From Paludibacter sp. (GTDB taxonomy: Bacteria; Bacteroidota; Bacteroidia; Bacteroidales; Paludibacteraceae): 60,151 nucleotides of DNA. Location: NCBI GenBank assembly GCA_019163375.1, contig JAFLKK010000011.1:1-60151 (forward strand), written 5' to 3'. Positions 1 through 60,151 of the stretch are shown piece by piece. Position 1 is the first letter of the stretch. Each line of letters begins with the position of its first letter. A program made the position numbers and the translations under genes. Under the pieces are notes generated by a model that ran no database searches, was not told the DNA's origin, and was given only the letters and a program-made list of their open reading frames with translations.

Positions 1-54
1 TAGAGCATCTGACTGTTAATCAGAGGGTCCTTGGTTCAAGTCCAAGAGGGAGAG
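1..54 (+). tRNA. tRNA-Asn (GTT), 5' part missing
   Basis: The 3' two thirds of a tRNA are visible. An anticodon stem TCTGA/TCAGA encloses loop CTGTTAA, giving anticodon GTT (Asn). It is followed by a short variable loop, a T-arm CTTGG-TTCAAGT-CCAAG and the 3' acceptor strand ending near 54. The D-arm is only partly present because the window starts inside the gene. CCA is not encoded. Confidence 0.9.
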
Positions 55-60
55 CTTTTA

Positions 61-107
61 AAAAGGGCTACAGCATTTTCGAATGATGTAGCCCTTTTCT
101 TTTATTT
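61..107 (+). terminator. Rho-independent terminator of tRNA-Asn
   Basis: Arms at 61-72 and 87-98 are perfectly complementary over 12 bp, with a further inner 4 bp pairing (74-77 with 82-85), and a T-rich stretch follows. It sits directly behind the tRNA. Confidence 0.85.
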
Positions 108-179
108 CAAAATTCGCTACAAAAAAAATGGTTGAACGCTTCCCCGTCCAACCATTTTCATTTTCATATTGTATTCGTT

Positions 180-2648
180 CTAGAATTTCACTGTAATGCC
201 GGCAAGGAAATTGATTCCTGCTTGCGGATAACAACCAAAATAATTATTTACAGGTGAGTTTTCATTGTATACCGGATTAGCCGGCGTTGCCGAAATACTT
301 GGAGCACTCCAGGCATTGCTGATATACATTTCATTAAACAAATTGTTTACCATCAAAGACAGACCTACACTGCGAATTCCCTTCAAAGGCAATGTATATG
401 AAAATCGCAGATTGTTTAACAAATAACCCGGTAATCTACGATCAATAGAACCTGTATTGTCAACATATTGCTTTCCTACATAAATAGTTTGAAGGGCAGC
501 TTCAAAATGATCTTTCGTAAAAGTCAGCAAACTATTACCCATTACTGCAGGAGTAAATGCAATAGGAGAATTGTGATACGTTTTACTCACACTTTCGCCT
601 GTTGGACTCCAATACTCATCCACCACATTCACTGTTTCTACAAAATCAATTACACGATTACGACTAAAAGTCGTAGTTACATCCCAACGCAGCCACTCCA
701 GAGGCTTTACGCTTCCCATTAGCTCTATTCCCGAACGATAGCTCACAGGAATATTGTCTGTCAGCATTTCTCCAATATCATTAATTTTACCAGTTAAAAC
801 CAATTGATTGTGGTAATACATAAAATAGGCGTTTACACCTAACGAATAAACCTTATTATGAAATTTATAGCCTAATTCTGTATCGTATAACGTTTCAGAA
901 GTTGGCCAGGTTGCAGCAGAGCCATCAGTATAATTCGTACGGGTAGGTTCGCGATGCGCTACGGCAATCGAAGCAAAGAAATCGTTGTTTACATTAGGAC
1001 GATAATATAAACCTGCTTTAGGATTGAAAAAATTGAATTTTTTATCTATATTCAACACTTGCATTCCATTTATTGAACCATCCCATTTATCATTTTTCCC
1101 ATGTAACTGATATGAAACACCACGGTATTGCACATCTGCATAAACATTTAGCTTAGTCGACAATTCATAATTTGCCTTCAAGTACACATTACCATCCCAT
1201 TTAGAGACTGTATTTCTGTAGTATTCTGAATTTGGCAATAAGTTACCAACATAATTTTTGACCCAAATTACTTCGCCCCAATGATCGCCCCAGTAATTAT
1301 TCAAAGCTCCTCCCAATTGAGCCGACAGTTTATCTTTTTGATAATTGAAAGAGAAAACACCTCCCGCAAAATCATTTCTCATTATTTTTTGACGTACCAA
1401 ATCGGAATACTTAATCGTTTCAGTTCCTACAGTAAAAGCTTGCAAGCCATATTTTTTTAAACTGGATTCGCCTTTATATTCTTCGTAATAACCATCTCCA
1501 CGGGTATAATGCAAGCCTGCATTAAAACTCAATTCCGGTGAAAAAATATGAGTTACCAAAAAATGATAATGCGTTTGAACATAGTTATCTGTTTGATTTT
1601 TATAATACAAAGGATTACCATTTGCATCATCACCCATATATCCGCAAGGATTATACGTTCGGTGAAAAGCCAACTCTGGTAATGCATAAGAATCGACACC
1701 ATCCCATGCATGGTACGTTTTCTCCTTACCTCCAAATGTTATAAACTTGACGGTTGTTTTTTCATCATAATAGCCAGCCTGAAAGAAATATGAATTCATA
1801 TCCACAGTACCTCGGTCGATATAACCATCCGACTCCACTTTCGATAAACGTGTATCTACAGCCCAATGTCCATTTATCAAGCCCGAACTGGCCTTTACTG
1901 TTTCTTTCAGCGTATTAAACGAACCTGCACTTATGCTCACTTCGCCCGATGCTTTTTGAGCGTAGTTTTCCGTTTGAAAATTGATATTAGCACCAAAAGC
2001 ACCGGCACCATTGGTTGAAGTTCCTACTCCACGTTGTACCTGTACACTTTCAACCGATGATGTGAAATCGGGAAGATCCACCCAGTAAGCACCTTGCTCA
2101 TCAGCATCATTATATGGTATTCCGTTTATAGTAACATTTATACGTGCAGCATCGGTACCACGAATTCGAAAACCGGTATAGCCGATACCCGTTCCTGCAT
2201 CCGACGAAGCAACAAAAGAAGGTGTTTGCATTAATAGATATGGAATATCCTGCCCCAGATTGGTTTTGGATAGCGTTTCCTTACTCAAATTGGTATACGC
2301 CACCGGTGATTTGTCTGTAGCACGAAGCGAAGTTACGGTAACTTCGTTTATCGATACCGATTTCGGCTCCATATTTATAATTATATCCTTACCCGCAAGA
2401 GCCTGAACCGACTTTTGAGCATATCCGATAAATGAAACGCTGATGGTATAACTCTTCTCTGTAAGTTTGTCGAAACGGAAACTACCCGATTTATCGGTAG
2501 TAGCGGTCAACGGAGTATGAATAACAACGACGGTAGCACCCGTCAACGGATAGCCCTTCTCGTCCAGCACTTTTCCATTAATGAACTGCTGACTAAAGGC
2601 CGATACGGCAAAAATGAGCATAAATGCCCCAATAAAAATTTGTCTCAT
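180..2648 (-). CDS. TonB-dependent outer-membrane receptor, probably for thiamin
   Basis: An 822-residue outer-membrane receptor. Residues 1-19 form a signal peptide (ending near AFSQ). About 22-105 is a carboxypeptidase-regulatory-like beta domain typical of Bacteroidota receptors. About 110-225 is the plug, and the rest is a 22-stranded-type barrel ending in the aromatic C-terminus VKF. Energy would come from TonB/ExbBD in the inner membrane. The substrate call rests on context, not on the barrel: a TPP riboswitch lies in its leader, the arrangement known for thiamin receptors of Bacteroidetes. No thiamin synthesis gene or PnuT-type inner-membrane transporter is adjacent, so the gene looks monocistronic. 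The family is certain; thiamin, or a phosphate or precursor of it, is inferred. Confidence 0.88.
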   Translation of the reverse strand: MRQIFIGAFMLIFAVSAFSQQFINGKVLDEKGYPLTGATVVVIHTPLTATTDKSGSFRFDKLTEKSYTISVSFIGYAQKSVQALAGKDIIINMEPKSVSINEVTVTSLRATDKSPVAYTNLSKETLSKTNLGQDIPYLLMQTPSFVASSDAGTGIGYTGFRIRGTDAARINVTINGIPYNDADEQGAYWVDLPDFTSSVESVQVQRGVGTSTNGAGAFGANINFQTENYAQKASGEVSISAGSFNTLKETVKASSGLINGHWAVDTRLSKVESDGYIDRGTVDMNSYFFQAGYYDEKTTVKFITFGGKEKTYHAWDGVDSYALPELAFHRTYNPCGYMGDDANGNPLYYKNQTDNYVQTHYHFLVTHIFSPELSFNAGLHYTRGDGYYEEYKGESSLKKYGLQAFTVGTETIKYSDLVRQKIMRNDFAGGVFSFNYQKDKLSAQLGGALNNYWGDHWGEVIWVKNYVGNLLPNSEYYRNTVSKWDGNVYLKANYELSTKLNVYADVQYRGVSYQLHGKNDKWDGSINGMQVLNIDKKFNFFNPKAGLYYRPNVNNDFFASIAVAHREPTRTNYTDGSAATWPTSETLYDTELGYKFHNKVYSLGVNAYFMYYHNQLVLTGKINDIGEMLTDNIPVSYRSGIELMGSVKPLEWLRWDVTTTFSRNRVIDFVETVNVVDEYWSPTGESVSKTYHNSPIAFTPAVMGNSLLTFTKDHFEAALQTIYVGKQYVDNTGSIDRRLPGYLLNNLRFSYTLPLKGIRSVGLSLMVNNLFNEMYISNAWSAPSISATPANPVYNENSPVNNYFGCYPQAGINFLAGITVKF

Positions 2649-2711
2649 AACAATTTATTAGTTTAAATAATAATTTGATTTTGAGAGCCCAATAAAAGAT
2701 ACGGATGAATG

Positions 2712-2790
2712 AAACTTATTCCCTTCGCGGAATTACCCGCGCAGGTTCAAAGGGTATGATCTCAGCCCGAAATATTAAGGCACCCCATTA
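2712..2790 (-). promoter_or_regulatory. TPP riboswitch (THI element)
   Basis: Read on the minus strand, the region carries the conserved THI-box pieces in order. These are GGGGTGCC (2786-2779), GGCTGAGAT (2767-2759), ATACCC (2757-2752), GAACCTG (2748-2742), then a short GC hairpin and GGGAATAAG. This order and spacing are diagnostic of the thiamin pyrophosphate aptamer. It lies about 65 nt before the receptor start codon. No strong terminator hairpin is obvious between aptamer and ATG, so translational control (start-site sequestration) is more likely than attenuation. Confidence 0.93.
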
Positions 2791-2894
2791 AATCTGAATG
2801 TTGAACGTTCGAACGCCTAAAACGCCGGATTGTTCATTTCAAAAAAAAAAGAAAGAAAAACAACCCTGGAAGCGGGTCGAATTCCTTTCGGGTA

Positions 2895-2902
2895 CAAAGA
2901 TA
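2895..2902 (-). promoter_or_regulatory. Promoter -7 element for the thiamin receptor leader
   Basis: CAAAGATA on the plus strand is TATCTTTG on the minus strand, a full match to the Bacteroides TAnnTTTG -7 element. It would give a leader of about 240 nt containing the TPP riboswitch. The -33 element is weak. Confidence 0.55.
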
Positions 2903-3002
2903 GGCAAAAATGGTGGAAGATGAAAATTTGTTTTCAACTTGAGCAAAATGTTTCTGATTTAGCAAACCCAAATTGTCATTCCAGCAAATAAAGTGTTCAA
3001 TC

Positions 3003-3036
3003 TTTGATACAGAATAATAAAAAATCCTTACTTTTG
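3003..3036 (+). promoter_or_regulatory. Promoter of the acyltransferase/glycosyltransferase/flippase operon
   Basis: TTTG (3003-3006) and TACTTTTG (3029-3036) are 22 bp apart, a good Bacteroides -33/-7 pair. They end 26 nt before the start codon at 3063. Confidence 0.65.
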
Positions 3037-3062
3037 CCTTAGTTACTGTTAAACAGCCTTGC

Positions 3063-3956
3063 ATGCAAATAAAACATCTACAACACAAAGACATTGATTA
3101 TGCCCGTTGGGATGAGTGCATCACGCAATCACACAACCAATTGACATACGCATATTCTTGGTATTTAGACATTGTATCACCCAATTGGGAAGCGCTGGTA
3201 ACTGAAAATTATGAGTACATAATGCCTTTGCCTATCAAGCGGAAATACGGAATACCTTATCTGGTGCAACCTATTTTTGTACAACAATTGGGTATATTTT
3301 CCAAACACGCGATAGCCAAACACATCATTGAATTATTTATAAAACAAATTCGAATTTTCAGTTACGAATTGAATTTAAACCCTGGAAACTACCATATCGA
3401 TGCTGTTGAATATCCTAATTACATTTTGGATCTCAACAGACCCTACGCGCAAATTGCATCGCGTTATTCCAAAAACACATTGAGAAACATTGAGAAAGCT
3501 ACAAAAGCACATCTCACCATACAAACCGGACTACCTGTCAATGAGTTTATTGCTTTTTATCATGCCGAAGATAAAAACTATCAATCAACTCATAAATCGA
3601 TAGCCGAGAAACTATTAAAGAAAGGTATTGCTGAAAATAAAATTACTTTATACGGCATTTTTTCAGCTAAGGAAAAACTGATTGCCACCCTCTGCGTTTT
3701 AGATTCCAACAATAAAATCACCTACTTGCTACCAATCTCAAGCAGCGAGGGTAAATCATCATCGGCCATGTTTTACCTTATCGATTTTATTATTCGAAGA
3801 GAAGCCAATAGCTCTACCGAACTTGATTTTGAAGGTTCCAGCATTGAGGGAATTGCACGCTTCTACAAAGGCTTTGGTGCTATCAACCAGCCCTATTACA
3901 TCCTTAAACAGTTTCGCCCAGCATTCCTGACCGGGAAAATAAGCAAAACGGTATGA
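3063..3956 (+). CDS. GNAT/FemAB-like acyltransferase
   Basis: A 297-residue soluble protein. Its central part (about residues 120-265) resembles the GNAT/FemAB-like fold (BioF2-like acetyltransferase family). It has a basic 'RYSKNTLRNIEKA' helix near 137-149 and a C-terminal 'LDFEGSSIEGIARFYKGFGA' stretch typical of FemAB-like aminoacyl- or acyltransferases. The donor and acceptor are unknown. The stop codon overlaps the start of the next gene (ATGA at 3953-3956), so the two are translationally coupled. With a glycosyltransferase and a flippase downstream, acylation of a cell-surface glycan is a reasonable inference. No signal peptide or membrane segment is seen. Confidence 0.7.
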   Translation: MQIKHLQHKDIDYARWDECITQSHNQLTYAYSWYLDIVSPNWEALVTENYEYIMPLPIKRKYGIPYLVQPIFVQQLGIFSKHAIAKHIIELFIKQIRIFSYELNLNPGNYHIDAVEYPNYILDLNRPYAQIASRYSKNTLRNIEKATKAHLTIQTGLPVNEFIAFYHAEDKNYQSTHKSIAEKLLKKGIAENKITLYGIFSAKEKLIATLCVLDSNNKITYLLPISSSEGKSSSAMFYLIDFIIRREANSSTELDFEGSSIEGIARFYKGFGAINQPYYILKQFRPAFLTGKISKTV

Positions 3957-5095
3957 ATAACAAGGTCGTATTGCTAAACACTGCTCATTATTCGTTGGAT
4001 GATCGGGTTTTTTATCATCAGGCCAGATGTTTAAAAAACAATGCTTATCAGGTTCAAATCATCTCCACCAAAGAAAATCTCTCGAAAACCATTGATGAAA
4101 TTACTATCAATTCCTACGACGACAGCAACTTAACTCATGCTGAAAAGTTGAACAAGATAGTCGTGCAGCTAAACTTATTTTGTCCTGACATAATTATCTG
4201 CGATTCACCCCTGGCCGTCATCGCCTCGGGCAGATACAAACAAAAACACAAAGTCAACATCATATACGACATCACGGAATGGTATCCATCTAAAAAGAAT
4301 ATTGGCAAAGCAGCCGGAGTTAACAAGCTAATCAGGCTCTTTACCCTGAGTGGGGTTTTCCTTTTAGCAGGATTAAAATCCGATGGTTTCATTTTTGGAG
4401 AATACTACAAATCAATACTCTGCAAACGATTATTCTTTTGGAAACCGGCTTTAAAGCTCAGTTATTATCCCGACCTGAGTTACATACAACACTATCCGTT
4501 GGAGAAGAAGAACGGTGAGTTCAATCTGCTTTATAGTGGAATGATAAATAAAGACAAAGGGATTGAGTCAGTGATAAAAGTTGTGCAACGTTGTGCCAAC
4601 ATTCACCCGGAGACTCAATTTAAGTTGAAGATTATAGGATATTTCTCAACTCCCGACGATACTATTTACTTCGACGATTGCACGAAAAATAGCGGTAAAA
4701 ATGTTCATATTGAGATACAAAACACTTTACCTTTTCCCGAATTCTGCAAAACCATTGGAAACACCGATCTTTTTCTCGATTTGCGAATTGTTGATATTGA
4801 AAATACGCATTGCCTGCCCATAAAACTGTTTTATTATCTGGCATGCGGTCGGCCGGTTATTTATTCCAATCTTAAGTCCATCCGACACGAAATAAATCCA
4901 TTTAACTTCGGACATTTATGCAAACCAACTGATATAACAGCAATTGCTTCGCGCATTTCTGATTACATTTTAAATCCCAACGTATACGAACAGCATGCAA
5001 AGAATGCCCTGAACAGTTCGAAAGCAAAGTATAATTGGGCATTGATAGAAAATGATTTTATCTCATTCATTAATAATTTCAGGGATAGCATATAA
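3953..5095 (+). CDS. Glycosyltransferase, GT4-like
   Basis: A 380-residue two-domain (GT-B) glycosyltransferase. The N-terminal domain begins 'VVLLNTAHYSLDDRVFYHQA', typical of family 4 enzymes. The C-terminal domain contains a 'GMINKDKGIESVI' strand-loop near 198-210. Near 310-330 is the donor-binding 'LPIKLFYYLACGRPVIYS' segment, where the usual E-x7-E is replaced by a looser form. It transfers an unidentified nucleotide sugar, probably at the inner face of the membrane; one hydrophobic stretch near 130-145 may associate with it. It overlaps the upstream gene by 4 nt and precedes the flippase, suggesting one surface-glycan operon. Confidence 0.8.
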   Translation: MNNKVVLLNTAHYSLDDRVFYHQARCLKNNAYQVQIISTKENLSKTIDEITINSYDDSNLTHAEKLNKIVVQLNLFCPDIIICDSPLAVIASGRYKQKHKVNIIYDITEWYPSKKNIGKAAGVNKLIRLFTLSGVFLLAGLKSDGFIFGEYYKSILCKRLFFWKPALKLSYYPDLSYIQHYPLEKKNGEFNLLYSGMINKDKGIESVIKVVQRCANIHPETQFKLKIIGYFSTPDDTIYFDDCTKNSGKNVHIEIQNTLPFPEFCKTIGNTDLFLDLRIVDIENTHCLPIKLFYYLACGRPVIYSNLKSIRHEINPFNFGHLCKPTDITAIASRISDYILNPNVYEQHAKNALNSSKAKYNWALIENDFISFINNFRDSI

Positions 5096-5132
5096 TTTAC
5101 ACCGTATTAGTCGGCACGTCAAACATTCCAAC

Positions 5133-6425
5133 ATGCGAAATACCATCAACCAACTGTCAAAAATGCTCGGAGACATTCGTCGTAAAGGTTTTTTTCATCT
5201 TCTGACAGCAAATATGCTGATACAGTTGATGGCATTTGCCTCGCAGCTATTTGTGGCTGGTATCTTGTCGCCCGAGGATGTTGGCCGTATAAAAATCATT
5301 CAAACATTTCTCTCTGTTTTTTCCATTTTTGCCGGCATGGGATTTAATGCCTCCACGCTAAAACTTTGCTCCGAAAAAAGAACATTGGAAGAGCAAAAAT
5401 CATTGTTTAGTTCGGCATTCATTTTCACAGTTCTATCCACTGTCGGCATGTATACTATCGTGTTGATACTAAATAAATTTCATCTATTCTCGTCGGACGC
5501 ATTGATTCAATGGCTTATACCGCTGGGTCTTTTCCCTATTATCAGCAACTCCCTCTTCATTGTATATACATCTTATTTTCAAGCCACAAAACGAATCAAA
5601 CTCATTTCCAATCTTACGGCTACAAATAAGCTACTGTCCATTGCAGGGATAATCCTTTTTGCCTATTTATGGGGAATAAAAGGATACTATGTAGCTTATA
5701 ATCTGAGCTTACTCATCATCTTAATCGTTTGTATCGTAACTTTTAGTTCTGATTTTTCAAAGAAAATATTTTCTAAAGATATATTTGCGCAATTTTCCAC
5801 GCACAAGCGATACGCCATCACATCCATGTTGGCATATCTGTTTTCCGAAATGTCCGCGTATACCGACATTATCTTAATCAGCTACTTCGTGAAAGACATG
5901 AAAGAAATCGGATACTACAGCTTTGCACTTACCATCACCGTTGTTCTTAGGCTTTTTCCAAGCACGGTTCAGCAAATTACCATCCCTTATTTTTCGTCAT
6001 TATCTCATCAGAAAAACGAGTTCATGGTGGTTTTTAGGCGTTACAATAAGATTTTCTATCGTGCCGTATTGCTCACATTGATGGGTTCTGTCGTTGTGGC
6101 ACCATTCTTTTTGCATTACATTTTTAATGGAAAGTACGATGCATCAATGCAATACTTTCCTTTACTGGCCATCGGCTGGAGCCTCCGCCAACTTGCTTTG
6201 TTACAAAACGGTGCTATTTTCGGGTTGGGAAAGATTCATTACAACGTGTACACCAGCTTCATCGCGCTTGTATTTAACGTTGCAGTTATTAGCACTTTAC
6301 TCCACTTCTTTGGATTGATAGGTGCAGCTTATGGCTCAATACCGTGCGGATTAGTATTTGTTACTTTATCAAGATATTATTTTTACAAAGCTCAGAGTAA
6401 GATGAGTGACAGCGATTTAAGATAA
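5133..6425 (+). CDS. Polysaccharide/lipid-linked glycan flippase (Wzx-like, MVF/MATE superfamily)
   Basis: An integral membrane protein with about 12-14 hydrophobic segments starting with 'FFHLLTANMLIQLMAFASQLF'. It matches the polysaccharide-biosynthesis (Wzx/RfbX) transporter family, which moves undecaprenyl-linked sugars across the inner membrane. An in-frame ATG at 5052 would add 27 residues and overlap the glycosyltransferase by 44 nt. The ATG at 5133 (MRNTINQL) gives a product of 430 residues, the usual family length, and starts just before the amphipathic helix expected at the N-terminus, so it is preferred. It is the last gene of the three-gene unit and is followed by a strong hairpin. 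No O-antigen polymerase is nearby. Confidence 0.82.
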   Translation: MRNTINQLSKMLGDIRRKGFFHLLTANMLIQLMAFASQLFVAGILSPEDVGRIKIIQTFLSVFSIFAGMGFNASTLKLCSEKRTLEEQKSLFSSAFIFTVLSTVGMYTIVLILNKFHLFSSDALIQWLIPLGLFPIISNSLFIVYTSYFQATKRIKLISNLTATNKLLSIAGIILFAYLWGIKGYYVAYNLSLLIILIVCIVTFSSDFSKKIFSKDIFAQFSTHKRYAITSMLAYLFSEMSAYTDIILISYFVKDMKEIGYYSFALTITVVLRLFPSTVQQITIPYFSSLSHQKNEFMVVFRRYNKIFYRAVLLTLMGSVVVAPFFLHYIFNGKYDASMQYFPLLAIGWSLRQLALLQNGAIFGLGKIHYNVYTSFIALVFNVAVISTLLHFFGLIGAAYGSIPCGLVFVTLSRYYFYKAQSKMSDSDLR

Positions 6426-6466
6426 CGCAAAGAGAGATGTTCGTAAAAACATCTCTCTTTGTGTTA
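6423..6466. terminator. Bidirectional terminator between flippase and malQ
   Basis: Arms 6423-6441 and 6448-6466 form a 19-bp stem with one mismatch (GCAAAGAGAGATG against CATCTCTCTTTGTG). The stem begins inside the stop codon of the flippase gene. T-runs are modest on both sides. Confidence 0.65.
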
Positions 6467-6555
6467 TCTGCCTGATTTTAATATTAAAAATTGAACATCC
6501 CCAATAAACAGGCTTGTACCAACTATGAATTATTAATTGTAAATTGTAAATTGTT

Positions 6556-9249
6556 TTATCTACCCGACTGTATAATATAATTTCGCAATTCGGAGTTGAA
6601 AACCTCTTTTTCCAACAGCTCTTCGATATTCAGGTGCAAACGATACCGCCAGCTACTCATAGAATTAGAAGGCACATTAATACGCTCGTCATGCGGATTT
6701 TGCCTCCGAACCGAATCGGAAATACTCAGCAAATCCTGCATTTGAAAAACAGACCACATGGCCGGTGAATAGAGATGTTGTAAAATAATATCGCGACATA
6801 TCCACCATTCGCAGAAATAAGGTGCTTCGCCCCAATGCCCAAGCTGAGAATTATAAAAACGTTGCGTCACGCCTCTATCTTCTTCCCACCAACCGCGTAT
6901 TGTACTCATATCATGAGTAGAAGGAGTTACAACGGATAGATAAGGTGCTTTATTGGGGTGAAAAAACTCTCTTTTATTCGATTTTGGAGCGCGCTGCACT
7001 TCCAGACTCAAAATACCCAACTCTTTCATTACAGAAGTAACGCAAGGGGTCATCATACCCAGATCCTCACCACAAATCATCATATTGGTAGCACGTTTCA
7101 GCGCCGGTAGTTTTTCCATCCCCGATTTGTACCAGGCAGCATCCTGACGGCGATAGAAATAATCTACGTACAATTCTTTCAGTCGGTCTTTGGTGTAATT
7201 ATCCAAATCGCGAAACGAGCGAAGTGTTTCCATGCCGAAGCGGGGGTAAAACTGTGTTCCGTTACTTCCTTCCACCTCAAACAAAAGCACGTTTGAAATC
7301 AGATCAAACATACCCCATTTCACTCTTTCCGATATTTTTCCCTCGTTGTAAAGCTCTTGTATAACCAACTGACTGGTAAAGGGAGCTTTTAGTCTGAAAA
7401 TCCAACCATCCTCTATTTGTAAATAATTGGCTTTCACCCACGATGCCTCTTCTCCAAAAAAGTCCCATAAAATGGCGTCAGTGATATAAGGTTTACAGAA
7501 CCGGTTGTAATCCAGCCACAAGCCTTTTTCTGCAAATTCATTGACATGTATGGGCATAGAAGGGTTAAGATGCCCCATAATTCCTTCGACCTGCTCTGCC
7601 GGTATTTGCCAAATGCGGAAAAAGCCCAGGATATGATCAATTCGGAACGTATCGAAATAATTGGACATTTGTGCAAATCGTTTCTTCCACCAGTCAAACC
7701 CGGTACGTTCCATTTGCTCCCAGTTATAGGTTGGGAGTTCCCAGTTCTGTCCTTTTACCGCAAACATATCCGGCGGTGCACCGGCTTGCATATGCATGTG
7801 AAACAACTCGGGCGACACCCATGTATCCACACTGTTTCTGTTCACTCCAATGGGGATATCACCTTTTAATACAACACCATGTGCATGCGCATAGCTAACT
7901 GCGTCCTGTAATTGAACATGCAAATGATATTGAATAAAATAGTTGACTGCAATATCATCAAAATGCGCTTGTGCCGGAGATGAAAATTCATCCATTTTAG
8001 CCTTGTCGTAAAGCGCATATTCTTTCCACTTACGGTAGTCGGACGTTCCAAACTGATCTCTCAACACGCAGTAAGCTGCATACGGAGCTAACCAATATTC
8101 ATTATCGGCAAAAAACGTTTTAAACTCTTTTGTCTTTAAGAACTTATCTTTTTGGATAAGATACAATTCTTTGGCATATTGCAATTTATAATTTATTATC
8201 TCCAAAAATTCTACTAAATCCAATGCATTCCATTTAGTCTGATTGGCTTTAAATTCTTTTTGCAGAGTATGTGTAGCAGGAAGTTTTCCAACCGCCTGAA
8301 GGTTGAGGAAAAGCGGGTTCAAGGCAAAAGCCGAGATAGCCGCATAGGGCAACACATCAGCATCGGTATGCGTACCAACCGTATCATTTAACGGTAAAAC
8401 CTGAATAAGTTTCAAGCCTACCTTTTCGGCCCAATCCACCAGTAATTTAATATCGCAGAAATCACCAACGCCTACACTTTTTTTAGTTCTGATACTAAAA
8501 ACCGGTAAGCTTACCCCCGCACCTTTCCACGAATGATCAGTAATCCTTACAAAGGAATCCGATAGCTGAACGATTGTTTTTTTAGAATTTACTATTGGCG
8601 CAATATGATCCGCACCCGACTCGAAATAACGAAATTCCTTATCTTCCGGATCGTAAACTCCATATTTATAATGTACTTCATGTTGTGCTTTGCTTAAATC
8701 GGCAGTCACCGTCCACCAATCGCCCTCAGTGCGGCTCAGCAGCAACGGACTTTTTGTTGACCAATTACCCAGTGCAGCGCAATCGCCAACTATGCAAATC
8801 ACCTCATTTTTAGACAATAGAGGAGCTTTTACTTTAAAAATATGGGTAAGTTTCGCAATCGGTTTCGGAACTTGAAACGGACGCTCATCTTTCAGCAAAA
8901 CGTTCTGAAATGGTGTGGTCAGGAACACATTTTCGAGACTTGCAGGCGAATTCCAGACATCGATGCAGAAAAAATGATCCATTTGCGACGAATCGAGTTT
9001 CAGATGGCGATCATTGCCCCATTCTTCGCTGTATTGTCCGTTCTGTTCGTTAAACAAAATGTATTTATAAGTCAGTTCAAAGGGTTCATTTTTAGTTAGC
9101 TCTATTTCAGCGGACCAATCTTCTTTTGCGTGAAAGTTTAATGCCAATGCTTTGGTTACATCTCCACTACCCAATTCGGGTATATTGCCACTAACTAATA
9201 ATCGTTGTCCCCATTGAGTATAATAAGGTATTTTAAAGTGTATTTTCAT
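6556..9249 (-). CDS. malQ: 4-alpha-glucanotransferase with two starch-binding domains (DPE2-like, GH77)
   Basis: An 897-residue amylomaltase that transfers 4-alpha-glucan segments between maltooligosaccharides or glycogen-like acceptors. Two CBM20 starch-binding domains occupy about 1-105 and 130-235. The GH77 barrel follows and is split by a family-typical insertion. Catalytic residues are visible: nucleophile D538 in FRIDH, acid/base E728 in GEDLG, and H779-D780 in STHDM as the transition-state residue. The layout CBM20-CBM20-GH77 is that of plant cytosolic DPE2 and Bacteroides MalQ, not the shorter E. coli enzyme. There is no signal peptide, so it is cytoplasmic. It is monocistronic. Confidence 0.95.
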   Translation of the reverse strand: MKIHFKIPYYTQWGQRLLVSGNIPELGSGDVTKALALNFHAKEDWSAEIELTKNEPFELTYKYILFNEQNGQYSEEWGNDRHLKLDSSQMDHFFCIDVWNSPASLENVFLTTPFQNVLLKDERPFQVPKPIAKLTHIFKVKAPLLSKNEVICIVGDCAALGNWSTKSPLLLSRTEGDWWTVTADLSKAQHEVHYKYGVYDPEDKEFRYFESGADHIAPIVNSKKTIVQLSDSFVRITDHSWKGAGVSLPVFSIRTKKSVGVGDFCDIKLLVDWAEKVGLKLIQVLPLNDTVGTHTDADVLPYAAISAFALNPLFLNLQAVGKLPATHTLQKEFKANQTKWNALDLVEFLEIINYKLQYAKELYLIQKDKFLKTKEFKTFFADNEYWLAPYAAYCVLRDQFGTSDYRKWKEYALYDKAKMDEFSSPAQAHFDDIAVNYFIQYHLHVQLQDAVSYAHAHGVVLKGDIPIGVNRNSVDTWVSPELFHMHMQAGAPPDMFAVKGQNWELPTYNWEQMERTGFDWWKKRFAQMSNYFDTFRIDHILGFFRIWQIPAEQVEGIMGHLNPSMPIHVNEFAEKGLWLDYNRFCKPYITDAILWDFFGEEASWVKANYLQIEDGWIFRLKAPFTSQLVIQELYNEGKISERVKWGMFDLISNVLLFEVEGSNGTQFYPRFGMETLRSFRDLDNYTKDRLKELYVDYFYRRQDAAWYKSGMEKLPALKRATNMMICGEDLGMMTPCVTSVMKELGILSLEVQRAPKSNKREFFHPNKAPYLSVVTPSTHDMSTIRGWWEEDRGVTQRFYNSQLGHWGEAPYFCEWWICRDIILQHLYSPAMWSVFQMQDLLSISDSVRRQNPHDERINVPSNSMSSWRYRLHLNIEELLEKEVFNSELRNYIIQSGR

Positions 9250-9298
9250 AGGTAATTGAATTATAGACGAATAAGAAACTTGTGATTTTATAGTAAAT

Positions 9299-9306
9299 CA
9301 AAAGTA
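9299..9306 (-). promoter_or_regulatory. malQ promoter -7 element
   Basis: TACTTTTG on the minus strand matches the Bacteroides -7 consensus and lies 50 nt before the malQ ATG. The -33 element is not clear. Confidence 0.5.
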
Positions 9307-9362
9307 ATGGTAAATTCACAAACAAGATTTTATGTTGTTCCGAAAATGGCAATATTTAATTT

Positions 9363-9372
9363 CAAACGTTTG
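9363..9372. promoter_or_regulatory. Possible LacI-type operator
   Basis: CAAACGTTTG is a perfect 10-bp palindrome with a central CG, the shape of LacI-family half-sites. It lies upstream of the malQ promoter. No LacI regulator is in the window, so this is a pattern only. Confidence 0.3.
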
Positions 9373-9529
9373 CGGAAAAATATTCTTTCATCCAAACGAT
9401 AGCAAATATATTTTCTATTTAACCGAATAGATTTACCGAATATTCAAACACGCAATAATGTATTTATAACCAATAAATATTCAAGTCATTTTTATGAAGT
9501 TTTCGTTTCCGTTTTAAAAATTAAAACAG

Positions 9530-9537
9530 TACTTTTG
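9530..9537 (+). promoter_or_regulatory. prs promoter -7 element
   Basis: TACTTTTG followed by CA, 36 nt before the prs start codon. It matches the TAnnTTTG consensus. Confidence 0.55.
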
Positions 9538-9572
9538 CAAAAAATAAATTCAACAATAACTAAAAACAACAA

Positions 9573-10517
9573 ATGGCAGCTAAAACTACACCTTTTAAAG
9601 TGTTTTCAGGGACAAATAGTCGTTATCTTGCTGAAAAAATTTGTCAAAGTTTAGGGTGTCCGCTAGGAAACATGAAGATTCAACATTTCTCAGATGGCGA
9701 ATTTTCAGTATCTTACGAAGAATCTATCAGAGGTCAGTACATTTATTTAGTTCAATCAACCTTCCCGAATTCCGACAATCTAATGGAATTACTTTTAATG
9801 ATTGATGCAGCTAAACGCGCCTCAGCTTACAAAATAATAGCAGTAATTCCTTATTTTGGGTGGGCACGACAAGACAGAAAAGACAAACCACGTGTTTCAA
9901 TCGGAGCAAAACTAATTGCCGACATGCTAAGTGTAGCCGGCATCGACCGTTTGATTACCATGGATTTACACGCCGATCAAATTCAGGGCTTTTTCAATGT
10001 TCCGGTGGATCACCTTTACGGTTCTACTATTTTTGTTCCTTACATTAAATCGCTACAACTTGAAGATCTGGTTATTGCTTCGCCCGATGTTGGTGGTTCA
10101 AAACGCGCCGGATCTTATTCCAAGCATTTAGGTGTACCAATGGTTATTTGCCACAAGACACGTGAAAAAGCGAATGTAGTAGGCGAAATGACAATTATCG
10201 GAGATGTGGTAGGTAAAGATGTGATCATTTGCGATGATATGGTTGACACTGCGGGTACGCTTTGCAAAGCTGCCGACTTAATGATGGGCAGAGGTGCTAA
10301 AAGTGTTCGTGCCATTGTAACTCACGGCGTTATGTCAGGCGATGCGTCTTCAAGAATTTGCGCTTCGGCTCTTAAAGAGATTGCATTTACCGATTCTATT
10401 CCATTCGATAACGAAAAATGCTCGAAAGCTAAGATTCTGACCATTTCAAAAATGTTTGCCGACACTATTCACCGTGTTCAGGAAAACAAATCGATCAGCG
10501 AACAATATTTACTATAA
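9573..10517 (+). CDS. prs: Ribose-phosphate pyrophosphokinase (PRPP synthase)
   Basis: This cytoplasmic enzyme makes phosphoribosyl pyrophosphate from ribose-5-phosphate and ATP for nucleotide, histidine and NAD synthesis. Its 314 residues are the normal class I length. Visible signatures are 'FSDGE' near 42, the flexible-loop region 'YFGWARQDRKDKPR' near 94-107, 'MDLHADQIQGFF' near 129-140, 'DVGGSKRA' and the PRPP loop 'VIICDDMVDTAGTL' near 215-228. It has its own promoter and terminator. Confidence 0.97.
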   Translation: MAAKTTPFKVFSGTNSRYLAEKICQSLGCPLGNMKIQHFSDGEFSVSYEESIRGQYIYLVQSTFPNSDNLMELLLMIDAAKRASAYKIIAVIPYFGWARQDRKDKPRVSIGAKLIADMLSVAGIDRLITMDLHADQIQGFFNVPVDHLYGSTIFVPYIKSLQLEDLVIASPDVGGSKRAGSYSKHLGVPMVICHKTREKANVVGEMTIIGDVVGKDVIICDDMVDTAGTLCKAADLMMGRGAKSVRAIVTHGVMSGDASSRICASALKEIAFTDSIPFDNEKCSKAKILTISKMFADTIHRVQENKSISEQYLL

Positions 10518-10553
10518 TAAACGGAAAGATTCAATCACTTTCCGAATCATTAC

Positions 10554-10590
10554 AAAAAGACTTCTAAATTTATATTTAGAAGTCTTTTTT
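10554..10590 (+). terminator. Terminator of prs
   Basis: A perfect 16-bp stem (10554-10569 with 10574-10589), loop TTAT, ending in a run of T. It lies 36 nt after the prs stop. Confidence 0.9.
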
Positions 10591-10705
10591 ATTTATCAAA
10601 GCTGCAAAGCCGGTATTTGTAGGTTTAGCACAAGTATCACAAGCCATTATCTCATAAAAAACAAATAATAATACCGTAAATACTTGTCTATTCAAAATAT
10701 AGTCG

Positions 10706-10713
10706 TACTTTTG
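10706..10713 (+). promoter_or_regulatory. rho promoter -7 element
   Basis: TACTTTTG followed by CA. It gives a leader of about 120 nt before the rho start at 10839. Confidence 0.55.
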
Positions 10714-10727
10714 CACCATATTCTAAC

Positions 10728-10751
10728 AACAAAAGCTGTCCTGCTTTTGTT
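10728..10751 (+). other. Hairpin in the rho leader
   Basis: AACAAAAGC (10728-10736) and GCTTTTGTT (10743-10751) form a perfect 9-bp stem with a 6-nt loop, close to the expected transcript start. The T-stretch lies inside the arm rather than after it. It could stabilise the leader or take part in autogenous control of rho. Confidence 0.45.
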
Positions 10752-10838
10752 ACAATAATCAAAAAAACATAACATCACAACATCAACGTTTATTTTTCCG
10801 CGTGGAAAATCTCACCAAAAACGTTCATCCATCACTTT

Positions 10839-12740
10839 ATGAGCAATTACAACATTTTGCAATTGAATGCGAAAGAACTGTCTGAACTAAAAGACATCGC
10901 AACAGAATTAGGTCTGAAAGTATCTAATTCAACGAAAAAAGAATCATTGGTCTATGATATTCTAGACCAACAAGCCGTTGTCAATGCACAGCGAAAAACA
11001 ATCTCAAACGAAAATCAGGAAATTGACCGCAAAAAACGGTTACGCGTACCTGTAAAGAAAAACGCAGAACAGAAAGTGTTTACCACACCGGCAAATGCTT
11101 CACAACCCAACGAAAAACCGGCGCAAAAACCGGCTGCTAACGAGCAAGCCGAACCTGTAAAAGTGGTAAAACAATTTGCTAAGCCAATTATCAAAACTCC
11201 GGAAGTGCAAACCGAAGGCAGTGCTAATCCGGTAGTTGAAGCAGCAACTGCAGAAGCTAAACCGGCAAAAAAGCAAAACAAACCAAAACCGGCAAAAGCT
11301 CCAAAACCTGCTATTAAGGTTGAAACTGAGAAAAAAGAGCCGGAAGTTATTGCCGCTCCAACCAAAGTTTTTGTATTGGAAGACCGTACCGCTTTTGACA
11401 CTCAAATTGAAGAAACCCTTTTCGTTCCTGAAATCGCGTTAGAAAATGTGATTGAAGGCGTAATTGAAAACGCGATTGAAAGTGCTAAGACAAAAATTGA
11501 GCTTCCTGAATTGAAGCACAACAAACCTGCCAACAGCGGAAACAACGCCGGAAACGGCAATGGTAACGGCAACCGCACCAAGTTCACTCAAAGACCCGAA
11601 AAAGCCGAAAAACAATTCGATTTTGATGGTATCCTGGAAGGAACCGGAACATTAGAAATGATGGCCGATGGCTACGGTTTCTTACGTTCAGCCGACTACA
11701 ACTACCTTGCTTCGCCAGACGATATTTATGTATCGCAATCGCAAATCAAACTATTCGGTTTAAAAACCGGCGACACAGTAAAAGGTGCTATTCGTCCTCC
11801 AAAAGAAGGTGAAAAATACTTCCCACTTATTAAAGTTGCCCAAATCAATGGCCGTTCGCCGGAATATGTTCGCGACCGCGTACCTTTTGAACACCTCACT
11901 CCTCTTTTCCCTGATACCAAATTTAATTTGTGTAGTGGCAAAAACGACACTCTTTCAGCCCGTATGGTAGATTTATTCTCACCAATCGGTAAGGGTCAAC
12001 GTGGATTGATTGTAGCACAACCAAAAACAGGTAAAACCGTTTTATTAAAAGATATTGCCAACGCTATTGCGGCCAACCATCCTGAAGTATACATGATTGT
12101 ATTGCTTATCGATGAGCGTCCTGAAGAGGTTACCGACATGGCTCGTAGCGTACGTGCCGAAGTTGTTTCTTCAACTTTCGACGAACCGGCAGAACGTCAC
12201 GTAAAAGTGGCCAGTATGGTTCACGAAAAAGCAAAACGCATGGTAGAGTGTGGACAAGATGTAGTGATCCTGTTGGATTCAATTACACGTTTGGCCCGTG
12301 CTTATAATACTGTATCTCCTGCTTCCGGTAAAATTCTTTCGGGTGGTGTTGATGCCAATGCATTGCACAAACCAAAACGTTTCTTTGGTGCAGCACGTAA
12401 CATCGAAAATGGCGGTAGCTTGACTATTATTGCTACTGCATTGACCGAAACAGGTTCTAAAATGGACGAAGTAATTTTCGAAGAGTTCAAGGGAACCGGT
12501 AACATGGAACTTCAACTCGACCGCAAATTATCAAACAAACGTATTTTCCCGGCCGTAGACATTATGGCGTCAAGTACCCGTCGCGACGATTTATTGCTCG
12601 ACAAAGATACCTTGAACCGCATGTGGATTCTGCGTCGTCACTTGGCTGACATGAATTCTATGGAAGCCATGGAATTTTTGAAAGACCGTTTGGAACGTAC
12701 TGAAAACAATGATGAGTTTCTTGTTTCAATGAACGGGTAA
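10839..12740 (+). CDS. rho: Transcription termination factor Rho with long disordered insertion
   Basis: Hexameric RNA helicase that ends transcription. The 633 residues comprise a Rho N-terminal helical domain (about 4-48), a low-complexity Lys/Pro/Ala/Glu- and Asn/Gly-rich insertion (about 52-258), the cold-shock-like RNA-binding domain (about 262-335) and the ATPase core. Walker A is QPKTGKT at 394-400, followed by [10 protein letters not shown] near 427 and the Q-loop region. E. coli Rho has 419 residues, so the excess is almost wholly the insertion. Such insertions are known in Bacteroides Rho, where the disordered segment has been linked to phase separation. The start was chosen because the helical domain begins immediately after it. 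Confidence 0.97.
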
Positions 12741-12760
12741 CCCATTTTTTCAAATACACA

Positions 12761-12804
12761 AAAAAGGTAGAGACGCGCGGTTGTGCATCTCTACCTTTTT
12801 TTTT
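12761..12804 (+). terminator. Terminator of rho
   Basis: GGTAGAGA (12766-12773) pairs with TCTCTACC (12788-12795), extended by an A-run/T-run and an inner GC pair, and followed by at least nine T. It lies just after the rho stop. Confidence 0.88.
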
Positions 12805-12850
12805 ATCAATAAAACGAGTGTATGTATATTGATTGAGATCCAACATTTTC

Positions 12851-13170
12851 ACAATACATCCTATACAATTTGTAGAAACCCAAATTGAGCATCATTCAAC
12901 GCTATACAATTTGTAGAACGCTAAACTTGCATCATTCTTGCTTGTACAATTTGTAGAAGGCTGAAGAATGCATGATTCTTGTCTGTACAATTTGTAGAAG
13001 CTTGAAATGAGCAATATTCAGGTCTGTACAATTTGTACAGACCTGAAGTGAGCATCAAACAACTCTACAAAATTTTTAGAAGCCATAAACAACATGATTC
13101 AGCTCTATAAAATTTTTAGAAGGCTCAAATGAGCTTGATTCAACGCTATAAAAATTTTACAGCATCAAAA
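12851..13170. repeat. Array of eight tandem imperfect palindromes, 39-41 bp period
   Basis: A core resembling TACAATTTGTAGAAG recurs with first bases at 12864, 12905, 12945, 12986, 13027, 13066, 13106 and 13147, so steps are 41, 40, 41, 41, 39, 40 and 41. Each core is an inverted repeat (TACAA...TTGTA, drifting to TATAAAATTTTTA in the last three units). The flanks ATTCAgcc and ggcTGAAt extend the symmetry to most of the unit. Between palindromes a GCATcATT-like spacer recurs. Unit 5 is a perfect 31-nt palindrome (13017-13047). No ORF crosses it. It lies between the rho terminator and the fabG promoter. Function unknown: phased protein sites or a string of RNA hairpins are both possible. Confidence 0.88.
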
Positions 13171-13275
13171 TCAACATTTACTCCTGTTGCATAAAAAACA
13201 TTGAACTAAAATAGCAAGCCATTTTTAGTCCCAAATCTGCTTTTTCTGCACAAAAGCACCCGATTCATGCAAGTT

Positions 13276-13308
13276 TTTGAACGATATAGGAAAAAAATTG
13301 TATCTTTG
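13276..13308 (+). promoter_or_regulatory. fabG promoter
   Basis: TTTG (13276-13279) and TATCTTTG (13301-13308) with a 21-bp gap match the Bacteroides -33/-7 pair well. The leader to fabG would be about 185 nt. Confidence 0.7.
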
Positions 13309-13386
13309 CAGCCGAAAATTATAAGATTTTGAATTATAATCCCGTCGACAACAAACAAACTGACACAAGCAAGTTGGGGGTTTTGA

Positions 13387-13502
13387 ATGACATTAATAAA
13401 AAAGCTTACATGAAACAAGCATAAAGACAGATGTTCACCAAGAACTATGTTCATTGCGGGTTTCGTGCGACAACTAACTCAAAAATAAAAATTAGCGCAT
13501 GA
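13387..13502 (+). other. Chain of three tiny ORFs in the fabG leader
   Basis: ORF 1 (13387-13413) codes for MTLIKKLT. Its stop overlaps the start of ORF 2 (13410-13424, MKQA) as ATGA. ORF 3 (13431-13502) codes for 23 residues beginning MFTKNYVHCG, and its TGA overlaps the fabG ATG as ATGA (13499-13502). The overlaps suggest translational coupling but could be chance in AT-rich DNA. Confidence 0.35.
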
Positions 13503-14245
13503 AATTATTAGAAGGAAAAGTAGCTATCGTAACCGGTGCTGCTCGCGGAATTGGAAAAGCTATCGCCTTGAAATTGGCTAGCGAAGGTGCAAATATTGCA
13601 TTTACCGATTTGAATATCGACGAAAATGCATTGGCAACCGAAAAAGAAATTGAAGCATTTGGCGTAAAAGCAAAAGGATACGCTTCGAACGCTGCTAACT
13701 TCGACGAAACGCACACTGTTGTTGCTGAAATTTTGAAAGATTTTGGTCGTATCGACGTATTGGTAAACAATGCCGGTATTACAAAAGACGGTTTAATGAT
13801 GCGTATGACAGAAGGACAATGGGATGCAGTTATCAATGTAAACCTGAAATCTGCTTTCAACTTTATCCACGCTTGTACTCCTATCATGATGAAACAAAAA
13901 TCAGGTAGCATCATTAACATGAGCTCTGTGGTTGGTGTTTCGGGTAATGCCGGACAAGCAAACTACTCTGCGTCAAAAGCAGGTATGATTGGTTTGGCTA
14001 AATCGGTAGCTAAAGAGTTAGGTTCACGCGGTATCCGTGCTAACGCTATTGCTCCGGGCTTTATCGAAACTGAAATGACACATGCACTTACCGAAGAACA
14101 ACGCGCAAAATGGAACGAAGTTATTCCAATGCGTCGTGGTGGAAAACCTGAAGAAGTGGCTAACGTAACCTTGTTCCTTGCTTCTGATTTATCAAGCTAT
14201 GTAAGCGGACAAGTAATTGCAGTTTGTGGTGGAATGAACACCTAA
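13499..14245 (+). CDS. fabG: 3-oxoacyl-[acyl-carrier-protein] reductase
   Basis: A short-chain dehydrogenase that reduces 3-oxoacyl-ACP with NADPH in fatty-acid elongation, in the cytoplasm. Its 248 residues are the usual size. The cofactor loop TGAARGIG is at 12-19, NNAG at 90-93, and the catalytic tetrad N115, S143, Y156 and K160 is intact. The C-terminal 'GQVIAVCGGMNT' matches FabG, where most members read VDGGM. Other SDR substrates cannot be excluded from sequence alone. It stands alone between a strong promoter and a strong terminator. Confidence 0.92.
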   Translation: MKLLEGKVAIVTGAARGIGKAIALKLASEGANIAFTDLNIDENALATEKEIEAFGVKAKGYASNAANFDETHTVVAEILKDFGRIDVLVNNAGITKDGLMMRMTEGQWDAVINVNLKSAFNFIHACTPIMMKQKSGSIINMSSVVGVSGNAGQANYSASKAGMIGLAKSVAKELGSRGIRANAIAPGFIETEMTHALTEEQRAKWNEVIPMRRGGKPEEVANVTLFLASDLSSYVSGQVIAVCGGMNT

Positions 14246-14283
14246 TACCCTTCCCCACCCCAAAAACGGTGGTTAAAGATAGT

Positions 14284-14314
14284 AAGCGCTCCAGGATTCT
14301 TGGAGCGCTTTTTG
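14284..14314 (+). terminator. Terminator of fabG
   Basis: AAGCGCTCCA (14284-14293) and TGGAGCGCTT (14301-14310) form a perfect 10-bp GC-rich stem followed by TTTT. Confidence 0.9.
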
Positions 14315-14373
14315 TTTTATAATAGCCTGTAGAATAAATTAGCGATATACTCGTTTTTACAACTAAAAAATAG

Positions 14374-14381
14374 TATCTTTG
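14374..14381 (+). promoter_or_regulatory. secA promoter -7 element
   Basis: TATCTTTG matches the consensus and gives a leader of about 80 nt before the secA start at 14465. Confidence 0.55.
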
Positions 14382-14429
14382 TCAGTCTTTTTCAGCAAAA
14401 ATTGACAAAACTGACAGAACTGACAAAAA
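14381..14429 (+). repeat. Three 9-bp repeats and alternative hairpin in the secA leader
   Basis: Three consecutive copies of TGACAnAAn lie at 14403-14429. GTCAGT (14381-14386) at the start of the leader can pair with either ACTGAC copy (14410-14415 or 14419-14424). This gives two mutually exclusive short stems. Confidence 0.4.
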
Positions 14430-14464
14430 AATAACGATACAATAAAATAAAAGATTAGAAAGAT

Positions 14465-17400
14465 ATGGGATTTAATGATTTTTTAGGCAAAATCTTCGGA
14501 AGCAAAGGCCAACGCGACTTAAAAGAAATTACACCGTTTGTAGATAAGATAAAAGCGGTTTACGATGAAATAGCAAGTCTTACCAACGACGAATTGCGTG
14601 CTCGTACTGAATCACTAAAACAACGAATTCAAGACTATGTTGCTGCTGAGACAACAAGAGTTGAAGAATTAAAGGCAAGCATCGAATCGACAGAGATTAA
14701 TCTTCGTGAAAAAATCTACAACGAAATTGATAAGCTTGAAAAAGAAATTACGGCCAAATACGAAGAAGTATTGGACGAAATCCTTCCCGAAGCCTTTAGC
14801 ATCATGAAAGATACTGCTCGCCGTATCTCTGAAAACCCAATCACTGAAGTTACTGCTACTGACTTTGACCGCGAACTGGCTACAAAACACGATTTTGTTA
14901 GCATAGAAGGCAACAAAGCACTTTATAAAAACCAATGGACTGCCGGTGGCAACCTTATCAAATGGGAAATGGTACACTATGATGTACAATTATTTGGTGG
15001 TGTTGTTCTTCACAAAGGAAAAATATCGGAAATGGGAACCGGTGAAGGTAAAACCCTTGTGGCTACACTTCCCGTATTCCTCAATGCATTAACCCGCCGC
15101 GGTGTGCACTTGGTTACCGTAAATGATTATTTATCAAAACGTGACTCGGAATGGATGGGACCTTTGTATATGTTCCACGGTTTGACCGTAGACTGTATCG
15201 ACCGACACAGCCCTAACTCCGAAGAACGACGCCTGGCTTACCTTGCCGACATTACCTTTGGTACAAATAACGAATTTGGGTTCGATTATTTGCGCGACAA
15301 CATGGCTACTGCCCCACTCGACCTGGTACAACGCAAGCACAACTACGCTATTGTGGATGAGGTCGATTCGGTATTGATTGACGATGCCCGTACTCCATTG
15401 ATTATCTCGGGTCCGGTTCCGAAAGGCGAAGATCAATTATTCGAAGATTTGCGTCCAAAAGTAGATCGGTTGGTAAACACTCAAAAAACGCTTGCCACTA
15501 AATACCTTGCCGATGCTCGTAATTTATTGAAATCGGAAAACAAGAAAGAACAAGAAGAAGGTGCATTGGCACTGTTCCGTTCTTACAAAGGAATGCCTAA
15601 AAACAAACCGTTGATCAAGTATTTAAGCGAACCGGGAGTGAAAGCCCTATTGCTAAAAACGGAAGAGTATTATATGCAGGAAAACAATCGGAACATGCAT
15701 ATCGCTACCGATCCTTTGTATTTTGTAATTGACGAAAAACAAAACTCCATTGAGTTAACAGATAAGGGACTTGATTTAATTACCGATGATTCTGACGATG
15801 CGCAATTCTTCGTATTGCCTGACGTAGGTAGCGAAATTGCCGAATTGGAAAAAAGCAAGACCTTGTCTCCTGAAGAAAAACAATCGCAAAAAGACGAGAT
15901 ACTTCAAAACTACTCTGTAAAATCGGAACGCGTTCATACCATCAACCAATTGTTGAAAGCATACACTTTATTCGAAAAAGATGTAGAGTATGTGGTAATG
16001 GAAAACAAAGTAAAAATTGTTGACGAGCAAACCGGTCGTATCATGGATGGTCGTCGTTACTCCGACGGATTGCACCAGGCCATCGAAGCAAAAGAAAAAG
16101 TCACTATCGAAGCTGCAACACAAACTTTTGCAACCATTACCCTGCAAAACTACTTCCGTATGTACCACAAACTTTCGGGGATGACCGGTACTGCCGAAAC
16201 TGAAGCAGGTGAGTTGTGGGACATCTACAAATTGGATGTGGTGGTTATCCCAACCAACCGTCCCATTGCACGTAAAGATATGGAAGACCGCGTTTACAAA
16301 ACAAAACGCGAAAAATACACTGCTGTTATCGAAGAAGTTGTACGTTTGGTAGAAGCCGGACGCCCAGTATTGGTTGGTACCACTTCGGTTGAAATTTCGG
16401 AATTATTAAGCCGTATGCTTAACGGACGAAAAATCAGACATAATGTATTGAATGCTAAACTTCACCAACGCGAAGCCGAAATTGTAGCGGAAGCCGGTCA
16501 AAAAGGAACAGTGACCATCGCTACCAACATGGCAGGTCGTGGTACGGATATCAAGTTAACGCAAGAGGTGAAAGACGCCGGAGGTTTGGCCATTATCGGT
16601 ACCGAACGTCACGAAAGCCGTCGTGTCGACCGTCAGTTACGTGGACGTGCAGGTCGTCAGGGTGATCCGGGTTCATCTATCTTCTACGTTTCGTTGGAAG
16701 ATGATTTGATGCGTTTGTTCGGTTCTGAGCGTATTTCAGGCATTATGGACAAACTTGGATTCGAAGAAGGTGAAATGATTGAACATTCAATGATTTCGAA
16801 ATCAATCGAACGCGCTCAAAAGAAAGTAGAAGAAAATAACTTCGGTATTCGTAAACGTTTATTGGAGTACGATGATGTAATGAACTCACAACGTGAAGTG
16901 GTTTACTCAAAACGTCGCCATGCATTAATGGGCGAACGTATTGGTGTAGATATCACTAACATGATATTGGATGCTTCGGACAGTGCCGTTGAATCAGCAA
17001 AAAACAATGGTGACTATTTCGAATTGCAGGAAACTTTGTTTAAAGTTTTTGCAATGGATGTTCCTTTTACAGAAGAAGAATTCAACAGTGGAAGAACAAA
17101 TGATTTATGCAATCGTGTGGCTGAATCTGCTATTGAAACTTTCAAACGTAAAATGGAAAGACTGGCTGCAGTTGCCAATCCGGTTATCAAACAAGTATAC
17201 GAGCAAAAAGGACAACAATACGAAAATATTCTTATCCCGATTAGTGATGGAAAACGTGTTTTCAATGTAACCGCTCATTTAGAAACCGCCTACAACACCG
17301 AAGCGCGCGAAGTAGTAAAAGCATTCGAAAAACAAACCTTGCTTTTCGTTATTGACGATGAATGGAAAGAACATCTTCGTCAGTTGGATGAACTGCGTAA

Positions 17401-17758
17401 CTCGGTTCAGAATGCCAGCTACGAACAAAAAGATCCACTTTTAATTTACAAATTGGAATCATTCGGCTTATTCAAAGAAATGATTGATTCGATGAATCGT
17501 AAAGTTTTGTCGGTGTTGATGCGTGGACAAATTCCAATGCGGGAACCTGAAAATGTACGCGAAGCAAAAATAGAGAAACATCAGGATTTTAGTAAATACA
17601 AAACTACGAAAGATGAAGTTGGCGGTGGTGATCCTACTAAAACCGATACACGCGAGCCGCAGAAATCTCAACCGATTCATGTAGACAAAATGCCTGGTCG
17701 CAATGATCAATGTCCATGTGGAAGTGGTAAGAAATTCAAAAACTGCCACGGAGCTTAA
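14465..17758 (+). CDS. secA: Preprotein translocase ATPase SecA
   Basis: The motor that drives unfolded proteins through SecYEG. It has 1097 residues against 901 in E. coli. Walker A GEGKT is at 193-197, followed by '[11 protein letters not shown]', '[16 protein letters not shown]' and the motif VI region '[15 protein letters not shown]'. A zinc-binding tail has C1083, C1085, C1094 and H1095. Walker A lies about 90 residues later than in E. coli. The extra N-terminal part (about 55-125) is Lys/Glu-rich and probably coiled coil. A further Lys/Glu-rich insertion lies around 345-370. It is the first gene before lgt with a 47-nt gap, so the two may be cotranscribed. Confidence 0.97.
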
Positions 17759-17805
17759 TTTAATTCATAATTAATAATTCACAATTAATAATTAAATTAA
17801 AAAAT

Positions 17806-18654
17806 ATGCTATTAAATTATATCACCTGGGACGTAAATCCGGAGATATTCAGGATTGGAGCTGTAGCTGTTCGTTGGTACGGGTTATTCTGGGCTATAGG
17901 TATTTATGCTACCTTGCTGATCACTACAAAAATATTCAAACACGAGAAACTTCCTGAAGCCTGGGTAGATAAGTTATTTATATACACTGTTCTGGGTGCC
18001 ATTTTGGGTGCCCGATTGGGACATTGCCTCTTCTACGAGTGGAAATTAGTAGCTGAACCGATTAGCTTTTTAGGCATCACCTTCAATTACGAGAATCATT
18101 ACCTTTCACATCCGTGGGAACTGTTGTTTGTTTGGCGGGGTGGATTGGCCAGTCATGGTGGAGCCATTGGAATATTAATCGCCATGATTTTGTTCAACAA
18201 AAATGTTTCGAAAAAAGGGATTAACTGGATTTTCGACCGCTTACTTATTGGTGTTTGTCTTTGTGGAGCAGCCATCCGTTTTGGCAATTTAATGAATTCC
18301 GAGATTTATGGCGATGCTACCTCACTGCCCTGGGGGTTCATTTTTGTTCGCACAGGCGAAACACAACCCATGCATCCAACCCAAATTTATGAAATGATAT
18401 ATTGCCTTGTTACGTTTGCCATCATGTGGTTTATGTATTGGAAAAAAGAAGCTTACAAGAAAAATGGTTTACTTTTCGGCATTTTTCTGATCGGCGTTTT
18501 TGGGTCACGTTTTATGCTGGAATTTATTAAAAACAATCAGGAAGCGTTTGAATCGGGCTTACCATTAAACATGGGACAATGGCTAAGTATACCATTTATT
18601 GTTTGGGGTATCTGGCTATTGCTGAGAAATTCTTCTGTTCCTAAATCTGCTTAA
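17806..18654 (+). CDS. lgt: Prolipoprotein diacylglyceryl transferase
   Basis: Inner-membrane enzyme that adds diacylglycerol from phosphatidylglycerol to the lipobox cysteine, the first step of lipoprotein maturation. It has 282 residues with about seven membrane segments. Family signatures are visible: 'SHGGAIGILIA' near 121-131 and 'AIRFGNLMNSEIYG' near 152-165, the Lgt hallmark region. Several substrates of this enzyme are encoded in the window (SusD at 37.9 kb and the lipoprotein at 35.9 kb). It lies downstream of secA in the same direction. Confidence 0.95.
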   Translation: MLLNYITWDVNPEIFRIGAVAVRWYGLFWAIGIYATLLITTKIFKHEKLPEAWVDKLFIYTVLGAILGARLGHCLFYEWKLVAEPISFLGITFNYENHYLSHPWELLFVWRGGLASHGGAIGILIAMILFNKNVSKKGINWIFDRLLIGVCLCGAAIRFGNLMNSEIYGDATSLPWGFIFVRTGETQPMHPTQIYEMIYCLVTFAIMWFMYWKKEAYKKNGLLFGIFLIGVFGSRFMLEFIKNNQEAFESGLPLNMGQWLSIPFIVWGIWLLLRNSSVPKSA

Positions 18655-18745
18655 CCCACACAAAGTATTTAAGTACCACAACAAACTTATCACTGTTGCG
18701 AGCGTTGTAGATCCACACGTTTAAAATATTGCGAATAACAAAAGA

Positions 18746-19510
18746 ATGAAAAAAAATAAGACTACCGATGTGGATTTTACGAAAGTAAAACCCTATAACC
18801 AGGACGAAGAAAAAACGGCTCAACTTGCCCGAATGTTTAATACCATTTCGGATAAGTACGACAAGTTCAACGACATCATGTCATGGGGAATGGCTCGGGT
18901 ATGGCGCAAGCAGTCTTTGCTTTCATTGAAACAATACAAACCACTACAAATACTCGATATTGCAGCCGGTACGGCAGATATGTGTATCAAAGCCTATCAG
19001 TATCTGAAACCGGAGCATGTAACGGGAGTAGACATTTCCGACCGAATGCTGGAAATGGGACGGGTAAAAATAGCTCAAGCAAACCTGAGTGAAATAATTG
19101 ACCTTCAGGTTCAGGATTGTTCAACGCTTACATTTGCCGACGAGACCTTTGATGCAGCAACTATTGCTTTTGGAATTCGTAATTTTGAAAAGTTGAATGA
19201 AAGTCTTCAACAAATTCACCGCGTATTAAAACCAAATGGTCATTTGTTGATTCTGGAAATGAATGAGCCCCAAAAAGGATTGTTATTGAAAGGTTATCAA
19301 TTATATACGCGTGTTTTTGTACGCATGACAGCTAAATACCTTTCGAGCGACAAAGTAGCTTACGACTATCTTACTGCCTCGATGCATGCTTTCCCTAACG
19401 GAGAACGCCTGATAAATATCCTGACGGAGAATGGCTTTAAATTAAACATCCACCGCAAATTCACCTTTGGAGTTTGCAGTATGTATCTTGTTCAAAAAGT
19501 AAAATCCTAA
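18746..19510 (+). CDS. ubiE: Demethylmenaquinone methyltransferase
   Basis: A class I SAM-dependent methyltransferase of the UbiE/MenG family, 254 residues. It methylates demethylmenaquinone in the last step of menaquinone synthesis. Motif I 'LDIAAGTADM' is near 71-80, followed by 'GVDISDRMLEMGR' and 'AFGIRNFEK', the family-specific post-motif segment. The window also carries men genes about 30 kb away and nothing for ubiquinone, so the menaquinone role (MenG) is inferred. The stop codon lies in the loop of the following hairpin. Confidence 0.93.
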   Translation: MKKNKTTDVDFTKVKPYNQDEEKTAQLARMFNTISDKYDKFNDIMSWGMARVWRKQSLLSLKQYKPLQILDIAAGTADMCIKAYQYLKPEHVTGVDISDRMLEMGRVKIAQANLSEIIDLQVQDCSTLTFADETFDAATIAFGIRNFEKLNESLQQIHRVLKPNGHLLILEMNEPQKGLLLKGYQLYTRVFVRMTAKYLSSDKVAYDYLTASMHAFPNGERLINILTENGFKLNIHRKFTFGVCSMYLVQKVKS

Positions 19511-19526
19511 TCGATTTTACTTTTTT
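19494..19526. terminator. Hairpin terminator overlapping the ubiE stop codon
   Basis: Arms 19494-19506 and 19513-19525 form a perfect 13-bp stem with a 6-nt loop that contains most of the stop codon (TAA at 19508-19510). A T-run follows on the plus strand and an A/T-rich arm serves the convergent gene. Confidence 0.75.
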
Positions 19527-20764
19527 TATCTCAATAAGTTTATATCCCCTTTGCGAGTAAATTTCTGTCCATCAGTTCCTACAGCCTTTATGATATAAAA
19601 GTAAGGTCCTTCGGCTGCTTTTTTACCACCAATGGTTCCGTCCCAGCCCTTTTGTGGTTCAGTCCACGAGAACACTTTGCGTCCCCAACGGTTGAATATC
19701 CAGCACTGAAAACTGGCCAAAGATTGGTATGCTACGCGAAATTCATCATTTTTGCCATCACCATTTGGAGTAAACACATTAGGCACTTGCAATGCCGAGG
19801 TCGTCACTTTAATATCTATCGACCCGGAATCCTTGCAATACGCATTGCTCGCTTCCAATTTTACTTTATAATTGCCTGATTCAATAAACGTATAGCGGAG
19901 ATCTTTTTCTGAACGGGTACTAAAAAGCAACTTATTGCCTTGATAAACCCACCAACTATAATACTCTGCAGTCGGTTCGTTTGCATTGCTCGAGAACAAA
20001 ATATCAAGGGGCGAAGAGCCATTGACCTGTGTTTTTTCCGATGGAGTTTCACCTTCATTCGGAATATCGCGCGTGGTCAGAATCGATTTAATATGACACT
20101 TTACTGAAACCGCAGTATACATGGAACTCACAAGCGAAGTTGGGCTAACGCCTAAGGCCTCGGCATACTGATCGCCCGAAAGCGTAAAAGTGGTATTGCA
20201 CAGCGGAGCAGTTATGGTTAGATCGGTAGCCGGAAGCTCAATAGTTTCGGTTATATCTATTTTCGTCCAGGCATCCTTCCATTCCTGCGATTGATACTTC
20301 ACTGTAAAATACCTTGGCATTATCTTTGTTTGTCCAAGTTCAGTTTTGTACAATAGTTGAGGGACATTTGCGTTAATAAGAAGTTTCAGATTATCACACT
20401 GAATAGTCGGATTATTTTCGGGTTCGAAAGATGAAATCGTAGCAAGATACTGCTGATAATCAATCACCCAAAAACTAATACGTTTACCGGTGGCATCTTC
20501 TAAAATATAACCGGTGGCATTTTCCGGTTGTTCCAACGAATTTACACCGGTTGCAATTGGTGTTGAGTTACCATATTTGTACCATTTTAAGTCGGTAGCC
20601 GGACCTGCGAAAGTAATGGAGGTTTGAGCATTTATTCCATTAAAAACAAACACGTAATCTACATCCGAAAATGTAGTATATGTCTTTCCACTAGTACTCG
20701 ATAGCTGAGCAAAAGATAAAATTGTAACGAAAAAAAAGCAAAACAGTGCAAAATATTTTCTCAT
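19526..20764 (-). CDS. Secreted protein with T9SS type B (gliding-motility-type) C-terminal sorting domain
   Basis: A 412-residue secreted protein. Residues 1-19 are a signal peptide. A PKD-like domain lies at about 245-325 (around 'EYYSWWVYQGNKLL...YTFIESGNYKVKLEA'). The last 80 residues are the type B sorting domain: 'VPNVFTPNGDGKNDEF', 'IFNRWGRKVF', 'WDGTIGGK...GPYFYIIKA' and a terminal basic stretch. This domain directs export by the type IX system and surface attachment. The N-terminal half is not recognised and shows no enzyme motif, so adhesion or structural use is a guess. It is transcribed alone from a promoter near 20804. Confidence 0.88.
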   Translation of the reverse strand: MRKYFALFCFFFVTILSFAQLSSTSGKTYTTFSDVDYVFVFNGINAQTSITFAGPATDLKWYKYGNSTPIATGVNSLEQPENATGYILEDATGKRISFWVIDYQQYLATISSFEPENNPTIQCDNLKLLINANVPQLLYKTELGQTKIMPRYFTVKYQSQEWKDAWTKIDITETIELPATDLTITAPLCNTTFTLSGDQYAEALGVSPTSLVSSMYTAVSVKCHIKSILTTRDIPNEGETPSEKTQVNGSSPLDILFSSNANEPTAEYYSWWVYQGNKLLFSTRSEKDLRYTFIESGNYKVKLEASNAYCKDSGSIDIKVTTSALQVPNVFTPNGDGKNDEFRVAYQSLASFQCWIFNRWGRKVFSWTEPQKGWDGTIGGKKAAEGPYFYIIKAVGTDGQKFTRKGDINLLR

Positions 20765-20803
20765 AATCGGAATCGTAAATTACCTACATTTGACAATTGG
20801 ATG

Positions 20804-20890
20804 CAAATGTACATCTTTCTTATCAATAACAAAAAAATTGCCTAATTATTCGCCAATTTCGGTTGTTGATGTTTATTTTTTGTACTTTTG
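20804..20890. promoter_or_regulatory. Divergent promoters of the T9SS protein and LysM gene
   Basis: CAAATGTA at 20804-20811 is TACATTTG on the minus strand, 40 nt before the T9SS protein start. TACTTTTG at 20883-20890 on the plus strand lies 38 nt before the LysM gene. Both fit the -7 consensus. Confidence 0.55.
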
Positions 20891-20927
20891 CATCCGTAAC
20901 TAAAAATCTATTAGTAACTTTCAACTT

Positions 20928-22742
20928 ATGAAAAAGCAACTATTTACCCTCATTTTTGCAGTTTACCTTGTCTCTTTTGGCAACATTTTCGGCCAGAATT
21001 CGCAATATCCAAAAACCAAAATTGACGGAACCGAATATTATATTTACACAGTTCAGGAAGGTGAAGGTTTATTTGGCGTAGCCAGAAAGTTTGAAGTTTC
21101 GCTGGATGATTTGAAAAATATTAATCCCGGAACCGAAAATGGACTTAAAGCCGGTCAGCAGATGTTTGTGCCCGTAAAAAAGGAAACTTCAAATAATGCG
21201 AAGCAAGCAAGCTCAAAGAGCGCTAATATACGTCAGGAATACACGCTTCACAAAGTAGAAAATAAGCAAACACTTTTTGCCATCAGCAAAAAATACAAAG
21301 TTCGTCAGGAAGAGATTATTAAAGCAAATCCACAACTATCGAAAGGATTGACAGAAGGAATGACGCTTAGAATACCGATAACAAACTCCGACAAGAGCAA
21401 TTGGGTTAGCGAACAAAGTATAGAAAAAGCTGTAAAGAAAGTAAACAGTACAAAATCAGAACAAAAGATACATATTGTAAAAGAAGATGAAACACTGTAT
21501 TCAATAGGCCGACTTTACGATGTTACCGTAGTTGACATTATACGCTTAAACCCTGAATCGAGCAAGAACTTGCCAATAGGTTCGGAGTTAAAAATCCCAT
21601 CAGCGAATCAGGTTGACACAAAAAAGAATAATGAATCCGCTAACTCAAAATCAGAAGTCGTTATAAAAAAATATGCGGATAATAACACACCCGAGAAAAA
21701 TAGTGCAAATACTAAAATTGTAAAAATCGCTTTTCTATTGCCTTTTATGCTGGATGAAGAAAAGCAGGATCCATCAGACAAACGATTTGTCGACTTTTAT
21801 TCCGGCGCACTGATAGCTGTTCATAAAGCCAAGTTGAGAGGTATTTCGTGCGAGATATTCACTTTTGACACAGGGAAATCGGAACAGAAAGTTACAGAAG
21901 CGCTGGCAAATCCGGAATTAAAAGACATGGATCTTATCATTGGGCCGGCATTCAGTAACCAGATTTCACTTGTTGCTGATTTTGCCAAAGAAAACAAGGT
22001 AAATACCTTGATTCCATTCAGTTCGAAAGTGTACGACATTGAAAACAATCCGTATTTATTTCAATTCAATCCCGGAGTAGAAGCCGAATTTGATTTCAGT
22101 GCCAATTTACTCACCGGCAAATATTTGAATTACAACATTGTATTTGCCGAACTTCCCGGAATCAGCTCATCAGACGAGGGACGAATATGGAGTAATGCAC
22201 TGAAAAAAGAATTAGGGAAAAAACATAAGACTTTTGCTGAAATAGAACTAATCACATCTGATAATGCAAACTTCAAATCGGTTTTGAAGAAAAATGAGAA
22301 AAACCTGGTTATTTTTAACACCGATAAATACGCGTATATGAGTCCGTTTATTGCTCCGTTGCGTTCGTGTACCGACCAGTATGAAATTACTTTATTTGAA
22401 CAGTATAACTGGAAAAATCAAAATGAAAAAATGCCTTCGAGTATTTATGTCTCTCCATTTATGTCGAAATATAATCCAAAAGAACTTGGAGAATTCAACA
22501 AACTATATACTCAGTTATTTAAAAATGATGTAAACACCGACTCACCCCGATTTGATTTGCTTGGCTACGATTTATCCAATTATTTCATTTCCATTATTTA
22601 CCGTTATGGAAACAAATTTATCGACAGAATAGGTAGTATCAACATAACAAATGGCATACAATCACAGCCTCGTTTTGAGCGTATTTCGAATGAATCGGGC
22701 TTTATCAATCAACGTTTATATCTCGGCGAGGACAAAAAATAA
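20928..22742 (+). CDS. LysM-repeat protein fused to a periplasmic-binding-protein-like domain
   Basis: A 604-residue exported protein. Residues 1-22 are a signal peptide. Three LysM repeats lie at about 38-85, 105-151 and 180-226, each with the YTVQ/LHKV/HIVK opening and a conserved 'N-P' and 'P-I/V' close. From about 262 to the end is a type I periplasmic-binding-like domain ('IAFLLPFMLDEEK', 'FYSGALIAVHKAK', 'IIGPAFSNQISLVADFA'), like LivJ-type receptors. It probably anchors to peptidoglycan through the LysM repeats. The ligand of the second domain is unknown. It is followed 48 nt later by a beta-barrel gene, suggesting a shared envelope role. Confidence 0.85.
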   Translation: MKKQLFTLIFAVYLVSFGNIFGQNSQYPKTKIDGTEYYIYTVQEGEGLFGVARKFEVSLDDLKNINPGTENGLKAGQQMFVPVKKETSNNAKQASSKSANIRQEYTLHKVENKQTLFAISKKYKVRQEEIIKANPQLSKGLTEGMTLRIPITNSDKSNWVSEQSIEKAVKKVNSTKSEQKIHIVKEDETLYSIGRLYDVTVVDIIRLNPESSKNLPIGSELKIPSANQVDTKKNNESANSKSEVVIKKYADNNTPEKNSANTKIVKIAFLLPFMLDEEKQDPSDKRFVDFYSGALIAVHKAKLRGISCEIFTFDTGKSEQKVTEALANPELKDMDLIIGPAFSNQISLVADFAKENKVNTLIPFSSKVYDIENNPYLFQFNPGVEAEFDFSANLLTGKYLNYNIVFAELPGISSSDEGRIWSNALKKELGKKHKTFAEIELITSDNANFKSVLKKNEKNLVIFNTDKYAYMSPFIAPLRSCTDQYEITLFEQYNWKNQNEKMPSSIYVSPFMSKYNPKELGEFNKLYTQLFKNDVNTDSPRFDLLGYDLSNYFISIIYRYGNKFIDRIGSINITNGIQSQPRFERISNESGFINQRLYLGEDKK

Positions 22743-22790
22743 GCTATCATTAAAATAGCTCCGTTACATTAAAAGCACATTACAGCTGCT

Positions 22791-23417
22791 ATGCGAAAAA
22801 TTTTTATTTTATTTTTTATACTATCATCTTCAACTGTTTTTTGTCAATCTCATCTGGAAAAACCTGAAATATACATTGGTGCTACCTTTGGTGCAACCGA
22901 ATCGATGGTTATGTTTAAACCAACGGTAGCTCAGGATTTTTTACAAGGATACAACGGAGGCTTAGTGTTTCGATATGTTGCCGATAAGAATGTTGGGTTT
23001 CAGGTAGAGTTAAATTTATCGCAACGTGGCTGGGCGGAAAAAACGGGTTTGTATACTCGTCAGTTAAATTACATTGAACTACCTTTTCTAACCCATTTCT
23101 ATTTTGGGAATAAAAGCCGTTTCTTTTTCAATGTAGGACCAAAAATCAGTTATTTAATATCAGAAAAAGATCTACTTAATAATACAACTGCATCCACCGA
23201 GGTTCAGCACATTACTAAGATTGAAAATCCTTTCGACTATGGAGTTAGTGCCGGTTTTGGATATTTGATAAATGTCAAAGGTAATATTATTCAGCTCGAC
23301 ACTCGTGCCAATTATTCGTTGAGTGATGTTTTCTCCAATGATACCCGCGATTATTTTGATACGTCAAATAATTTATACCTATCGGTTAACTTAGCGTGGC
23401 TATTAAAGATAAAGTAA
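22791..23417 (+). CDS. Outer-membrane beta-barrel protein, PorT-like family
   Basis: A 208-residue protein with a signal peptide (1-18, ending VFCQ). It has alternating hydrophobic strands characteristic of the small 8-stranded outer-membrane barrel family that includes PorT. Strands such as 'NYIELPFLTHFYFG' and 'FFFNVGPKISYLI' are typical of it. It is not clearly PorT itself, and a T9SS role is not established. It lies 48 nt downstream of the LysM gene in the same direction and is followed by a strong terminator. Confidence 0.8.
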   Translation: MRKIFILFFILSSSTVFCQSHLEKPEIYIGATFGATESMVMFKPTVAQDFLQGYNGGLVFRYVADKNVGFQVELNLSQRGWAEKTGLYTRQLNYIELPFLTHFYFGNKSRFFFNVGPKISYLISEKDLLNNTTASTEVQHITKIENPFDYGVSAGFGYLINVKGNIIQLDTRANYSLSDVFSNDTRDYFDTSNNLYLSVNLAWLLKIK

Positions 23418-23432
23418 TTGTAGATAAACAAC

Positions 23433-23468
23433 AAAAAAAAGTTCACGATAAATCGTGAACTTTTTTTT
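23433..23468. terminator. Bidirectional terminator
   Basis: A perfect 16-bp stem (23433-23448 with 23453-23468), tetraloop TAAA, with an A8 run on one side and a T8 run on the other. It lies between two convergent genes and would work for both. Confidence 0.93.
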
Positions 23469-23490
23469 GTTTATAACTCGTCAAGGCGAA

Positions 23491-24297
23491 CTACTTTTTA
23501 AACGAAAGTATCAGATGAACCAGATTTCTAGCAGCTTTTAAATTCTCAAAATCTGTTGTCAGGTGAGCATGATCAATATACTCATTGTACAACCATGGAT
23601 CGCCAACTGCCAACACGTATCCCTTTCCAAATTTTGCTTCCGCAATCAACACCTGTCCGTTTTCTTCCAAAACAGCTTTAGCAGGGCTTTGACAAGAAAT
23701 AGAAGAAACTTCTTTCAAGAAAATTTTATTAACCCCCTGAAATAATGGATGATTAGGCAAATTAATGGATGCGCAACTATTATAATTTCGTGGCATTCCG
23801 GCTTCTGCTTTAATTTCGGGGTGTAAGAGTACATTATTGAATTTCATACCAAACTTAGCTGCGAGAATATTGAAATTTTCAAGTTCGCTATTTTTCCCAT
23901 CGTTGGTTAGCATCAGTAAGATACCACCTTTTTTTACCCAATTGGCAATAGCATCGGCAGCTTTCTTATCCATAAAATTGGGGTGAGCAGTTTCGAGTTT
24001 AGTATCCGGATCCACAATAATAAACACGTTGGCACTTTTAAGATTGGCCTTAGTTGGTTTTGCTTTAAGAGTGGCAAGCATTGCACCTTGCGCTTGAAAA
24101 AGGTCGCCCAGCTCAGAGAAACCGCTTAAAGCCTTATCCTCCCAAATGTAGTGAAACGGGTTGCCTGTTTTTGAACTTATTTCGTTATTGTAAAAATTAT
24201 CAAGCATTATCTTCTTTTGAGCAAAGGTAGTTGTAACACAAAAGCTCGCTAAAACAATACTTACTAGTTTAAATTTCATTGATTTCATTCTTATCAT
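23491..24297 (-). CDS. Exported DUF4350-type (GATase-like fold) protein of the pectin locus
   Basis: A 268-residue exported protein with a signal peptide ending near TTFAQ. The body ('VFIIVDPDT', 'ADAIANWVKKGGILLMLTNDG', 'KFGKGYVLAVGDPWLYNEYID') resembles the DUF4350/class I glutamine-amidotransferase-like fold. I recall this fold near or fused to unsaturated rhamnogalacturonyl hydrolases. No catalytic cysteine in an elbow is evident, so it is probably a binding or accessory protein. Three in-frame ATGs (24297, 24288, 24279) compete. MKFKLVSIV at 24279 gives the most regular signal peptide. It follows the regulator gene by 2 nt, so it is cotranscribed with it. Confidence 0.7.
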   Translation of the reverse strand: MIRMKSMKFKLVSIVLASFCVTTTFAQKKIMLDNFYNNEISSKTGNPFHYIWEDKALSGFSELGDLFQAQGAMLATLKAKPTKANLKSANVFIIVDPDTKLETAHPNFMDKKAADAIANWVKKGGILLMLTNDGKNSELENFNILAAKFGMKFNNVLLHPEIKAEAGMPRNYNSCASINLPNHPLFQGVNKIFLKEVSSISCQSPAKAVLEENGQVLIAEAKFGKGYVLAVGDPWLYNEYIDHAHLTTDFENLKAARNLVHLILSFKK

Positions 24298-24299
24298 AT

Positions 24300-27200
24300 T
24301 TAATTATTATTTCCATTTTTAAGTCTGTATTCAGAAGGTGTTGCTCCAAACTTTTGTTTAAAACAACGACTAAAATAACGCGGATCTTCGATTCCGACAC
24401 GATACGATATTTCAGAAACCGTCAACTGTGTATCGCGCATATATTCAGCAGCCCGCTCAAAACGAACCTCGCGCACGAATTCTACAGGTGAGTAGCCGGT
24501 TAAGCTTTTCAGCTTGTTGAAGAATACAGTACGACTCATATTTAGCTCTTTAGCTAACAAATCAATGTTCAAATCAAAATTTTCAAGATTTTCATCCATT
24601 ATTTTAATCAGGTTTTGCATAAACATATCTTCGTGCGAGCTAACTTCCAAAGGTGGCAAACTAAAGTCAGATTTAGCAGACGTAATCTGCGACCTGAAAT
24701 ACTGCTGCAACTGTTTACGTTGGTTCATCAGATTATCAATCCGGGCGTGAAGAAATGCCGAATTGAATGGCTTTGTAATGTAATCGTCGGCACCTGCTTT
24801 CATTCCCGCCACTTTGCTTTCCATGTCGGTAACCGCGGTTAGCAAAATAATAGGAATGTGCGATGTTCGTTTATCCTCCCTCACTTTGACGGTAAGTTCC
24901 ATTCCATCCATCTCGGGCATTCTTAAATCAGCAATTATAAAATCGGGCAACAACGATTCTACTTTGTGCCAACCTTTAATTCCATTTTCGGCTTCGGCTA
25001 CCCGATAATGATTCTTTAGGCTATTTTTCAGAAAATGCCGTAATTCATCGTTATCCTCAATAATGAGAATTAACGGATTAATATTATCTGAATCTGATAT
25101 TTGAACATCAGCAGAAGGATTAGCTTCTACCACATCGTTAGGAATTGTTTGGTCGGAAACGATAATATCCACATCATCATTATCAAAGTGCGAAATGCCA
25201 AGTTTGAATGCCACATCGAAGGTTGAACCCTTACCCAGCTGACTTTCGACATGGATAGTAGCGTGATGTAAATCGACCATTTTTTTTACTAAATCAAGTC
25301 CGATACCTGTGCTTTTTTGGGCAATGCTCCGAAAAGTGGAAATGCTGAAAAAACGATCAAAAATAAAATTAATCTTTTCCTGCGCTATACCAATTCCCTC
25401 ATCAATAACCGAAAGAACGGCTACACCTTGTTGTACTGACGTTTTGATGACTATATTTTTCTCGGCGGGAGTAAACTTAAGTGCATTCGAAACCAGATTG
25501 TAAATGATAGAATCGAATCGTTCCGGATCTACCCAAACCGTCACACCCTCCGATTCGTCCACTATATCAAAGCCCACATTCTTAGCATGAGCCATCTCGA
25601 TAAAGTTACTACTGCACACCCGAACAAATTCTGCAAAATTGACCTCTTCTACTGTTAAGTGCATTTTATTATTTTGCAACTTCCTAAAATCCAAAATCTG
25701 GTTTATCAGCATCATAACCCTATCCAGATTACGACGTACCAGCGTGAGTTGATCCTTAATATGTGGGTCAATATCGTCATTAAGCATATTATCAACCGGA
25801 AGCGAAATTAATGTGAGCGGTGTACGCAACTCATGAGAAATATCGGTAAAAAACCGAAGTTTCATATCCGTCATTTGTTTCTCAAGATGTACATTATTTT
25901 TCAACTTAAAAATGGTGATAAATATATAGAACACCAACAAAAACAACAAAATGCTTAAAATAGCATACAAAAATTTTGCAAACACAGATTGCCAAAATGA
26001 TGGTCGTATTTTAATTTGTATCTGACGTTCGTTATCCAACCAAATACCCTCACTATCTGTGGATTTTACGTGAAAAGTATACTTGCCGGGAGGTAGTGCA
26101 GTATAGGTCGCAAAGTGTTTCGTTTGTACATAATTCCATTCAGGGTCAAATCCATCCAACTTATAGGCATATTGAATCTTATCGGGCGCGCGCATATCCA
26201 ATGTTGCAAACTCAATGGTAAATACATTTTGTTTGTGATTGAACTCAATTTGGGCTGATTTATCTATATGCGACTGTAGAACAGATCCCTCCACTCCTAT
26301 TTCCACTTCTTTATTAAACAATGACAAGCCCGTAAAAACTAATGGTGCGTGAATCACTCTCCGTTTTACAGCACCCGGAAAAAAAGAATAAAACCCCGAT
26401 TTTGAACCCACACAAATCTTACCTGACTGCTGAATGCATGCCGATGCTTCTGAAAATTCCACATTCTCAAGCTCGTTTCCTTTGCCAAAAACTTCAATTT
26501 TGTGACTTGATTTATTCAACTTCACAATTGAGTTTTCAGTTGTCATCCAAAGATTAACTTGTTTATCATCGATAATTGAATAAAACACGTTGTTAGGCAT
26601 CCCTTTAGTTCTGTCGAACAATTCGAATTCTAACTGTGTATTTTTCGAAATTACCTTTGTTTTCAGCCTATTCAATCCTCCACCAAAAGTTCCAAACCAT
26701 ATATTTCCTTCCGCATCTTCCGATATGCAATGCACATCATTTGTTCCCAAACCGTTTGCACTACTTTCGGTTTTATGGTAATAGACAAAAGGTATCGTAT
26801 TGATATTTTTAAAATTAGAATTAAAAACAATAATTCCCTCAGTGGTAGCTACCCAAATATGTTGTTTGGAGTCAACAAAAACCTGACGAGCTTTAGAACA
26901 ATTGGCAAACGGATATGATTTCAGATCATTTTTAGCGTGATAGAAACGTACTTTTCCGTTCTGTTCGTCCAACATATGCAGACCACCTCCATAGGTAGCA
27001 GCCCAGATTCGCCCAGTTTTATCCTGAGTAACAGAGTAAAAATCATTACTTGCCGGCGAATAAATATCATTGGGATTATGAACAAATTTTTCAATTCGAA
27101 ACGAATTTTTACCTCCTGTAGGAATGAGGCGAATCAGCCCTTTTCGTTTTGTGGCCAGCCAGATATTCCCTTTTTTATCCTGAAAGAAATTATAAACTAA

Positions 27201-28670
27201 CACATCAAGTTTACCGCTGGGTAAAATTCTACCATCTGGATTCAGGGTTCCAATCTGCTTTTTGTTTTCATCAAAGAGATGAACCACTCCGTCCTTACAA
27301 GCCACCCAGAGGCGTTTTTCACGATCCTCAAAAATAGCCCGTATTTCGTTAGAGATGCTATAGACGGAATGTTCGTCGAGTAAATAATGATTAAAATATT
27401 CGGGGAGGAAAGTACATCTGAAAAAACCATTTCCCCTGTTTGTACTAATCCACAAAACGCCTTGAGAATCGGCAAGAACATGATTTACACCGTATGAAAA
27501 GAGTGTATTAATATCCTCATTGTACACGCTGCTAAAAGGTACGAGCCTATTGTTTGTTCTGTCAAACCAGGAGAATGAGCCGTAGTAAGGCTGAATCCAC
27601 AGCACATCTTTCTCATCTTCAAAAATCAAGAAATTGGGGTTTGTTACCTGGCCTACGTTTATATTGGAAGGTACATAAACAATTTTGTTGGTTTCAGGAT
27701 TAAAATGCAGCACTCCTGAAGCCTTTATTCCTAACCACGCATCACCGGCTCTATCAATATAAATCTGTTGAATATCGTTGGACTTCATTTCCGGATATTT
27801 TTCGACCGAAAACTGTTTAAGCTCACCTCTAAGCAGGTTGTAAGTAAAGAAACCTTTCCCTTGAGTTGCCAACAAATAGCTGTTTGATGTAAAATTTGCC
27901 AAATTGCCGACTGATACTCCGGCAGGCAATTCTATTGATGTAAATGTTCTTGTTCTCTTTTCATACTGAATCATTTTTCCATCACAGCCAAACATGATTC
28001 GTTTTTCATTCTCAACAAAGGAATGAAATGCCAGTTTGTCGAAATAGAATGCGGGTTTGCCATTGGTTTCTAAACAGCAGAGTCCACTTTGGGTAAGAAT
28101 CCAGGTATTTTTCTCACGATCCTCAAATACACTTTCGATGGCATTACCCGATATATTTCGATTTTTCTTGTTGTAAAGAGTAACTGTTAGTTTATAATCT
28201 TCTTCATTGGTGACAATCTTATAACATCCCATGTTAGTGGTAGTGAGCCAAACTACACCTGAAGGAAGTACCACTATCTGAGCAATTTTATCATTAATCA
28301 AACCACCACTTGGATTTTCAATCCGAATTAATTCCTCGGTACCAGTATTTAGGCGATACACAATTTCATCATAGGTTTTTACCCAGATAAATCCCCAACG
28401 GTCTTCTTTTACATCCAAAATCCGGTTACTTAAAACAGATAGCTTACTATTTAATTTTGAATTATACGTTTTGAAATTATAACCATCAAATTTATTCAAC
28501 CCATCGCGCGTGCCAAACCACAGGTAGCCTTTGCTATCCTTCAACATTACAGTTATCGTATTCTGAGACAAACCATTATCAGAAGTATAATGTGAGAATG
28601 AGAAATGATACTGGGCACTTGTGAAAAGCGGAAGCGATACTAAAAAGAGAAGCTGAAGGAATCTTTTCAT
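24300..28670 (-). CDS. Hybrid two-component system regulator (HTCS) of the pectin locus
   Basis: A 1456-residue one-protein signalling system in the inner membrane. It has a signal peptide, then two seven-bladed Reg_prop propellers and a Y_Y_Y domain in the periplasm (about 25-880) that sense an oligosaccharide. A membrane segment lies at about 899-921. The kinase has phospho-acceptor H946 (SHELRTPL) and an HATPase domain (N box, then 'GTGIGLDLVKKMV'-like G2). The receiver has D1248 (IADLRMPEMDG). An AraC-type DNA-binding domain occupies about 1358-1450. HTCS proteins of this kind activate neighbouring polysaccharide loci on binding a signature oligosaccharide; here the neighbours point to a homogalacturonan fragment. 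The ligand is inferred. Confidence 0.96.
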   Translation of the reverse strand: MKRFLQLLFLVSLPLFTSAQYHFSFSHYTSDNGLSQNTITVMLKDSKGYLWFGTRDGLNKFDGYNFKTYNSKLNSKLSVLSNRILDVKEDRWGFIWVKTYDEIVYRLNTGTEELIRIENPSGGLINDKIAQIVVLPSGVVWLTTTNMGCYKIVTNEEDYKLTVTLYNKKNRNISGNAIESVFEDREKNTWILTQSGLCCLETNGKPAFYFDKLAFHSFVENEKRIMFGCDGKMIQYEKRTRTFTSIELPAGVSVGNLANFTSNSYLLATQGKGFFTYNLLRGELKQFSVEKYPEMKSNDIQQIYIDRAGDAWLGIKASGVLHFNPETNKIVYVPSNINVGQVTNPNFLIFEDEKDVLWIQPYYGSFSWFDRTNNRLVPFSSVYNEDINTLFSYGVNHVLADSQGVLWISTNRGNGFFRCTFLPEYFNHYLLDEHSVYSISNEIRAIFEDREKRLWVACKDGVVHLFDENKKQIGTLNPDGRILPSGKLDVLVYNFFQDKKGNIWLATKRKGLIRLIPTGGKNSFRIEKFVHNPNDIYSPASNDFYSVTQDKTGRIWAATYGGGLHMLDEQNGKVRFYHAKNDLKSYPFANCSKARQVFVDSKQHIWVATTEGIIVFNSNFKNINTIPFVYYHKTESSANGLGTNDVHCISEDAEGNIWFGTFGGGLNRLKTKVISKNTQLEFELFDRTKGMPNNVFYSIIDDKQVNLWMTTENSIVKLNKSSHKIEVFGKGNELENVEFSEASACIQQSGKICVGSKSGFYSFFPGAVKRRVIHAPLVFTGLSLFNKEVEIGVEGSVLQSHIDKSAQIEFNHKQNVFTIEFATLDMRAPDKIQYAYKLDGFDPEWNYVQTKHFATYTALPPGKYTFHVKSTDSEGIWLDNERQIQIKIRPSFWQSVFAKFLYAILSILLFLLVFYIFITIFKLKNNVHLEKQMTDMKLRFFTDISHELRTPLTLISLPVDNMLNDDIDPHIKDQLTLVRRNLDRVMMLINQILDFRKLQNNKMHLTVEEVNFAEFVRVCSSNFIEMAHAKNVGFDIVDESEGVTVWVDPERFDSIIYNLVSNALKFTPAEKNIVIKTSVQQGVAVLSVIDEGIGIAQEKINFIFDRFFSISTFRSIAQKSTGIGLDLVKKMVDLHHATIHVESQLGKGSTFDVAFKLGISHFDNDDVDIIVSDQTIPNDVVEANPSADVQISDSDNINPLILIIEDNDELRHFLKNSLKNHYRVAEAENGIKGWHKVESLLPDFIIADLRMPEMDGMELTVKVREDKRTSHIPIILLTAVTDMESKVAGMKAGADDYITKPFNSAFLHARIDNLMNQRKQLQQYFRSQITSAKSDFSLPPLEVSSHEDMFMQNLIKIMDENLENFDLNIDLLAKELNMSRTVFFNKLKSLTGYSPVEFVREVRFERAAEYMRDTQLTVSEISYRVGIEDPRYFSRCFKQKFGATPSEYRLKNGNNN

Positions 28671-28752
28671 AGATGTGATAGTTACACTGTTTCAATAACA
28701 AATACTGTTTCTAGCGTAAAATTGAATTCGTGCGATTGTGTGATTTTCATTG

Positions 28753-28760
28753 CAAAAATA
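28753..28760 (-). promoter_or_regulatory. HTCS promoter -7 element
   Basis: CAAAAATA on the plus strand is TATTTTTG on the minus strand, 83 nt before the HTCS start. It matches TAnnTTTG. Confidence 0.45.
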
Positions 28761-28809
28761 GCTATTTTCGGGTGTATATCTCTATAAATAATTGTATTTT
28801 TAAACAGCA

Positions 28810-28846
28810 TGAAAAAGGATGCAGTATAAATTCACCTACATCCCTT
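28810..28846 (-). terminator. Terminator of the pectin operon
   Basis: On the minus strand an 11-bp stem (28846-28836 with 28824-28814, two G-T pairs) with an 11-nt loop is followed by T-rich sequence. It separates the enzyme operon from the HTCS gene. Confidence 0.6.
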
Positions 28847-28899
28847 AAATTAAACGCTACCTGTGTTTATTCGTACTCAATTAGGAAATAAATAGCAAC

Positions 28900-29856
28900 T
28901 TATTTTTTTGTTGGATTCCATTTATCATAACCACTTAAGACATTTTCAATGGTAAATTCTTTTGCCTCTTTAGCGCTTAGCTTTTTCGACCAACTTACAC
29001 GTTGGCTTACATCAGCACCTTCACCCGAATTATTGAATTCCATGTAGCGGGTTGTTTTTTCGTTTTCAATATTCTTCCAATTATCCCAGCCAATAGGTTT
29101 TATACCTTTGGGCAATTTACAGTTCATAAACAAGGTCATAGCGTATGCTCTCCAGGGGCGACCAAGATATTCCGAATCAACCAGACTATCGAGGGTCACG
29201 GTGCAACGATTGAATATATAACCATACTTTATTTGTATCGGTGTACTGGCAGCTGTAATGTAAGAGTTACGTTTGCAGAATATCTGACATTCTTCGAACC
29301 AGGCTGTTGATGGGCCGAAAATGAAATCGGTTGTACCTTCTATATAACAGTTTTCGAAGTATTGACGGGCATTTTCACGTCCGGTATAAATAGTATCCTG
29401 ATTCCCCAGAAAACGACAGTTACGAAAAACAATTCGATCGCCCTCTACGTGTAATGCTACGGCTTGACCAAGCTGAGCAGCAGAATTTTCAATCGTGAGA
29501 TTTTCCATTGTAATATCATTTCCGCAAATTTTCAGCGTATAAGTTCTAAAAGTTCCCATTTTTCTGATATTGGCATGGTCATCATAATTGATAATGGTTT
29601 TAAATTTATCTTCTCCAATAAAATGAACATTGCAAATGTGAGTCGGTATTTCAAGTTTTTCTTTATAAACTCCGTTTTTTATATAAATAGTCACCATTCC
29701 GGCAGGATTGAATGCACGTACGGAATCAATAGCTTGCTGAATATTTCGAAAATGCCCGGTACCGTTCCTGTCCACCACAATAATATTGGGAGTAGTTTGT
29801 GCAAATGTGTTTAAATATCCTGCCAGAATCAGAATTAGTAAGAGATATTTTCTCAT
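28900..29856 (-). CDS. Pectinesterase (CE8)
   Basis: Removes methyl esters from galacturonan, opening it to lyases and polygalacturonases. It has 318 residues with a signal peptide (1-19, ending TFAQ) and a right-handed beta-helix. Family signatures are complete: Q132 (GQAVAL), D154 in GNQDTIY, D177 in GTTDFIFG and R233 in LGRPWR. The two aspartates are the acid/base and nucleophile of the family. No lipobox, so it is probably periplasmic. It starts 8 nt after the pectate lyase stop and is the last enzyme of the operon. Confidence 0.95.
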   Translation of the reverse strand: MRKYLLLILILAGYLNTFAQTTPNIIVVDRNGTGHFRNIQQAIDSVRAFNPAGMVTIYIKNGVYKEKLEIPTHICNVHFIGEDKFKTIINYDDHANIRKMGTFRTYTLKICGNDITMENLTIENSAAQLGQAVALHVEGDRIVFRNCRFLGNQDTIYTGRENARQYFENCYIEGTTDFIFGPSTAWFEECQIFCKRNSYITAASTPIQIKYGYIFNRCTVTLDSLVDSEYLGRPWRAYAMTLFMNCKLPKGIKPIGWDNWKNIENEKTTRYMEFNNSGEGADVSQRVSWSKKLSAKEAKEFTIENVLSGYDKWNPTKK

Positions 29857-29864
29857 TTCGTTTT

Positions 29865-31268
29865 CTATTTTTGTTTTGCTATTGGAGCAGTTTGCATGTC
29901 GGTTATTTGTTTCACCAAACTATTGACGTAAACTTCGAAATATGTGTAACCACTTTTATCGATATCTGTCGATTTTTTATTCGGATAGTTCTTTTCCAAC
30001 CAACCATCAGGTATTCCATCATTATTGGTATCAAGTGGTGCTTCGTCTGAATGATAAACGGGCCAACCACCTGCGTCCGACTGAGAATCAATCAAGCCCG
30101 GGCGACCATTTAGCGAACCTTTAAAGGTTGTAGTTCCGGCTTTCACTTCATTGGTTACACGTGTATCCACAGCATCTTTGTGCAAAGATGCACCCGAATA
30201 GGCGAGTACTTTCTCGTATGCAACGCAAGCAGGTTGTGTTGTAACCGGCGTAGTAATGTATGGTTTTGAAACTCTGGAATCAACTTTGTCAACTCCCCTG
30301 GCATAGTAAACACCTTTCCAGTTGGCAGCCGTAACAGCAGGATAACCATAGACAAAATTCCCCTCAATAAAATACTTCCCGTACCCGGGAGGGCATTTTG
30401 ACGGATCGGCGTCTATATCTATTTGGGTAATTCGATCTTTAATTTTCGGATTTGTTCCCGGACCTGCTTTAAAATAATTGGCTACAATATTGAAAGTTCC
30501 ACTTTCTCCTCCGTACGTACTATGGCTACCCCAGTTATAAATCACATTGTTTCTAAAGTCAACACGCTCTTCGTCCTGAACATTGGTATATTTTAAACCG
30601 GCTCGTCTTAGTCCGTTGAAACGTGGGTTTCGACTGTTGTGGTGAGCAATCAGATTGTGGTGAAACGTTGCATTTTTACCGCCCCAAATTCCACCGTAAC
30701 CATGAGCACCTTTTGGATGTTCCGAATTATTAAGCGATTCGGAAATAATACACCATTGCATCGTAAAATTTTCATTCGAGTAAAACGAGGCACACTCGTC
30801 AACCGACCAGCTCGATGAGCAATGGTCGATGATTATATTTTTCTGATTACGACCACCATATGCATCAGGTTCATGATTTTTTATCAAATCGCCAAGTCGA
30901 AATCTCATGAACCGAATGATTACATTATCCGCACTTACAAAAACATCATAGTCTTTAATGCAAATGCCGTCGCCCGGAGCCGATTGGCCGGCAATAGTCA
31001 AATCACCGTTTTTTATCGACAGCGGCTTAGTTAAACTAATAATTCCTGAAACTTTGAACATGATGGTTCTGGCACCCGATTGATTGACAGCCCAGCGAAA
31101 TGTACCTACCGAATTATCATCGGCTAATGACGAAACATAAAGCACCTTACCCCCACGTCCACCGGTGGTATACATTCCACCGCCCTCGGCACCCGGAAAT
31201 GCAGGTGTTTGGGCAAAGACAGTAAAAACGAATGATAGAAATGCAAAAAATGAAATAAGCTTTTTCAT
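29865..31268 (-). CDS. Pectate lyase (PL1 family)
   Basis: Cleaves de-esterified homogalacturonan by beta-elimination, leaving 4,5-unsaturated products. It has 467 residues with a signal peptide (1-20). The N-terminal 'FPGAEGGGMYTTGGRGGKVLYVSSL' region is split by family-typical glycines. The parallel beta-helix contains 'IIIDHCSSSWSVDE' (calcium-side and substrate strand) and 'HNSRNPRFNGLR', where the catalytic arginine is expected. A dockerin-like 'TNNDGIPDGW' calcium loop lies near 425. It sits between GH105 and CE8 in one operon, so lyase products feed the unsaturated glycuronyl hydrolase next door. Confidence 0.93.
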   Translation of the reverse strand: MKKLISFFAFLSFVFTVFAQTPAFPGAEGGGMYTTGGRGGKVLYVSSLADDNSVGTFRWAVNQSGARTIMFKVSGIISLTKPLSIKNGDLTIAGQSAPGDGICIKDYDVFVSADNVIIRFMRFRLGDLIKNHEPDAYGGRNQKNIIIDHCSSSWSVDECASFYSNENFTMQWCIISESLNNSEHPKGAHGYGGIWGGKNATFHHNLIAHHNSRNPRFNGLRRAGLKYTNVQDEERVDFRNNVIYNWGSHSTYGGESGTFNIVANYFKAGPGTNPKIKDRITQIDIDADPSKCPPGYGKYFIEGNFVYGYPAVTAANWKGVYYARGVDKVDSRVSKPYITTPVTTQPACVAYEKVLAYSGASLHKDAVDTRVTNEVKAGTTTFKGSLNGRPGLIDSQSDAGGWPVYHSDEAPLDTNNDGIPDGWLEKNYPNKKSTDIDKSGYTYFEVYVNSLVKQITDMQTAPIAKQK

Positions 31269-31301
31269 AAAAAACGATTATATAAGTATTTCATTAATAG
31301 C

Positions 31302-32474
31302 TTATTTATTTAAAAGTAGGCTGACCATAATAAATGGCGCTACTGCTTTTGGATCATTATCTCTTACCTTTTCAGAAATATAATAAGCAAAGCTACCATC
31401 ACGATATTTAGGCGAACCACCAAGTCCGGCAACCGAGCATACATCGGTCAACGAGATTGTTCCATCTGTATTATTTTTTATGAATCGTTTCACAAACTGA
31501 GCATAAGCAGTTTTTCCTTTTTTGAGGAATGATTTTGGCAAATATCCATTTTGACCTCCTTTAACCCAAGCGTAAATAAACATAGCGGAACCACTCGATT
31601 CAAGATAGTTACCCTTTTCATTTATCTTATCCGTCACCTGGTACCACATGCCGGTTTTAGGATCGCGATAGTTGTCGAGCGAAACACTCAAATCCGTTAG
31701 AATTTTAATTATTTCAGGACGTTTTGGATGGTTGGCCGGTAAAAATTCAAGCACATCCACCATTGCCATCATATACCATCCCATGCTACGACTCCAGAAA
31801 TTTGGAGAAAGACCCGTTTGCGGATCTGCCCAACGTTGTTGACGACTTTCGTCCCAACCATGATAATAAAGACCCGTTTTGGGATCATAACTACGCTTGG
31901 CCATCGTAATTACCTGAAAAGCAGCTTCGTCGTACAATGCAGGCTCATTAAATTTTTGTGCATATTCGGTCAAAAAAGGCGATGCCATATAAATACCATC
32001 CAACCACATTTGGTTGGGATATATTTTTTTGTGCCAAAATCCACCCTCATTTGTACGTGGATGCGTTTTCATTTGTGCACGCAACAAATCAATCGTTTTG
32101 CGCAATTTTTCTTCTTTCGTTTGCTCGTATAAAGCAAATAACATCTTACCAGAATTCAGTTTATCGATGTTATAATCATCAGCTTTATAACCGGTGATAT
32201 CTCCATTTACATCAATAATAGTATCGGTGTAACTTTTCACATAGTCGAAATACTTCTTATCGTTTGTTTTTTCCCATACTTTGTAAATGGCTTGTAGTTC
32301 AAGCCCATTGCAATAATCCCATTTTAAGCGGGTCGAAAAATCGATCATCCAGCTTTCGGGATAGCGTTTCATTTCCGAATCTGCCATGTGTTGGTAGTAC
32401 TTCGGCTTTGCGGTTAGCTGAACGATATTCAACACAAAAAGAAGAAGGAAAATTAAATTAATTTTGGTTCGCAT
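31302..32474 (-). CDS. Unsaturated glycuronyl hydrolase (GH105)
   Basis: Hydrolyses the terminal 4,5-unsaturated galacturonate left by pectin lyases. It has 390 residues with a signal peptide (1-22) and an (alpha/alpha)6 barrel. The catalytic aspartate is D159 in QMWLDGIYMASP, equivalent to the general acid of YteR. The 'WSRSMGWYMMAMVD' and 'YLESSGSAMFIYAW' segments are typical of GH105. Family members act on rhamnogalacturonan or on homogalacturonan fragments. The flanking PL1, CE8 and GH28 genes favour homogalacturonan here. It is probably periplasmic and in operon with its neighbours. Confidence 0.94.
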   Translation of the reverse strand: MRTKINLIFLLLFVLNIVQLTAKPKYYQHMADSEMKRYPESWMIDFSTRLKWDYCNGLELQAIYKVWEKTNDKKYFDYVKSYTDTIIDVNGDITGYKADDYNIDKLNSGKMLFALYEQTKEEKLRKTIDLLRAQMKTHPRTNEGGFWHKKIYPNQMWLDGIYMASPFLTEYAQKFNEPALYDEAAFQVITMAKRSYDPKTGLYYHGWDESRQQRWADPQTGLSPNFWSRSMGWYMMAMVDVLEFLPANHPKRPEIIKILTDLSVSLDNYRDPKTGMWYQVTDKINEKGNYLESSGSAMFIYAWVKGGQNGYLPKSFLKKGKTAYAQFVKRFIKNNTDGTISLTDVCSVAGLGGSPKYRDGSFAYYISEKVRDNDPKAVAPFIMVSLLLNK

Positions 32475-32520
32475 AATTTTTTCTGAATAGTAATTAGTAT
32501 TAATCTGTCAAATCGACCTA

Positions 32521-34164
32521 TTACTTTAGCCCAATAATCTTTTGTTTTTCAATGCTATCCGGCAATTTTATATTGGTTGATTTTCCATCAAACTTGATAA
32601 CCTGAACCAACGAATCGGGATATGTAAAATCATTTAATTCGAAGTTCTTTACATTTTGAAGCGTTAGTGCAGCTCCAGTATGAGGCGTAATATGAATATT
32701 TTTAAATTTAACCCCATCCGATTCGCTTAGTAAAACTCCAAATTGGGAGGTAATAAATGCATTCTCAACGTTTATATTCGAAATATTCATTTCCGGTAAT
32801 CCATTGAAAAACATTGCTCTGTACGCATTTCTCGAAACAATATTTTTTACATAGATATTTCGGAATATAGGTGTTTCAGCACTAACCTGAGGAACTGAGA
32901 CTTCTTTTGGATTTACATCGCCATCTTCCATCGATTCTGAAGCAGATTTTCCGCCGTAATATAAATCGAAAAGAAAGGAATCGGTCACAATGTTAAACAT
33001 ATAAATGTCACTAATATAGATGTTCTCTACAACACCTCCGCGTCCACGATTACTCTTGAAACGCAGTCCGACATCCGTACCCATAAACTGACAATTACGC
33101 ACTGAAATATTGCGCACACCACCCGACATTTCGCTTCCAACAACAAAACCGCCATGTCCTTGGAAAACCTTGCAATTATCAACAATTACATTCTCGGTAG
33201 GACGAGCACGAAGTCTACCCTCGGCATCTTTACCCGATTTTATACAAATGGCATCATCGCCCACGTCGAACGTACTGTTTACAACCAACACGTTTTTGCA
33301 CGATTCAACATCAATACCATCCCCATTTTGCGCGTAGGACGGATTTCTGACGAAAACATTGTCAACAATCACATTGGTACACATTAATGGATGAATATTC
33401 CAGCTAGGCGAATTTTCGAACAGAACACCTTGCAAAAATACATTTTTACATTCAATAAAACTGATCATTACCGGGCGAAGATAATCCTTTATTTCGAGCC
33501 AATCGGTTTCCGACAAGTTGCCACGAGGCACGTTCATATCGCTTAACGATTGTCCTTTGATGGATTGTACTGTCGGATACCATAAATCAGAATCTTTGAG
33601 TACGCCACCTGACTTTACTACTTTTTTCCAATGCGATTCAGTAACCTTCGATCTTTTAAGTGGTCGCCATGCTTCACCTGAGCCATTAACAGATCCTTGC
33701 CCTGTGATGGCCACATTTTCCAGATTTCTCCCGGAGATTGGCGATTGGCAACGACGTGTTTCCAGTCCTTCGAAATTTGTATTTACGAGCGGATATAAAT
33801 CAAAATCTGAGGAGAAAAGAATTAGTGCTCCCTTTTCTAAATGCAAATTGATGTTCGATTTGAATACAATTGGCCCGGTATACCAAACACCGGCAGGCAC
33901 CACCAATTTTCCGCCACCTTTTTTTGACAAGGCATCAATGGCTTTGCTGAATGCGTCAGTGTTAAGTGCTTTACCATTGCCAACACCACCAAAATCAACT
34001 ATTGAAACCGTATTACTTTTAAATACCGGCGCATTAATTTTCTCCATCGAAAATGGAAGATCCTTATAGAGTTGGGCGTACTTATTTTTAGCATGCAGAT
34101 GAGTGCTACCAAAAATAAAAACGATTGTAACAATCAAAACGATTGTTTTTTTGAAAAAAATCAT
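32521..34164 (-). CDS. Polygalacturonase (GH28)
   Basis: Hydrolyses galacturonan with inversion. The product has 547 residues from the ATG at 34164. A longer reading from a TTG at 34188 adds eight residues before the signal peptide and is not needed. After the signal peptide comes a right-handed beta-helix with the full GH28 set: D282 in NGDGID, D303 and D304 in GDDAI, H337 in GHG and R368/K370 in RFKS. The N-terminal 'SIVDFGGVGNGKALNTDAF' is the common beta-helix entry. Endo or exo action cannot be told from sequence alone, although the long insertions suggest an exo-type enzyme. No lipobox is present. Confidence 0.95.
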   Translation of the reverse strand: MIFFKKTIVLIVTIVFIFGSTHLHAKNKYAQLYKDLPFSMEKINAPVFKSNTVSIVDFGGVGNGKALNTDAFSKAIDALSKKGGGKLVVPAGVWYTGPIVFKSNINLHLEKGALILFSSDFDLYPLVNTNFEGLETRRCQSPISGRNLENVAITGQGSVNGSGEAWRPLKRSKVTESHWKKVVKSGGVLKDSDLWYPTVQSIKGQSLSDMNVPRGNLSETDWLEIKDYLRPVMISFIECKNVFLQGVLFENSPSWNIHPLMCTNVIVDNVFVRNPSYAQNGDGIDVESCKNVLVVNSTFDVGDDAICIKSGKDAEGRLRARPTENVIVDNCKVFQGHGGFVVGSEMSGGVRNISVRNCQFMGTDVGLRFKSNRGRGGVVENIYISDIYMFNIVTDSFLFDLYYGGKSASESMEDGDVNPKEVSVPQVSAETPIFRNIYVKNIVSRNAYRAMFFNGLPEMNISNINVENAFITSQFGVLLSESDGVKFKNIHITPHTGAALTLQNVKNFELNDFTYPDSLVQVIKFDGKSTNIKLPDSIEKQKIIGLK

Positions 34165-34253
34165 ATTCTCACTTTTAAAATTAAACAAAAAGATATGAAC
34201 TAAAATGCACGAAAAAGTGGATACTTCAATTTACAATTGAAATATGAAACTGT

Positions 34254-34286
34254 ACCTGAGGTATTTATTTAGAAAACACCTCAGGT
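34254..34286 (-). other. Intercistronic hairpin in the pectin operon
   Basis: ACCTGAGGT (34254-34262) and ACCTCAGGT (34278-34286) form a perfect 9-bp stem in the 137-nt gap between the surface-lipoprotein and GH28 genes. No T-run follows in the direction of transcription. It therefore looks like an mRNA stabiliser or processing site rather than a terminator. Confidence 0.6.
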
Positions 34287-34301
34287 AAGATTTATATTTA
34301 A

Positions 34302-35939
34302 TTACCACCAACGCGGATCACCAATTTTATTTACAAGTTTGGCATCAGTAACTTTAAAATTACTCTTTGTTGGGTCTGTAAAAATTTGCACAGTTGTTTT
34401 ACCAAAGTCAGCAAAGTCATTTATTGGAGCTGTTTGAGTAACACCATCAGCACCTAAAGTCCATACCAAATCAGAGGTTCTAAAACAATTTGTTATACTA
34501 ATATTACTACATGAACTACGCATCCCATTAGTGCTTACTCCACTCGCAGCACCGAATAAACTGTTTTTAATTGATATGCCTCCGGGAACAGTATTGGTAT
34601 TATAATCCAAAAAATAGTTTGCTGTAGATGTTGGAGAATAACAGCTGGTAAGATTTTCAATCGTAATAGAGTTAATTCCAAGCTTTTTTCCACAAGTGAA
34701 TAACTTTGCTGCATGCGCAACCGTACTATTCTTTACGATAATATCTTTGATATAAGAAGCATCATTTGCATTATTTACAATACCATAATCTCCAATGGAA
34801 TCAAACAAGCAATTGTTTATTGAAATCTGATTGATGGTTGCAGTTGTCTGCATACGTATTGCTCCACGCTTATATTTGATATCACAATTTTCCAGAATCA
34901 TCTTGTCTAAGATAGCACCGGTTTGATTGAAATTGAAAAGATAAGTACCTCCAAAGTTTCCAGCTGTTTTAAGTTTTGTAGCCCCTTCTGTAAAGAATAT
35001 TTTCTCAAATCGGAGTGTACCTACAGTTTTAGCCGGAGGTGTTGCAAAGTTTCCATCAATTGCCAGAATTGCTTTTCCTTTGAAGCTAAGACCTGTTATA
35101 AAATTAATGTTCACTGGAACCAAAATAGTTCCAATATTATAGGTAGTACCTCCCGATAATACCAAGTTCAAACCATCTGGATGAGCTGTTGAAATACTAT
35201 CAACAAACGACTGAGTAATTATATTTTTACTTTGATCATCTGTAAAATTACGTAAATCAACAACATCGCCAGTGAAAACCTGAGAACCAGCAGTTGTAAA
35301 TGTTTTTTTACCCATATAGGCATCGCCCTGATAGATTTTCACGATGTAAGACGTTTGAGGTTGGAGACCACCAATAATCTTTGTGCCAGCAAGATTATCA
35401 GCAGCAGTCAATGTTACCGTTTTGTACTCTGTATCTTTATCCAATAATACTTTTATTTGCGTATAAACTGAAGTAGAAAGATCCCACTTTACTCTTATCG
35501 AATTATCAATAACATCCAAGACTGTCGGGGTTATCAATTTCGTTGGATAATCCAAAGTTGTAACATCGGGTGTAACATAATAGGCTGATTTAATTGTATC
35601 TCCAGAAGTAAGTGTAATATCTCCAATGGATCTAAGTCTGACTTGATATTTCGTATCAAAATTGAGATTTGTAAATGTATAACTGATGCTATCAGTTTTA
35701 CCTGTTGCTAATACTGTTTTAAAACTATCCACAGACAGTTCCAATTCGTATTTTTTAGCACCGGTATAACGATTCCAATTTAGTTTTATCCAGGTACCAC
35801 CATATGATCCATCATGCATAATAGGTCGAAACAACCGATCAGCATTTCCAAGCGATTCATCATCCTTACAACCTGATAAAATCCCTACACAGAGTAGTAT
35901 CGCAAAAAATAACGTTTTGTATTTAAATATATTTTTCAT
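34302..35939 (-). CDS. Surface lipoprotein with FN3 and beta-helix-like domains (DUF4957/DUF5123 type)
   Basis: A 545-residue lipoprotein with lipobox LSGC (C24) followed by an acidic KDDE, a typical surface-export signal in Bacteroidetes. Two fibronectin type III-like domains lie at about 40-220 ('WIKLNWNRYTGAKKYELELS', 'SIRVKWDL'). A repeat-rich C-terminal half resembles the DUF4957 and DUF5123 beta-helix domains of pectin loci. Position directly after susD is where SusE-like surface glycan-binding proteins are found. No catalytic motif is visible, so binding of galacturonan is inferred. Confidence 0.82.
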   Translation of the reverse strand: MKNIFKYKTLFFAILLCVGILSGCKDDESLGNADRLFRPIMHDGSYGGTWIKLNWNRYTGAKKYELELSVDSFKTVLATGKTDSISYTFTNLNFDTKYQVRLRSIGDITLTSGDTIKSAYYVTPDVTTLDYPTKLITPTVLDVIDNSIRVKWDLSTSVYTQIKVLLDKDTEYKTVTLTAADNLAGTKIIGGLQPQTSYIVKIYQGDAYMGKKTFTTAGSQVFTGDVVDLRNFTDDQSKNIITQSFVDSISTAHPDGLNLVLSGGTTYNIGTILVPVNINFITGLSFKGKAILAIDGNFATPPAKTVGTLRFEKIFFTEGATKLKTAGNFGGTYLFNFNQTGAILDKMILENCDIKYKRGAIRMQTTATINQISINNCLFDSIGDYGIVNNANDASYIKDIIVKNSTVAHAAKLFTCGKKLGINSITIENLTSCYSPTSTANYFLDYNTNTVPGGISIKNSLFGAASGVSTNGMRSSCSNISITNCFRTSDLVWTLGADGVTQTAPINDFADFGKTTVQIFTDPTKSNFKVTDAKLVNKIGDPRWW

Positions 35940-35958
35940 TTTGAATCTGAATTTTAAA

Positions 35959-37923
35959 TTAATTAGAGCTAGTTACTAATCCATATCCATTATTATTCAA
36001 ATAATGACTTGTTGCAACAGTTTGACTCGAAATTGGTAGTAAATATGGAACAGCAGACACGCCAGTCGGATCAGTGTACCCTCTCCAACATCTGGCAGTA
36101 AAATCGGCAGTTTCATAGGTTATAGTTCCATCAGTTGCAGTTACTTTTTTATACAATGAATTGCACCAGCCAATGGCCGCATACGCATCTTCATTACCTG
36201 CCTTACCAAGATCAGCCACATCAACTATGTGAGCAGGCACTGTAGCTGGTTTATAAAGGGTATTTAAGAATGTGATTACACCTGCCTTTTTTTGATAATA
36301 TAATTTATCAGCATAGTTTTGAAACTTGGCTACTTCAGGATTACCTAAGTCTAAACCCAGTGCGGCTTTTCCAATATTATCAATCATCGTCTTTGTTTCA
36401 GTAATCTTTTGTCCATAGTTATTCCAACGTACAAGATCAAATTTACGCAAACATTCCCCTCCAAATTCCCAAGCTCTTTCATTTACAATCGCATCAAAAA
36501 AAGATTGTTTAGTTCCTAAATTGTTTACATAGTTCTGAACTTTTTCGGTCAAATCAGAACCATTAAATGCACGTGTTCTTACCGTTGATAACATCTCTTT
36601 TGCTAAATCTGTTGGTCCGTTTAATTCATTTTCGGCTTCGGCAAGCATCAATAAAACATCTGAATAACGCATAAGCGGCCAGTTGATACCAGTTCCTTTT
36701 GAAGAGGCACTACCAGGACTTGAAGTTAACCAAAGACGATTCCATTTCGCAATTGCCAAACCGGTAATTCCAACTGCCGACTGATCAATATCAGATGCAT
36801 AAGATACCTTTGCACAAGTAGCATCACGACGCAAATCTTTTTCATCAAATGTATAATAATATGTCGGAGTTAAACCTGTTTGAATGGTTGTAGTTCCCTT
36901 TGAACTTCCTGTTACAGTAACTCCAATACACCAACCAACATCCCCTCCCCCATTTGTACTTCCAAAGGCTACTTCGTAAAGAACATCGTCATTTACTTTT
37001 TTAATCCATTGACACTCATTTTTAAAAATAGACGCAAAATCAGGGTTTAATGGACGATTTTTGAGGCTAATTAATTTTTGACAATAATATTTTGCTAACT
37101 CATAATACTCTTTAGACGTACGTGCAATAACTGCACGACCATCAACTGAATATTTAACGGCTAAACTATCATTATTTTGTATATCCAAATAGTCATCAGC
37201 ACGTTTCATTGTTCCATTTGCGGTTACGCCATACCCTGCACGAAATAAAGACAAACGGGCAATCATTCCCAATGCAAATTCACGGTTCATTCGCTCAATT
37301 CCATCACTAAATTCGTCGGCAAAATACATATCAGGTTCACAATTCACTAAATCCTGTATTATACCCGAATATATAATGTTCTTATCAGCTTTAGGTGTAT
37401 CAAGTTCCATACCTTCTTTTGCTGCAGTGCGGAAATAAGGAACATCACCCCAAAAATTACACAGTAAAAAATATCTGTAAGCACGCAAACAATAGGTTTC
37501 TCCCAGAAGCATCTTCATATCCTTTGAGTCTTTTACGGGGCTATTTTGTATACCTTCTATACATTGATTGGCGCGATCAATTGCCAGATAATTATGCTGC
37601 CAAGCTGTATAAATATCTCCAAATCCGGCCAATAAACCACCTTGAAGTGACCATATATCACGTCTTGACCCATCAGCCAACGCACCGGGTGCAGTAACTT
37701 CTACATCTGTATTTTGCATCCATACACACGACATACGCGAAGTATATGAATCCTGAGCAAATAACGAATAAACTCCCATTACCATTTTCTTTGCATCACC
37801 CGAATTCGAAAACACATAATTTGCATCAAATGTGGAGGGCGATTCAACTTTAAGAAAATCATTGCACGACGAGAATATCATCGTAACTGATATGATTAAA
37901 ATAATATATTTTTTCATTTTCAT
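35959..37923 (-). CDS. SusD/RagB-family outer-membrane lipoprotein
   Basis: A 654-residue glycan-binding lipoprotein that caps the SusC transporter. Lipobox cysteine C20 (FSSC) follows a short signal peptide. The helical TPR core and the late 'RYSDVLLMLAEAENELNG' and 'IVNERAWEFGGECLRKFDLVRW' motifs are diagnostic of the family. MKMKK offers two start codons two residues apart, which does not change the signal peptide. It is 33 nt after susC and forms the substrate-binding half of the importer. Pectic oligosaccharide is inferred from the enzymes downstream. Confidence 0.95.
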   Translation of the reverse strand: MKMKKYIILIISVTMIFSSCNDFLKVESPSTFDANYVFSNSGDAKKMVMGVYSLFAQDSYTSRMSCVWMQNTDVEVTAPGALADGSRRDIWSLQGGLLAGFGDIYTAWQHNYLAIDRANQCIEGIQNSPVKDSKDMKMLLGETYCLRAYRYFLLCNFWGDVPYFRTAAKEGMELDTPKADKNIIYSGIIQDLVNCEPDMYFADEFSDGIERMNREFALGMIARLSLFRAGYGVTANGTMKRADDYLDIQNNDSLAVKYSVDGRAVIARTSKEYYELAKYYCQKLISLKNRPLNPDFASIFKNECQWIKKVNDDVLYEVAFGSTNGGGDVGWCIGVTVTGSSKGTTTIQTGLTPTYYYTFDEKDLRRDATCAKVSYASDIDQSAVGITGLAIAKWNRLWLTSSPGSASSKGTGINWPLMRYSDVLLMLAEAENELNGPTDLAKEMLSTVRTRAFNGSDLTEKVQNYVNNLGTKQSFFDAIVNERAWEFGGECLRKFDLVRWNNYGQKITETKTMIDNIGKAALGLDLGNPEVAKFQNYADKLYYQKKAGVITFLNTLYKPATVPAHIVDVADLGKAGNEDAYAAIGWCNSLYKKVTATDGTITYETADFTARCWRGYTDPTGVSAVPYLLPISSQTVATSHYLNNNGYGLVTSSN

Positions 37924-37956
37924 GATTTTTAGTATTTGTTTGTGATTAACATCTAA

Positions 37957-40900
37957 TTAGAATGAAACATTTACACCAAATGTCCATGATAAACTTTTTG
38001 GATAAGAAGAATAATCCACACCAGGAGTAAGACCTGAAGTTGAACTTCCTCTGACCGGTGAACTAACTTCAGGATCATAACCCGAATAGTTTGTCAATAT
38101 CCAAAGATTATTCAATGTACAATATAGACGGAATCGATCACATTTTATTTTTTTTGTCAATTTTACCGGAATAGTATATCCAATAGTTACATTTTGTAAG
38201 CGAAGAAATGATCCATCTTCAATAGCCCAATCATAACACAATACCGTGGCATTACCAAAAGAGAAAGGTGACCAGTATTGTTTTGCAATTGCACCTTCTT
38301 CATTCATTGCAGCTAAAGTTGCCAGGTCAGTTACAAGTTTTCCATCAGCACTTAAATAAGTGTATCTATTATCTTGTCTCATGAATCCTAACAAGTTTGG
38401 ATTTGTTGTTCTGTATTGTTGTGAGGAAGCTATTTTGTTTGCATTATATATTTTATTTCCATATACATAATTAAACAATAATGAAGCATCAAAACCATGA
38501 AAAGTTCCATTGAGTCCAAATCCACCGGTGAATTTTGGCGCTGTTTTACCAATTATACTGCGATCCTTATCGTCTACAAAACCATCATCATTCAAATCTT
38601 TGAATTTTATTGTTCCCGGGCGAACACTAATTTTACCGCCCAATAGTCCGGTAGTAGGAACTCCGACTTTTAAAATATATTTCCCTGTAGCCGAATTATA
38701 AGACTCAAAATCACCAGTAGTATAATATCCGTCAGTAGTGTATCCGTAAATTAACCCTACAGGTTGACCGACTTCTACGTGATAATCATTCGAACCTTTT
38801 AAATCTGTTCCGGCCCATCCAGATCCATACTCTTGAACAGTAACGCCATCAGCTAATTTATCTACATTTGATCTATTAAATCCAATATTGAAATTTGCAG
38901 ACAGTGAGTAGTCTTTCTTTTGAAGAACAGTAGCATTTAAAGTTACTTCCACCCCTTTATTAGAAGTTTGACCTACGTTTTTCATTGAGGTTTTATACCC
39001 GGGAGCAACAATCGGCACTTCAATTAAAAGATCTCTTGTTGTATTTTGATATACTTCGACAGATCCACTAAGTTTTTCGTTGAAAAGACCAAAATCCAAA
39101 CCTGCATTTCGTGTAATGGTGGTTTCCCATCTCAAATCAGGATTAGCCAACTGAGTATTCGTAGTAGCATAATAATTATTTTGTACATCTCCAATCCCGT
39201 ATGTCTTAACTGATTGAATTGCATAAGTCAATGCATATTGACCATTTCCAATTCTATCATTACCTACCTCACCGTAACTTAATCTCAATTTCAAATTTGA
39301 CAACCAGTCTTTAGAGCTTTCCATAAATGATTCTTCTGAAATTCTCCATGCAGCAGCTAAAGCCGGAAAATATCCCCAGTTTTTCCCTGTTGCAAATTTC
39401 GACGATCCATCAGCACGAAAAGTTGCTGTAAAAAGGTATCTTTCCATCAAATTGTAGTTGATACGCCCAAAAAATGAACTTTGCTTCTCGGGAGTACTTA
39501 CAAAGCTTGATAGATTTTTAGTTGTTCCACCAAGTCCCAAATTTGCAAATATCTTAGTGGGGGTTAAATCTGTACCAAAGCCTGTGGCATAAAGATAACT
39601 GTTATTATAATTATACAGATTTATTTCCTGACCGACCATCACGTCAAACTTACTCTTATCGTCAAGATTAAATTTATAGGATAAAGTATTCGCAATACGA
39701 GAGCGATTCGTATTTGTTTTCGTCCAATCAACAAGTGGGTTTCCATCTACATAAGATGCATTAGAACTATATTGACCCCAATAGTTTTTTGCTTCATTGA
39801 AGCCATATTCATAACCACCTTCAACGCGATATACGAGTCCTTTAATGATTTCCCAATCTAAACTGCCGGTAAAATTGAATACTCGCGTATTTGTACGTCT
39901 CCAGTATTGCGCAGATTGCTCAGTCAATGACATGTTGTCACGCACCCACTGTTCATATTCATCACTCGATAAAGTATTAGGGTCTACAGTTATCATTGAG
40001 CTTAGCCCCTTTACTGCACCAGAAGTAACCGCTTGGGAAGTTCTGATTTTATAGGTTCCTCCGGATGTTCCTGAACCATTAACTTTAGTATCTGAAATTC
40101 GCGTATTAAAACTTGCTGTTAAGTTTTTGGCAATTTGATGATTTAATTTAAAATTAGTATTAAATCTCGAATAGTCATTATTGACCATCAAGCCACCATC
40201 TTTATTATATGTGGTGCTTAATGAGAATTTAGTTTTATCATTGCCCCCTGTTATACCAATGTTATGTTGTTCTGAGATTACATTAGAACCAAACATATCA
40301 TCTTGCCAATCGTGTCCTTTTTGATATTTATACAATTCAATATCATCCCAAACCCCAAATGTCTTTTCAAAATTAGAAATACCATCAGCGCCATCAAAAG
40401 CAGCTAACTCATAATTAAGTTTCACATATTCATAAGGATTGAGAACACTTAAGCGTTTCGACAATTTCTTTGTTTGCATGAAACCATTGTAGGAAACCTG
40501 AGTTTTACCTGCCTGAGCAGTCTTTGTTGTGATGATTACTACACCATTTGATCCTCTTGAGCCATAAATTGCTGTTGTAGAAGCATCTTTCAATACGTCT
40601 ATTGATTGAATATCTCCGGGAGCAATATCATTAATATTGCTTGCAGGGAAACCATCAACAATATATAATGGTGAATTATCACCGGTTACAGATCCACCAC
40701 CACGCACGCGGATTATTAATTCGGCATCGGGCGAACCATCAGCTGTTGTAATTTGAACACCTGCCAATCTACCTGTTAGAGCCTGACCAGCACTTGTTAC
40801 AGGAATCTGCGCTAAAGTAGCACCTTGTACTGATGACACAGATCCGGTTAAATCTCTTTTCTTTTGCGTGCCATAACCAACCACTACAACTTCATCTAAA

Positions 40901-41229
40901 CTTTTAGCAGCACTCTGAAGTACAACATTCATTACATTGGCTGTTATTGGTAGTTCTTGTTTCACCATGCCAATATACGTAACTACAATTGATTTACCAT
41001 TAGCCGGAACATTCAATTTGAAGTCACCATTAATGCCGGTGATTGAACCAACGGTTGTTCCTTTAACCAAAACAGAGGCACCAATAATGGTCTCGCCCGA
41101 TTCGTCTTTCACTGTACCCGTTACAGTCTTTACCTGTGCACTTGCATAACTAAATGCCGAGAAGGTAAAAAGAAAAGACAGCATCAAGCGAATGAAGAAT
41201 TGCTTTTTTTGTTTTTTTACTTCTTTCAT
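37957..41229 (-). CDS. SusC/RagA-family TonB-linked outer-membrane transporter
   Basis: Imports oligosaccharides across the outer membrane. The ATG at 41229 (MKEVKKQKKQ) gives 1090 residues and a regular signal peptide ending YASAQ. An ORF extension to 41340 passes through the likely promoter and is rejected. Next come a carboxypeptidase-regulatory-like domain, the TonB-box-like 'LDEVVVVGYGTQKK', the plug ('VRGGGSVTGDNSPLYIVDG', 'GSRGSNGVVIITTK') and a 22-strand barrel ending in VSF. It is the first gene of the minus-strand operon. Confidence 0.96.
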   Translation of the reverse strand: MKEVKKQKKQFFIRLMLSFLFTFSAFSYASAQVKTVTGTVKDESGETIIGASVLVKGTTVGSITGINGDFKLNVPANGKSIVVTYIGMVKQELPITANVMNVVLQSAAKSLDEVVVVGYGTQKKRDLTGSVSSVQGATLAQIPVTSAGQALTGRLAGVQITTADGSPDAELIIRVRGGGSVTGDNSPLYIVDGFPASNINDIAPGDIQSIDVLKDASTTAIYGSRGSNGVVIITTKTAQAGKTQVSYNGFMQTKKLSKRLSVLNPYEYVKLNYELAAFDGADGISNFEKTFGVWDDIELYKYQKGHDWQDDMFGSNVISEQHNIGITGGNDKTKFSLSTTYNKDGGLMVNNDYSRFNTNFKLNHQIAKNLTASFNTRISDTKVNGSGTSGGTYKIRTSQAVTSGAVKGLSSMITVDPNTLSSDEYEQWVRDNMSLTEQSAQYWRRTNTRVFNFTGSLDWEIIKGLVYRVEGGYEYGFNEAKNYWGQYSSNASYVDGNPLVDWTKTNTNRSRIANTLSYKFNLDDKSKFDVMVGQEINLYNYNNSYLYATGFGTDLTPTKIFANLGLGGTTKNLSSFVSTPEKQSSFFGRINYNLMERYLFTATFRADGSSKFATGKNWGYFPALAAAWRISEESFMESSKDWLSNLKLRLSYGEVGNDRIGNGQYALTYAIQSVKTYGIGDVQNNYYATTNTQLANPDLRWETTITRNAGLDFGLFNEKLSGSVEVYQNTTRDLLIEVPIVAPGYKTSMKNVGQTSNKGVEVTLNATVLQKKDYSLSANFNIGFNRSNVDKLADGVTVQEYGSGWAGTDLKGSNDYHVEVGQPVGLIYGYTTDGYYTTGDFESYNSATGKYILKVGVPTTGLLGGKISVRPGTIKFKDLNDDGFVDDKDRSIIGKTAPKFTGGFGLNGTFHGFDASLLFNYVYGNKIYNANKIASSQQYRTTNPNLLGFMRQDNRYTYLSADGKLVTDLATLAAMNEEGAIAKQYWSPFSFGNATVLCYDWAIEDGSFLRLQNVTIGYTIPVKLTKKIKCDRFRLYCTLNNLWILTNYSGYDPEVSSPVRGSSTSGLTPGVDYSSYPKSLSWTFGVNVSF

Positions 41230-41273
41230 TGTTTTTTCATTTATTTGAGTTTTATGATTTAATATTAACGGCA

Positions 41274-41281
41274 CAAATATA
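41274..41281 (-). promoter_or_regulatory. susC promoter -7 element
   Basis: CAAATATA on the plus strand is TATATTTG on the minus strand, 45 nt before the susC ATG. The -33 element is poor, as expected of a regulator-dependent promoter. Confidence 0.5.
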
Positions 41282-41568
41282 TGGATAATAAAAACGGGAT
41301 ATGTGTAATAAATGCCTTTATAGGTGCAATATTTGACCAAAGCGCTTTTAATATATCAGGTCATACACACATAAATAAAGCAAACAGTAATGCTAACAAT
41401 GTGCTACTAATGAGCATATTAATACGATATTCAAAATTCAAAAACACAAACACCAACTGTTGAAATGACTTATAAAAACCAAACCATTCATTAAACCCGG
41501 CGAACAAAAATCAAACAGCACAAAAACGAAAAATCAATTCATATATGAAAGCGGTTTAGTATGTAATG

Positions 41569-41736
41569 CTAATAGAGTTTAAAATAGATGCCAAATTTTT
41601 CCTGACAAAACGAGGCAACATTCACCATCGACGAGCCGAATTGGTTAGCTCTAAGCTTCGGCATTTCGAAAAATTGGCGATTTATGATTTTATTCCAATT
41701 TATTCTGTATTTATCGGGTTGAATAAATCTATTCAT
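41569..41736 (-). CDS. Possible small ORF or gene remnant, 55 residues
   Basis: Reads MNRFIQPDKYRINW and continues to a natural stop. The composition (charged, aromatic, no low complexity) is protein-like. The frame stays open for another 17 codons upstream of the ATG, to a TAA. I do not recognise it. It may be the decayed end of an older gene, a small protein of the locus, or chance. It was found by reading the minus strand of the long intergenic region. Confidence 0.3.
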   Translation of the reverse strand: MNRFIQPDKYRINWNKIINRQFFEMPKLRANQFGSSMVNVASFCQEKFGIYFKLY

Positions 41737-41944
41737 TAGCAATAGATATTTGGACTCTACTGCTAATTCCGGAAGCAGAAATGAGACTTATATGTCGGGA
41801 ATGTCAGTTCTTGTTGTGTAAAATCTAATTTATATGGTGGAAAAATTGATTATCTTGATTTGTATAATTAATCAATCGTCTCTTAGAACTTGGTAATTCG
41901 ACATTTGAATACATTTTTTAATACACGATGAGGTGTCAACTTGT

Positions 41945-41974
41945 TTTGTAGATTTAAAACTATTCGTATCTTTG
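41945..41974 (+). promoter_or_regulatory. uxaC promoter
   Basis: TTTG (41945-41948) and TATCTTTG (41967-41974), gap 18 bp, resemble a Bacteroides promoter. They would give a leader of about 205 nt before uxaC. Confidence 0.5.
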
Positions 41975-42185
41975 TGTGCGAACACGGAAATAAAAATATG
42001 TTTTAAAATACAAAGATAAATATCTGAAAAACTATAGTTTGTAAGAGTTTCAGTAGAATCACGTGATTTTCTTCATAGATAAATCCAACTTTGATTCACA
42101 AAATTTTAATTTGGTCGATTTTTCCATAGTACAGACAGAATTATAAATACGTCCTTTAAATAATCAACTACAAAATTATATTGTC

Positions 42186-43592
42186 ATGAAAAACTTTTTA
42201 GACGAAAACTTTCTACTACAAACAGAAACTGCGCAAAAGCTTTATCACGAGCATGCTGCCAAAATGCCAATTATTGACTACCACTGTCATTTAGTTCCAT
42301 CGATGGTAGCGAATGATCACCAATTTAAATCATTAACAGAAGCTTGGCTTGGTGGCGATCATTATAAATGGCGTGCTATGCGTACCAATGGTGTTGACGA
42401 GAAATTTTGTACGGGGAAAGACACTTCTGATTGGGAAAAATTTGAGAAATGGGCTGAGACAGTTCCAAACACTATGCGTAACCCTTTGTATCACTGGACA
42501 CACCTGGAGTTGAAAACTGCATTCGGAATTGACAAATTACTTTCGCCTGCCACAGCCCGCGAAATATATGATGAATGTACCGCAAAACTACAAACCCCTC
42601 AATTCTCGGCACGTAACTTAATGCGCCATTATAATGTGGAAGCTGTTTGCACTACCGACGACCCTATCGATACACTTGAGCACCATTTAAAAACAAAACA
42701 AGATGGTTTTGAAATAAAAATGTTACCAACATGGCGTCCTGACAAAGCAATGGCTGTTGAAAATTCGGCTAGTTTCAAAATGTACGTTGAGCAATTGGAA
42801 AAAGTGTCAGAAATCACTATTTCTACTTTCGACGATATGATTCTTGCGTTGCGCAAACGTCAGGATTTCTTTGCCGAAATGGGTTGTAAACTTTCCGACC
42901 ATGGTATTGAGGAATTTTATGCTGAAGATTATACTGATATAGAAATTAAAGCCATTTTCAATAAAATATATGGTGGAAGCGAATTAACGCACGCTGAAGT
43001 TTTAAAATTCAAATCGGCCATGATGGTTATTTTTGCCGAAATGGATTGGGAAAAAGGCTGGACACAACAATTTCACTACGGGACTATCCGTAACAATAAC
43101 ACTCGTTTATTCAACCAATTAGGGGCTGATACCGGTTTCGATTCAATAGGAACATTTAATACAGCCAAAGCATTGTCGAAGTTTTTGAACAGACTAGATT
43201 CTCAAAACAAATTGACAAAAACGATACTTTACAACCTGAATCCTGCCGACAACGAAATGATTGCCACTATGATAGGCAATTTTCAGGATGGAACCGTAGC
43301 CGGAAAAATTCAATTCGGATCGGGATGGTGGTTCTTAGATCAAAAAGACGGCATGGAAAAACAAATGAATTCTTTGTCGGTGTTGGGCTTATTGAGTAAG
43401 TTCATTGGTATGTTGACAGATTCACGCAGTTTTTTATCATACCCACGTCACGAATATTTCCGTCGTACCTTGTGTAACCTGATTGGTAATGATGTTGAAA
43501 ATGGTTTATTACCTCATCAGGAACTAGATTTTATTGGTAAAATGGTAGAAGACATCAGTTACAATAATGCAAAAGCATTCTTTAAATTCTAA
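42186..43592 (+). CDS. uxaC: Uronate isomerase
   Basis: Converts galacturonate to tagaturonate (or glucuronate to fructuronate) in the cytoplasm, the first step of uronate breakdown. It has 468 residues, the usual length. Metal-binding H33 and H35 lie in IDYHCHL. 'WGDHYKWRAMR'-type substrate loop (here 'GGDHYKWRAMRTNG') and 'SRSFLSYPRHEYFRR' near the C-terminus are family signatures. It opens the plus-strand operon divergent from the pectin enzymes, so it handles the monosaccharides they release. Confidence 0.96.
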   Translation: MKNFLDENFLLQTETAQKLYHEHAAKMPIIDYHCHLVPSMVANDHQFKSLTEAWLGGDHYKWRAMRTNGVDEKFCTGKDTSDWEKFEKWAETVPNTMRNPLYHWTHLELKTAFGIDKLLSPATAREIYDECTAKLQTPQFSARNLMRHYNVEAVCTTDDPIDTLEHHLKTKQDGFEIKMLPTWRPDKAMAVENSASFKMYVEQLEKVSEITISTFDDMILALRKRQDFFAEMGCKLSDHGIEEFYAEDYTDIEIKAIFNKIYGGSELTHAEVLKFKSAMMVIFAEMDWEKGWTQQFHYGTIRNNNTRLFNQLGADTGFDSIGTFNTAKALSKFLNRLDSQNKLTKTILYNLNPADNEMIATMIGNFQDGTVAGKIQFGSGWWFLDQKDGMEKQMNSLSVLGLLSKFIGMLTDSRSFLSYPRHEYFRRTLCNLIGNDVENGLLPHQELDFIGKMVEDISYNNAKAFFKF

Positions 43593-43658
43593 TAAATATT
43601 CAATAATTAATCACATTATATTGTAAATTGGTGTACATAAGCATAATTAACGCATTTT

Positions 43659-43690
43659 TTTGGGATATTCGGAAAAAAGCAGTACTTTTG
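43659..43690 (+). promoter_or_regulatory. Internal promoter before kdgK
   Basis: TTTG (43659-43662) and TACTTTTG (43683-43690) with a 20-bp gap. It sits on the upstream part of a longer kdgK ORF and so argues for the later start codon. Confidence 0.65.
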
Positions 43691-43740
43691 GTCAACCAAT
43701 TTCAAAAACTAACATTTATTACAAAAACACTAAGAAAACA

Positions 43741-44766
43741 ATGAGTAAAAAAATTGTAACATTAGGAGAAATTATGCTCCGTCTATCAACTCCAGGCAAC
43801 ACGCGTTTTGTTCAATCGGATGTATTTGATGTTGTATATGGTGGAGGAGAAGCAAATGTTGCTGTGAGCTGTGCAAACTACGGCCACGAAGCTTATTTTG
43901 TATCAAAATTACCCAAACACGAGATTGGGCAATCTGCTGTAAATGCATTGCGCAAATTTGGTGTAAAAACTGACTTTATTGCACGTGGAGGCGATCGCGT
44001 GGGTATTTATTATCTCGAAACGGGAGCTTCAATGCGTCCAAGTAAGGTTATCTATGACCGTGCTCATTCTTCTATTGCAGAAGCTAATGCTTCAGATTTC
44101 GATTTTGATGCCATCATGAAAGGAGCCGATTGGTTTCACTGGTCTGGAATTACCCCTGCTATTTCTGACTCAGCAGCTGAACTGACCAAATTAGCTTGCG
44201 AAGCTGCACAACGTAATGGTGTTACAGTTTCGGTAGATTTAAACTTCCGCAAAAAACTTTGGACAAAAGAAAAAGCGCAATCTATCATGCGTCCATTGAT
44301 GCAATATGTAGATGTTTGTATTGGTAATGAAGAAGATGCTGAACTTTGCTTAGGCTTTAAACCGGATGCAGATGTTGAAGGCGGACATACAGATGCTGAA
44401 GGTTACAAAGGCATTTTTACTCAAATGGCTCAGGAATTTAATTTCAAATATGTTATTTCTACTTTACGTGAATCATTCTCGGCAACTCATAATGGTTGGA
44501 AAGCAATGATTTACGACGGAAAAGAATTCTATACTTCAAAACGCTACGATATTGATCCAATTATTGACCGTGTTGGTGGTGGTGATTCTTTCTCGGGTGG
44601 TGTTATACACGGTTTGTTAACCAAACCAAACCAAGGCGAAGCATTGGAATTTGCTGTTGCTGCTTCGGCATTGAAACACACAGTAAACGGTGACTTTAAT
44701 CTTGTTTCTATCGAAGAAGTAGAAGCGTTGTGTGGAGGTGACTCTAGCGGACGTGTTCAACGATAA
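43741..44766 (+). CDS. kdgK: 2-dehydro-3-deoxygluconokinase (KDG kinase, PfkB family)
   Basis: Phosphorylates 2-keto-3-deoxygluconate to KDPG. It has 341 residues from ATG 43741 (MSKKIVTLGEIMLRL). An upstream in-frame ATG at 43660 lies on the promoter and adds 27 unconserved residues. The ribokinase fold shows 'GGGEANVAVSCANYG' near the N-terminus. The anion hole/catalytic motif 'RVGGGDSFSGG' has base D282. Between uxaC and eda it completes the KDG-to-KDPG step. The substrate is assigned by neighbours; fructokinase-like relatives look similar. Confidence 0.92.
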   Translation: MSKKIVTLGEIMLRLSTPGNTRFVQSDVFDVVYGGGEANVAVSCANYGHEAYFVSKLPKHEIGQSAVNALRKFGVKTDFIARGGDRVGIYYLETGASMRPSKVIYDRAHSSIAEANASDFDFDAIMKGADWFHWSGITPAISDSAAELTKLACEAAQRNGVTVSVDLNFRKKLWTKEKAQSIMRPLMQYVDVCIGNEEDAELCLGFKPDADVEGGHTDAEGYKGIFTQMAQEFNFKYVISTLRESFSATHNGWKAMIYDGKEFYTSKRYDIDPIIDRVGGGDSFSGGVIHGLLTKPNQGEALEFAVAASALKHTVNGDFNLVSIEEVEALCGGDSSGRVQR

Positions 44767-44774
44767 ATTCATTT

Positions 44775-44845
44775 ACCATTTTTCATTTACCAATTACCAT
44801 TTCACTTCAATAACTGAAGAGGTGACCAATAAATGAAAAAATGGT
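44775..44845 (+). repeat. Inverted repeat between kdgK and eda
   Basis: ACCATTTTTCATTTA (44775-44789) and its complement with one extra A (44830-44845) are 40 nt apart. It could fold in the intercistronic mRNA. It has no T-run. Confidence 0.5.
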
Positions 44846-44894
44846 CTTACATTTCAAATAGTAACTAGTAATTGAATAAATAGTAAATAAGATT

Positions 44895-45560
44895 ATGAAA
44901 TTTTCAAAAATTCAAGTAATTACAGCTATGAAAGAAACCGGTATGGTTCCGGTATTTTATCACAGCGATATTGAAATAGCTAAAAATGTTGTAAAAGCCT
45001 GTTACGATGGTGGAGTTCGTGTTTTCGAATTCACAAACCGCGCAGATTTTGCTCAGGATGTTTTTGCAGGATTAGTAAAATATGTAGCCAAAGAATGCCC
45101 TGAAATGATTATGGGTATTGGCTCGATTGTAGATGCACCAACAGCTGCTTTATACATTCAACTAGGTGCTAACTTTATTGTTGGTCCATTATTCAATCCG
45201 GAAGTAGCTAAAGTGGCAAATCGTCGTTTGGTTCCTTATTCACCGGGTTGTGGATCGGTATCTGAAGTTGGTTTTGCACAAGAAATGGGTTGCGATGTTT
45301 GCAAAGTATTCCCCGGCGATGTGCTTGGTGCAGCTTTTGTAAAAAACCTAAAAGCACCAATGCCCTGGTCTAACCTAATGGTAACAGGTGGTGTGAAACC
45401 AGAAGAAGCTAATTTGAAAACATGGTTTGATGCAGGTGTAACCTGTGTAGGTATGGGTTCAAACCTGTTCCCTGCGGAAATGATGAAAGCGAATGACTGG
45501 GCTGGAATTACCAAATTGTGTAGTGACGCTTTAGAAATAATCAAAAAAGTAAAAAAATAA
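44895..45560 (+). CDS. eda: KDPG (2-dehydro-3-deoxyphosphogluconate) aldolase
   Basis: Splits KDPG into pyruvate and glyceraldehyde-3-phosphate, ending the uronate pathway. It has 221 residues forming one TIM barrel. E45 and R49 lie in FEFTNR, and the Schiff-base lysine is K137 in CKVFPGD. The phosphate loop is '[12 protein letters not shown]'. It is 3 nt ahead of the transporter gene and belongs to the uxaC operon or to the internal kdgK promoter. Confidence 0.95.
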
Positions 45561-45563
45561 CCT

Positions 45564-46997
45564 ATGAGTTCAATTGGAAAAATCAACGAGAAAATGACTC
45601 AGTACAGATGGACGATATGCTCATTGCTATTTTTGGCAACGACTATCAACTATCTCGACCGTCAAGTTTTATCTCTGCTACAACCGATCTTGGCAGAAGA
45701 GTTTCACTGGACAGACAGTGATTATGGTACAATTACCTCCATTTTCTCACTTGCATACGCCGTTTCTATGCTGTTTGCAGGTAGATTTGTCGACAAAATG
45801 GGCACTAAAAAAGGTTATGCCTGGGCTATCGCAGTTTGGTCGGTGGCTGCCATGCTTCACGCTCTTTGTGGATTAGCGACAGAGTGGTGGACTGGAATAC
45901 CTGATGCTGCAGGGCTGACAAATGCTTCGGGTACAATAGTAGCAACTATTTCTGTAGTAAGTGTAGTGATGTTTGTTATTGCACGTATTTTATTAGCATT
46001 TGGTGAATCGGCAAACTTTCCGGCTGCTATCAAAGCTACTGCTGAGTACTTCCCAAAACGCGACCGTGCTTTTGCTACTGGCGTATTTAATTCAGGAGCC
46101 AATGTAGGAGCCATTTTAGCGCCAATAACAGTGCCTTTTATGGCCGAAGCATGGGGTTGGGAAACAGCATTTCTTGTAATTGGAGCAGTAGGATTCTTGT
46201 GGTTGGCAGCTTGGTTAATTTTCTACAAACCACTGGAAAGCAACAAAAAAGTAAATGATGCTGAAAAAGCATATATCAACCAAGATGACGAAATCGATAA
46301 AGTTGTTGCAGATGAGACTGTAAAAATTGAAAAAATGACTTTTGGACAAGCATTAAAATTCAAACAAACCTGGGCATTTGCTTTTGGGAAATTTATGACA
46401 GATGGAGTTTGGTGGTTTTTCTTATTTTGGACGCCTGCATATTTAAAAGCTGAATATGGAATGTTGCCATCGGAAGTTGCTTTGCCAATTGGAATATTAT
46501 ACACAATTACTGTTTTTGGTTCTGTTTTTGGTGGAAAATTTCCAACCTTTTTTATCAACAAAGGAATGAATCCGTATGCCGGCAGAATGCGAGCCATGTT
46601 AATCATTGCATTTTTCCCACTATTAGTTTTACTGGCTCAACCATTTGGTCATATTGCTTTACTAGGTAACAATGCATTTTGGATTCCGGTTTTATTAATT
46701 GGTATAGGCGGTTCCGCACACCAGGCATGGTCAGCAAATATCTTTACTACAGTCGGTGACATGTTCCCTAAATCAGCAGTAGCAACTATTGTTGGTATCG
46801 GTGGTATGGCCGGCGGTATAGGCTCCTTCATAATTAATAAAGGTAGTGGTATGCTTTTCGATTATAGTTTAGTTGAATGGGGAAGCAAAACTCCCGGATA
46901 CACCATTGTTTTTTCATTCTGCGCTGTAGCCTATCTAATTGGCTGGATAGTTATGAAAACATTGGTTCCAAAATACAAACCAATTTCCGATTTATAA
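45564..46997 (+). CDS. MFS transporter, hexuronate (ExuT)-type
   Basis: A 477-residue inner-membrane proton symporter with 12 predicted helices and a hydrophilic loop after helix 6 (about 225-255). 'TTINYLDRQVLSLLQP' in helix 1 and 'GRFVDKMGTKKGY' (the 2-3 loop signature) fit the anion:cation symporter group containing ExuT and related hexuronate carriers. With uxaC, kdgK and eda upstream, import of galacturonate or a related uronate is the natural reading; the exact substrate is inferred. MSSIGKINEK before the second ATG may not be part of the core. Confidence 0.9.
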   Translation: MSSIGKINEKMTQYRWTICSLLFLATTINYLDRQVLSLLQPILAEEFHWTDSDYGTITSIFSLAYAVSMLFAGRFVDKMGTKKGYAWAIAVWSVAAMLHALCGLATEWWTGIPDAAGLTNASGTIVATISVVSVVMFVIARILLAFGESANFPAAIKATAEYFPKRDRAFATGVFNSGANVGAILAPITVPFMAEAWGWETAFLVIGAVGFLWLAAWLIFYKPLESNKKVNDAEKAYINQDDEIDKVVADETVKIEKMTFGQALKFKQTWAFAFGKFMTDGVWWFFLFWTPAYLKAEYGMLPSEVALPIGILYTITVFGSVFGGKFPTFFINKGMNPYAGRMRAMLIIAFFPLLVLLAQPFGHIALLGNNAFWIPVLLIGIGGSAHQAWSANIFTTVGDMFPKSAVATIVGIGGMAGGIGSFIINKGSGMLFDYSLVEWGSKTPGYTIVFSFCAVAYLIGWIVMKTLVPKYKPISDL

Positions 46998-47022
46998 TAG
47001 TTTGATAGTTAGATAAATCGTT

Positions 47023-47060
47023 AAAGAGCTTCTTCTGGTGACAGAAGAAGCTCTTTTTTT
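47023..47060 (+). terminator. Terminator of the uronate operon
   Basis: A perfect 14-bp stem (47023-47036 with 47043-47056), 6-nt loop, then a T-run. It lies 25 nt after the transporter stop. Confidence 0.93.
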
Positions 47061-47101
47061 GTAGGTAAATGCGTAGAGTATTTAGAACGAAGCGATAGGT
47101 A

Positions 47102-47491
47102 TCAAATAGTTTGTTTGATAGCTGTAACTGTAATTTCTATTACCCGGGTGAGGAAGGAGAATTTTTCCTTCATCATGTCGTAGGTTGAACCCGATTCAAG
47201 ATAACCGGCTGTTCCATCAATCAGAAATCCTGTTCCCTGATAGTCCTTATAGCCCACTACTTCTTTACTTCCCACAGTCAGTTTTATGCGATTATTTACA
47301 TTTACGTTCTTCTCTGTTTTACGCATTCCGTAAGCCGGAATCAGGATTCGCTCATCTTCAGTGATTACTAAAAATGAATTCCATGTATTCACTACATGAG
47401 GCTCACCTTCGCCCCACGAAACAATTGCCACAACACCTTCGTGATTTAGTACATCGTAAAATTTCTGTGGAAGTTTGATTTCTGTTTTCAT
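47102..47491 (-). CDS. Pyridoxamine-5'-phosphate-oxidase-fold FMN-binding protein
   Basis: A 129-residue small flavoprotein-type split barrel. 'GVVAIVSWGEGEPHVVNTWNS' is the beta1-beta2 entry, followed by 'ILIPAYGMRKTEKNVNVN', the usual phosphate-binding region. Members reduce flavins, bind haem or act as general oxidoreductases. The substrate is unknown and the true PdxH signature is absent. It has its own -7 promoter (TAATTTTG, 47553-47560, minus) and lies 120 nt after the Crp-like gene. Confidence 0.82.
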   Translation of the reverse strand: MKTEIKLPQKFYDVLNHEGVVAIVSWGEGEPHVVNTWNSFLVITEDERILIPAYGMRKTEKNVNVNNRIKLTVGSKEVVGYKDYQGTGFLIDGTAGYLESGSTYDMMKEKFSFLTRVIEITVTAIKQTI

Positions 47492-47552
47492 TTTATTCTT
47501 GTTTTAAATTCTGATTCATATCCGTTGTTTACATTACTTGCTGTAGTGCGGA

Positions 47553-47560
47553 CAAAATTA
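47553..47560 (-). promoter_or_regulatory. Promoter -7 element of the FMN-binding protein gene
   Basis: CAAAATTA on the plus strand reads TAATTTTG on the minus strand, 62 nt before the start codon. Confidence 0.4.
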
Positions 47561-47610
47561 GAAATATAATACGCGAATAAAAATTAAGCCAGTTTAAGAA
47601 ATAAGGGGAA

Positions 47611-48189
47611 TTATCCTTTTCTCCTCAATTCGCTGAGGTATTCGGGAGTAAGACCAAGGTAGGAAGCTATCATATATTGCGGAACCCGTTGAAAAAATTG
47701 TGGAAATGAGGTGTTGAAATGTCTGTACATTTCTTCTTTGGTATACTGATACATCAGTTTAGTTCTTAGTTGAGATGCAGCCAATGCACGCTGCATTATA
47801 ATACGAAAATACCGTTCCATTTGCGGCACTTCACTAAACAATTTATCTTGCAACTGATAGTCGATGGCTAAAACAGTGGATTTTTCTACTGCCTGAATAA
47901 AATATTGTGAGGGTAATTGTTTTGCAAAACTGAAGTAATCTGACAGCCACCAGGTTTCCAATGCAAACTGCGTGGTTTGTTCAATCAACTTTTCATTGAC
48001 ATAGTACATGCGAATACAGCCTTTTTCCACAAAAAAGTTGGATGTACATACCTGACCTTCGGAAATCAAATGTTCCCGCCTTTTTAATTCGAGGGGTTTA
48101 AAATACGATTCAACAATCTCAACATCAGACTGTGTCAGGTCCACATAGCGTCTGACATGAGTTATAAAGCCGGGATAATTACAGTTCAT
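47611..48189 (-). CDS. Crp/Fnr-family transcriptional regulator
   Basis: A 192-residue regulator with a cyclic-nucleotide-binding-like beta-barrel (about 20-115), the dimer helix (about 120-145) and a short C-terminal helix-turn-helix ('YMIASYLGLTPEYLSELRR', about 172-190). The phosphate-binding cassette residues for cAMP are not clear and there is no Fnr cysteine cluster, so the ligand is unknown. It follows the GSCFA gene by 15 nt, and both follow menA. They probably form an operon, which hints at respiratory or envelope control. Confidence 0.85.
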   Translation of the reverse strand: MNCNYPGFITHVRRYVDLTQSDVEIVESYFKPLELKRREHLISEGQVCTSNFFVEKGCIRMYYVNEKLIEQTTQFALETWWLSDYFSFAKQLPSQYFIQAVEKSTVLAIDYQLQDKLFSEVPQMERYFRIIMQRALAASQLRTKLMYQYTKEEMYRHFNTSFPQFFQRVPQYMIASYLGLTPEYLSELRRKG

Positions 48190-48204
48190 AAATTCATGGT
48201 CATT

Positions 48205-49152
48205 TCAAAGCCGGTTTTCCATAAATGGGTATTTCTTTATCAAAGCTGTTTTCTTCTTTTGAACACTATGCCTGAACTTTTCAAATTCCTCCGACTCAGG
48301 ATGAAGCGGACGGTGCGACAAATCGCCCAGTAGTTGTTCAAATTCATTTTTCATACCGATAGTTATTCCATCAAAATATGTCTCTGAAAATCGACTCCAG
48401 ATATAATCCACAGCCACTTCGGAAGGATGCAGCATATCCGAAGCATAGAAACGATAGTCGCGGAGTTCGTCCATCTGAATTTCGTAAGCCGGGAAATATT
48501 CAACCTGCGAAAACTGTTTCTGAAGGGCATCGACTGCCAGCAGCAAACTACTTTTGCTTATATTATTTTCGTGTGCTCCATCTTTCCAATGACGAATGGG
48601 ACTTACACTAAATATTATTTTTAGATGAGGAAATACATTTGCTAATCGGGTTATCAGTGCTGCATAATTGGCTACAATTTCATCAACGGTTAGTCGTCGT
48701 CTAACAAAGTTGTTAGACGGTAATTTATGGCAATTGGAAACCACTCTCCCACTCTTCTCTTCAAAAACCCATGCAGTGCCGAAAGTGATCAACAAATAAT
48801 CTGTTCTTTGCAGAAAAGTTGCAGCATGTTGAAACCGGTCATTTATGTTGCTCAAACATTTATCAGCACTAGTATCCGAAAACAAACTGCTATGTGCAAA
48901 ACTCTGCCACAAACCACGATTCTCAAAAAAGTTGTCGTGTGTAAATGGTTTATTTTCGATGAGCAGTTCAATACTATTTCGAATAGAAACAGGATTGTAC
49001 AATACTCCAAACGGATTAACATCAATATCAAAATACAGTTTCTGCATCCTTTGCCCTATATTCTCGGCAAAGCAAGAGCCTAATGTCATCACACGGTCTT
49101 CGTATGCGATATTGAAATCAGATTTCTGTATTTCTACTTTTGTTTGAAACAT
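48205..49152 (-). CDS. GSCFA-domain protein
   Basis: A 315-residue protein named for its motif, here 'TLGSCFAENIGQRMQ' near 23-37, followed by 'DVNPFGVLYNP'. A second conserved stretch, 'LLITFGTAWVFEEK', is near 120, with 'IIFSVSPIRHWKDGAHENN' near 175 and a late 'DMLHPSEVAVDYIWSRF' near 245. The GSC...D...H layout is that of an SGNH-like esterase or acyltransferase fold. Its biological role is not known. It has no signal peptide. It lies 10 nt after menA. Confidence 0.85.
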   Translation of the reverse strand: MFQTKVEIQKSDFNIAYEDRVMTLGSCFAENIGQRMQKLYFDIDVNPFGVLYNPVSIRNSIELLIENKPFTHDNFFENRGLWQSFAHSSLFSDTSADKCLSNINDRFQHAATFLQRTDYLLITFGTAWVFEEKSGRVVSNCHKLPSNNFVRRRLTVDEIVANYAALITRLANVFPHLKIIFSVSPIRHWKDGAHENNISKSSLLLAVDALQKQFSQVEYFPAYEIQMDELRDYRFYASDMLHPSEVAVDYIWSRFSETYFDGITIGMKNEFEQLLGDLSHRPLHPESEEFEKFRHSVQKKKTALIKKYPFMENRL

Positions 49153-49162
49153 ATTCTGCTGT

Positions 49163-50065
49163 TTATGAATTAAGTAAACTACCTAATCCTGCTAAGAATG
49201 AAAATAATAAAGTACAGAGTGACAATACCTTTAATTGACTATCCAACGCACGACCGTTATTTTTCATCACCTTAGAAAGATGAAGAGCGAAAACCGGAAT
49301 GGTCAGAAGAAATAAATAGCTATACATACCGCTATTTTGAATAACGGTGTAAACAGTGGTCAATACTAAAGCGCCAATCACCAAAAACAGATGATACATT
49401 TTAATCTTCTTGGCACCCATCCTTACGGCCATTGTACGTTTTTTAAATTCAGTATCATTTTCAATATCACGCATATTATTCACGTTCAATACACCTGTGG
49501 AGAGCATTCCGATAGCCGAAGCCGGTAAAATAAGCAATAACGGCAACTCGCCAGTGGCAATAAAATAAACGCCCATTGTACTTACCAAACCGAAAAACAC
49601 AAAAACAAAAAAGTCGCCTAAGCCAACGTAGCCATAGGCTTTCTTGCCAAAAGTATATTTTATGGAAGCCACAATTGCCAACGCACCCATAACCAACATC
49701 GTTACACTCGGCACACTTATCAAGGTACCAAAAGCTGACCAAACAAGACAGATTCCGGACAATACCGATAAGATAATGAAAAGCATCATTGCATTTTTGA
49801 GGTTCTGAACCGTCAGGTCACCACGTTGTACGCTCCTGATGGGTCCAAGGCGTTGCTCATTATCAGTTCCTTTCTCTAAATCGCCCACCTCGTTGGAGAT
49901 ATTAGAAAGAATCTGCAGCGATAAGGTAGTGAGCAATGCCAATACAAACACAACGGGACGATAACATCCTGCAGCAGTGGCGTAAAAACTACCCAGCATA
50001 ATGCCGGCAACTGATAAAGGCAAGGTACGTAAGCGAAAACTATCTATATAATGTTTTAATATCAT
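49163..50065 (-). CDS. menA: 1,4-dihydroxy-2-naphthoate polyprenyltransferase
   Basis: Inner-membrane enzyme that attaches the isoprenoid chain to dihydroxynaphthoate, making demethylmenaquinone. It has 300 residues with about eight membrane segments. Both Asp-rich motifs are present: 'NEVGDLEKGTDNEQRLGP' near 58-75 and 'NMRDIENDTEFKKRTMAVR' near 193-211. It is divergent from menF, with the promoters of the two separated by about 100 bp. Its product is the substrate of UbiE/MenG at 18.7 kb. Confidence 0.95.
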   Translation of the reverse strand: MILKHYIDSFRLRTLPLSVAGIMLGSFYATAAGCYRPVVFVLALLTTLSLQILSNISNEVGDLEKGTDNEQRLGPIRSVQRGDLTVQNLKNAMMLFIILSVLSGICLVWSAFGTLISVPSVTMLVMGALAIVASIKYTFGKKAYGYVGLGDFFVFVFFGLVSTMGVYFIATGELPLLLILPASAIGMLSTGVLNVNNMRDIENDTEFKKRTMAVRMGAKKIKMYHLFLVIGALVLTTVYTVIQNSGMYSYLFLLTIPVFALHLSKVMKNNGRALDSQLKVLSLCTLLFSFLAGLGSLLNS

Positions 50066-50105
50066 CTATTTTACGGTTTAAAATATCGTTATATTTCTTC
50101 TCCGA

Positions 50106-50225
50106 CAAAGATAATCAAAATTTGAGCAATTATAAATGTGTCGCCATCACTTCAACTTCAAAACATTTCCTTACAAACAAAATCATTATCCGAACCCAAT
50201 TTTTCGAGAAAATACCTTAACTTTG
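50106..50225. promoter_or_regulatory. Divergent menA/menF promoters
   Basis: CAAAGATA at 50106-50113 is TATCTTTG on the minus strand, 41 nt before menA. TAACTTTG at 50218-50225 on the plus strand lies 96 nt before menF. Both match TAnnTTTG; the -33 elements are weak. Confidence 0.5.
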
Positions 50226-50320
50226 CCTGTTAGTAGCGTATAATAGGAATAAAACTAATCGAGCTTCGATTTGTTTCATGTGTTTAAATTTGCTATTAAA
50301 GATATTTGATTATACCCCAG

Positions 50321-51406
50321 ATGAAACAATTCGAAATTCTACAAAACTGCATAGTAAGAAATCTCCCTTTTTTTAGCTATCGAATGCCCTATAGTCATGA
50401 GATAGTTACAGGAATTCAAACTACATCTAAAATAGAACGATTTGTTGGTTTTGAACGTCAAAAAAATGGTTTCATAGTCGCACCATTTGATGGTAAAAGT
50501 TCTGCCGAAACACTTTTTTTCAACCCGGATATCCATTTTACTAACGAGAATATTGATCGCAATCAGTTAGACACACTACTCTCCTTATCTTTTGACACAG
50601 AAAACTCAAGCACGTCCACGCACGAAACATCGCAATCGGATTATCTGCAGCAAGCATCCACTTTAATAGACAAACTCAAGAATAAAGAGTTGGAGAAGGT
50701 AGTTCTTTCACGAGCTGTCAGTAATACTTCTTGCAACAAAAATGTAGCAGCCTCTGTATTTGAGAAACTTACCAAAATATATCCTCACGCGTTTGTCTCC
50801 ATTTTTTATATTCCGGGGCAATGTGTATGGGTAGGTGCCACTCCCGAAACCTTGCTGAAATCGAGCGATGAAGGGATCAGAACCATGTCACTTGCAGGAA
50901 CTAAATCGCTCTTAGCGAAAATAGAATGGACTGACAAAGAGCGGGAAGAGCAACAAATGGTAAGTGAATATGTAGAAAATGTGCTGCAAAAATTTTCATT
51001 TTCTGAAATTGAAAGAACCGGTCCTACGGAGCAAAATGCTGGAAATGTGTGCCATTTGATGACCACCTACACCTGCAAGGGAAAGATTTCGGGAAATGAG
51101 CAATTAAAATTGATAAAAACGTTACATCCTACGCCGGCTGTGTGTGGAATTCCCAAAGAAAAAGCCTTACAATTAATCAGCGCCACAGAACTTCACGACA
51201 GGGAATACTACGCCGGATTTTTAGGGCCGATAAACGCAAAAGCATGTAATCTTTTTGTAAATTTGCGCTGCATGAAATTGACCGACGAAGGAGTAGCTTT
51301 TTTTGTAGGTGGTGGACTTACGGCACAATCCGTTCCCGAAGCCGAATGGAATGAAACATGCATGAAACTGGAAACACTATCGAAAGTAATTAACAGTCAA
51401 CAGTAA
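50321..51406 (+). CDS. menF: Isochorismate synthase
   Basis: Converts chorismate to isochorismate, the entry to menaquinone synthesis. It has 361 residues from the ATG at 50321. A TTG five codons earlier is not required. The chorismate-binding domain shows K126 in 'LEKVVLSRAV' (water-activating lysine of MenF-type enzymes), 'VGATPETLL', 'MSLAGTKSL' and 'HPTPAVCGIPKEKAL', then 'DREYYAGFLGP'. It opens the plus-strand men operon, 59 nt ahead of menD. Confidence 0.94.
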   Translation: MKQFEILQNCIVRNLPFFSYRMPYSHEIVTGIQTTSKIERFVGFERQKNGFIVAPFDGKSSAETLFFNPDIHFTNENIDRNQLDTLLSLSFDTENSSTSTHETSQSDYLQQASTLIDKLKNKELEKVVLSRAVSNTSCNKNVAASVFEKLTKIYPHAFVSIFYIPGQCVWVGATPETLLKSSDEGIRTMSLAGTKSLLAKIEWTDKEREEQQMVSEYVENVLQKFSFSEIERTGPTEQNAGNVCHLMTTYTCKGKISGNEQLKLIKTLHPTPAVCGIPKEKALQLISATELHDREYYAGFLGPINAKACNLFVNLRCMKLTDEGVAFFVGGGLTAQSVPEAEWNETCMKLETLSKVINSQQ

Positions 51407-51465
51407 TCAGTAATTTCAAATCAATAATTAAAGACACAGTTTACTTGTTTACTAACAGCAAAATA

Positions 51466-53157
51466 ATGACAACAACAGATAAAAAGACCGTTCAGATAAT
51501 TGTAAATATTTGTGTCCAAAAAGGCATAAAACGTGTGGTGGTTTCTCCCGGTTCGCGCAATGCACCACTTTCTATCGCGTTTAATCGCGACGAGCGTATT
51601 GAAAGTTATGTGATTGTGGACGAACGAAGCGCTGCATTTTTCGCTCTTGGCTTATCCCAAAAATCAGGAGAACCGGTTGCCTTAGTTTGTACTTCGGGAA
51701 CTGCCTTGCTCAATTATGCTCCTGCTGTGGCCGAGGCTTTTTATCAGCGCATTCCGTTAGTTATTCTCTCGGCCGACAGACCTACCGAGTGGATTGAACA
51801 AGATGATAGTCAGGCCATTAATCAGCAACAGGTATTTGCCAATTTTACGAAACACAACTGTCAATTGCCGGTAGACATCACCTGTGATGACGAAGCCTGG
51901 CATGTAAACCGGAGTGTAAACGAAGCCATTAATGCAGCTGTTTCGGGTCGTAAAGGACCGGTGCACATCAACATTCCACTGCGGGAGCCATTATATGGAA
52001 TTACAGAAATCAACAGTACTCCGGAACGGGTTTTCAATCAAATAGAACCCGAATCTCAACTGAATGCGGCAGTGATTGATGAATTGAAAAGTAGATTGCC
52101 AAAAAATCCTAAAATAATGATTTTGGGAGCCTTTCTACCTGCTGACATCAAAGATAAATTCACTTCGGCTATACAAAAGATTGAAAAGATAAGCAATGTA
52201 GTTGTTATTGCAGAACCCATTTCGAACATTCAGACTAATCTGACAATCAACAATATTGATCGGGTATTGAACGTTATTTTGCCCGAAGAAACAGATGATT
52301 TTCGTCCGGATGTGTTGATCAGTTTCGGGGGCTCACTGGTTTCGAAACAAATTAAAACGTTCCTGAAAAATAATCCGCCGGCAGAACATTGGTACATTGG
52401 AAAAGGTGAAAATCATATTGATACTTTTCGCAGACTTACTGCTTTAATTCAATTGGAGCCAAGCGCTTTTTTGGAACAATTTTTCGACAGCAACGGCTTT
52501 GCTGCATCTGATTTTTCAACCAACTGGCAAAAGAAAGAGCAAATTTCAGCTCAAAAACATGCCCATTTTATGGCTACAGCACCCTGGAGCGATTTAAAAG
52601 CATTTGAGATAATAAATAATCATCTCCCCATCAATTCCGACCTTCAATTGGGCAACAGCTCAGCTGTTCGTTACGCACATTTATTTGAACAAAAAAAACT
52701 CAACAGCATTCAGTGCAACCGGGGAACGAGTGGTATTGATGGCTCTACTTCAACAGCTGTAGGTGCAGCAGCTATCAGCACTGTTCCAACTACATTTTTA
52801 AGTGGCGATATCAGTTTTTTTTATGATTCAAATGCCCTTTGGAATAAATATCTATCTGCAGATTTACGAATAATTGTTATGAAAAATGGTGGTGGCAGCC
52901 TGTTTCGATTTATTCCGGGACCATCGGGTGTAGAAGAGTTAGAGGAATTTTTTGAAGCAAAGCAGGAACTCGATATAGAGAAAATGGCAGCACTTTACGA
53001 TCTTCCGTTTTATAGTGCAGGTAATGAATCAGAATTAGCATCCATTCTTCCACAAGTATTTGCACCACATACCAAAGCAGTTATATTGGAAGTAACTACA
53101 CCAAGATTGGAGAATGATAAAGTACTGAAAGATTATTTTAAAGCAATGAGAAGCTAA
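51466..53157 (+). CDS. menD: 2-succinyl-5-enolpyruvyl-6-hydroxy-3-cyclohexene-1-carboxylate synthase
   Basis: Thiamin-diphosphate enzyme that adds the succinyl semialdehyde unit from 2-oxoglutarate to isochorismate. It has 563 residues from ATG 51466; the TTG seven codons earlier is ignored. Signatures are 'VVVSPGSRNAPLSIAFN' with the cofactor glutamate in 'VDERSAAFFALGL', 'VCTSGTALLNYAPAVAEA', and the Mg/TPP-binding 'LSGDISFFYDSNAL'. Its need for TPP links it to the thiamin receptor in the same window only in a general sense. Confidence 0.96.
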   Translation: MTTTDKKTVQIIVNICVQKGIKRVVVSPGSRNAPLSIAFNRDERIESYVIVDERSAAFFALGLSQKSGEPVALVCTSGTALLNYAPAVAEAFYQRIPLVILSADRPTEWIEQDDSQAINQQQVFANFTKHNCQLPVDITCDDEAWHVNRSVNEAINAAVSGRKGPVHINIPLREPLYGITEINSTPERVFNQIEPESQLNAAVIDELKSRLPKNPKIMILGAFLPADIKDKFTSAIQKIEKISNVVVIAEPISNIQTNLTINNIDRVLNVILPEETDDFRPDVLISFGGSLVSKQIKTFLKNNPPAEHWYIGKGENHIDTFRRLTALIQLEPSAFLEQFFDSNGFAASDFSTNWQKKEQISAQKHAHFMATAPWSDLKAFEIINNHLPINSDLQLGNSSAVRYAHLFEQKKLNSIQCNRGTSGIDGSTSTAVGAAAISTVPTTFLSGDISFFYDSNALWNKYLSADLRIIVMKNGGGSLFRFIPGPSGVEELEEFFEAKQELDIEKMAALYDLPFYSAGNESELASILPQVFAPHTKAVILEVTTPRLENDKVLKDYFKAMRS

Positions 53158-53234
53158 TATTATAATTAGAAAATAAATAATAATGTCGAAAATAAGTGGA
53201 TAGCTGCTTTTCGATTATTGAAAAAAATAAAAAT

Positions 53235-54053
53235 ATGAGAAACTGGACAACAATTAAACAATACGAAGACATCAAGTTTGAGTATTTCGAAGGGATTGCT
53301 AAAATCACCATCAACCGCGAAGAGGTTCGTAACGCTTTTCGCCCACAAACAAGTACCGAAATGCTTGATGCTATGGACATTTGCCGTGAGCGGAGCGACA
53401 TTGGTGTTATCGTTTTCACCGGTGCCGGCGACATGGCATTTTGTGCCGGTGGCGACCAAAAAGTAAAAGGAATTGGTGGTTATATCGACGAACAAGGCGT
53501 TCCACGTCTTAATATTTTGGATCTTCACAAAGCCATTCGTTCTATTCCTAAACCGGTAATTGCTATGGTAAACGGCTTTGCAATTGGCGGTGGACACGTG
53601 CTGCACGTAGTTTGCGATTTGACAATTGCATCTGAAAACGCTATTTTTGGACAAACTGGGCCAAGAGTAGGTAGTTTCGACGCCGGTTTTGGATCATCCT
53701 ACCTGGCTCGCTGTGTGGGTCAGAAAAAAGCACGCGAAATCTGGTTTCTTTGCAAACAATACTCTGCTAAAGAAGCTGAGGAAATGGGTATGGTAAACAA
53801 AGTGGTGCCATTGGCCGAGTTGGAAGATACAACGGTAGACTGGTGTCAGCAGATATTGGCAAACAGTCCAATGGCTATCCGCATGATTAAACGCGGATTG
53901 AACGCTGAACTCGACGGACAACGCGGATTGATGGAAATGGCCGGTGATGCAACATTGATGTATTACCTTATGGAAGAAGCACAGGAAGGCAAACATGCTT
54001 TCCTTGAAAAACGCAAACCCGACTTCCAACAATTCCCTAAATTTCCCGGATAA
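53235..54053 (+). CDS. menB: 1,4-dihydroxy-2-naphthoyl-CoA synthase
   Basis: Closes the second ring of the naphthoquinone from o-succinylbenzoyl-CoA. It has 272 residues from ATG 53235. A GTG 39 nt earlier extends into the menD-menB spacer and is not needed. The crotonase fold shows '[11 protein letters not shown]' near 69-79 and '[18 protein letters not shown]' (oxyanion-hole glycines) near 116-133. '[22 protein letters not shown]' contains the MenB-specific active-site D149. Order menF-menD-menB-menC is standard for Bacteroidetes, with no menH between menD and menB. Confidence 0.96.
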
Positions 54054-54060
54054 ATTATTG

Positions 54061-54097
54061 ATTCATAATGCATAATTATGAATTGTGCATTATGAAT
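54061..54097. repeat. Inverted repeat between menB and menC
   Basis: ATTCATAATGCA (54061-54072) and TGCATTATGAAT (54086-54097) form a perfect 12-bp stem. Related AT-rich spacer sequence occurs at 17763-17800 and, inverted, at 6524-6553. Confidence 0.6.
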
Positions 54098-54113
54098 TAT
54101 AAATTAAAATGGT

Positions 54114-55166
54114 ATGAAATCTTCCATTACTCCTTACAACCTTATTTTTAAAAAACCGAGTGGCACTTCGCGCGGCATACTGACATCAAAAGAAATATGG
54201 TTATTGAAGATATGGAGTGAAGATTTACCTGAAGTTTTTGGGCTGGGAGAATGTGCATTATTTCGTGGACTGAGTGCCGAAGACCGACCCGGATATGAAG
54301 ATGTGCTGCAAAGCCTCACTCCTAACCTACCTCCTCTGCCTGAGCTCTTTGAACGATTACGAGACTTTCCGTCCATTCTGTTTGGATTGGAAACGGCATT
54401 GGCCGATCTGAAAAATGATGGAAAACGAATTATTTATCCTTCGCCATTTTCGGAAGGAAAATCAAGTATTCGTATCAACGGATTGATATGGATGGGTACA
54501 AAAGCAGAAATGCAAAGACAGATACATGAAAAAATAGAACAAGGTTTTTCGTGTATCAAGCTTAAAATAGGAGCCATAGATTTTGATGCAGAACTAGATT
54601 TATTAAAAGCCATCCGACAAGAGTTTGATACAAAAACGATAGAATTGCGTGTGGATGCCAACGGTGCATTTTCGCCGGCTGATGCTCTGCGAAAACTTGA
54701 AGCACTATCGAAATTAAATATTCACTCTATCGAACAACCTATCAAAGCAGGTCAGTGGCAAGAAATGGCGCAACTCTGTGCCAACACGCCGCTCCCTATT
54801 GCGTTGGATGAAGAACTGATTGGCATCAATGACTTGTTACAAAAAAGATTATTGTTAGAAACAATTCATCCTCAATACATTATCCTCAAGCCCAGTTTAC
54901 ACGGAGGTTTTGACGGTAGTGAAGAATGGATAAAGCTAGCCAACGAACAACATATTGACTGGTGGGCAACTTCTGCTCTTGAGTCGAATATCGGTTTGAA
55001 TGCCATTGCACAATGGTGCGCTACTCAAAAAAACGAAATGCCCCAAGGCTTGGGCACCGGACAACTTTATACCAACAATTTTGAATCGCCACTATCGCTA
55101 ACCGGAGAGAATTTATTTTATGACCATCAGAAAGTTTGGAAATTAAATGAACACTTCCAGTTCTAA
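54114..55166 (+). CDS. menC: o-Succinylbenzoate synthase
   Basis: Enolase-superfamily dehydratase making o-succinylbenzoate. It has 350 residues. The KxK pair K149/K151 (IKLKIG), metal ligands D181 (RVDANG), E207 (SIEQP) and D232 (LDEEL) and the opposite lysine K259 (ILKPS) are all present, so it should be active. It lies 61 nt after menB with a palindrome between. The next gene in line is not the expected menE but a Bro-N gene. Confidence 0.94.
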   Translation: MKSSITPYNLIFKKPSGTSRGILTSKEIWLLKIWSEDLPEVFGLGECALFRGLSAEDRPGYEDVLQSLTPNLPPLPELFERLRDFPSILFGLETALADLKNDGKRIIYPSPFSEGKSSIRINGLIWMGTKAEMQRQIHEKIEQGFSCIKLKIGAIDFDAELDLLKAIRQEFDTKTIELRVDANGAFSPADALRKLEALSKLNIHSIEQPIKAGQWQEMAQLCANTPLPIALDEELIGINDLLQKRLLLETIHPQYIILKPSLHGGFDGSEEWIKLANEQHIDWWATSALESNIGLNAIAQWCATQKNEMPQGLGTGQLYTNNFESPLSLTGENLFYDHQKVWKLNEHFQF

Positions 55167-55184
55167 CAACTCCTAAAAACCTGA

Positions 55185-56039
55185 ATGATTATGACACAGA
55201 AAAATGCATTAAAATTATTCGACGAAAAGAAAGTTCGTACTTTATGGGACGATGAGTTGGAAAAATGGTACTTTTCCATTGTTGATATAGTTGGGATACT
55301 GACTGATAGTCCCAATCCACGTAAATATTGGAGTGTCCTGAAAAATAGGTTAACAAAAGAAGGAAGTCAGTTGACTACAAATTGTAGTCAACTGAAAATG
55401 CTTGCTGCCGACGGCAAAAAATACATGACTGATGTGGCTGATACGGAGCAAGTTTTCAGGCTAATACAATCAATCCCTTCGCCTAAAGCCGAACCGTTCA
55501 AGTTATGGTTAGCACAAATTGCCAACGAACGATTAGACGAAACACTTGATCCCGAATTGACAATAGACAGAGCCATGGAACAGTACATGCGACTGGGTTA
55601 TTCGGAAAGCTGGATTAATCAACGAATAAAAAGCATAGAGATCCGAAAAGAGTTGACCGATGAATGGAAAAAACGTGGAGTTGAGGAAGGTATTCAATTT
55701 GCAACTTTGACCGACATAATTACCGAAACGTGGGCTGGCAAAACAACAAAAGCATACAAGCAACACAAAGGTCTCAAAAAGGAAAATTTACGAGACAATA
55801 TGACCAATACTGAACTGATTCTCAATATGCTTGCAGAAGCATCTACAAAGGATATATCTCAAGTGGTGATGCCAAACACATTTGATGAGAATAAAAAAGT
55901 AGCTATCAAAGGCGGAAATGTAGCTAAAGTGGCTCGTAAGGAACTTGAAGCAAATACAGGAAAAGAAGTGGTTTCATCATTAAATGCCAAGTCACTACAT
56001 AAATTAAATAATGGTGATCAGGAATTAAAACTCGAATAA
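55185..56039 (+). CDS. Bro-N-domain (phage antirepressor-like) protein inside the men operon
   Basis: A 284-residue soluble protein. The first 110 residues ('LFDEKKVRTLWDDELEKWYFSIVDIVGILT', split by no gap) match the BRO N-terminal DNA-binding domain of phage and viral antirepressors. The rest is helical, basic and Lys/Glu-rich, ending in a conserved-looking 'GGNVAKVARKELEANTGKEVVSSLNAKS'. Two ATGs two codons apart compete. It has the same direction as its neighbours, 18 nt after menC and 37 nt before menE, with no visible promoter or terminator. It is not a menaquinone enzyme; it may be a cargo gene that inserted without breaking the operon. Confidence 0.85.
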   Translation: MIMTQKNALKLFDEKKVRTLWDDELEKWYFSIVDIVGILTDSPNPRKYWSVLKNRLTKEGSQLTTNCSQLKMLAADGKKYMTDVADTEQVFRLIQSIPSPKAEPFKLWLAQIANERLDETLDPELTIDRAMEQYMRLGYSESWINQRIKSIEIRKELTDEWKKRGVEEGIQFATLTDIITETWAGKTTKAYKQHKGLKKENLRDNMTNTELILNMLAEASTKDISQVVMPNTFDENKKVAIKGGNVAKVARKELEANTGKEVVSSLNAKSLHKLNNGDQELKLE

Positions 56040-56076
56040 AACTTGCCAAAATTCATCAAATCTTTATCGACAAACA

Positions 56077-57129
56077 ATGACCCTCACTCTATATTCCCAA
56101 ACATACACTTTTGCTCAACTACCGGCATTGATAGCTGAAAAGAGAAGATTGCAACTGCCCGAATGGGAAGAGGCGCTGTTTGTATTCCTCGAAAATTGGT
56201 TGGAAGAAAGCGACACCATTCAGGCACAAACTTCCGGATCGACTGGTGTGCCTAAAAAGTTGGAGCTTAAAAAAGAGCAAATGAAGGCTTCTGCCAAATT
56301 GACAAATCAATTCTTTGATTTGCAAAAAGAGGATACCGTTTTGCTTTGCTTATCAACCAATTATATTGCCGGCAAAATGATGATCGTGCGGGCATTAGTG
56401 GGTCATCTGCATTTAATTGCAATAGAGCCTACCTCCTACCCGACTATCAATAAGCCAGTTAAGTTCGCGGCTATGGTGCCTATGCAAGTGGAAACGTTAT
56501 TAAGCTCAACTGAAGGATTGGAAGTAATGAGCTACATTGACAAACTCATTATCGGTGGAAGTGCTACCTCGGCATTATTGGAAACCAAACTTCAAAACGT
56601 TTCAACAAACTGCTATGCAACTTATGGCATGACTGAAACCGTTTCTCACATTGCACTTCGAAAGATAAATGGGTCAGATTCTTCGGACGAATATCGGGCG
56701 TTAGAAGGTGTTTGGTTTGAACAGGACGAGCGTGATTGTTTGGTGATTCACGCTCCCCATTTACAAGATGAACCTTTCATTACCAACGACATTGTAAAAT
56801 TAAAGAACAGAAACTGCTTTGAATGGATCGGTCGATTTGATAATGTCATCAATTCCGGTGGAGTCAAGCTTTTTCCGGAAACAATAGAAAAGAAAATATC
56901 ATCCTTCATTGCTCAACGATTTTACATTACAAGCAGAAAAGACGAAAAACTTGGGGAGAAAGTGGTACTCATTATTGAAAGTGAGCCATTTACTGAACTA
57001 AAAAAACAGCAGTTAGATATTCAATTAAATAGTAATCTGGGAAAATTTGAGAAGCCACGCGAAATCATTTTCAAACCGTGGTTTGAGGAGACCAGCACGG
57101 GTAAAGTGAAGCGAATTGTCAACGAATAG
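56077..57129 (+). CDS. menE: o-Succinylbenzoate-CoA ligase (short form)
   Basis: Activates o-succinylbenzoate as its CoA thioester through an acyl-adenylate. At 350 residues it is shorter than the 450-490 of many MenE proteins, mostly through a reduced N-terminal domain. ANL-family motifs remain: the phosphate loop 'QTSGSTGVPKKLELKKEQM' near 50-68, 'ATYGMTETVSHIAL' near 183-196, the 'GRFDNVINSGGVKLFPETIE' hinge and 'STGKVKRI' with the adenylation lysine near 346. Its last 11 nt overlap the convergent gene on the other strand. Confidence 0.92.
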   Translation: MTLTLYSQTYTFAQLPALIAEKRRLQLPEWEEALFVFLENWLEESDTIQAQTSGSTGVPKKLELKKEQMKASAKLTNQFFDLQKEDTVLLCLSTNYIAGKMMIVRALVGHLHLIAIEPTSYPTINKPVKFAAMVPMQVETLLSSTEGLEVMSYIDKLIIGGSATSALLETKLQNVSTNCYATYGMTETVSHIALRKINGSDSSDEYRALEGVWFEQDERDCLVIHAPHLQDEPFITNDIVKLKNRNCFEWIGRFDNVINSGGVKLFPETIEKKISSFIAQRFYITSRKDEKLGEKVVLIIESEPFTELKKQQLDIQLNSNLGKFEKPREIIFKPWFEETSTGKVKRIVNE

Positions 57130-58102
57130 CCGACAACTCCTGCATTGCCACCATTTCGTTTTCAGCGATTACTTTCAATTCCTCCGAAGCTTCTTGAATA
57201 TACCGAAACTCATTTGTTTCTGCAGCATGCAGAAATAAATCTGAGACCCGATTCCATGCCTTAGCTATTTCCACAAATGCCTCGTAAGCATTTTTGAATT
57301 CATCTTTCTTCAGGAGTTCGTAGCTTTCTTTCAAAAAATCGCGATATAAATTGCGAAACAATGCTCCACCGGTACCGGCTTTCTCCATCATTTTAGCACT
57401 TGCTTTAAAACCGGCGGAGACATCATTATCTGCCTTAAACCAATCGATAATTTGGGAACTCAGAGCACGAACTCCATTGTTTCCTTCAAGTAGATTAGCC
57501 GGCTGAAGGTAATTGGCTGCATTATTCTTTATAGCTGTGACAATTGCAGTCTCTAACTCAAACGGCTGTTCAGTTTTATCTAATGTAAAATACAAATGAT
57601 TTGATCCCATCGGTCCTTTTTGCGCTCTCGCAATGGCTAAACTTTGCAGTGAGGTTTTCACCTTTCCACCTTGCTGTGTAGTATCGACCAAAAAGGCATC
57701 TGTCTCATCATAACCATACATTGCGACAAAGTGCTCGGCAAAATGATACGGTCGTTTAAAGTATTCGAGGTAAAAACAATCGAGCTTCAGTCCAACGACC
57801 CGACCATTATCAATTAGGTCCTTCACTTCACTCCAAGCCTTGTCTGGTGAAACAGTTTCAGAAACTGTCAGTTTCAACTTCAGATTTCGAGCCAGGTTTT
57901 TGGTTATGATTTCGGGACGTACCCGCCCACTAATAAACGGAAGCAGCATCGTTTCGATATCCCAAAGATAAAAACCAAGACCCTCACCCAGGCCAAAAAG
58001 CATAGGCTCCGACAAATTAATATTCAATTGTCGGAGCATTGTACCTGTGGTAGTAGTTTCGCAATGTTGTCCATCAGTTGGATGTCTATTTTTGATGATC
58101 AT
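57119..58102 (-). CDS. BtrH_N/DUF4872-domain protein, papain-like fold
   Basis: A 327-residue cytoplasmic protein from ATG 58102; a TTG ten codons upstream is ignored. The N-terminal half matches the BtrH N-terminal domain, known from the acyl transfer enzyme of butirosin synthesis, and the C-terminal half resembles DUF4872. A Cys-His-Asp set is visible: C14 in QHCETTT, H in 'AEHFVAMYGYDE' and D in 'FLVDTTQQ'. This suggests an acyltransferase, peptidase or amide-bond-forming role. No biosynthetic cluster surrounds it. It is convergent with menE and overlaps it by 11 nt. Confidence 0.8.
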   Translation of the reverse strand: MIIKNRHPTDGQHCETTTTGTMLRQLNINLSEPMLFGLGEGLGFYLWDIETMLLPFISGRVRPEIITKNLARNLKLKLTVSETVSPDKAWSEVKDLIDNGRVVGLKLDCFYLEYFKRPYHFAEHFVAMYGYDETDAFLVDTTQQGGKVKTSLQSLAIARAQKGPMGSNHLYFTLDKTEQPFELETAIVTAIKNNAANYLQPANLLEGNNGVRALSSQIIDWFKADNDVSAGFKASAKMMEKAGTGGALFRNLYRDFLKESYELLKKDEFKNAYEAFVEIAKAWNRVSDLFLHAAETNEFRYIQEASEELKVIAENEMVAMQELSAIR

Positions 58103-58202
58103 AGTGCAGGGAAATATGAATGATATCAACAAAAACTCAATATTATTAATTTAAAACAACAAAATAATAATTTATCTTCTGGCAAAGAAATTAGATAGCA
58201 CC

Positions 58203-59663
58203 CTATTTAAGCTCTTTTTCCAACTGCTCTACTGTTTCGGGCAAAGCTACAATTTTATTCGTTTTGGCATCTACCAAAATCAATGTTGGAGTAGCCAAAA
58301 CAAAGTAGGCAGTGGCTTCTGTACTTCGAATTCCTTTCTCAGCACGCTTGTGTTTAAAAGCCGGATAGTTTACTATCGCTTTCTCCCATACCGGGATTTC
58401 AGTGTCTGTTTCGTCCAAACTGATAGCAAAGACATCCATCAAATCGCGGTAAACCGGATTCTGATACCAAGGATAAAGTTTGCCTACCAATTCTTTGCAA
58501 TGCTGACAGTCGGCAGACCAAAATAGCACCAATTTATATTTAGCTTCTGTTTTAAAATCATGAAACTGTATTACTTTACCGGAGTTTAACTTCCAGGGAA
58601 AATCAGGAGCCAAAGAACCGGGCACCAGCGTTTCCATACCTTTCAGCCGAACTTCAATTGCTTGTCGTTTGGTTGTCAGACAGTAAGGATCGTCAAGATA
58701 AGGTTTCAACATCTTCATCCCCGAGGTAATGTTAAAGCTCTCGAATCCGGCATAGAAATAGTCCACCATCCAGCCATACACCAACGGATGACCTAATTTT
58801 GCTTTTTCAATAGCTCTCTGTCCGGCCAATGCAAATAACGAATCTCTCAGCGCAATAGTGGTTGACATAGCTCCATATAGGTTTACGTATTTATTCATCC
58901 AGTCTTTTAAATCTGCTGTCTTTGCCAACTGAGGATTTTTAAAATCCATCCCATCGAAATAATGTACCATCAAACTATTCAAGCGCTCTTTTTCTGTGCC
59001 TTTCCAAATAATAGGTGAGACATACTGAAGTGGGAAAATACAACTTACAAATGCATCTTTATGCGTGTCAACCTGAGCACTAAGCCATGAATTATATTCC
59101 TTCCTACGATTTTCATATTCTTCTACACCACTGGCATAAAATTTAGATTCGGGTTGATCATAACTCATTAGAAAATTCTGTAGTAAACCCAGTTGCTCTT
59201 TACGTTTAGCATTTTGTATAGAGAAAGTCATAAAAAGAGTATTTTCTTTCTCCCCTTTTTGAAAATAAGTACTATCCGGATTATTGGCTGACTTAGGTTT
59301 CACCCAAAGTTCCAAATCCTCATTATTTATAAAAATGTACTTTTCTGAAGGATATGGATTACTACTTTGCTTCTCTTTATAATCAAAACGCAAAACAAAC
59401 TGTCCGGGCAATTTATCTTTAGGAACATTCAAAACTACCGTTTCATTATTCAAAATCCCATTTTTTTCGATAAGAGGTTTCAAAGCACCTGCACCTGACA
59501 TTGGCATCAAGGTAATTTTACTGGAGTGAACACCATTTAAATGAACCTTTATATTTACATCACGTGTGTTTTGAGCACTTAGATTTAAATTCAAACCTAA
59601 AAAGAACAGCGATAATACAACACCAGCAGTCTTAATTTTAATTCTTGATAACTTTGTTTCCAT
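58203..59663 (-). CDS. Exported thioredoxin-fold protein (TlpA/ResA-like, DUF5106-type)
   Basis: A 486-residue envelope protein with a signal peptide (1-30, ending LNLSAQ). An N-terminal beta domain (about 32-140, DUF4369-like) is followed by a helical DUF5106-like region (about 150-330) and a C-terminal thioredoxin domain. Redox pair C386-Q-H-C389 lies in 'FWSADCQHCKEL', and the cis-proline is near 459. Such proteins reduce or shuffle disulfides in the periplasm or on the surface. Substrate unknown. It is transcribed in the same direction as the FISUMP gene, 51 nt upstream. Confidence 0.87.
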   Translation of the reverse strand: METKLSRIKIKTAGVVLSLFFLGLNLNLSAQNTRDVNIKVHLNGVHSSKITLMPMSGAGALKPLIEKNGILNNETVVLNVPKDKLPGQFVLRFDYKEKQSSNPYPSEKYIFINNEDLELWVKPKSANNPDSTYFQKGEKENTLFMTFSIQNAKRKEQLGLLQNFLMSYDQPESKFYASGVEEYENRRKEYNSWLSAQVDTHKDAFVSCIFPLQYVSPIIWKGTEKERLNSLMVHYFDGMDFKNPQLAKTADLKDWMNKYVNLYGAMSTTIALRDSLFALAGQRAIEKAKLGHPLVYGWMVDYFYAGFESFNITSGMKMLKPYLDDPYCLTTKRQAIEVRLKGMETLVPGSLAPDFPWKLNSGKVIQFHDFKTEAKYKLVLFWSADCQHCKELVGKLYPWYQNPVYRDLMDVFAISLDETDTEIPVWEKAIVNYPAFKHKRAEKGIRSTEATAYFVLATPTLILVDAKTNKIVALPETVEQLEKELK

Positions 59664-59714
59664 TTTTTATTTCTAATTCTTTTATTTCTTAAACAATATT
59701 TTTTGTTCTTTTGT

Positions 59715-60151
59715 TTAATTCCTGATACAACGCAAGGAGGTTGCAGTAGCCTTATTGATAGTTGTGCTAGCACTTGTAGTACCGGACACAGATAGATAAT
59801 ATGCTGTAGTACTAGCACTTTGAGTATTACTCCAGTAATATCCCAGACTACCCCGACTGGTAAGAATACCCGTATCATAACTCAAATAACCGGCATTATG
59901 AAGCTTCAACACTGAACCATATGTGTCGGCTGAATTTTGCCAGAACTGAGGTTGAGCATCTGCATTTGTCCAGTCAGTATTAGTAGGAATATGCCAACCT
60001 GTTCCCAATAAAAGACTACACGGATCATTAGCTGAAAGCCAATCGGTAGCTCCGGGTGTACTGGTTACCCAGGCAATAGCTGGTGTACGTACTGTAGTAT
60101 ACTGATATCCTTGAATATTATTAAACTGAAAATACCAACCGGCAGAAGGTT
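59715..60151 (-). CDS. FISUMP-domain surface protein, 5' end outside window
   Basis: The reading frame stays open from the stop at 59715 to the window edge (about 144 residues), so this is the C-terminal part of a larger protein. 'GTGWHIPTNTDW', 'LKLHNAGYLSYDTG', 'YYWSNTQSASTTAYYLSV' and the final 'SLRCIRN' are the hallmarks of the Fibrobacter succinogenes major paralogous domain. The domain is common in secreted proteins of Fibrobacter and some Bacteroidota; its function is unknown. No sorting domain follows, since FISUMP is C-terminal here. Confidence 0.88.
   Translation of the reverse strand, partial: PSAGWYFQFNNIQGYQYTTVRTPAIAWVTSTPGATDWLSANDPCSLLLGTGWHIPTNTDWTNADAQPQFWQNSADTYGSVLKLHNAGYLSYDTGILTSRGSLGYYWSNTQSASTTAYYLSVSGTTSASTTINKATATSLRCIRN

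Follow-up and report, generated by a model that had tools for sequence, protein, structure and literature searches.

Phased operator arrays and iterons, with their repeat-binding proteins, place dyad sites at whole helical turns in an autoregulatory position. The arrays upstream of DUF6261 genes, to which we relate the locus studied here, differ from these in that they swap sequence between loci while keeping a 41/42-bp step, and in that the binder that we propose, DUF6261 itself, has no known DNA-binding fold. A second likeness is with REP/BIME repeats and their RAYT genes (REPtrons) in which, in the portions of the literature drawn on here, a gene adjoins palindromic repeats of its own, copies of the repeat are dispersed elsewhere and repeat families are gene-specific. 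Unlike RAYTs, DUF6261 (PF19775) is predicted to be all-helical and is not a Y1 transposase, and its arrays are regular 41/42-bp tandem rows in few copies. The excerpted text of PMC3733652 lists Bacteroidetes for CGTC repeats, not for GTAG repeats, and gives a range of 20 to thousands of REP copies per genome. Type III toxin-antitoxin systems (ToxIN), as outlined in part of PMC8860590, have a promoter followed by some 3-6 tandem repeats and then one gene. The DUF6261 loci differ in that array and gene are not separated by a terminator, the protein matches no toxin family, folding has no strand bias and orphan arrays occur without such a gene. Finally, the abstract of PMC4679880 describes TAACTGA direct repeats of Beggiatoaceae, Cyanobacteria and Bacteroidetes, intergenic, tandem and of unknown binder, which precede genes in some Bacteroidetes; those are fixed-sequence heptamers, not 41/42-bp palindromes, and the abstract names no linked protein family.

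The DNA analysed here (the window) is a stretch of 60,151 nucleotides from Paludibacter sp., contig JAFLKK010000011.1, with a row of eight palindromes between rho and fabG. Judging from sequence, we lean slightly towards seeing this row as an orphan from a family of phased arrays, made of dyads and belonging to DUF6261, in which the rows would be platforms for their cognate protein. The preliminary description knew of no named element with this layout, which holds within the open PMC subset: there we found no description of the pairing of DUF6261 with arrays, and the one paper that named DUF6261 was PMC10376253. Since it falls outside the known systems tested, we regard the combination of DUF6261 and phased dyad arrays as categorically new, less so if DUF6261 is an ordinary operator-binding protein.

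The array between rho and fabG

Pfam confirmed both flanking genes. The features of the region are as follows.

10839..12740, + strand: rho (context; Pfam Rho_RNA_bind, ATP-synt_ab, Rho_N)
12760..12801, + strand: rho terminator-like hairpin, 17-nt arms, T-run (context; inverted-repeat search)
12861..13165, no strand: orphan array, eight dyad units, step 39-41 bp (direct reading, TRF, permutation test)
12864..12874, no strand: dyad core 1, TACAATTTGTA (direct reading)
12905..12915, no strand: dyad core 2, TACAATTTGTA (direct reading)
12945..12955, no strand: dyad core 3, TACAATTTGTA (direct reading)
12986..12996, no strand: dyad core 4, TACAATTTGTA (direct reading)
13017..13047, no strand: unit 5, palindrome with two 15-nt arms, 100% complementary, core TACAATTTGTA at 13027-13037 (inverted-repeat search)
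13066..13078, no strand: dyad core 6, changed, TACAAAATTTTTA (direct reading)
13106..13118, no strand: dyad core 7, changed, TATAAAATTTTTA (direct reading)
13147..13159, no strand: dyad core 8, changed, TATAAAAATTTTA (direct reading)
13301..13308, + strand: TATCTTTG, presumed -7 element of the fabG promoter (motif match)
13499..14245, + strand: fabG-type short-chain dehydrogenase (context; Pfam adh_short_C2)

Direct reading found the eight cores at the positions first claimed for them (12864, 12905, 12945, 12986, 13027, 13066, 13106 and 13147), with core-to-core steps of 41, 40, 41, 41, 39, 40 and 41 bp. The array has the top TRF score of the whole window (175, for 12861-13150, period 41, 7.1 copies). 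Cores 1-5 are exactly TACAATTTGTA and cores 6-8 are AT-changed. The symmetry is most complete in unit 5, a 31-bp palindrome whose sole imperfection is its central base, and the array as a whole is more self-complementary than its own column-permuted versions (z 4.9, matched by 0/60). The complementary ATTCAgc/gcTGAAT arms reported earlier are present and imperfect: units 1-4 are unpaired six steps from the centre, and at some positions farther out. As had been stated, the array carries no ORF (no listed one of at least 100 aa overlaps it) and is unlike a CRISPR, a candidate that we rejected because inter-core sequence is related between units and the flanking genes are rho and fabG. An Rfam RNA was rejected as well: at gathering score Rfam 15 gave no match at the array, its sole match in the window being a tRNA at 1-54.

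The -7 consensus of Bacteroidota promoters is TAnnTTTG. TATCTTTG, about 135 bp beyond the end of the array, is the only + strand occurrence within 12741-13498, so that the + strand has none from 12741 up to the fabG promoter; a similar motif precedes fabG in at least three relatives (L007, L008, L023). The - strand of 12741-13498 has one, at 13480, more than 300 bp from the array.

The preliminary description proposed aligning the region after rho in related genomes. Rho loci were fetched for 30 of 58 matched genomes: our own, 27 with sequence after rho and two with less than 100 bp of it (L028, L029). All 27 relatives with sequence there lack a 40-42-bp array, so that the array is lineage-specific. 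The repeat scan of these relatives showed a two-copy 43-bp duplication in L015. By eye, what follows rho in L006, L009-L015, L021 and L022 looks like the coding sequence of a related small protein that may have Ig-like repeats, and not like fabG.

Related arrays and the DUF6261 family

A search of the genome for the same unit, also proposed at the outset, found related arrays on two other contigs. The window array is 77% identical, on the opposite strand, to an array on contig C6 of the same genome (G000:C6:105740-105920), which precedes a DUF6261 (PF19775) gene by 81 bp and has pirin, DUF6261 and HEPN genes as neighbours. A third array, at C1:404331-404510, has the same core as the window array and different inter-core sequence. 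The window array and C1:404331 are thus the two unlinked relatives that share the dyad TTCTACAAWTTGTAGAA with the array of the C6 DUF6261 gene. The same pattern recurs twice: a linked array on C7 has unlinked relatives at C8:148991-149201 and C5:139405-139545, and the linked array at C1:140475 has them at C10:46338-46715 and C4:334353-334440. The genome, which has four DUF6261 genes, therefore holds nine arrays in three sets, each of one DUF6261-linked array and two orphans, and no orphan is near any of the four genes. The orphan copies, 77-86% identical, lie beside unrelated genes, in which a reading of the neighbours revealed no shared theme. Frames of 74-156 aa cross four of these orphan arrays and were taken for chance frames in repeats. 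Another AT-rich row of tandem palindromes in this genome, ATGTATCTATACAAATTAT..., of short step, lies at L054:1480-1680 (G000:C4:46706-46868).

These sets bear on another account of the array, in which a palindrome that arose by chance between rho and fabG was duplicated locally and neutrally. The preliminary description took absence from related genomes as a sign of such a duplication, and the relatives do lack an array at this place; the drift of cores 6-8 is also in keeping with it. Neutrality does not follow, because arrays of the same kind adjoin a specific gene family elsewhere. With the window array being one of nine in three DUF6261-linked sets, and with the 41/42-bp rule given below, we rejected local neutral duplication, which we now find scarcely credible.

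Among 48 genomes of the genus, the exact core pair occurs only in our own, at three loci. A core-pair pattern scan of GTDB genomes returned 25 stretches, and both the C6 array and that of L057, from Prolixibacteraceae, lie directly upstream of DUF6261/PF19775 genes whose proteins are 39% identical. Of 60 genomes searched, our own among them, 25 have DUF6261, and many of these have numerous copies. Going by source name, the culturable Prolixibacter denitrificans and Parabacteroides sp. FAFU027 have members as well. We read 105 of 106 DUF6261 places, the one dropped being an 88-aa frame below the cut-off. TRF arrays with a period of 37-46 lie within 700 bp upstream at 59/105 of these places and downstream at 8/105 (66 loci in total); at 53/105 the array is within 300 bp upstream, with a median of 102 bp to the start codon. 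The linked arrays have about 2-8 units each. Their period is 41 in 31, 42 in 32, 40 in one and 43-44 in three, so that 63/67 have one of two values despite differing sequences. Among the 39 loci without a TRF array, seven have less than 200 bp of upstream sequence; of the remaining 32, half (16) have their best lag at 41/42 with a value of at least 0.48, a cut chosen after the values were known (in 800 random windows, 95% are at or below 0.45 and 99% at or below 0.54). In four genomes of other groups, picked for holding a core array, 9/11 DUF6261 loci have a 41/42-bp array. As a control, 400 kb of the complete relative G016 (20 x 20 kb, away from DUF6261 loci) contained two arrays, one of which precedes an HTH_18 gene.

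Could the arrays, or cassettes of array and gene, be REP-like repeats that are selfish or mobilised, with DUF6261 as a mobiliser's partner or passenger and orphans as non-autonomous copies without function between rho and fabG? The dispersal of orphans beside unrelated genes would fit, as would the patchy, multi-copy distribution of DUF6261 and, in genome G033, two array-plus-gene copies in differing surroundings (L135 and L136, described below) that show no homology in the 700 bp downstream. Moreover, among the scanned downstream neighbours of DUF6261, Y1 (IS200/RAYT-type) transposases outnumber every other family (7/64), to be set against 31 matches in the whole of seven genomes. The scan covered 64 of the 91 downstream neighbours found, most of them on the same strand, and left out 65 upstream ones; by clustering and by eye, the loci with a Y1 neighbour are L097, L098, L140, L141, L159, L125 and L179. 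Against mobility, 25/30 Y1 loci are without an array in the 36-47 period range, and the three with multi-unit 40-42-bp arrays are explained by DUF6261 (L229, L254) or HTH_18 (L230) genes. Copies are few, two orphans per linked array in our genome. The two DUF6261 proteins scanned matched PF19775 and no transposase, nuclease or toxin family, and NCBIfam gave no match in six. Mobility alone also leaves unexplained the fixed step in unrelated sequences and the dyads kept with new inter-core sequence, at C1:404331 and in two Prolixibacteraceae orphans (L064, L075) whose core is that of a linked array in the orphan's own genome and whose inter-core sequence differs. We therefore consider this reading unlikely.

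Membership of REP/RAYT proper was rejected on three counts. The immediate neighbours of the window array and of the C6 array include no Y1 gene. The window array and the other C6-type dyads have no unpaired GTAG or CGTC foot, GTAG/CTAC lying inside their palindrome. And copies are too few, the core pair being at three loci and each other linked array having two orphans. The complete relative G016 has one orphan relative for its ten linked arrays. That orphan (L276, G016:C1:1690709-1690815) precedes a gene that may be nifH, judging by its first residues.

Symmetry, strand and transcription

The preliminary description inferred selection on the symmetry and on the step of four helical turns. The family supports this through its periods and a set-wide test of palindromy; the window locus by itself does not. 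At least 70% complementarity between arms was found in 36/61 array rows, compared with 4.7 +- 1.8 (maximum 10) in 30 column-permuted sets, the axis being chosen without the innermost positions. The 61 rows omit arrays whose period is 43-44 or whose distance upstream exceeds 300 bp, and count L094 twice. Array by array, palindromy is weak (22/68 rows, the window array included, are below p 0.05; within +-20 bp, 21/67 arrays beat all 60 permutations), and our conclusion relies on the set-wide test. Across 14 arrays, dyad pair 3 is C-G, A-T or T-A and pair 4 is A-T or G-C, so that both sides change. Related dyads have 91/112 Watson-Crick cells where the null is 67 +- 3.4. This count and the pairs just given lean to symmetry in that centres were picked for palindromy, arrays are related, and the centres of L104 and L075 look misplaced. 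The parity of the centre goes with the period: 12 odd centres are at 41 bp and one at 42, and the even ones are six and 16 (Fisher p 0.0003, with many of the arrays related).

Alternatively, linked arrays might be transcribed as strings of hairpins that bind or restrain DUF6261, in the manner of a type III antitoxin, orphans then being RNA sources or relics. The sequence of promoter, tandem repeats and gene fits many linked loci, many dyads have a 4-nt unpaired centre, and the sense strand folds with a mean z of -3.2. The antisense strand folds equally well or better (mean -55.3 against -51.8 kcal/mol for sense; z -3.4), the sense strand folding better in 24/61 rows, and counts of G-U against A-C show no strand preference (61 vs 56 cells; 19 vs 15 columns). 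Equal folding of both strands is what a dyad acting at the level of DNA predicts, and strand bias thus lends no support to the hairpin alternative raised in the preliminary description.

Exact TAnnTTTG is found 5' of linked arrays 42 times forward and 16 times reverse, compared with 11 and 7 between array and gene, an excess which means that transcription may run through many of the linked arrays; when one mismatch is allowed the strand bias disappears. The window array has no such motif ahead of it on the + strand, and the one on the - strand is distant. Terminator-like hairpins between array and gene were seen at 2/53 loci in sense and 2/53 in antisense, compared with 20/53 after the stop codon, and at 7/53 inside arrays. 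The terminator counts, the lack of a strand bias and the absence of a toxin family match led us to reject membership of the type III toxin-antitoxin systems. A further point against RNA comes from a second family described below, whose four arrays all have the promoter motif between array and gene, by eye. Altogether, we find a role as RNA quite improbable.

Proteins and their dyads

The more alike two DUF6261 proteins are, the more alike their dyads tend to be, though not always. Between genomes, arrays match (at least 13/15 bases) in 0.6% of pairs with less than 20% protein identity, in less than 1% below 25%, in 3-5% at 25-50%, in 19% at 50-60% and in 44% above 60% (32 pairs). The Mantel correlation between proteins and arrays is small (r 0.075) and was reached by 0/500 permutations. 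Matches also cross families: the C6 dyad of our genome has 14/15 bases in common with those of L212 and L217 (Prolixibacteraceae) at 38-40% protein identity, and those of L104, L129 and L141 (Paludibacter) have 13-15 in common with L219 at 29-32%. In the three same-genome pairs with more than 60% protein identity, array sharing was not beyond chance. A strict one-to-one rule of protein and array is disfavoured by two genomes: in that of L072 the array of the single DUF6261 gene is unlike that of L072, and the Prevotella array L061 resembles, by eye, none of its genome's three linked arrays.

One of the three same-genome pairs is telling, that of the two cassettes of G033 (L135 at C10, L136 at C15), which are homologous across the gene and some 470 bp before it, with no homology in the 700 bp downstream. 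Their proteins are equal at 246/252 residues, and the six differences are at 172, 174, 183, 187, 189 and 192; 17 of the 28 nucleotide differences between the genes fall at 510-585. By our own arithmetic, the chance that six randomly placed changes all lie within a stretch of 21 residues is about 2 in 100,000. Upstream, the two cassettes are 76% alike across 470 bp. In the alignment, read by eye, one cassette has the dyad TTGCGGCGNTGCCGCAAG and the other a dyad like TTTCGGCCGGGACGRAAGC in all recognisable units, and much inter-dyad sequence is kept while the dyads differ. Six clustered residue changes, together with dyads changed in all units, suggest that local protein change accompanied dyad change, in what is one event. 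Residues 172-192 did not stand out when 203 pairs were scanned in windows (partial r there between about -0.2 and 0.2).

The protein itself gives few clues. No recognised DNA-binding domain was found in two DUF6261 proteins by Pfam or in six by NCBIfam, no informative PDB match was obtained, and fold searches of a DUF6261 model gave only generic helical matches. The median pI is 6.2 and the predicted structure all-helical. One of 12 DUF6261 proteins has a weak match to the PADLOC model PD-Lambda-5_A (E 2.9e-4).

A recognised DNA-binding domain does occur in a second array-linked family, a 140-aa HTH_18 (AraC-type) protein. Periodic sequence of 41/42 bp lies immediately upstream of the TATTTTTG promoter motif in 4/4 close homologues, of which L256 and L257 are the independent loci, the other two having led to the family; seven weak matches were left out.

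L255:1193-1381 (G000:C2), L256, L257 and L264: HTH_18 loci, promoter motif between array and gene (by eye)

Arrays of the same period upstream of this unrelated family and at other genes might indicate operators of another protein, such as a global regulator or a nucleoid protein, with DUF6261 genes as targets and not as the source. A single binder would not explain why sequence varies among the linked arrays within a genome and tends to track the protein beside each, and we give this possibility little credence.

We return to DUF6261 as the owner of the arrays. The DNA-site reading draws on the dyads, the lack of strand preference, the four-turn step, the co-divergence, the L135/L136 switch, the orphans that keep their cores and the arrays of the same kind before the HTH_18 family. 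Each DUF6261 protein would bind its own dyads as a dimer, and residues around 172-192 (L135 numbering) may read the dyad. A step of four helical turns would place the dimers on one face of the DNA, where they could stack or bridge. The linked array would then serve autoregulation, and orphan arrays might be further landing places of the same protein, for bridging or for the control of neighbours such as fabG. What speaks against DNA sites is the lack of a known DNA-binding fold and the exact promoter motifs commoner 5' of linked arrays. Against platforms stand the small Mantel r, the negative family-wide segment scan that leaves L135/L136 standing alone, the unrelated genes beside orphans, and the single orphan relative for ten linked arrays in G016.

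More generally, the odds seem even that Bacteroidota have a class of protein and repeat in which DUF6261, and perhaps the small HTH_18 family, own fast-changing sets of four-turn dyads with master and satellite arrays. Protein and dyad would switch together through a short segment under fixed geometry, and several mutually private sets would coexist in a genome. Fixed geometry with free sequence, several sets per genome and satellites at unrelated genes would set such a class apart from REP/RAYT, type III toxin-antitoxin systems and CRISPR. An uncharacterised family, DUF6261, gains a strong and testable partner in its own phased DNA array, and L135/L136, which differ by six residues and one dyad, are a natural experiment on the switching of specificity. 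Should binding be confirmed, many natural protein-DNA pairs become available, as does a handle on the role of arrays in Bacteroidota chromosomes or in gene control.

Other proteins may own similar arrays. A DUF6261 match was absent in 12/16 genomes checked among those of the pattern scan, including those of L069, L059 and L078. The arrays read in such genomes have other flanks and were not counted as part of the family. Tandem palindromes of about 42-45 bp were seen in L069, L059, L062, L071, L078 and L061, from other Bacteroidota and another bacterium. In the cyanobacterium Plectonema radiosum (L081:4930-5318), dense GAGACGCGAAATTTCGCGTCTC-type palindromes have TACAAWTTGTA between them.
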